From a virus, in the IMG/VR virus record IMGVR_UViG_3300030117_003194, positions 1 to 26,900 of that record: a stretch of 26,900 bases of DNA; one strand, given 5' to 3'. Below the pieces are notes generated by a model. It saw only the letters and a program-made list of their open reading frames with translations, did no database searches and was not told the origin of the DNA. The position numbers and the translations under genes were made by a program. Shown piece after piece: positions 1 to 26,900 of the stretch (the stretch's first letter is position 1; the number at the start of each line of letters is the position of its first letter).

Positions 1-161
1 AATTCAATTATGTAAGTTTCATACATTATATACATTGTTGATTCGGGAATACCATTGTCCTCCATATAATGTCTTATGCTTACCACTTCATTAGCGTTAT
101 CCATAAAGTCTCTAAATTCCTCGTATAAATGATCGAAAATTATATCATTCTCTGTTATCAT
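1..161 (-). CDS. Partial small hypothetical protein, cut by the window start
   Basis: An ATG at 161 opens a frame that stays open for 53 codons to the window edge (begins MITENDIIFDHLYEEFRDF). A GGGAG ribosome-binding sequence lies 7 bases before the start, inside the end of the upstream gene, and the two genes overlap by 17 bases, so they are probably translationally coupled. The visible part is acidic and looks helical. No family is recognised and the C-terminus is not in the window. Confidence 0.6.
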   Translation of the reverse strand, partial: MITENDIIFDHLYEEFRDFMDNANEVVSIRHYMEDNGIPESTMYIMYETYIIE

Positions 162-390
162 CTATGTACTCCCAGCTATCTTCTGTTACTTCTTGCATTG
201 TTTCTGCACCTACCCAAGCGGATACTATTTCATCAGCCTCTTGGTAGTTAGGATAGATAATAACGCTCTCTACCTCAATATACCTACCTTCAAAGCCATT
301 CTGTTCTAGGTCTTTGATTATGTAATCAGCTTTGCACCCAGAATGGTATCTATGTTCCAAGTCTTTGCCTTTGCCTAATAGTTTTATCAT
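145..390 (-). CDS. Small hypothetical protein, 81 aa
   Basis: An 81-residue protein with a basic N-terminus (MIKLLGKGKDLEHRYH) and an acidic C-terminal half. No domain is recognised. The ATG directly follows the TGA of the upstream gene, and an AAGAAAGGA ribosome-binding sequence lies inside the last codons of that gene, so translation is likely coupled. Its own 3' end carries the start of the next gene. It is part of a leftward run of small phage genes, probably expressed early; that timing is inferred from position and small size only. Confidence 0.75.
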   Translation of the reverse strand: MIKLLGKGKDLEHRYHSGCKADYIIKDLEQNGFEGRYIEVESVIIYPNYQEADEIVSAWVGAETMQEVTEDSWEYIDDNRE

Positions 391-750
391 TCATATTCCT
401 TTCTTGTTTATTTTATAGCTTCTATTAATTAACGACTTAATGTTAGTAAGTGCATTTTCAAACATATCTCCATATTCATCCCCTTCTTCATAATCAAAAA
501 ATGGATTGCTAGGCTTGACATAATAAAACTCATTAAATAGATTAATAAATTTTTCTTCAAGTTCTTCTTCATTAAACTCATCATAATTGATTGTACATTC
601 ATTTAATGACTCTCCACACTTAGCACACATACTATCTTTAAGTTCTGAATAATCAAGGTAGCTATCACATTCCGAGCAAATACTATCCTTTATCATATCT
701 AAAGCTTCAATGTCTGCTAGTGCTGATTGTTTTTTATTCAAAATATCCAA
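391..750 (-). CDS. Acidic zinc-ribbon-like hypothetical protein
   Basis: A 119-residue acidic protein. Two CxxC pairs, C25-x-x-C28 and C42-x-x-C45, are separated by 13 residues and form a zinc-ribbon or rubredoxin-type knuckle. The rest is Glu/Asp-rich (FNEEELEEKF and EEGDEYGDMFEN) and has no recognisable catalytic motif. The start is uncertain. The longest frame begins at a TTG at 750 with an AGAGG sequence 6 bases before it. An ATG at 776-778 overlaps the upstream stop but is in another frame, and loss of one T from the TTTT at 747-750 would join it in frame. A zinc-binding adaptor or regulator is possible, but function is unknown. Confidence 0.75.
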   Translation of the reverse strand: MDILNKKQSALADIEALDMIKDSICSECDSYLDYSELKDSMCAKCGESLNECTINYDEFNEEELEEKFINLFNEFYYVKPSNPFFDYEEGDEYGDMFENALTNIKSLINRSYKINKKGI

Positions 751-770
751 AATCTGCCTCTGCTTTCTCT

Positions 771-935
771 TTATTCATCCCCTATTTTAAAGTAATCACA
801 TAACACATCTGTTATTATGTCTTGCACATCAAATTCTATAGTATCATCTGTATCTGTACAATCCTTTATTATTTCTTCTTCAACCATTTTATCAACACAT
901 CTAATTGATAAATCTATTATAGTTTGTTTGTCCAT
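771..935 (-). CDS. Small acidic hypothetical protein, 54 aa
   Basis: A 54-residue ORF starting at an ATG at 935 (MDKQTIIDLSIRCVDKMVEE) and ending with TAA at 771. A strong AAGAAAGGAA ribosome-binding sequence precedes the ATG and matches the leader shared by several genes of this block. The protein is acidic, with a TDTDDTIEFDVQD segment, and looks mostly helical. Its stop overlaps an ATG of the following reading region. No family is recognised. Confidence 0.65.
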   Translation of the reverse strand: MDKQTIIDLSIRCVDKMVEEEIIKDCTDTDDTIEFDVQDIITDVLCDYFKIGDE

Positions 936-1045
936 ATTATTTCCTTTCTTGTTTTGTTAGATAAGAGCGTGTCAGGTCTTTTATGGAATTTTCGCATCCC
1001 TGCGGACTGCCGTTTTATCAAGTCAATCTTCAACGCTCTCATCAT
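917..1045 (-). CDS. Possible small basic peptide ORF, 42 aa
   Basis: An ORF that opens 5 bases after the stop of the upstream gene (TAA-GGGGT-ATG-ATG) and runs 42 codons. It starts MMRALKIDLIKRQSAGMRKF, is rich in Lys/Arg, and overlaps the start of the next gene by 19 bases. It differs from its acidic neighbours. The DNA is also locally G+C-rich and contains inverted repeats, so the segment could instead be a structured RNA element. No family is recognised. Confidence 0.3.
   Translation of the reverse strand: MMRALKIDLIKRQSAGMRKFHKRPDTLLSNKTRKEIIWTNKL
964..1039 (-). other. Nested inverted repeats in an intergenic spacer, possible structured RNA
   Basis: AGAGCGT at 964-970 pairs exactly with ACGCTCT at 1033-1039 across 62 bases. 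Inside, CGCA (993-996) pairs with TGCG (1001-1004). The 13-base string at 972-984 (TCAGGTCTTTTAT) also occurs at 4131-4143 beside a clear terminator hairpin. The spacer is richer in G+C than its surroundings. There is no U-run after the outer stem on the minus strand, so this is not a standard terminator. Confidence 0.3.
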
Positions 1046-1050
1046 ACCCC

Positions 1051-1371
1051 TTATACTACCTTGTTATACTTTTGTTCCAATTCTTTTCTAGTTTTATCTT
1101 GGTCTTTGATAATGGTATCTACAATAAAGTCGTGATACCAATCTCCCCGCCACGAGTTCTTCATAAACCTAGTCTCTTCTTCATTGATAAGTATATCAAG
1201 GTCTAGTATTGCCGTTCTGACGTTATCTCCGTTAATCAGTTCGCCATCTTCGTTATGGTCAGGGAAGTGAACAAATACTTTCCTTTCGTTGTCATCATCT
1301 ACTACGATTCCCGTATAGAAACCATCTCCACATACTCCGTTCCTATGATATGATAATTGTGTTATTTTCAT
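1051..1371 (-). CDS. Hypothetical protein, 106 aa
   Basis: A 106-residue protein beginning MKITQLSYHRNGVCGDGFYT. The N-terminal half looks beta-rich (GFYTGIVVDDDNERKVFVHF) and may form a small barrel-like fold. The C-terminal half is helical and charged (TIIKDQDKTRKELEQKYNKV). The start is supported by an AAGAAAGGAAAA leader a few bases before the ATG, a leader shared with neighbouring genes. No catalytic motif or family is recognised. Confidence 0.75.
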   Translation of the reverse strand: MKITQLSYHRNGVCGDGFYTGIVVDDDNERKVFVHFPDHNEDGELINGDNVRTAILDLDILINEEETRFMKNSWRGDWYHDFIVDTIIKDQDKTRKELEQKYNKVV

Positions 1372-1433
1372 TGTTATTTTCCTTTCTTGTTTCGATCAAA
1401 ATTGTTGTATTATAAATCCTTCTTCGTATTCGA

Positions 1434-1748
1434 TTACCATTCTTGCACTATAATCATATTATCAAATTCGCCACTAAATTCTATTACATTAGTCCAACCC
1501 TTTAATGCATCTATATCTTTTATTAGGTTTAAGGAGTCTCCAAAATCATCTTTCCATTCTTTAAAGCTATTGTATTCTGTAAAGTCGCAACATATCGCAA
1601 TCGCATCTAATTCCATCTCAAATCCTGTATCTTCTTCTAATTGTGTAAGGTATTCGTATAGTGCAATCTTACCTTCGTATGAAAAATGATTTTTGTAAGT
1701 ACCTTGAAAGGCATTTATAAAGTCGTGTTCATTTATTGTTCTCTTCAT
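1434..1748 (-). CDS. Conserved-looking phage hypothetical protein, 104 aa
   Basis: A 104-residue protein. The core (FSYEGKIALYEYLTQLEED, then LDAIAICCDFTEYNSFKEW) resembles a small family of unknown function often seen in phages, with the same order of an aromatic-Tyr-Glu helix, a Leu-Glu-Glu-Asp-Thr-Gly turn and an ICC strand followed by acidic helices. That resemblance is from memory and was not searched. A GGGAG sequence precedes the ATG, and the start overlaps the stop of the upstream 45-aa gene as ATGA, so the two are probably coupled. Confidence 0.8.
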   Translation of the reverse strand: MKRTINEHDFINAFQGTYKNHFSYEGKIALYEYLTQLEEDTGFEMELDAIAICCDFTEYNSFKEWKDDFGDSLNLIKDIDALKGWTNVIEFSGEFDNMIIVQEW

Positions 1749-1882
1749 TTTATATCTCCCGCCTTATCCAATTTATTTATTATTTTTTTGAAATCCTTAT
1801 TAAAATCACAAAGAGTGTTAATATCTACCCTTCTTTGCAATTCTTTTAATTCTTCAATTATTGTTAGCGTTATCATATTCAT
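1745..1882 (-). CDS. Small helical hypothetical protein, 45 aa
   Basis: A 45-residue ORF starting MNMITLTIIEELKELQRRVD and ending at a TGA that overlaps the next gene's ATG (ATGA). A near-perfect GGGAGG ribosome-binding sequence lies 5 bases before the start. The promoter-like motif at 1903-1932 sits immediately upstream and would give a leader of about 14 bases. The peptide looks like one amphipathic helix followed by a Lys/Asp-rich helix. No family is recognised. The start signals make it a credible gene. Confidence 0.65.
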   Translation of the reverse strand: MNMITLTIIEELKELQRRVDINTLCDFNKDFKKIINKLDKAGDIK

Positions 1883-1902
1883 TTTTCCTCCCTTGTTTAC
1901 TT

Positions 1903-1932
1903 ATCTAATGCTTAACTATTTAAAAAGTTCCA
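1903..1932 (-). promoter_or_regulatory. Leftward promoter-like motif, copy 1
   Basis: On the minus strand TGGAAC (1932-1927) is followed 18 bases later by TTAGAT (1908-1903). The same TGGAAC-N18-hexamer layout occurs at 3141-3170, 3698-3727 and 6218-6247. It precedes the 45-aa gene starting at 1882. This copy has the weakest -10-like hexamer. Promoter activity is inferred. Confidence 0.4.
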
Positions 1933-1934
1933 AA

Positions 1935-2177
1935 TTAAATTAGCATCTGATATATTATTCCAGATTCATTTGCATTAAAACATAATACTGCTATCTCTTC
2001 ATCATCTGCATTATCTCTTAGTGTTACATAGCTTTCCCCTTCTTCGTGGTCTTCGTCTAATTCATAGCTATATAAGTAATAATCGTCATTATGTTGTAAC
2101 ATCTCCCCACCTTTTAAAGACTTTACTAAATCAATAGTAATTCCTTCTATCGCTTTATCAAATTGTTTATCTGTCAT
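1935..2177 (-). CDS. Acidic hypothetical protein, 80 aa
   Basis: An 80-residue acidic protein: an N-terminal helix (MTDKQFDKAIEGITIDLVKS), then a segment with alternating strands and Asp/Glu-rich loops (YSYELDEDHEEGESYVTLRD) and an LCFNANESGIIYQ strand near the end. A GAGGAG ribosome-binding sequence overlaps the end of the upstream gene, whose stop is only 2 bases before this ATG. No family is recognised. Confidence 0.75.
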   Translation of the reverse strand: MTDKQFDKAIEGITIDLVKSLKGGEMLQHNDDYYLYSYELDEDHEEGESYVTLRDNADDEEIAVLCFNANESGIIYQMLI

Positions 2178-2179
2178 TT

Positions 2180-2413
2180 TTAATACTCCTCTAGTCCTTC
2201 TTTTAGTTCTGCTTTTGCTTTTTCTATATCATCATTTTCTATTTCTATAAACATATCAGCATTGTTAAATGCATCTAATCCGTAGAACTCATCTATTTTA
2301 CTATCATTTTCGTTAGTCTGTAATAATACATCAATCGCATCTTCTTCATTTTTATCTTCACATTCTATATAATGTAATTCATATTTAATTACTCTAAATA
2401 AATACTTTTTCAT
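2180..2413 (-). CDS. Acidic hypothetical protein, 77 aa
   Basis: A 77-residue protein beginning MKKYLFRVIKYELHYIECED, which suggests an N-terminal beta hairpin followed by a helix (EEDAIDVLLQ). The remainder is very acidic (ENDDIEKAKAELKEGLEEY). The architecture is like small alpha/beta phage proteins of unknown function. The start has an AAAGGAAATA leader, as in several neighbours. It is followed at once by the next gene. No catalytic residues are evident. Confidence 0.75.
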   Translation of the reverse strand: MKKYLFRVIKYELHYIECEDKNEEDAIDVLLQTNENDSKIDEFYGLDAFNNADMFIEIENDDIEKAKAELKEGLEEY

Positions 2414-2425
2414 ATTATTTCCTTT

Positions 2426-2689
2426 CTAATATGTTTCTTCTATGTGGTAAACTCTTTCAAAACTTATTAAATCGTACTTATTTCTATAATCCCAAATAAC
2501 AGAATATAAATTTGTCCAAGTTTCAGTATGGAATATATCTATCATATCTTCCTGAGAATGCATACTAATTGTGAAATTGTCATCTAGTTCTATATCTTGT
2601 CCATTCTCCATACTTTTTAACATTTTTTTAGTTATTTTATCAAATGGTATATTCTTATCTAGTGTTTTTACCAGTCTTGTTTCTTGCAT
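2426..2689 (-). CDS. Hypothetical protein, 87 aa
   Basis: An 87-residue protein. Residues 1-35 are helical and lysine-rich (ITKKMLKSMENGQDIEL). The second half has aromatic residues likely to form strands (FTISMHSQEDMIDIFHTETW, then LYSVIWDYRNKYDL). A GGAGG ribosome-binding sequence precedes the ATG. That sequence also encodes the Trp-Arg end of a 10-codon leader ORF at 2691-2723, so expression may be coupled. No family is recognised. Confidence 0.7.
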   Translation of the reverse strand: MQETRLVKTLDKNIPFDKITKKMLKSMENGQDIELDDNFTISMHSQEDMIDIFHTETWTNLYSVIWDYRNKYDLISFERVYHIEETY

Positions 2690-2690
2690 A

Positions 2691-2723
2691 TTATATCCTC
2701 CAATTTTTATATGGTAAAGTCAT
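2691..2723 (-). CDS. Possible leader peptide, 10 codons
   Basis: ATAGGAGAAAATAAA precedes an ATG at 2723 that encodes MTLPYKNWRI and stops at 2691. The Trp-Arg codons (TGG AGG) form the ribosome-binding sequence of the following gene, and the TAA lies immediately before its ATG. This layout fits translational coupling by a leader peptide. It may also be only a chance mini-ORF, because ten codons carry little statistical weight. Confidence 0.25.
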   Translation of the reverse strand: MTLPYKNWRI

Positions 2724-2739
2724 TTTATTTTCTCCTATT

Positions 2740-2946
2740 TTAGTTTATTTTTAGGATGTCAATCTCTATCTCGTATCCATATTCATAAGCAACATAATTT
2801 ATGTGCTTTGATGTTGTTTTACTCCACCAAGCAAGAGGTGTAATTGTTCTTGTTTCGTGGTCAATCTTTGCTACCTTTGTATTATAGCTATAGACGTGAT
2901 TGTCTGTAGCTCTTAGATTCTGTTTATATTTGTCGAATGTTCTCAT
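2740..2946 (-). CDS. Small phage protein with a WWSKTTSKHINYVA motif, 68 aa
   Basis: A 68-residue protein. The C-terminal half contains the distinctive string WWSKTTSKHINYVA, preceded by a beta segment (KVAKIDHETRTITPLA). Similar Trp-Trp-Ser-x-Thr-Thr-x-Lys-His-Ile-Asn-Tyr strings occur, as I recall, in short phage proteins of unknown function; this was not searched. AAGGAGCAAAAACA precedes the ATG. The gene follows a 51-aa gene with a 14-base gap. Function is unknown. Confidence 0.8.
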   Translation of the reverse strand: MRTFDKYKQNLRATDNHVYSYNTKVAKIDHETRTITPLAWWSKTTSKHINYVAYEYGYEIEIDILKIN

Positions 2947-2960
2947 TGTTTTTGCTCCTT

Positions 2961-3116
2961 TTATTCTGTTATTGATTGTAGTTTAAATTCTTTCCAAACT
3001 TTTAAAAAATCTCCTACTTTTAGCCAAGTTTCTAATTCGCTTTCGTTTGTATATGTTTTCTCTAGTTCATCAATTTTATCGTATAAGTTTTGTAAGTCTT
3101 TCATTTCGTTATGCAT
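2961..3116 (-). CDS. Small helical hypothetical protein, 51 aa
   Basis: A 51-residue ORF starting MHNEMKDLQNLYDKIDELEK and ending with TAA at 2961. An AAGGAG ribosome-binding sequence lies 9 bases before the ATG, and the promoter-like motif at 3141-3170 lies just upstream. The sequence suggests a coiled or paired helix (LYDKIDELEKTYTNESELE) followed by a Trp-containing helix (WLKVGDFLKVWKEFK). No family is recognised. Confidence 0.65.
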   Translation of the reverse strand: MHNEMKDLQNLYDKIDELEKTYTNESELETWLKVGDFLKVWKEFKLQSITE

Positions 3117-3140
3117 TGTTTTTTTCTCCTTGTTATGTCT

Positions 3141-3170
3141 TATATACTATTTAAAATAAATTTTGTTCCA
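3141..3170 (-). promoter_or_regulatory. Leftward promoter-like motif, copy 2
   Basis: On the minus strand TGGAAC (3170-3165) and TATATA (3146-3141) are separated by 18 bases, with AGTATATAAG around the -10-like box. The predicted start is near 3134, giving a leader of about 18 bases for the gene at 3116. The copy at 3698-3727 has the same spacing and the same AGTATATA core. It lies just after the GC hairpin at 3183-3200. Confidence 0.5.
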
Positions 3171-3182
3171 TCTTTTTTTAGT

Positions 3183-3200
3183 GGGGGGCTTTCGCCCCCC
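3183..3200. terminator. GC-rich hairpin with an oriented T-run
   Basis: A perfect 7-bp stem, GGGGGGC (3183-3189) with GCCCCCC (3194-3200), closes a 4-base loop that reads GAAA on the minus strand. It lies 7 bases beyond the stop of the leftward gene ending at 3208. The T-rich run (TTTTATTTTATTT, 3201-3213) follows on the plus strand, whereas the minus strand continues with ACTAAAAAAA. As drawn it is a standard intrinsic terminator for rightward transcripts, and for leftward ones only a hairpin without a U-run. Confidence 0.7.
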
Positions 3201-3207
3201 TTTTATT

Positions 3208-3387
3208 TTATTTGCTCCAATAATAAGCAAAGCCATTTCCGTAAGTGTAGCAATCAAAATTAATATCTGTATAGCCTCTTTTTATTCTATCTTGTGGCTC
3301 AATATCTCTTAATATCATATTATGGCTATTAATTACTTTGCCTATATCTTTTTTAGTTAGTTTCATTCCTTGATAGTATTTCTTCAT
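3208..3387 (-). CDS. Hypothetical protein, 59 aa
   Basis: A 59-residue ORF starting MKKYYQGMKLTKKDIGKVIN and ending with an aromatic tail (NGFAYYWSK). The ATG lies 1 base beyond the stop of the upstream gene. The upstream gene's Trp-Ser-Lys end (TGGAGT) supplies a GGAG ribosome-binding sequence. The DNA around its own stop (TGGAGC AAA TAA AAT) is nearly the same, but there a hairpin follows instead of a gene. No family is recognised. Confidence 0.65.
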   Translation of the reverse strand: MKKYYQGMKLTKKDIGKVINSHNMILRDIEPQDRIKRGYTDINFDCYTYGNGFAYYWSK

Positions 3388-3388
3388 T

Positions 3389-3658
3389 TTATTTACTCCA
3401 AACTCCTAGACCTTGATTCTCATAATTATCATTACTCATTATTTCTACTAAATCATCTCTTAATTCTTCCCAAATATTAAACTCTGCCATATATCTTAAA
3501 GCGTCTAAAATAGCACCATCAAAAGCAATAGAGCCGTCATTATGATAATGAACCAATATACCCCATTTTTCTTTAGAGTCATTTGAATTGCATTCTTTGT
3601 TAATATTATCTACCCACTTTTTAATTAATCTACTTACGTTTTTCTGTGTTTTATTCAT
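3389..3658 (-). CDS. Hypothetical protein, 89 aa
   Basis: An 89-residue protein beginning MNKTQKNVSRLIKKWVDNIN. A longer frame starts at an ATG at 3691, but the ATG at 3658 is preferred. It has an AGGAG sequence 8 bases upstream, and the promoter-like motif at 3698-3727 predicts transcription starting at about 3691, which would leave the longer form without a leader. The protein has a Lys-rich first helix, a strand pair (WGILVHYHNDGSIAFDG) and a helical acidic end. It ends in Trp-Ser-Lys, as does the next gene. No family is recognised. Confidence 0.75.
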   Translation of the reverse strand: MNKTQKNVSRLIKKWVDNINKECNSNDSKEKWGILVHYHNDGSIAFDGAILDALRYMAEFNIWEELRDDLVEIMSNDNYENQGLGVWSK

Positions 3659-3697
3659 TGTCTTTTCTCCTATTTTGTGTGTGTGTTTCATTTGTAG

Positions 3698-3727
3698 TAT
3701 ATACTATATAGTACAAGAAAAGTTCCA
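3698..3727 (-). promoter_or_regulatory. Leftward promoter-like motif, copy 3
   Basis: TGGAAC (3727-3722, minus strand) and TATATA (3703-3698) are 18 bases apart, with an AGTATATA core as in copy 2. It lies directly upstream of the 89-aa gene and fits the choice of the downstream ATG at 3658. Activity is inferred from recurrence and position. Confidence 0.5.
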
Positions 3728-3895
3728 TATTTTTATTATTTAATTATATTAATTGGTTCTATCTTATATTATTAAATAATGCCCCCCCTTTTATTTATTT
3801 TATTAGGTTTGTTGTATAACTTGTTGTCTACTCCTTTTAATATAAATTATAATAATAATAGATGATTTAATTATATCTGCTTTAAATGGGGCATT
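3728..3895. other. AT-rich non-coding spacer with a distant inverted repeat
   Basis: No ORF with a credible start was seen on either strand. AATGCCCC at 3778-3785 is an exact inverted copy of GGGGCATT at 3888-3895, with a 102-base spacer. The C-run plus TTTTATTTATTTTATT at 3782-3804 resembles the right arm and T-run of the hairpin at 3183-3213, but it lacks a nearby G-rich partner. The segment leads into the repeat array at 3902-4076. Confidence 0.4.
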
Positions 3896-3901
3896 CTATG
3901 T

Positions 3902-4076
3902 AAAATAGCTAGAACGCCTATATATAGCCATATTAACAGAAAAACCCCGTAAAACAGCTAAAATGCCTACGTGAACATCATTTTAATATATATTCTATCA
4001 AAAATAGCTGATGACCTACCTACGTGAACAGAATAATAATAAAATAATCTACTTACGTGAACTACCTACGTGAACA
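3902..4076. repeat. Degenerate ~50-bp repeats with CCTACGTGAACA boxes
   Basis: AAAATAGCT (3902), AAAACAGCT (3951) and AAAATAGCT (4001) recur at 49- and 50-base steps, each followed by a G/ACCTA-type core. The box CCTACGTGAACA occurs exactly at 3966-3977, 4019-4030 and 4065-4076, and as CTTACGTGAAC at 4052-4062. Box spacings are 53, 33 and 13 bases. The gap holds no gene. Iteron-like protein binding sites, at an origin or control region, are the simplest reading. Confidence 0.65.
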
Positions 4077-4103
4077 AACCCCTTAATAAAAAATAATAGA
4101 AAC

Positions 4104-4135
4104 AAAAAAAGAGCAGTTTATAGACTTGCTCAGGT
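4104..4135 (-). terminator. Intrinsic terminator, hairpin family copy 1
   Basis: On the minus strand GAGC-A-AGT-CTATAA-ACT-GCTC forms a 7-bp stem with one bulge, followed directly by a run of seven T (4110-4104). It lies 15 bases after the stop of the 71-aa gene. The 5' side reads ACCTGAGCAAG, shared with copies at 4399-4423 and 4919-4943. Confidence 0.8.
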
Positions 4136-4150
4136 CTTTTATTATTGTTA

Positions 4151-4366
4151 TTACATCTCATACGGGTTATTCATAGCAAAGTCTGCCATTTCTTTACTAG
4201 TAAACTCACATTTATCATTCTCTACAATCTCTTTTATTTGGAATGTTAGATTTTCTAAATATCCCCATACAATGGGTTCAATATATGGATTATCAGCATT
4301 TCTTGTAATTGAGGCTTGCATCTTTTCAATGATATCATAGATCTTATGTTTATCTTTTTTCTTCAT
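4151..4366 (-). CDS. Hypothetical protein, 71 aa
   Basis: A 71-residue protein that looks mostly helical. It starts with a lysine-rich helix (MKKKDKHKIYDIIEKMQASI) and has a central helix (WGYLENLTFQIKEIVEND) and a short acidic/aromatic end (EMADFAMNNPYEM). AAAGGAAATACT precedes the ATG. It sits alone between two hairpins of the same family, so it may be expressed as a separate unit or by read-through from the HNH gene. No family is recognised. Confidence 0.75.
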   Translation of the reverse strand: MKKKDKHKIYDIIEKMQASITRNADNPYIEPIVWGYLENLTFQIKEIVENDKCEFTSKEMADFAMNNPYEM

Positions 4367-4398
4367 AGTATTTCCTTTTGTTTAGTTAATTAAATCTT

Positions 4399-4423
4399 GA
4401 GCCTTTTATACACTTGCTCAGGT
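4399..4423 (-). terminator. Hairpin family copy 2, weak terminator
   Basis: The minus strand reads ACCTGAGCAAG...GGCTC with GAGC/GCTC arms (4419-4416 and 4402-4399), about 22 bases after the HNH gene stop. The stem is shorter than in copies 1 and 3, and the following AAGATTTAATT has no clean U-run, so termination is probably partial. Confidence 0.45.
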
Positions 4424-4444
4424 GTTGGCGTGTCCTCAGTTAAA

Positions 4445-4888
4445 TTAAGAGTGTGCTTCGTGGACTACTTTGTTATGTAGTTCCATATGGCAGTTAAAAC
4501 ATATTACAATACACTTTTTTATTTCTTTCATTATTGTATTCCATCCGTATCTTTTTATCATATTACCAACATTTTCTAATTTATTAGCATCGTGGTGATG
4601 AAAGTTTAAAACAGCAGTAGAAAAATGCTTTCCTCTTGTTTTCTTTGAGTAACCACATACGGCACAGCTACATTTAGACTTATATTCCTTTAATTTCTGA
4701 CCTTTCCCATACCTACCACTAGGTAAATTCTTTTTTCGCTCCCAGTGGCAAGGTTTACATTGGTGTCTGCGGTATGGATTACCATTAATATCTAATCCAT
4801 TTCTACCACCTCCACCACCTGATTTAGGAAATTCAGTAATAGGTTTAACAGCTAAGCATTCTGTGCAGCTTCTCTTATCTTCTAGCAT
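4445..4888 (-). CDS. HNH homing-type endonuclease
   Basis: A 147-residue predicted DNA-cleaving protein. The N-terminal half has two CxxC pairs (C8/C11 and C44/C47), a likely zinc finger for DNA contact. The C-terminal half is an HNH nuclease: C75-x-x-C78 zinc knuckle, a His-rich beta strand (NFHHHD, H97-H99) holding the catalytic histidine, a helix, then C130-x-x-C133 with H134 and H138. This matches the usual order of phage free-standing HNH enzymes, which nick or cut DNA and can spread their own genes. AAAGGA precedes the ATG. The gene is bracketed by two copies of one hairpin family, which suggests a movable module. The target is unknown. Confidence 0.9.
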   Translation of the reverse strand: MLEDKRSCTECLAVKPITEFPKSGGGGGRNGLDINGNPYRRHQCKPCHWERKKNLPSGRYGKGQKLKEYKSKCSCAVCGYSKKTRGKHFSTAVLNFHHHDANKLENVGNMIKRYGWNTIMKEIKKCIVICFNCHMELHNKVVHEAHS

Positions 4889-4910
4889 TGTAGATCCTTT
4901 GATTTGGTTT

Positions 4911-4943
4911 AAAAGAGTGAGCAGTTTTACAACTTGCTCAGGT
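4911..4943 (-). terminator. Hairpin family copy 3 after the DUF932 gene
   Basis: On the minus strand GAGC-A-AGTT-GTAA-AACT-GCTC gives an 8-bp stem with one bulge and a 4-base loop, followed by ACTCTTTT. It begins about 11 bases after the stop of the DUF932 gene. The shared ACCTGAGCAAG 5' side and matching arms make it a clear relative of the hairpin at 4111-4135. Confidence 0.65.
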
Positions 4944-4953
4944 TGGTTTGGAG

Positions 4954-6015
4954 TTACTGGTTATTAGAGGCTATTGCAAAAGCTAGGTCAAACGCTCTAG
5001 TTTTCTGCATTGCTCTGGTTCCGATGATATGCGAGGCTTTTTCTCTGTCTTTAGCAGTAGCTTCACTATTATCAGCCCAGTCAGTAACAGATGAGAACGC
5101 TCTCCAGAGGTTTTTTCCTCTTTCCCGCTGTCCCTCTCCAAATAGCCAACTATCCATCAACTGAGTTAGCTGGTTATCGTGTCTGCCACTGTAACGAGGT
5201 TCTGTCTGAGTGGTCACACCGTTTACAACTCTGTTCCTTGGTTTCTTCTCTGCTTTTAATACAGAAGCGAAATAAGGCTGAGGGTTAGTGACTGGTGTAG
5301 ATGCTAGTAGCTCAACAGCATTATAATACTGCTTAAATAGCTCTTTAGCGTCTTTTATAGTGCGTTCATACTCTTTAAGTCTAACGTCTGCATATTTAGT
5401 ATGCTTCGCTGTAAATAAAGAAAATGAACGGCTATTTAGCATAAAGGTATTTAAGCAAATAGTATCTACTACTTTAGCAGTAGATTTAAATGCTATAGTA
5501 CCATCGTGCGAGGAACCAATCCAGAACTTCGGAACTAACTGGGTTCCCGGTATCTCTAGGGTTGGTAAATCATCGTGTTCTAATTCAATGAACATTAATT
5601 TACCGTCTTTGAGTTCACCGCTACCAGTTACTCCATAACCCAGTTGAGTTAGTTCATAGGCTACAGATTCCATCTGTTCAGATGTAATAATACTAACACT
5701 ATTTTTCTGAACATCAAGAACGCTGTTATTATCTATGTCAAACTCTGGTTTATCCGACCAGTCTGGAATAGCTTTCAACCGTCTATTAACTAGATGGTAA
5801 TCAGGTATCTGTCTTAATACCCCTTTGCTATTATAAGCATAGATATCTATAGCTTCCTGAGTATGTTCGAAGAGGTTAAGATTTTCCTCTTCGTTCCTTA
5901 AATCAGGAACTACATCAGGCACAACTTCAATAGCTGTTTCCTGAATAGGTGCTTGGTTATCTATTTCCATTTGTAACTGGTCAACCAGTTCGGTTATGTT
6001 TACATCATTATGCAT
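4954..6015 (-). CDS. DUF932-family phage protein
   Basis: A 353-residue protein. The core FWIGSSHDGTIAFKSTAKVV (about residues 164-183), followed by DTICLNTFML and an HTKYADVRLKEYERTIKDAKELF helix, matches the DUF932 family (PF06067) seen in phages and plasmids. The family has no settled biochemical role. The ATG at 6015 is preferred over one at 6027: GGAG lies 7 bases before it, while the upstream ATG lacks a ribosome-binding sequence. The first ~50 residues are acidic and low in complexity. As the first leftward gene beside the divergent region, with a ~195-base leader, it is probably expressed early; a link to replication or host takeover is inference. Confidence 0.85.
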   Translation of the reverse strand: MHNDVNITELVDQLQMEIDNQAPIQETAIEVVPDVVPDLRNEEENLNLFEHTQEAIDIYAYNSKGVLRQIPDYHLVNRRLKAIPDWSDKPEFDIDNNSVLDVQKNSVSIITSEQMESVAYELTQLGYGVTGSGELKDGKLMFIELEHDDLPTLEIPGTQLVPKFWIGSSHDGTIAFKSTAKVVDTICLNTFMLNSRSFSLFTAKHTKYADVRLKEYERTIKDAKELFKQYYNAVELLASTPVTNPQPYFASVLKAEKKPRNRVVNGVTTQTEPRYSGRHDNQLTQLMDSWLFGEGQRERGKNLWRAFSSVTDWADNSEATAKDREKASHIIGTRAMQKTRAFDLAFAIASNNQ

Positions 6016-6056
6016 AATGTTCTCCATTTATTAGGGTTATTGATTAACTATAAGAT

Positions 6057-6083
6057 ATACCCATTATCGAAGACTTAGGGTAT
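6057..6083 (-). promoter_or_regulatory. Small hairpin in the leader of the DUF932 gene
   Basis: ATACCC (6057-6062) pairs with GGGTAT (6078-6083) across 15 bases, about 40 bases before the gene start. A perfect minus-strand TATAAT (6106-6101) lies just upstream but has no good -35 partner, so a second leftward promoter is only possible. CACTCAG is repeated 50 bases apart in this leader (6117 and 6167 regions). Confidence 0.3.
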
Positions 6084-6217
6084 TTAATTATTTCAGGATT
6101 ATTATAGTGCTATTTTCACTCAGCTTAATATGGATACTTTCACCATTAACAAAAAGCCTTGCTCACACTCAGGAAGAGTACATTAATTATATAAAATTGT
6201 CAAAATAACTACTATAC

Positions 6218-6247
6218 TTAATACACCTACAATAAATAAAAGTTCCA
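6218..6247 (-). promoter_or_regulatory. Leftward promoter-like motif, copy 4
   Basis: TGGAAC (6247-6242, minus strand) and TATTAA (6223-6218) are separated by 18 bases, as in the other three copies. It is the natural promoter candidate for the DUF932 gene, with transcription predicted to start near 6211. TGGAACTTTT is shared with copies 1 and 3. Confidence 0.5.
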
Positions 6248-6304
6248 TTATATTTAAAATAAATAGAATTATTTTTATTTATTATGGCTGTAGTTGCGTG
6301 CTGC

Positions 6305-6397
6305 TTGCACCTAGTGCCAACCTGAACCAAACAAAAACGAATTTCTCAATCTACTTATTTCAACCTGAATTGCAAATGGGGGGAGTACCGTGCAAAT
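6305..6397. promoter_or_regulatory. Operator-like palindrome and paired short repeats in the divergent region
   Basis: TTGCACCTAGTGCCAA (6305-6320) is an interrupted palindrome with GCAC/GTGC arms. CAACCTGAA occurs at 6318-6326 and 6361-6369. TGCAAAT occurs at 6371-6377 and 6391-6397, exactly 20 bases apart, flanking a GGGGGG run. CCGTG and CACGG (6388-6392 and 6407-6411) could form a small stem. These look like protein-binding sites between diverging transcripts; no specific regulator can be named. Confidence 0.4.
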
Positions 6398-6410
6398 TAA
6401 AAGAGACACG

Positions 6411-6628
6411 GACATAATTATATAATTTTTTTAAAATTTTTTATAATTTTTTTTTGGTAATTTTTTGGATCTTTAGCTAAAAAAGGGGGAAAATGAGGTC
6501 GGGGTACTATTTTTTTAAAATTCTGGATAATATATATAATATATTAATATTATTAATATTACTAATATTATTAATATTATAATATTATAATATTATTAAT
6601 ATTATTTAATATTATTAATATATTAATA
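6411..6628. other. Curved AT-rich region, candidate replication origin
   Basis: Four T-tracts of 7, 6, 9 and 6 bases (6426-6432, 6437-6442, 6447-6455, 6461-6466) have centres 10.5 to 12.5 bases apart, the phasing that bends DNA. After a G-rich interval, 6527-6628 is all A/T except a C at 6562 and is built from repeated palindromic AATATT units (TATTAATATT). Such a pair is typical of an origin's bend and unwinding element. No ORF is present. Origin function is inferred; this could also be the divergent transcription control region only. Confidence 0.45.
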
Positions 6629-6632
6629 CTCT

Positions 6633-6638
6633 TATAAT
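6633..6638 (+). promoter_or_regulatory. Possible -10 box of a rightward promoter
   Basis: A perfect TATAAT lies about 77 bases before the first rightward gene, at the edge of the A/T tract. The region 17 bases upstream is all A/T without a clear -35 hexamer. Evidence is position and match only. Confidence 0.25.
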
Positions 6639-6714
6639 CCCAACCTAAATAAACGACTTAATTAATATTAAATAGTAAATTTTGTTTTTGCAACTATTAT
6701 TTTTAAATTAACAC

Positions 6715-6978
6715 ATGGAAGATAAAAGAACTTTATTTCAAAGAGCGAGAGCAGGGGACTTTGATACCGACAACTTACTCACTAATTTAAACCGCTGTAA
6801 GGAGATAGCAAATGATCTATCTTTTTCCAGTATCGTAGATAATACATCTAGGGATATGGGACTTATAGCAGAATTGCTGTACCGGGTAAAGAATATGCCC
6901 AGTATAGAATACATAGATTTTGAATCTATGTTAGAAGAATATTACATGGCAACCGGAGGGAGTAGGAAAGGTGACTGA
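6715..6978 (+). CDS. Hypothetical protein, 87 aa, first gene of the packaging operon
   Basis: An 87-residue, mostly helical protein (MEDKRTLFQRARAGDFDTDN...ELLYRVKNMPSIEYIDFE). No ribosome-binding sequence is visible before the ATG. It lies directly before the small terminase candidate and is in the same reading frame, separated by its TGA and 24 bases. Position suggests a packaging or early virion role, but nothing in the sequence proves this. No family is recognised. Confidence 0.65.
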   Translation: MEDKRTLFQRARAGDFDTDNLLTNLNRCKEIANDLSFSSIVDNTSRDMGLIAELLYRVKNMPSIEYIDFESMLEEYYMATGGSRKGD

Positions 6979-7002
6979 AGTCAAAAGGTTTGGGAGTGTT
7001 GC

Positions 7003-7770
7003 TTGGCGTATAAACGCAAAATAAAAGGAAAAGACCACTACATCTTTTCTGATGAAAAAGAGTTCCGGGAAAAATATCCTGATGAACCTATCGTAAATAA
7101 CTGGAAAGAAGCAGAGGAAAGTCAATGGTGTTATTCAGATGATGGACAAGTCGTTATGGTTATTAAAAAAGGATCTTTTCAAGGTAGTGGATCGGATAAA
7201 AGAAAAGTTACATATATTCGGACTTTACTCGGCATGGTTAATATCAATAGTAATTCAACCCTTACTGGTGCTCCTGCAAAGAATATCTACAGCTTTACGA
7301 AAAAAACTCCGTACAAGGAGGCACTAGAAGGTCAATTATCACACGGGAAAAGGTTATTTGCAAAATATGTAGCAGCTGGTATGAGACCAGTAGATGCTTA
7401 TATGAAGGCATACCCAGATGCAAAGAGCAAAGACTATGCAATGAGCAGGGCAAGAGTTTTATTAAGAAGTGAAAGGGTCAGTGAAATGGTAGATAAAGAG
7501 ATAGAATTATTATTAAGTGAAGTTGGAATTACCAAGCGTTACCTGTTAGAAGAAGCAAAGGCGATAGTAGATAAACCAGATGCTAGAGACGGGGATAAGC
7601 TAAGGTCATTAGAGACATTAATGAAGATATCAGGTTTACTTACTACTGAAAAGAAAACAGACTCTATCGCTATGATACAAGAGTTCACTGGATTTAGTAA
7701 AGATAAACTGATGGCATTTGAACAAGGAGCCCTCCCATCAAAACAAAAAGAATTATCTGATGGTAGTTAA
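7003..7770 (+). CDS. terS: Terminase small subunit candidate
   Basis: A 255-residue protein. Residues about 115-165 (FAKYVAAGMRPVDAYMKAYP then SRARVLLRSERVSEMVDKEI) have the helix-turn-helix pattern of DNA-recognising small terminase subunits, which bind the packaging site and load the large subunit. Residues 1-110 form a separate unknown domain (SQWCYSDDGQVVMVIKKGSF, then KVTYIRTLLGMV). The start is a TTG with GGGAG 6 bases upstream; no suitable ATG exists and the frame is closed upstream by the TGA at 6976. It is followed by a tiny ORF and the large terminase, which is the usual order. Confidence 0.8.
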   Translation: MAYKRKIKGKDHYIFSDEKEFREKYPDEPIVNNWKEAEESQWCYSDDGQVVMVIKKGSFQGSGSDKRKVTYIRTLLGMVNINSNSTLTGAPAKNIYSFTKKTPYKEALEGQLSHGKRLFAKYVAAGMRPVDAYMKAYPDAKSKDYAMSRARVLLRSERVSEMVDKEIELLLSEVGITKRYLLEEAKAIVDKPDARDGDKLRSLETLMKISGLLTTEKKTDSIAMIQEFTGFSKDKLMAFEQGALPSKQKELSDGS

Positions 7771-7909
7771 AACAGTATTCGTTAATAGTAGCTATTGGGA
7801 TGTACAGCCTATGCCTATGTGGCGTTATACAGTACCTAGAAAGGTGTTTTGGGGTAAGAGGCGATATGAGGTAAGCTTTCCCAATATTAAAGCGATTAAG
7901 GGCAAATAA
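7760..7909 (+). CDS. Small basic protein between the terminase genes, 49 aa
   Basis: The ATG at 7760 overlaps the stop region of the small terminase gene. The 49-residue product has a Trp- and Pro-containing core (SYWDVQPMPMWRYTVPRKVF) and a basic end (SFPNIKAIKGK). No strong ribosome-binding sequence is seen, so coupling to the upstream gene is likely if it is expressed. It is in frame with the large terminase, with a TAA between. No family is recognised. Confidence 0.5.
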   Translation: MVVKTVFVNSSYWDVQPMPMWRYTVPRKVFWGKRRYEVSFPNIKAIKGK

Positions 7910-7945
7910 CTGAATAATTTTAACATAACCCCTAGTCCTTCAGAA

Positions 7946-9502
7946 ATGAAGGAAAGAGATGAGGTACTTGCAAAGTCTTACAATAATTTAATTTATTTTG
8001 GCAGGGCTTTCTTGCCTAGAGACTTTTTAAACAAGTCCGCTTCCCCTGATTTTCATTTTGATGTAGCGAAGAAACTGATACGAACCGATCCCGGTGGCAG
8101 AACTTGTGTGGTTATGCCGAGGGGTTTTGGAAAGTCTATCTTGTCAAAAGCTGCAATTATGCATAAATTGTGCTTTTCCAATAAGGATAAACAAAATTTT
8201 GTTGCTTGGGTGTCCGAGGAGCAGAGTCAGTCTATTGACCATTTAAAATATTTGAGGAATCATTTTGAGGTTAATAAAAAGATTAAATACTATTTTGGCA
8301 ATATGGATGGTAGCAGTGTTGGAAAGCGTTGGACAGAGAAAGATATTGTTACCCCCAAGGGTGATAGGGTTATTGCCAAAGGAACTTCACAAAGACTTAG
8401 GGGTAGGTCTGAGGTAGATGTCCGGTACACAGGCATCATTTTAGACGACTTTGAATCCGAACTTAACACCAAGACACCAGAACGTAGAGCTGAGATCAAG
8501 AAATGGATCGTATCTACGGTATACCCCGCACTGGAAGAAACTCCCGGTAATGAAGGTTGGATATGGCTATGCGGTACGATTGTTCACTTTGATAGCTTTT
8601 TACAGATGGTATGTGATGGTTATAAGAAAGCGGTTAAAGATAATAGAGATTATCCTTGGGACTTGGTATTCCATAGGGCGATTGAAGATGGAAAGTCTAT
8701 TTGGGCAGAACAATTCTCTTTGGAAAAGCTCGATGGCAAGAAGCGAGAGTTCATTGAAGCAGGCTTGGTCAATAAGTTTGCACAGGAGTACATGAATGAT
8801 GCGAGGGATATTTCCAATGCTGCATTTAAAATTGACAGAATCCAATACTACAACGGGCAGGTAGAGAACCGTCAGGGTTTTAACTACTTGATTGATGGTG
8901 AAGATGCCACGCCCCTTAATGTCTATATTGGCGTTGACCTTGCTGCAACAGCCTCTGAGACATCGGATTTTCAAGTCATTATGGTTATGGGTATTGATGC
9001 TAATGGAAATCGTTATGTGTTGGATTATTATCGTGAGCGTATACCTACCTTTGATATTCCTCCTAAGATCATTGAGTTTGCTAAGCGATTTTCCCCGGTT
9101 CGTAGGGTCACGATTGAAACGGTTGCTGCCCAAGAGATGGTTAGAGATATGGTCACAAGACTCTCTACGAAAGAAAAAAGATTAATGCCCGGTATCTTCA
9201 AGGGGGTAAAACCCCCAGCTAGGGTAAAGAAAGAAGATAGATTAGAAACAGCACTTGGTGCGATTGTCAATTCAAAGAAACTTTACATTCAAAGGCACAT
9301 GACAGAGTTGGTAGATGAGCTATTTGAACATCCAAAGCCAAGACATGATGATTTAATGGATGGGCTCTACTATGCAGATTACTTTGCTAAGGCTCCAAAG
9401 AGTACAAAAACAAAACTAGAAAATTTAAATAATGAAAAACTAGATGACCGTAAGTTTGGAGTTAAAAAGGTTTATAACTGGATGACGGGATCAAGAGCAT
9501 AA
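7946..9502 (+). CDS. terL: Terminase large subunit (packaging ATPase-nuclease)
   Basis: A 518-residue motor that drives DNA into the prohead and cuts it. The ATPase domain has a Walker A PRGFGKS (58-64) and a Walker B-type ILDDFES (165-171). The RNase H-like nuclease domain has its acidic residues in YIGVDLAAT (D331), VTIETVA (E391) and PRHDDLMDG (D468/D469/D472). Length is typical. The ATG at 7946 has no ribosome-binding sequence, and the frame stays open upstream to a CTG at 7910, which has AAGG 9 bases before it, so the true start may add 12 residues (LNNFNITPSPSE). Confidence 0.95.
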   Translation: MKERDEVLAKSYNNLIYFGRAFLPRDFLNKSASPDFHFDVAKKLIRTDPGGRTCVVMPRGFGKSILSKAAIMHKLCFSNKDKQNFVAWVSEEQSQSIDHLKYLRNHFEVNKKIKYYFGNMDGSSVGKRWTEKDIVTPKGDRVIAKGTSQRLRGRSEVDVRYTGIILDDFESELNTKTPERRAEIKKWIVSTVYPALEETPGNEGWIWLCGTIVHFDSFLQMVCDGYKKAVKDNRDYPWDLVFHRAIEDGKSIWAEQFSLEKLDGKKREFIEAGLVNKFAQEYMNDARDISNAAFKIDRIQYYNGQVENRQGFNYLIDGEDATPLNVYIGVDLAATASETSDFQVIMVMGIDANGNRYVLDYYRERIPTFDIPPKIIEFAKRFSPVRRVTIETVAAQEMVRDMVTRLSTKEKRLMPGIFKGVKPPARVKKEDRLETALGAIVNSKKLYIQRHMTELVDELFEHPKPRHDDLMDGLYYADYFAKAPKSTKTKLENLNNEKLDDRKFGVKKVYNWMTGSRA

Positions 9503-9513
9503 TCATTATTGTT

Positions 9514-9542
9514 TTGTATTTTATTTTTTCGTAATCTATACT
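9514..9542 (+). promoter_or_regulatory. Possible sigma70-type promoter before the endolysin gene
   Basis: TTGTAT (9514-9519) and TATACT (9537-9542) are 17 bases apart in the only A/T-rich gap after the large terminase gene. Predicted transcription would start close to 9549, leaving a leader of about 9 bases. That fits the absence of a ribosome-binding sequence before the ATG at 9558. Confidence 0.35.
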
Positions 9543-9557
9543 AAATTATAAATCCAT

Positions 9558-9950
9558 ATGCCAAAGTTTTCAAAAAGATCTAAAAGTAGACTTGCAACCT
9601 GCGATCCTCGCTTGCAAGAAATTTTCAATGAAGTAATCAAGTATGTAGATTGTTCCATCCTAGAAGGACATAGGAGCAAAGAAAGGCAAAATAAATTATA
9701 TGACGAAGGAAGAACAAAGGTACGCTATCCTAATGGTAGGCATAATGCTAGTCCTTCTCAAGCCTGCGATGTTACTCCCTACCCTGTGGATTGGGATGAC
9801 AGAGAAAGACAGACACTATTTGCTGGATTTGTTTTAGGATTGGCTCGCTCTATGGGTTATAAGCTGAGGTGGGGAGGAGACTGGGATATGGATTTTCACG
9901 TCATGGACAACCGCTTCGATGATTTTCCACATTTTGAGATAAGGGACTAA
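9558..9950 (+). CDS. M15-type peptidase endolysin
   Basis: A 130-residue predicted L-alanyl-D-glutamate-type peptidase that cuts peptidoglycan cross-link peptides for lysis. The zinc site is visible: H62 in NGRHNASPSQACD, D71 at the end of that string, and H125 in DFPHFEI, with D122 as the likely catalytic base. The SILEGHRSKERQNKLY segment (33-48) and LRWGGDWD (103-110) are typical of phage M15C enzymes. There is no signal peptide and no cell-wall-binding domain, so it needs a holin, and none was seen nearby. No ribosome-binding sequence precedes the ATG; see the promoter candidate at 9514-9542. Confidence 0.9.
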   Translation: MPKFSKRSKSRLATCDPRLQEIFNEVIKYVDCSILEGHRSKERQNKLYDEGRTKVRYPNGRHNASPSQACDVTPYPVDWDDRERQTLFAGFVLGLARSMGYKLRWGGDWDMDFHVMDNRFDDFPHFEIRD

Positions 9951-9952
9951 TA

Positions 9953-11266
9953 ATGCCAAACACAGATACAGTAACCGCCAAACTAACTCCGGGTGAATTT
10001 GTAATTAAAAAGAGTGCAGTAGATATTCTTGGAGTACCGCTACTAAGAAAATTAAACAACCTACCAGATGAAGGCGGTCACGATAACATAGATAAGTTAT
10101 TATCAATGGCTACCCTAGAGGGTGCTAAACCTATGATGGGTGGCGGTCTCACTACTCCTAATGGAGTAATGGGTTATCAAGATGGTGGACTAACTATTAG
10201 GCGTGGTGAAATGTCTCCAGTTGATCCTCAGTATCAGAATGTAGAATATGCTTTACCTCGTAGGAGAAATGAATACGGGGAACCCGTTATGTCTAGCAAT
10301 TATCATGCTGAGTGGCTTAGACCGTATGTTGAAGGGTATAGGGATTCTGCTGATGAAAATAATATGTATAAAGATGCTCTTCAAAGATTTAATAAATTAT
10401 CTTGGGCGGGGCTTGGAGATCCCTTAGGTGCTGTTGCGGAATGGCACAGAAGGGTTGATCCAAAAGGTGAGTTCAAAGAAGGAAATCTAACAGATGAAGT
10501 TTTATTTAAAAAATTAAAAAGAGCTGATAAAAATTTAGAATCTGTTGCTGATCGAGGCGAAAGAAAAATGCAGGAAATGATTTATTCTGCAAATAGAGAG
10601 CAATTAAATAGAATGAATTTTGACTCAATGGCAGAAAGAGCTTCTGATCCTTTAAAAAAATTCCGTAAAGCGTCTAAAGATTACCAAGACATCTTACATC
10701 AAATAATGCAAAGACCGATTGCTCACAAGAAGTGGAATGAAGGAATAGATATGGATGAGGCTGATAAGACAGCTAGTTTTAGAAGAAAGTTTTTTGGTGA
10801 ATACGATCCAGATTCTAGGGTTATGAATCGCTATACATATCCTAATTTTCAAAATGGTGGTATGGTAGGCTATCAAGAAGGTGGTGCAGTTCAAGATGAT
10901 GCAATGATGCAGCAGTTTTTACAGCAGCAACAAATGATGCAGCAACCACAACAGGGTGGTAATGGATTTGTACCTTTCGACCAAAGAGAGCCGGGTGCAG
11001 CGGCTAGTGGTAGTTGGGGAGAGCCCGGTGCTTATATGGAATCTTTAAGGGCGAGTAGAGATAGTTTACAACAAGCAGCAGAACAAGCAAAGCTTGATAG
11101 TGCTCGTCAATCCTTAGAGGCTATTAAATTAGATTCTTTAATACGCTCATTAGGTAAGGAAGGAGAGTCAATAGAGAGAAGACCAGAGGGTAGTGGGTAT
11201 TTATTTAATGATTTACCTAGCGGTAGAGGGTTTATGAAAGAGGGCGAAGATAGAGGGTGGATATAG
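9953..11266 (+). CDS. Unknown probable virion protein with GYQ(D/E)GG motifs
   Basis: A 437-residue protein. The N-terminus (TVTAKLTPGEFVIKKSAVDI, about residues 6-25) is a string often seen in phage structural proteins. MGYQDGG (73-79) recurs as VGYQEGG (305-311), each after a Gly/Asn-rich stretch. Residues ~90-290 are charged and helical. After the second motif comes a Gln/Met-rich segment (FLQQQQMMQQPQQ), then an Ala/Gln helix. It begins 2 bases after the endolysin stop, with AAGGGA upstream. Position before the portal suggests a virion or packaging role; an ejected internal protein is possible. No enzyme motif is seen. Confidence 0.8.
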   Translation: MPNTDTVTAKLTPGEFVIKKSAVDILGVPLLRKLNNLPDEGGHDNIDKLLSMATLEGAKPMMGGGLTTPNGVMGYQDGGLTIRRGEMSPVDPQYQNVEYALPRRRNEYGEPVMSSNYHAEWLRPYVEGYRDSADENNMYKDALQRFNKLSWAGLGDPLGAVAEWHRRVDPKGEFKEGNLTDEVLFKKLKRADKNLESVADRGERKMQEMIYSANREQLNRMNFDSMAERASDPLKKFRKASKDYQDILHQIMQRPIAHKKWNEGIDMDEADKTASFRRKFFGEYDPDSRVMNRYTYPNFQNGGMVGYQEGGAVQDDAMMQQFLQQQQMMQQPQQGGNGFVPFDQREPGAAASGSWGEPGAYMESLRASRDSLQQAAEQAKLDSARQSLEAIKLDSLIRSLGKEGESIERRPEGSGYLFNDLPSGRGFMKEGEDRGWI

Positions 11267-11276
11267 GTATATTGCA

Positions 11277-13316
11277 ATGTCAAAAATAGACAAAGACCCA
11301 AGAGCACTATATAATGAAGAACTACATCGCCAATGGAGAGACGCTCGTTCTGACTGGGATACGGAGTCTCGTAAAGATATTGATTTCTACCTTGGTAATC
11401 ATTTTAGTGCAGAAGAGTCCGATGAGCTTTCCCAGAGAAATCAGGCAGATATACCGATGGACAGGATATCATCTGCTATTGAAAAATTTAAAGCAGTATT
11501 AACATCAAGAGCACCAGCATTTACAATCACTCCTAGAGAGGATTCAGATGTTCAGGTAGCTACATTGTGGAGAACGATCATTGGTTATATCTGGCAGATA
11601 TCTGATGGTGATTCTCAGATAAAACAAGCAATACATGATTATGCAACGACAGGTATTGGCTATCTATATGCTTATATTGATGGACAATCAGACTTCGGTA
11701 GAGGGGATGTAAAGTTCACTTATATTGACCCATTCAGGGTCTATACTTCGCCTTCATCCCGTGATCGCTGGTTTAGCGATTCTGACGGAATTATCTTGTC
11801 TACTATACTAACCGGTGAACAAGTGCTGAACCTCTACCCTGAATTAGGAGATCAAACAGATCCAGAAACTGGAGAGGTAATACCGGGTATTATCAATGAT
11901 ATATCTGGATTTAGTTATGACGATGAAGATTACCCTGCTTCTCAAAACAAAAACTCTATTACTGCTTTTACTCCATCTGATGTAAAAGATAAAGATTATT
12001 TTGAAGTTAAAAAGTATCAGATATTAGAAAGATTTTATAAAGTCAAAGTTCCATTTTATCGCTTGATTGATATTCAAAGTCAAGAAGAATCTATTTTGTC
12101 TCCTGATGAGTATATGGAATTTGCGGAGCAAAATGCAGAAGTATTAGAAAGTGGAGCTTTTCAAGTAGTTGAGGTATTGCAAAACAGGGTGAAGGTTTGT
12201 GCTACTCTTGGAGAAATAGTTTTATATGAATCTATTTTAAATACAGATGAATATCCAATAGTCCCGTTGCCAAATGTTTGGACAGGCACTCCATATCCCA
12301 AGAGCGATGTCTCCCGTGCTAGACCAATGCAGCGACTTTTAAATAAGCTGTGGTCATTGGCACTCTCTCATGCCCAAGCTTCAGCGGGACTAAAACTATT
12401 AGTTCCTCTTGGCAGTGTGGATGATGTAGGGCAGCTTGAAAAAGACTGGGCGAATCCAAACGCTGTAATAGAAGTGGACTCTTCTCAAGGGGAACCTCAT
12501 TATCCAGCACCTCAACCACTCGCTGGTGAGTTCTACAAACTGATACAACAATCAGAATTTTATATAGATTTTATTTTTGGTCTGCCAGAAATGATGCATG
12601 GCTTTGCTGAAAAAGCACCAGAGACTGTCAAAGGTACAGAAAGAATGATAGCATTAGGTACGGAAAGACCTAAGTCGAAGTTGAGAGATATTGAATTTAG
12701 TATGAATAGACTTGGTAAAATTATTTACAATCTCTCTAAGGGACACTATACTTTCCAAAAGATTTTTAGACTAGCACAACCAAATAATAACATAACAGAA
12801 GTTATGGCAAATTATTATACAGATGTTAGTGGTGCTGTATTGGATATGAAAAAAGATAGACATTTTTTAGACCAGCATGATATTCGGATTGAACCGGGTT
12901 CTACTATGCCTTCCAATAAGTGGGCAGAGTTGAATGTATATTTAGAAGCTTACCAAATGGGGATTGTGGATAAGTTTGAAGTATTAAAGAAGAACCCGGA
13001 AATATTTGACAAAGAAGGTATCTTGATGCGAACAGATGAAAAGCAGCAAATGATGCAACAAATTCAGGCTCTTGAAGAGCAATTAAAGACTTTGCAGGGT
13101 GACTTGCAAACAGCCCAGAGGGAATCTGTTAGTGACCGTAAGAAAGTGGAAGTGGAGAAATTCAAGTCCAGACTTGCTGAGGTTTCTTCAGATGCCAAAG
13201 CTGATCGTAGAGTTCAGCGTAATAAACTCGAAAACGAGGTGAAGCTCGAAGTGGAGAAATTAGCTAGGGATCTCGAAAGAGGTTCTAATGAAGTTGGTTC
13301 AACTCCACAGGATTAG
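11277..13316 (+). CDS. Portal protein
   Basis: A 679-residue protein that forms the ring at the head vertex through which DNA enters and leaves. Its length and order (between terminase and scaffold/capsid) fit. The N-terminal half has portal-like strings: IDFYLGNHFS, RISSAIEKFKAVLTSRAPAF and YIDPFRVYTSPSSRDRWFSD. A later segment, GLPEMMHGFAEKAPETVKGT, fits the family's middle/stem region. Residues ~588-672 are a long charged coiled coil (ALEEQLKTLQGDLQTAQRES), as in portals with an extended internal barrel. The portal family is recognised by context and pattern, not by alignment. It follows the previous gene by 10 bases. Confidence 0.9.
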   Translation: MSKIDKDPRALYNEELHRQWRDARSDWDTESRKDIDFYLGNHFSAEESDELSQRNQADIPMDRISSAIEKFKAVLTSRAPAFTITPREDSDVQVATLWRTIIGYIWQISDGDSQIKQAIHDYATTGIGYLYAYIDGQSDFGRGDVKFTYIDPFRVYTSPSSRDRWFSDSDGIILSTILTGEQVLNLYPELGDQTDPETGEVIPGIINDISGFSYDDEDYPASQNKNSITAFTPSDVKDKDYFEVKKYQILERFYKVKVPFYRLIDIQSQEESILSPDEYMEFAEQNAEVLESGAFQVVEVLQNRVKVCATLGEIVLYESILNTDEYPIVPLPNVWTGTPYPKSDVSRARPMQRLLNKLWSLALSHAQASAGLKLLVPLGSVDDVGQLEKDWANPNAVIEVDSSQGEPHYPAPQPLAGEFYKLIQQSEFYIDFIFGLPEMMHGFAEKAPETVKGTERMIALGTERPKSKLRDIEFSMNRLGKIIYNLSKGHYTFQKIFRLAQPNNNITEVMANYYTDVSGAVLDMKKDRHFLDQHDIRIEPGSTMPSNKWAELNVYLEAYQMGIVDKFEVLKKNPEIFDKEGILMRTDEKQQMMQQIQALEEQLKTLQGDLQTAQRESVSDRKKVEVEKFKSRLAEVSSDAKADRRVQRNKLENEVKLEVEKLARDLERGSNEVGSTPQD

Positions 13317-13341
13317 AGACATCTTAAAATAAGGAGATAAT

Positions 13342-14142
13342 ATGAGCACATTAGAACAAGCAGAGGCTAATGTCGGTACTCAACCGATGGACAGTGAAAC
13401 AGCATTCGTTGAGGATATCGTTAATCAAGAACCCGCAGGTACTGTTGAACCTATTCAACAGGAACAGGGGTTTGTTGAGCCTGCACCAGAGGAAACTATT
13501 TCAATAGACTATGAGTCTGAGGCAAAGAAGTTTCAGTCAATGTATGATCGGGCACAGTCCGAAAATCAAAAACTGTCACGACTAGAGCCACTAGCTCAGC
13601 TATTGGAAACGAGACCAGATCTGGTACAGAAATTGCAAGACGGTATTGCCAATCAACAGAGTGCACCAGAATCACAACCCGGACTGAGTGAAGATGACTT
13701 CAACCCTTGGGAAGCCTTCACAAAACCCGGATCACAATCCAATCAGTATGTGTCTACTCAGATGCAGCAAATGGCTGGTGAAATGATCCAGAATGCGATG
13801 GCTGAACAACAACGCCAAATGCAAGCCGATATGTACTTAAACAATACGATGAGTACACTTCGTGATACTTATAAAATGTCAGACAACGATATAAAAGAGT
13901 TCATGGAGTTCTCAACGCAGCCCACAGAAAGGGTAGGTTTAGGTAATTTGGTAAAATTATGGCGAGATGTCAATGGCAATTCTGTTGCCAATAATGACAC
14001 AGTAGAAGCGGTAAGTGCAGCGAAACAAGCTCCCCGTACAGCTGGAGTCCTACAAGGACAAGCTCCTCAAAGTCCTAAAACAGACCAAGATAAGGTTTGG
14101 GATACGATTATGAGCACGGGTAGTGGATCGGCACTTCCATAA
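13342..14142 (+). CDS. Capsid scaffolding protein
   Basis: A 266-residue acidic, Gln-rich, low-hydrophobicity protein between portal and major capsid genes. It has a disordered acidic N-terminus (~1-50), a helix (YESEAKKFQSMYDRAQSENQ), a Gln/Met-rich helical region (STQMQQMAGEMIQNAMAEQQ) and a Pro/Gln-rich linker before a short charged end. This fits scaffolding proteins, which guide capsid assembly and then leave. AAGGAG precedes the ATG. No protease motif is seen, so removal without cleavage is possible. The call rests on position and composition. Confidence 0.8.
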   Translation: MSTLEQAEANVGTQPMDSETAFVEDIVNQEPAGTVEPIQQEQGFVEPAPEETISIDYESEAKKFQSMYDRAQSENQKLSRLEPLAQLLETRPDLVQKLQDGIANQQSAPESQPGLSEDDFNPWEAFTKPGSQSNQYVSTQMQQMAGEMIQNAMAEQQRQMQADMYLNNTMSTLRDTYKMSDNDIKEFMEFSTQPTERVGLGNLVKLWRDVNGNSVANNDTVEAVSAAKQAPRTAGVLQGQAPQSPKTDQDKVWDTIMSTGSGSALP

Positions 14143-14170
14143 TAATAACAAATAGTATGAGGAAAATAAA

Positions 14171-15571
14171 ATGGCAATTTCATATAATTCTGGAACATTA
14201 AAGTCCAGTGACGTAACTGCCTCTTCAACCTCTGCTGGCGTAGGAACCGCCCCGGATCGTAGACGGTTATATAATTTCGGAGACCGAGTAGCTGAATTAG
14301 CTCCTGAGGAATCTCCGTTTTTCGTCTATCTGAGTAAGGTTGCGAAAGCTCCTACCGATGACCCAGTATTCCGTTACTTAGAGAATCGGAATAAAGTAAA
14401 CTGGACAGACCGAGGATTTTTATTAGCTGCGGCTGTGAATAGTGGATCTGCTGTATCAGCAGGATCTTCCTATTCCTTCACAGTTGATACATCTGGTGGT
14501 GCTTCAGTTGACTGGCTGATCAAAGGTATGGTATTTGTTGTAAACACAGTTGACAGTACAGCTGGTATTGGTCATACGATTGTTCGTATTGACTCCGCTG
14601 TATCTGACTTGGGTTCCACATCTTCTTTTACTGGTAAGATCATTGATGTTTCTAACTCTAATGTTAGTGGGTACAATGTTCTTGCTGATAATGATAGTTG
14701 CCAAGTAATTGGTACTTCATTTGAAGAAGGTTCTGGAGCTCCTGATGTGTGGTCAAGCGAACTTGAAGATAATTATGGGTATACCCAGATCTTTAAGACC
14801 GCTGCTGAAATGACCAATACAGCAATAGCTACTCGTTATCGTGGATACGCAGACGAATGGTCTCGTATTTGGGCAGATAAACTTCGTGAGCACAAGGTTG
14901 ATATTGAGAGGGCAATGCTATTCGGGCAAAAGGCTCGTGTAAGCGGCATTCAATACACTGAAGGTATTGTAGGACATATCGTAAAGAACGTAAACCCATC
15001 TGCTTCAGATGCGGCTCTTTCGTATACTTCTGGTAGTTCTTACTATCGTACAGCAGCTCAATCTGAGTTCACTTATGATAGACTACTTTCAGACTTAGAA
15101 GTAATCTTTGACCCCGCTCGTGGTGGATCAAGTGATAAGCTTGTTCTTTGTTCACTACCAGTTATCACGTTTTTTAACAAACTTGGTAGCTCAACTTTCT
15201 TGTCTGGTTCTTTGAACCATGCAGCAGAGGGTAGTTCAAGAACACCTTCGCAGGCTTATTCATATAACTTTGATTCTCGCCAAGGTGCTTTTGGTCATTC
15301 CATTATGGTTATTGATACTATACATGGTCGCTTAAACCTAGTTAAAGAACCACTGTTTCGTGGTATTGCATCTGGGTTTATGCTAATGGCTGATATGAGT
15401 CAAGTTGCTTATAGACCACTTGTGGGTAACGGTGTGAATCGTGATACTCATGTAATATCAAATGTTCAATCAGATGATGAAGATCTAAGAAAAGATATGA
15501 TCTTGACCGAAGCTGGTCTTGAGATTACTCTTTCTGAATCTCATGCTCTGTACAACATTGAATCCTTATAA
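14171..15571 (+). CDS. Major capsid protein, SU10-like
   Basis: A 466-residue main shell protein. The N-terminal FGDRVAELAPEESPFFVYLS (about 36-55) and the central strings YTQIFKTAAEMTNTA (~204-218) and DKLREHKVDIERAMLFGQKA match the SU10 / DUF5309 capsid group, which has the HK97 fold. Residues ~85-200 form a Ser/Thr/Gly/Val-rich insertion between the N-arm and the core, likely an extra surface domain. The C-terminal part (YDRLLSDLEVIFDPARGGSS) gives the A-domain. AGGAAAA precedes the ATG. Codon use looks more G/C-tolerant here, as in many highly expressed genes. Confidence 0.9.
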   Translation: MAISYNSGTLKSSDVTASSTSAGVGTAPDRRRLYNFGDRVAELAPEESPFFVYLSKVAKAPTDDPVFRYLENRNKVNWTDRGFLLAAAVNSGSAVSAGSSYSFTVDTSGGASVDWLIKGMVFVVNTVDSTAGIGHTIVRIDSAVSDLGSTSSFTGKIIDVSNSNVSGYNVLADNDSCQVIGTSFEEGSGAPDVWSSELEDNYGYTQIFKTAAEMTNTAIATRYRGYADEWSRIWADKLREHKVDIERAMLFGQKARVSGIQYTEGIVGHIVKNVNPSASDAALSYTSGSSYYRTAAQSEFTYDRLLSDLEVIFDPARGGSSDKLVLCSLPVITFFNKLGSSTFLSGSLNHAAEGSSRTPSQAYSYNFDSRQGAFGHSIMVIDTIHGRLNLVKEPLFRGIASGFMLMADMSQVAYRPLVGNGVNRDTHVISNVQSDDEDLRKDMILTEAGLEITLSESHALYNIESL

Positions 15572-15582
15572 GGAGGTATATT

Positions 15583-16050
15583 ATGAGATCAGATTCAATT
15601 AATGCTTCAAGTGGTAAGTACGGTGGTGTAGCAAAAGGTGTGGTATTCGTACCAGACGCTGCTGCATATACCGTATCAGCAAGTGATAATGGTAAAATTC
15701 ATGTAATGCCTGATTTAACAGCGGATTGTACAATTACAATGCCGACTGAGGCTGAGGGACTTAGTTATGAGTTTTGGTATGGCGGCACAGCTGCTGATGC
15801 ACAGGACTGGATAATTAAAACCACTGGCAATAGCAATTACATGATTGGTGGATTGGTTGGTCACGATACAGATAATGGTGGTGATGATACCGCTGTTATT
15901 GATTCGGACAACGATAGTAATTCACAGCTAACTATCTATACTCCAATAGCGGGTACTAAGGTAGAGATGGTTTGTGATGGTGTAGTATGGTATGTAAATG
16001 GTCATGTCATTTCTGCAACTGATACATTCCTAGCATTTGCTGACCAGTAG
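15583..16050 (+). CDS. Probable capsid decoration protein, 155 aa
   Basis: A 155-residue beta-rich protein, 11 bases after the capsid stop, with an excellent AAGGAGG ribosome-binding sequence. It reads like a jelly-roll or beta-sandwich: AYTVSASDNGKIHVMPDLTA, TITMPTEAEGLSYEFWYGGT and KVEMVCDGVVWYVNGHV. Strings of the form DNGKxHVMPDLTADCTITMP are common in phage surface proteins. Its place directly after the major capsid protein and its strong translation signal suggest a stoichiometric surface partner. A short fibre head is an alternative. Confidence 0.75.
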   Translation: MRSDSINASSGKYGGVAKGVVFVPDAAAYTVSASDNGKIHVMPDLTADCTITMPTEAEGLSYEFWYGGTAADAQDWIIKTTGNSNYMIGGLVGHDTDNGGDDTAVIDSDNDSNSQLTIYTPIAGTKVEMVCDGVVWYVNGHVISATDTFLAFADQ

Positions 16051-16075
16051 ATTTCCGAATAAATAAGGAAAACAG

Positions 16076-16126
16076 TTTATAGTGCTGTGGGGAGAGTCAA
16101 TAAAAGGCTTTCCCCAAAACTATAAA
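16076..16126 (+). other. Long intercistronic RNA hairpin
   Basis: TTTATAGT (16076-16083) pairs with ACTATAAA (16119-16126). An inner 11-bp stem joins TGGGGAGAGTC (16088-16098) to GGCTTTCCCCA (16106-16116), with two G-U pairs, around the loop AATAAAA. There is no U-run after it. The ribosome-binding sequence AAAGGAAA of the next gene starts at its 3' foot. It could protect the capsid messages from decay, set a processing site or limit downstream translation. Confidence 0.6.
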
Positions 16127-16136
16127 GGAAAAATTT

Positions 16137-16340
16137 ATGAAAAAGAAATGTATACATTGCAAGCACCCGAATGAAGAAGGGTGGTTTTACTGTAAAAGCT
16201 GTGGTAAAAAAGCTTCTGTAAGTCCTTTTACTACAAATCTATATATGATATCAGATATGGGTAAAAGAACTGATGTAGAACTTAGTGAGCAAAGTATGGA
16301 TCAAAACATAAAAGAAATGAATGAGAGGACTTATGCCTAA
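16137..16340 (+). CDS. Zinc-ribbon protein, 67 aa
   Basis: A 67-residue protein with a classical zinc ribbon, C5-x-x-C8 (KKCIHCKH) and C19-x-x-C22 (YCKSCGKK), separated by an aromatic turn (EEGWFYC). The remaining residues (~28-67) are polar and have an acidic helix (DVELSEQSMDQNIKEMNE). AAAGGAAAAATTT precedes the ATG. It lies inside the head-gene operon, right after a strong hairpin, and overlaps the next small gene. A role in virion assembly or as a small DNA/RNA-binding regulator is possible; function is unknown. Confidence 0.8.
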   Translation: MKKKCIHCKHPNEEGWFYCKSCGKKASVSPFTTNLYMISDMGKRTDVELSEQSMDQNIKEMNERTYA

Positions 16341-16440
16341 AGTTGGTAAGAAAAAATTTAAGTATACAAAAGCTGGGAAGAAAGCAGCAAAGAAGTATGC
16401 AAAAAAAGCTGGAAAGAAAGTAAGTTACGGTAAGAAATAA
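16333..16440 (+). CDS. Lysine-rich 35-aa DNA-binding-like peptide
   Basis: ATG at 16333, with GAGAGG 4 bases before it, opens a 35-codon ORF (MPKVGKKKFKYTKAGKKAAK, then KYAKKAGKKVSYGKK). Sixteen of 35 residues are lysine and there are no acidic residues. The start overlaps the zinc-ribbon stop, and the TAA overlaps the next ATG as TAATG, so all three genes are coupled. The repeated (A)KKxxKK spacing resembles histone-tail or protamine-like peptides that neutralise DNA. Packaged DNA condensation is a plausible role, not shown. Confidence 0.75.
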   Translation: MPKVGKKKFKYTKAGKKAAKKYAKKAGKKVSYGKK

Positions 16441-18842
16441 TGGCTACTTTTGAAGCACAGGTGGAAGGTTTAACAAGTTTATCTATTGATGGTAGTAGTG
16501 CACCAACACAAACTGAATTAACTCAGTTTTTAACAGATGGTGCTAAGGAAATATTAAATTCATTACCAAGGTCAAAGAAAATGTTATATAGTACCGCAAC
16601 CTCATTAAATGGTAGCAGTACAAATTTAACTATTGGTGGTTCTGAAATATTTAATGTCACTAGAGATGATGGTACAATTAATCAGCCGTGTAGAAAAATA
16701 TCTCCAGAATTAAGTGGAAGAGCAAGTGACTCAGGTGATATGATAGCAGCTACAACGACAGACCCAGTTTATTACATACAGAATAATATTCTCAGTGTGA
16801 TACCAGAACCTACAAATTCTAACAATGCTCAAGTTCAAACACTGGCTTATCCAGCGGTTGCCTATGGAGATTCTTCAATAACAAGATTTCCAGATGAAGC
16901 TGAGTATCTTGTTCCTTTATATGCTTCAGTAAAATCATTACAAAATCTACTGGGTAGTAGATCTTCTAACTCAGACATAACAACAGCATTAACAGCTATT
17001 AATACAGAATTAGATGAAACTATATCTATAGCGGATAATGTGCATACTGAGATTGCTCTTATTAATTCTTCTGCAGATAGTGCTTTAGTAGAAATAGGGT
17101 TGGCTAATGCAGAGGTAGATAAAATGGCAGCTGAGGGAGCATTAGATAATGCTGAGTTAGATAAAGCCACTTCGGAAATTGGTGAAGCCGCTACTCTTGT
17201 TGATAATGCAATAGATACTGCAACAGCTGCTATGACTACAGCTGCAGGTAGAATAGACACAGCGGTTCAGTTAGCAAATCTTGAATTTGATAAGTCTGAT
17301 ACAATTCTTGACTTGGGTGAGGCTGATACAGAGAATGATGTAAATACAGCATTAACAGCAATTAATACAGAGTTAGATGAGACACAGGCAGTTTGTGATA
17401 AAATAGATGCTGATTTAGTTCTTGCTAAAGCAGAAGTTGTTCTTGCTAAAACGGAAGCAGCTGAGATGGCTACACAGACTGATAATTCTGGAAATTTTGA
17501 GACAGCTTGCGATGCTATGGCGACTGAGCTTAATAAAGTTGATGAAATTATTTCATTGGCTAATGAAGAGTTTGACGAGGTAGCTACTCAAACTTCAGGT
17601 AGTAAGGATTCTCCAATCACAGATGCATTTACACAATTTGAATTAGTTGCAGCTCAATTAACATTGGGCGAAACCGACTCAGAGGGAGATGTGAATACAG
17701 CTATGGCACTTTTAAAAGCTGCTGTAGATCAGGCTGAAACTGCTGCTGATAAATTTGAATCAGCTGATGAATCTATATTTGGAGATGAAGAAACATTTTT
17801 AACAAGTAACTCACAATTAACTAGGGTGAAAAATGCTTTAGATGAAGCGGAGGATATTATTAATTCTAATGAACCGTCTGCTACTACAGATGCATATGGT
17901 GCACAAGCAGCTGAGGATGTTGAATTAGTTACATCAGCTTTAAATATAGCCCAGACAGAAATACGAAGAGCACAAGCTCATATTCAAGAGTGGGTAGCTA
18001 TTGGGGATATGAGAGTTAAAGAAGTCAATGTTGCTTTGTCTGAAGCTGATGGGTATGCAAAAGAAATTCAAACAAGATTGCAGCAAGCTTCAGCAAAAAG
18101 AGAAGAGGCTAAGTCAAGGATTTCTGCTGGTAGTGCCTATTTACAGGAAGCTCAAAGCACTATACAGGCTGGTAATGCTTATTTACAGGAAGCTCAGGCA
18201 AGAATAAGTCAAGCTCAGGGTTATGCTGCTGAGATAAATGCCAGAGGTTCTTTTACAAGTGCTAAATCAAAAGCAGTTCAGGGTTATATAAGTACAGCTC
18301 AAGCATATGTAGCTACAGCTAGGGGCTTTGGAGATGAGGTACAAGCTAAGATTCAGATAGCTCAGGGCTACGGAAATGAAATAAACATGAGGCTTGCTCA
18401 AGCATCTGCCAAAAGAGATGAATCAAAATCAAGAATAGAGCTTGGAAATGCTTATTTGTCAGAAGCTCGTTCAGCATCTGAGGAAGTTTCAGCATATGGA
18501 AATGAAGTTTCGGCTAGGGTTTCTCAAGCACAGGCTCAGATTTCAGTGGCTCAAAGTTATATATCTAATGGAGCTGGCTATTCAAGGGTTGCAGATACTT
18601 ATGGTAAGGTCGCTAGGGGATATATACAAGATGCAAGTACCTATCTTCAGGCAGCCTCTGCTTATGCATCAGCCGCTCAGGCATACGCTAATGAGATACA
18701 ATCAAAGATTCAAATAGCACAAGCTTATGGTAGTGAGGTGCAGATAAGATTATCAGTTGACTCTGCTCAATATGCTTGGTATGAAAAGCAACAAGCTAAG
18801 TTACAATCAGATTATGAAAAGGGATTACAGGCTATAAGATAA
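16440..18842 (+). CDS. Head-tail adaptor fused to a long Ala-rich helical repeat protein
   Basis: An 800-residue protein with two parts. Residues ~1-180 resemble a head-tail adaptor/tubular protein: an acidic helix (PTQTELTQFLTDGAKEIL), a beta region and FPDEAEYLVPLYASVKSLQ. Residues ~190-800 are a nearly continuous Ala/Glu/Gln/Ser helical repeat array; NTALTAINTELDET occurs twice (about residues 181 and 302), and the end is built from units such as AYLQEAQARISQAQGYA and IQIAQGYGNEI. Coiled-coil or helical-solenoid structure is likely, probably as a long extension from the neck. The ATG overlaps the upstream stop and lacks its own ribosome-binding sequence. Confidence 0.75.
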   Translation: MATFEAQVEGLTSLSIDGSSAPTQTELTQFLTDGAKEILNSLPRSKKMLYSTATSLNGSSTNLTIGGSEIFNVTRDDGTINQPCRKISPELSGRASDSGDMIAATTTDPVYYIQNNILSVIPEPTNSNNAQVQTLAYPAVAYGDSSITRFPDEAEYLVPLYASVKSLQNLLGSRSSNSDITTALTAINTELDETISIADNVHTEIALINSSADSALVEIGLANAEVDKMAAEGALDNAELDKATSEIGEAATLVDNAIDTATAAMTTAAGRIDTAVQLANLEFDKSDTILDLGEADTENDVNTALTAINTELDETQAVCDKIDADLVLAKAEVVLAKTEAAEMATQTDNSGNFETACDAMATELNKVDEIISLANEEFDEVATQTSGSKDSPITDAFTQFELVAAQLTLGETDSEGDVNTAMALLKAAVDQAETAADKFESADESIFGDEETFLTSNSQLTRVKNALDEAEDIINSNEPSATTDAYGAQAAEDVELVTSALNIAQTEIRRAQAHIQEWVAIGDMRVKEVNVALSEADGYAKEIQTRLQQASAKREEAKSRISAGSAYLQEAQSTIQAGNAYLQEAQARISQAQGYAAEINARGSFTSAKSKAVQGYISTAQAYVATARGFGDEVQAKIQIAQGYGNEINMRLAQASAKRDESKSRIELGNAYLSEARSASEEVSAYGNEVSARVSQAQAQISVAQSYISNGAGYSRVADTYGKVARGYIQDASTYLQAASAYASAAQAYANEIQSKIQIAQAYGSEVQIRLSVDSAQYAWYEKQQAKLQSDYEKGLQAIR

Positions 18843-18843
18843 T

Positions 18844-19203
18844 ATGTCACATTCTTTACATACTTTAACCGTAAAGCAAATAATAAGTAGAGTTAGGCAG
18901 GCTTTTCCGAATGCTCCCGAAACATACATTATGTCTTTAATTAATGATGCTATAACAGAAATGGGTGAGTATTCTATGAAGTCGCAATCAGCTAAAATTA
19001 CTTTGGCAGCGAATCAAATGTTTTATGATATTGGTGATAGTGCCACCGATTCAAGTAGTGAGAAGATGGGAATAAATAAAATTTATCGTGTTGATATAAT
19101 GGATAATGAGGGTGATTATATTCAAATACCTAGGGTATTAGACGGTGAGCCCCTTATGTTTGACATGACATCAGAAAGTGCATTAAAGGAGCCCGGTGAA
19201 TAA
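18844..19203 (+). CDS. Head-tail connector (adaptor) protein, 119 aa
   Basis: A 119-residue protein with a helical N-terminus (LTVKQIISRVRQAFPNAPET, then YIMSLINDAITEMGEYSMKS) and a beta-rich second half (AKITLAANQMFYDIGDSATD, KIYRVDIMDNEGDYIQIPRV). This helix-then-beta layout fits the connector proteins that sit under the portal ring. It starts 1 base after the preceding stop and shares TAATG with the next gene. The family is inferred from layout and position. Confidence 0.65.
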   Translation: MSHSLHTLTVKQIISRVRQAFPNAPETYIMSLINDAITEMGEYSMKSQSAKITLAANQMFYDIGDSATDSSSEKMGINKIYRVDIMDNEGDYIQIPRVLDGEPLMFDMTSESALKEPGE

Positions 19204-19631
19204 TGGCTAGTAATTTAAAATATCCAGAAGATCAAGTTCTTTATTTTATTCGTGGTGACCAACTAGGATTGATTACTACTTATTCTTCTACGAGTGAGAC
19301 CAGAACATCTAGGAAGGCATATCAGGCAATAGACCATGCAGTAACAAATGGATTGTTGATTCATTATTATGGCAGCCCTAAAAGAGTTACAGCTATTACA
19401 GATACTCCAGATGTAGATAACTTACTTCATTCATCTATTGTTGATTATGTTAAAAAATGTTTATACATGGATAAGGCTGGAAGGTCAGGAGATCCGGGTG
19501 CTACGCAGGCATCTTTAGCTTTGGCGGCTAATCACGAAAAAAGATTTAATGACGCTATAAAGAAATATGGCGTAAGAAAAAGAGAAAAAACTGGAGGAAC
19601 TAGAGCAGTAGTCCCAGCAAATTTTACTTAA
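19203..19631 (+). CDS. Second connector-region protein, 142 aa
   Basis: A 142-residue protein that overlaps the upstream stop (TAATG). The first half is beta-rich (DQVLYFIRGDQLGLITTYSS, GLLIHYYGSPKRVTAITDTP). The second half holds HSSIVDYVKKCLYMDKAG, ASLALAANHEKRFNDAIKKY and a Gly/basic tail (GVRKREKTGGTRAVVP). These strings resemble proteins I recall beside head-tail connectors in marine phages. No catalytic motif is seen. A stopper or neck role is inferred from position. Confidence 0.6.
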   Translation: MASNLKYPEDQVLYFIRGDQLGLITTYSSTSETRTSRKAYQAIDHAVTNGLLIHYYGSPKRVTAITDTPDVDNLLHSSIVDYVKKCLYMDKAGRSGDPGATQASLALAANHEKRFNDAIKKYGVRKREKTGGTRAVVPANFT

Positions 19632-19632
19632 C

Positions 19633-19671
19633 AATCTAAATAGGGAATGTTCTTGCCCCCCAAGTTAGATT
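19633..19671 (+). other. Intercistronic hairpin
   Basis: AATCTAA (19633-19639) pairs exactly with TTAGATT (19665-19671), and an inner GGG (19643-19645) can pair with the CCCCCC run. It is followed by AATTTAATAGGAG, which contains the next gene's ribosome-binding sequence. Like the hairpin at 16076-16126 it lacks a U-run, so a processing or weak pausing role fits better than full termination. Confidence 0.4.
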
Positions 19672-19690
19672 AATTTAATAGGAGAACAAT

Positions 19691-20026
19691 ATGGCAAATA
19701 TACAAAAATTTAGAGCCCACGAATCTTTAAATATAGAATCAGCTGGAGACTGGCAAGTTCAATCAGCTGTAACTGCAGATGCAGATGGAGTAGCGGTTGA
19801 TGTTACTTCATACCACCAAATACACTTACTAACAGATAAAGATATTTATTTTACATTTAATACAACAGGAACAGATTCTGATATAAATACTTCTAATGAT
19901 CTTTATTTAAAAGGTGGGGATACAATTTATACTTTAAAAGTACCTAGAGGTTTAGGTAATGCAGTTCACTTAATAATGGAAAGAAAAGAAAGTTCTGATG
20001 CTACAGTCAGAATTATTCTAGCTTAG
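19691..20026 (+). CDS. Small beta-rich structural-like protein, 111 aa
   Basis: A 111-residue protein with an AGGAG ribosome-binding sequence. It is beta-rich: ESAGDWQVQSAVTADADGVA, HQIHLLTDKDIYFTFNTTGT, KGGDTIYTLKVPRGLGNAVH, and an ATVRIIL end. It begins right before the giant tail fibre and ends 8 bases before it. This is the usual place for a fibre-attachment or small tail protein. No family is recognised with confidence. Confidence 0.65.
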   Translation: MANIQKFRAHESLNIESAGDWQVQSAVTADADGVAVDVTSYHQIHLLTDKDIYFTFNTTGTDSDINTSNDLYLKGGDTIYTLKVPRGLGNAVHLIMERKESSDATVRIILA

Positions 20027-20034
20027 GAGGTTAT

Positions 20035-23000
20035 ATGGCTTTTATTACAACAACAGCTGCCAGTATAGCCTCAGGTGGAACCATTAATGGTGACATTACT
20101 ATCACAGGTGATTTAAAAGTAGAAGGTGGTGGCTCATTTACATACGATGAGATAATTGAAGGCTCATCAACTTTTACATCGGGTAATGATGCGAATGGAA
20201 CAATAGCAGTTTTATCAGGGAATGCATCTCAGTATTCAAAAATATTTATTGGAACTGATAGTGGTAAAGCGACTATTGGAGTGTCAGGAGCAACTGATAC
20301 TTTTTTTACTGGTACGGCTCAAGATGATTTAGTTGTAAGAGCAGATGCTGATAGTAGAAAAATTCATTTAGGAGTTGGAACTAGCGGTACTGCTGAATTA
20401 GTAATTGCAAATAATGCTATTGGTATCGGAGCTGCCTCACCCAGTAGTTCTCTTCATATTTCTAATGCATCTAGCAATGGGCAAGTTGCTTTAATTATAG
20501 ACCAAAACAACACTTCAAATAAAGCATTAGAAATAGATAGTGAACAAACAAGTGGGAATATATTTCATATTAACAATCCTCAAATTACAACAGGAACTGC
20601 AATATCTGTAGAAGAAGGCAATGCTATGACAACTGGTAGGTTGTTATTTATGAAAAGCAATTCATCTGATACAAGTACAAGAAATTTAGCTGAGATTCAT
20701 AATACTCATGCATCTGCTAGTGGTGTAAATGTATTGAAAATTACTAATAACAGTAGTAATACTAACAATGCAACTGGGTGGATGTTAGACCTTCATAGTA
20801 CATACGATAGTGGGGCAGATGAACAAAATGGTAAAGCCATTAGAATTGTTAAGAATGATGGTCAAGCTGTTGCAAGTGGAGACATATTAGGTTCTATTGC
20901 ATTTGCAGGTGCAGAAGATTCTGGTAACTCTATTCAAACTGGAGCAAGAATTGATGCTGTTTCGGAAGGTACTTGGGGATACACAAGCAATCCAGCCTCA
21001 TTAGTTTTCTTAACTACAAGTGGAAATGCATCTCAAAGTGAAAAAATGCGAATTGATTCATCAGGTAATGTTGGTATAGGAGGAACGCCTAGTGTACCGC
21101 TTCACATTTCAACAACAAATACAAATCCACTTTTATTAGAAAACACTACGCAAGATGCTAGTGGCGGTGCAATATTAAATAAAATTTCTTTCAAACTCAA
21201 TTCTGTATTAAATACAAGCTATGAGCATGGATCTATTGGTTACTATGCTGGTGAAGCATGGGATGATACAAAATTTTATCAAACAATACTAAATGGAGGA
21301 TCTGGGCAAGTTATAGCTGAAAATCTTCGTGGTAATACTTGGAAATGGTATACTGGTGGAACTTTAAGAATGGTTCTTGATACCAACTCTCGCATCAGTC
21401 TTAGTAATAATGATAGTGGTACAGAGAATACAGTTTTTGGATATACGGCAGGGTCAAGTATTGATGCAGGAAGTAATTACAATGTTTATATAGGACATCA
21501 AACTGCTGCAGGTGGTACTCATGATGATGCAGTAATGAATACAGCAGTTGGGTATAGGTCAATGTATCCTTTGACATCAGGAGATTATAATACAGCACTT
21601 GGTGCGGATTCTTTAAGGTCAATTACAAGTGGTGGTAACAATATCGCAATCGGGTCATCTGCTGGTTATGCGATTACTACTGCTTCATTTAATGTTGCGA
21701 TTGGTGCGAATGCTTTAAAAGCAGAAGATACAGGTGGTGCTGGTAGTATAGCAATAGGGTACAATTCATTAACGGCTCAAAATGGTAATGGTAAAAATAT
21801 TGCTATTGGTTATCAAGCAGCTTTTAGAAATACAACTGGTGAAAAGAATGTAATAATTGGATATGAGGCAGGACTTGGAGCTGTAAGTGCAAATTGGACT
21901 AAAAATATTGCTATAGGTCATCAGGCATTATACAGTTTACAGACGGATGCTGACAACAATGTAGCGATTGGAGATAGTGCTGGATTTAATATCACTACTG
22001 GTGATAATAATATGTTTATTGGGGGTGAATCAGGAGATGCAATTACTTCAGGTTCAAATAATGTTGCCGTTGGTAAAAATGCATTAAGTACAGCAACAAC
22101 TGCTTTAAATAATGTGTTTATTGGGAAAAGTGCTGGTGAAGATATATCAGCGAGTGTAGCATTAAATGGTGTTGTAGCTATAGGATGGGAAGCGTTTAAA
22201 GGTAGTGGTTCTACTACTACAGATGCAGAAGGAACAGTAGTTATAGGGTATGAAGCAGGAAAATCACTTACTGCAGCTGAAAAAAATACACTTGTTGGGT
22301 ATCAAACAGGAAAGGCTCTCACTGGCGGTGGTCATAATACTGCATTTGGTGCTCAAGCCCTTGATGAATTAACTACTGGCACATTTAATACTGCTTTAGG
22401 TAGACAAGCATTAGGTTCATTAGATGGGGGAGAATCAGGTAATACTGCAGTTGGTTACCAAGCATTATCTAACTTAGATGGTGTTGATGGTCAAACAGCT
22501 ATGGGATATAAGGCATTAACTGGATGTACTACAGGAAGTGCTAATCTTGCTATCGGCTGGGAAGCTATGAAAACCAATACAACTGGCGTAAGAAACATTG
22601 CTATTGGTTATGCTTCAATGAATGATACAGACGCTGGAAGTACTTCACTTGGCTCTTCAGATAACATTTTCATTGGTGCTGAATCTGGTGGTGGTACATG
22701 GGCTGATGCAGCGTCTAATGGCAATGTCGGCATTGGTAGTTATTCTATGGACTCAGCTTTAGATGGGGCATTATACAATACAGCAGTAGGTGCTTATTCT
22801 GCGAGTGCTATAACTACGGCTGATAATGTTGTAGCTATTGGAAATAGTGCAGCTTATACCTTAACAACTGCTTCAAATAGTATAGCTATTGGTACGAATG
22901 CTATGAAAACTCATCTAACTGGTGAAAGAAATATGGCTATTGGTACAAATGCAATGCAAGATACTGATGCTGGTTCAAATGCTAATAGTTCATACGATAA

Positions 23001-26000
23001 TATTTTTATAGGACACTCTTCAGGCGGTGGAACTTGGGGTAATTCTGATAGAACAAGAGGTAATGTTGCTATAGGTAACTACACAATGGATGCAGCATTA
23101 GATGATGCTAGATACAATACTGCTATGGGACACCAAGCATTTTCTGCTGTTACTACTGGTGATAACAATGTTTCAATCGGGTATCAATCACTATATACAA
23201 ACACAACAACTTCTGGCAATACTGCAATCGGTCATCGTGCATTATATACATTAGATTATACGAATACCAATACTCCAAGAAGTGTAGCCGTTGGATATGA
23301 TGCAGGGTATTATTTAGATGCAGGTTACGATTTAACTGCTGTTGGATATGAGGCTGGATATAAATCAGATGACAGTTATGGGAATACATTTGTTGGTGTA
23401 ATTAGTGGTAAATATATAGATGATGGTAATTATAATACTGCTATTGGTGGATATTCCATGTTGGGTACTGATGCAAATGGTAATGATGCATCAAATAATG
23501 TTGCTGTGGGTTATGCTAGTTTACAAGCAATCACAGATGCCGATGACAATGTTGGAGTAGGATGGCAAGCATTAAAAGCAGTCACTACAGGCGATGATAA
23601 CATAGCGATAGGTTCATCGGCTTTATTAAATATTACAACTGGGGCTAACAATATTGCTATCGGAACAAATGCAATGTACGACACAGATGCTGGTTCAAAT
23701 GCTCAAGATTCAGATTCAAATGTTTTTATTGGGGCATCTTCAGGGAGTGGAACTTGGGCTAATACCAAATCTGAATACAATGTTGCTATCGGTGCTTCCA
23801 CAATGATAGGAGCAATGGACGGTGTAAATGGTGCAGTTGCTGTGGGATATCAAGCTCTTAATGCACTTACTACAGGTGCTGAAAATATAGCGATTGGATA
23901 TCAGTCTCTTAAAGCCCTAACCACTGGAAACGGCAATACTGTCTTAGGATACCAAGCCTTGATTGGTCATGTTGGTGGTCAGTATAACACAGCCATTGGA
24001 TGGAAAGCGATGGATGATACTGATGCTGGTGCTAATGCATACAATTCCAATAATAATGTAGCCATAGGTGCAAACTCTTTAGGTGGTACTTGGGCAAGTT
24101 CTACTACAGAGTTTAATGTAGCAGTTGGAAATAACACAATGTCAGGGTCTATAAACGGAGCAACTTATAATACCGCATTGGGACACGGAGCAGGATCTGC
24201 AATCACTTCGGGTGATAACAATACCTTACTTGGTGCAGGTGCAGGAGATGCATTAACTGATGCACAAGGCAATGTGGCAATAGGTAAGGATGCTTTAGGA
24301 GCAGCAGAAGATAGCGAAGATTATAACATAGCTATTGGTAATTCCAGTATGTTAGTTCTTACATCAGATGCTGCTCATCATAATATTGGTATAGGATATT
24401 GGTCACTTAAAGGCGGTCTTAGTGTTGGAGAACATAATATTGCTATAGGATATAACACTTTAGCAAGTTCTTCAATGGCGGTTGATGATACAATCGCAAT
24501 AGGGCAATCAGCTCTTTCTCTACTTACTTCAGGGACTAATAATCTCGCTATGGGTTATGAAGCATTAAAAAATTTAGTTAGTGGAGCTAAAAATATCGCA
24601 ATAGGATATGAAGCAGCAGAAGGATTTAGTGTTGGCGAGTCTAATAATATTGCTATTGGTTACGAAACTATGACTTTGTTTGATGAAGGTGATGCTGGTG
24701 GTGATGTTGACCATAACATTGCTATAGGAACTCAAGCTTTTACAGGAGGAGATTTAGCTAGTAATGATAGACAAGTTCAAGGCAATATTGCTATTGGTGG
24801 ATTTGCTTTAAATAGTACAGCAGATAATGCCCATACTGGTACAATAGCAATAGGTTACAATGCACTAACTGCACTCACTTCAGGTGCAGGTAATGTTGCA
24901 TTAGGTTATCAAGCAGGAGTTTCACTTACAACTGGTGGTCATAATGTAGCGATAGGATATGGTGCTTTAGATGCTGAAGATACAGGAGTTGAGAATGTTG
25001 CTATTGGTACTAATGCTATGGGACTAGCTACTGGTGGCGTACAACAATGTACAGCAGTAGGGCATCAAGCATTACAAAACCAATTAGTAACTACCGGAGA
25101 CAATCCAAGTGGAGCAACTGCTATAGGTTTTGAATCAGGAACTAATGTGACTGCTGCTATTGGATTTACTGGATTAGGATGGAGAAGTGGATATAATAAT
25201 AGTGCTGCTGATTGGTCAACTTTTATTGGTTATGGTGCTGGCTATTCAGGCAATTTTAATCATAATAATACTTATGTAGGATATAAGTCGGGTTATGGTG
25301 CAAGTTCAGGTGGAGAAAGCAATGTTGGTATAGGGGCAGAATCTTTACTATCTGTAAATGGTGGAGCTAGTAATGTTGCTGCGGGATATAAAGCTTTAAG
25401 GGCTCTTACAAGTGGTGGTCACAATGTCGCAGTTGGCTTACAAGCAGGTGATGCCATTACTGATGCTATTAGGACAGTTAGTGTAGGCTCTTTAGCATTA
25501 ACTTCAAATGAAAGCGGTCAAGGTGATGTAGCTGTTGGTTATTTTGCTTTAGGAAATGCAACTGGTGGAAAAAATGTAGGGTTAGGCTATCAGGCTGGTG
25601 ATACAATCACATCAGGCACAGGCAATGTTTATATTGGATATGACGCAGATGGGTCAGCTAGTGATAGAACAGATGAAATACTCTTAAAAGCTGGGATTGA
25701 TGCTTTAACAGGTGGTGGTACAGAAACAGTTAGAATAGGTGTTGATTCAGATTATATTACTAACGACTTTGGTGAAAACGCTACTTGGACTCATTCATCT
25801 GATAGAAGAATTAAAAAAGATATAGAAAATTCTGAGTTAGGTCTTGATTTTATTAATGATTTAAGACCAGTCACTTTTAAGAAAAAAGCACCAAGTGAAT
25901 ACCCTCAAGAGTTTGACCAATACAATGCTGATAAAACAGAGCGTACAAACCCTGATAAAAAGCATTATGGATTTATTGCTCAAGAAGTTAAAGAGGCAAT

Positions 26001-26157
26001 GGATAAAGCAGGTCATTCAGAGTTTCCAGTTTGGAAAGAAAACAAAGATGGTATGCAAGAACTTGGTGAAACAGAATTAATCACACCATTAATTAAAGCA
26101 GTTCAAGAGCTATCTGCTGAAGTAAAATCGCTCAAGAAACAATTAGAGGAAAAGTAA
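20035..26157 (+). CDS. Giant tail fibre with YadA-like head repeats and S74 chaperone
   Basis: A 2040-residue host-recognition fibre. The N-terminal ~120 residues (GGTINGDITITGDLKVEGGG) are a likely anchor. Two GIGxxxPxxxLHIS motifs lie at about 133 and 345. Residues ~468-1870 contain some 78 turns of an (I/V/L)G-x-x-(A/S)-(L/M/G) repeat (e.g. NNIAIGSSAGYAITTA), as in trimeric adhesin heads. The C-terminus is an intramolecular chaperone of endosialidase (peptidase S74), with S1921-S1922-D1923-R-R at its start, FIAQEVKEAMDKAG, and a final coiled coil (PLIKAVQELSAEVKSLKKQL). The chaperone helps trimers form and then cuts itself off at the Ser. AGGAGG precedes the ATG. Confidence 0.9.
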   Translation: MAFITTTAASIASGGTINGDITITGDLKVEGGGSFTYDEIIEGSSTFTSGNDANGTIAVLSGNASQYSKIFIGTDSGKATIGVSGATDTFFTGTAQDDLVVRADADSRKIHLGVGTSGTAELVIANNAIGIGAASPSSSLHISNASSNGQVALIIDQNNTSNKALEIDSEQTSGNIFHINNPQITTGTAISVEEGNAMTTGRLLFMKSNSSDTSTRNLAEIHNTHASASGVNVLKITNNSSNTNNATGWMLDLHSTYDSGADEQNGKAIRIVKNDGQAVASGDILGSIAFAGAEDSGNSIQTGARIDAVSEGTWGYTSNPASLVFLTTSGNASQSEKMRIDSSGNVGIGGTPSVPLHISTTNTNPLLLENTTQDASGGAILNKISFKLNSVLNTSYEHGSIGYYAGEAWDDTKFYQTILNGGSGQVIAENLRGNTWKWYTGGTLRMVLDTNSRISLSNNDSGTENTVFGYTAGSSIDAGSNYNVYIGHQTAAGGTHDDAVMNTAVGYRSMYPLTSGDYNTALGADSLRSITSGGNNIAIGSSAGYAITTASFNVAIGANALKAEDTGGAGSIAIGYNSLTAQNGNGKNIAIGYQAAFRNTTGEKNVIIGYEAGLGAVSANWTKNIAIGHQALYSLQTDADNNVAIGDSAGFNITTGDNNMFIGGESGDAITSGSNNVAVGKNALSTATTALNNVFIGKSAGEDISASVALNGVVAIGWEAFKGSGSTTTDAEGTVVIGYEAGKSLTAAEKNTLVGYQTGKALTGGGHNTAFGAQALDELTTGTFNTALGRQALGSLDGGESGNTAVGYQALSNLDGVDGQTAMGYKALTGCTTGSANLAIGWEAMKTNTTGVRNIAIGYASMNDTDAGSTSLGSSDNIFIGAESGGGTWADAASNGNVGIGSYSMDSALDGALYNTAVGAYSASAITTADNVVAIGNSAAYTLTTASNSIAIGTNAMKTHLTGERNMAIGTNAMQDTDAGSNANSSYDNIFIGHSSGGGTWGNSDRTRGNVAIGNYTMDAALDDARYNTAMGHQAFSAVTTGDNNVSIGYQSLYTNTTTSGNTAIGHRALYTLDYTNTNTPRSVAVGYDAGYYLDAGYDLTAVGYEAGYKSDDSYGNTFVGVISGKYIDDGNYNTAIGGYSMLGTDANGNDASNNVAVGYASLQAITDADDNVGVGWQALKAVTTGDDNIAIGSSALLNITTGANNIAIGTNAMYDTDAGSNAQDSDSNVFIGASSGSGTWANTKSEYNVAIGASTMIGAMDGVNGAVAVGYQALNALTTGAENIAIGYQSLKALTTGNGNTVLGYQALIGHVGGQYNTAIGWKAMDDTDAGANAYNSNNNVAIGANSLGGTWASSTTEFNVAVGNNTMSGSINGATYNTALGHGAGSAITSGDNNTLLGAGAGDALTDAQGNVAIGKDALGAAEDSEDYNIAIGNSSMLVLTSDAAHHNIGIGYWSLKGGLSVGEHNIAIGYNTLASSSMAVDDTIAIGQSALSLLTSGTNNLAMGYEALKNLVSGAKNIAIGYEAAEGFSVGESNNIAIGYETMTLFDEGDAGGDVDHNIAIGTQAFTGGDLASNDRQVQGNIAIGGFALNSTADNAHTGTIAIGYNALTALTSGAGNVALGYQAGVSLTTGGHNVAIGYGALDAEDTGVENVAIGTNAMGLATGGVQQCTAVGHQALQNQLVTTGDNPSGATAIGFESGTNVTAAIGFTGLGWRSGYNNSAADWSTFIGYGAGYSGNFNHNNTYVGYKSGYGASSGGESNVGIGAESLLSVNGGASNVAAGYKALRALTSGGHNVAVGLQAGDAITDAIRTVSVGSLALTSNESGQGDVAVGYFALGNATGGKNVGLGYQAGDTITSGTGNVYIGYDADGSASDRTDEILLKAGIDALTGGGTETVRIGVDSDYITNDFGENATWTHSSDRRIKKDIENSELGLDFINDLRPVTFKKKAPSEYPQEFDQYNADKTERTNPDKKHYGFIAQEVKEAMDKAGHSEFPVWKENKDGMQELGETELITPLIKAVQELSAEVKSLKKQLEEK

Positions 26158-26481
26158 ATGAAAAACTACAAAGCAATGAAATCAGCTAAGAGCTGGTCTG
26201 TAAAGAAAGCTAAAGTGGTTGATCGACCAGCAGTTTCTGAAGTCAAAGATGATGATGGAAATGTTGTAAGAGCAGCTGAAGCTGAAATGTCACACGATGA
26301 ATTACAGCTAGTTAGAAAGCAGTTTGACCCAAATAGTGGTAAAGCAATGGATGATTCAGTTCAATCATATAACTTAGACCAAGTAGCTAGAGAAATTCAA
26401 TTTTGTAAAGACAGAGCATCTGAAGCACAGGCAGAACAAGCTGATTGGGAAGAACTAGAAAAAGATTTAAAAGCACTTTAA
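26158..26481 (+). CDS. Hypothetical protein downstream of the tail fibre, 107 aa
   Basis: A 107-residue charged, mostly helical protein. It has a basic start (MKNYKAMKSAKSWSVKKAKV), a DDDGNVVRAAEAEMSHDE segment and a heptad-like acidic end (EAQAEQADWEELEKDLKA) that may form a coiled coil. It starts immediately after the fibre stop with GAGG inside the fibre's last codons, so translation is coupled. The position suggests a fibre assembly or accessory role. No family is recognised. Confidence 0.7.
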   Translation: MKNYKAMKSAKSWSVKKAKVVDRPAVSEVKDDDGNVVRAAEAEMSHDELQLVRKQFDPNSGKAMDDSVQSYNLDQVAREIQFCKDRASEAQAEQADWEELEKDLKAL

Positions 26482-26505
26482 CAATAACAAACAAAGGAGT
26501 ACATA

Positions 26506-26748
26506 ATGGCTAAAAAAGAAAAAGAAAAGCCTGCAGTCCTTACTCTTGATGAAAAAGAGTATGTCATTGACGAGATGACCGATGAGGAGAAAATGCTATT
26601 AAACCACATTAACGATATGCAAAGCAAGATTAATACTAATCAGTTTATGCGTGATCAGTTAGAAGTTGGTAAAGAAGCATTTATCAATAAACTGCGGGAA
26701 TCTCTCGAAGCTGAACCTGATAAAAAAGAGGCTTACTCAGAGGCATAA
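26506..26748 (+). CDS. Small hypothetical protein, 80 aa
   Basis: An 80-residue protein with AAGGAG before the ATG. After a basic start comes LTLDEKEYVIDEMTDEEKML and a helical part (HINDMQSKINTNQFMRDQLE, EAFINKLRESLEA). The pattern of a short strand with Lys-Glu-Tyr, then acidic turn and a long helix resembles DUF6447-type small phage proteins (from memory). It overlaps the next gene's start (TAATG). Function is unknown. Confidence 0.75.
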   Translation: MAKKEKEKPAVLTLDEKEYVIDEMTDEEKMLLNHINDMQSKINTNQFMRDQLEVGKEAFINKLRESLEAEPDKKEAYSEA

Positions 26749-26900
26749 TGCTTGTTCGTAAATGTGCAAAAGGTCATAAGGTTTATATCTTTAAACCTAG
26801 AACTAAAGAGAATGTTTCATACAAATTCAGTGATGATGAAACAGTTTCTTTTGATGCACAGAACAAGAGTTATATAGTTACAAGTGATGGGGCGGTAGTT
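26748..26900 (+). CDS. Partial hypothetical protein, cut by the window end
   Basis: An ATG at 26748 overlaps the upstream stop (TAATG) and stays open for 51 codons to the edge. The visible part is beta-rich (MLVRKCAKGHKVYIFKPRTK, VSYKFSDDETVSFDAQNKSY). There is no separate ribosome-binding sequence, so it is probably coupled to the gene before it. No family is recognised. Confidence 0.65.
   Translation, partial: MLVRKCAKGHKVYIFKPRTKENVSYKFSDDETVSFDAQNKSYIVTSDGAVV

Follow-up and report, generated by a model that had tools for sequence, protein, structure and literature searches.

A conserved single-copy array of direct repeats in an uncultured marine phage group is a candidate replication origin or control site

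The locus and its repeat array

The window, as we call the whole 26.9-kb IMG/VR phage sequence analysed here, is probably an incomplete genome; its relatives reach 38-45 kb. A block of leftward early genes is separated from a small leftward ORF, an HNH endonuclease gene and a DUF932 gene by a 459-bp gap (3692-4150), in which no leftward-strand ORF longer than 31 aa occurs except those of chance length. The gap holds an array of four boxes in one orientation, flanked by an A+T-rich stretch that is a candidate unwinding region and by a terminator-like hairpin whose arrangement is similar in relatives L015, L034, L059 and L080 (Table 1).

Table 1. Features of the array locus and of the neighbouring divergent gap in the window
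Feature	Position	Strand	Basis
First early gene to the left of the array; not assigned to a family	3389..3691	-	ORF list, family searches
A+T-rich stretch adjoining the array, GC 0.21 (79% A+T)	3692..3901		composition; record overall GC 0.366
ECF-sigma-like promoter GGAAC-N16-AGTATA of the leftward early operon	3700..3726	-	promoter scan
AAAATAGCT and putative decayed box (CCTATATATAGC): first, degenerate unit	3902..3929	+	sequence; decay inferred
AAAACAGCT, 5' part of the unit with box 1	3951..3959	+	word search
Box 1, (ATG)CCTACGTGAACA	3966..3977	+	sequence; conserved in G001
TAATATATATT after box 1: family-wide box-following A+T element, weak in this phage	3984..3994	+	family test
AAAATAGCT, 5' part of the unit with box 2	4001..4009	+	word search
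Box 2, (CTA)CCTACGTGAACA	4019..4030	+	sequence
Box 3, (CTA)CTTACGTGAACT	4052..4063	+	sequence
Box 4, (CTA)CCTACGTGAACA, 13 bp after box 3	4065..4076	+	sequence
Intrinsic-terminator-like hairpin GAGCAAGTC...TGCTC with T tract, of the upstream leftward gene; bounds the array	4100..4131	-	sequence
71-aa ORF; another ORF in its place in G001, array kept	4151..4366	-	comparison with G001
HNH endonuclease	4445..4888	-	family search
DUF932/TIGR03299-like protein, the array's usual right-hand neighbour	4954..6027	-	family searches, relatives
Conserved non-coding element (TTCAACC..GGGGGG..GACACGGACATA) and A+T tract, divergent gap	6333..6628		comparison of relatives

The repeat array is real. An earlier note on this DNA had reported the box words, their spacings of 53, 33 and 13 bp and their location in a gene-free gap, all of which are confirmed by the sequence. 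Rather than being scattered through the genome, the word TACGTGAAC is confined to the array, where its four copies (3968, 4021, 4054 and 4067), the only ones in the 26.9-kb record, all lie on the plus strand; with up to two mismatches to the box allowed, the sole match outside the array is one minus-strand site at 11549. None of 100 shuffles yielded five such matches, and when the gap was dinucleotide-shuffled 2000 times, G+C-containing 9-mers never occurred as often as three times, compared with the four copies observed. The second word of the array, AAAAYAGCT, has its only copies in the record at 3902, 3951 and 4001. A count of three is within what chance produces (22 of 100 shuffles), and apart from the window, the sister contig G001 is the only one in which the word was noticed. 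In the unit at 3902, CCTATATATAGC stands where a box would be expected, and this unit appears to be a decayed one.

Distribution of the array and form of its boxes

Hundreds of viral contigs encode relatives of the large terminase, whereas bacterial genomes yielded none. Among GenBank phages, near and distant DNA searches and tblastn searches with the portal and DUF932 proteins gave no match, and the terminase matched at only ~25%. Approximately 40 IMG/VR contigs, which share the terminase or the exonuclease, carry one array each, composed of two to eight same-orientation boxes and located between the leftward early block and DUF932 or DUF932's replacement. A de novo repeat scan of the terminase relatives, in which the box sequence was not used as a query, recovered arrays on one strand with an ACGTG core at the corresponding position in many contigs that reach the locus. 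Examples of the array words are CCTACGTGAAC in L013, CTACCTACGTGCACA in G003, TTACGTGAATT in G004 and L034, TACGTGCATA in G016 and CGTGAACAAA in L023. A second set of contigs, fetched with the exonuclease, added ~20 further arrays, and more distant box forms are present in L029 (TACGTACATGATTCA) and in L050, L053, L083 and L189 (near CCTCCGTAAAGTT). A scan with the type-E box pattern returned mostly chance matches, the real ones being those in L199, L239, L240, L248, L261, L217 and L050. Each of the five longest assembled contigs (38-43 kb) contains a single array; in L033 (57 kb) none was seen by eye. A search with DUF932 identified one close relative, L005/G001 (DUF932 98% identical), which retains all four boxes at identical spacing even though the adjacent 71-aa ORF has been replaced, and across eight close pairs the boxes are 96.9% identical and the DNA between them 85%. 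A large group of uncultured marine phages has retained the array as a single copy at a constant location.

The boxes have the consensus CTACYTACGTGMAYA and align as CTAC-Y-TACGTG-M-A-Y-A. A TATA element, often reading TATAAT, follows 2-8 nt 3' of the box in 45 of 79 boxes, an excess over the rotated-tail null (13.5 +/- 3.1, maximum 26) that indicates a bipartite unit of box and TATA. Box spacings range from 12 to 109 bp and show no helical phase over 70 spacings in 24 arrays (Rayleigh p ~0.43), so that helical phasing, which the earlier note had read from the 20-bp steps between spacings in the window, is rejected as a rule. The array does not resemble a CRISPR array, since its boxes are 12-15 bp long and irregularly spaced and no cas operon was found, and Rfam and tRNA searches gave no match. 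A -10-like TATA(AT) that commonly follows the box at a near-constant distance could instead mean that the array is a set of tandem promoters or a non-coding RNA and does not consist of iterons bound by protein. We regard this as highly improbable, given that no -35 element was seen 16-18 bp away, that the box-to-TATA spacing does vary, that transcription would run antisense into the terminator or DUF932, and that Rfam holds no match.

Replication and transcription control as readings of the array

The proteins of two relatives, scanned against Pfam (complete table) and PHROG (25 of 56 families listed), include a Cas4/RecB-like exonuclease, a RusA-type Holliday resolvase, endonuclease VII, HNH and PDDEXK proteins and GP88; these scans detected no polymerase, helicase or primase, and neither an integrase nor a repressor is among the families found. 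Searches of 11 contigs, the majority of them close to complete length, found no member of the DnaB (PF03796), lambda-O (PF04492) or Rep_3 (PF01051) families. A conserved 157-aa protein with a -PF tail has a predicted structure that resembles the OB-fold protein PrgE and SSBs; its family is unannotated (G003 19961-20437; G010, oriented, 37630-38106), and a 70-aa family is the second small conserved family with a -PF end. As no polymerase, helicase or initiator is recognisable, the phage probably uses the host replisome, which would need a place to be loaded.

We tentatively propose, at close to even confidence, that the array serves as an iteron-type origin or as a site of replication control. 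A protein would bind in several copies to the 13-15-bp boxes, which share one orientation, and the resulting nucleoprotein complex would initiate replication of the phage DNA or regulate its initiation. The duplex would open at the A+T/TATA steps beside the boxes and in the 79% A+T stretch to their left, and the host replisome, sometimes with host DnaA, would in turn be loaded at the opened site. Protein binding, unwinding and initiation at the array are what we infer from several properties that moderately, and only moderately, favour an origin: a single array per genome, uniform orientation, conservation, the coupled A+T elements and the perfect DnaA boxes TTATCCACA inside the arrays of L013 (two), L163 (two) and L165 (three). 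Together with the borrowing of a host replisome, they make a replication or control site the best-supported class; the binding-site or origin interpretation of the earlier note stands to that extent, while its helical spacing does not.

Like known iteron origins, the array has at least three same-orientation direct repeats in one place and an adjacent region that is A+T-rich by composition (GC 0.21 versus 0.366). A cognate initiator gene of known family was not found in 11 contigs or in the Pfam and PHROG scans of two relatives, and since such initiators were sought and not found we do not class the array with lambda-O or Rep_3 origins. The lambda origin, in which iterons and an A+T-rich tract operate with the host replisome, offers a precedent (PMC7466680). 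Its four O-protein iterons are likewise direct repeats beside A+T-rich DNA, and it depends likewise on host helicase and polymerase; in contrast, the array described here lies outside any initiator gene, in contigs that lack a lambda-O homolog (11 contigs), and has its own box sequence, free spacing, TATA on most boxes and swaps between near-identical phages. The R6K gamma origin, read by the Rep_3 initiator pi, also consists of same-orientation repeats, and the sequence of its iteron, TTAGTACGTGAAACA, was confirmed in IncX-type plasmid records. A TACGTGAA core is common to this iteron and to CTACCTACGTGAACA and CTAGTTACGTGAATT, a 10-bp likeness that may be due to chance; unlike the array, R6K units are regular 22-mers, and no Rep_3 protein was found in the 11 contigs. 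P4-type iterons have the sequence GGTGAACAG; a likeness to them was set aside, as no supporting paper was found.

The DnaA-box clusters of oriC are likewise gathered in one orientation in A+T-rich DNA, and TTATCCACA is intermingled with the boxes of L013, L163 and L165, where TTWTNCACA clusters are present. The window differs in that its boxes do not fit TTWTNCACA and its array gap contains no such DnaA box or cluster. DnaA-type boxes overall number 4.9 per 10 kb in array gaps versus 1.2 elsewhere. Strand composition gave a mixed picture: GC3 skew of DUF932 is -0.002 on the minus strand versus +0.127 on the plus strand, a difference that four-fold sites do not show; a comparison of HNH genes is suggestive in one lineage only, and no switch in skew is seen among the plus-strand genes opposite the array.

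The main rival to a replication function arises because the array lies close to a promoter: the boxes may act as operators or enhancers through which a regulator controls the leftward early operon. A promoter-like GGAACTTT(T) site is present on the minus strand ~30-240 bp from the array in all nine contigs checked, a terminator bounds the other side, and the TATA element often reads as TATAAT. Proximity to a promoter is expected, however, for any gap upstream of a leftward gene, and the boxes are confined to one gap, with a single array per contig, although similar promoters precede other early genes and a regulon operator would recur at several of them. Their number (2-8) and free spacing, the lack of conservation of the operon's first gene and the absence of a repressor family among the families found also count against transcription control, which we consider unlikely.

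The early promoters resemble ECF-sigma promoters. GGAACTTT is followed at exactly 16 nt by (C/A)GTAT/CGTT in 27 of 36 spacer matches, while the reversed control gave none. GGAAC-N16-(C/A)GTAT sites precede leftward early genes on the minus strand of the window (3726, 1931 and 6246) and occur also in G003, G005, G010, G014, G016, G001, G004 and G006. The EcfG promoter of alphaproteobacteria is GGAAC-N16-CGTT (PMC7083833), and the phage sites match it except that their -10 is usually CGTA or AGTA, which suggests that early transcription may be carried out by a host ECF sigma factor or a phage-encoded look-alike.

Exchange of the array, its candidate readers and the divergent gap

Box sequences are specific to lineages and have moved between phages that are otherwise almost identical (L189 versus G010; L050 versus L067). 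In these same pairs the array and the DUF932 gene have been exchanged between phages that are 97-99% identical around the array, an exchange that reads as recombinational swapping of a cis-element. Such swaps argue against specific reading of the boxes by the terminase subunits, DUF932, the exonuclease, the SSB or other conserved early proteins. DUF932 was rejected on two grounds: the proteins of L083 and L117 are 93% identical while their box types differ, and the boxes of L061/L063 and L067/L069 are near-identical while their DUF932 genes differ in type and strand. The exonuclease, SSB, 141-146-aa protein, HNH and 113-aa nuclease are 97-100% identical across box types (L189/G010) and were likewise rejected; a fold prediction for the 141-aa protein was of low confidence and found no PDB match. 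What does differ between L189 and G010 is a 150-aa nuclease-like protein and several small proteins without assigned function; the replaced proteins include some of 103, 93 and 77 aa. The exchange separates the cis-element from most candidate readers, leaving as candidates these few replaced small genes, a late-region protein or a host protein. A specific initiator encoded by the phage is not easily reconciled with a swap in which no reader has obviously moved along with the array.

A more specific version of the origin reading, which we hold to be rather doubtful, is that the array of boxes and TATA elements is a swappable origin cassette, exchanged between 97-99% identical phages and read by an unrecognised small phage or host protein, with no known initiator, helicase loader or helicase. 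If true, it would represent a novel mode of host-replisome recruitment by a phage and would make origin specificity exchangeable, perhaps as an incompatibility or exclusion trait. More generally, the array provides an origin candidate for an abundant marine phage group that has no close isolate or identifiable replication initiator.

The same exchanges bear on a packaging function, in which the array would be a pac site read by the small terminase. A P22-type portal and a circular map (141-bp end overlap, G010) fit headful packaging, and lambda cosB is also an array; cosB and pac arrays resemble the one described here in being several protein-binding repeats on a phage genome. Here, however, the array is uncoupled from terminase sequence and does not co-vary with the small terminase. 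L048 and L067 (with L069, of the GTGCACA type) and L050 and L053 (of the CCTCCGTAAAGTT type) have small terminases that are 99.6% identical and boxes that are completely different (TGCGTGCACA versus TCCTCCGTAAAGTTG), and across these types the large terminase is 96-99% identical (99.4% for L048, 96% for L067). A terminase-read pac or cos site is therefore largely refuted and scarcely credible. In G010, the 141 bp shared by the contig ends probably reflect the assembler's k-mer overlap and suggest that the 42.7-kb genome is circular or circularly permuted.

Finally, the origin may lie instead in the divergent gap (6028-6714), with the array as an accessory for partition, anchoring or titration of a host protein. 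There, the window and ten relatives (11 of the 12 contigs examined) contain a TTCAACC...GGGGGG...ACACGCACATACT element followed by an A+T tract, and L168, L173 and L177 have DnaA-type boxes in this gap instead of in the array. However, the GGGGGG element lies directly upstream of the small terminase region, which makes a packaging site equally natural; the array gap itself has DnaA boxes in other lineages, and no ParA/ParB or partition family is among the matches. The element is a candidate for a rival origin or a packaging site, and the arrangement as a whole, with an accessory array, seems improbable. In distant relatives a different array, ACCCTAATA(C/G)GG at ~14-bp spacing, follows the GGGGGG element (L180 19260-19400, L184 17030-17160 and L190 17230-17350, loci reversed), and these ACCCTAATA arrays, located in the divergent gap, were excluded from the same-element set. 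In L182, a more distant relative, approximately six DnaA-box-like TGTGKATAAC words adjoin a GGAACTTTT promoter (16360-16540, locus reversed).
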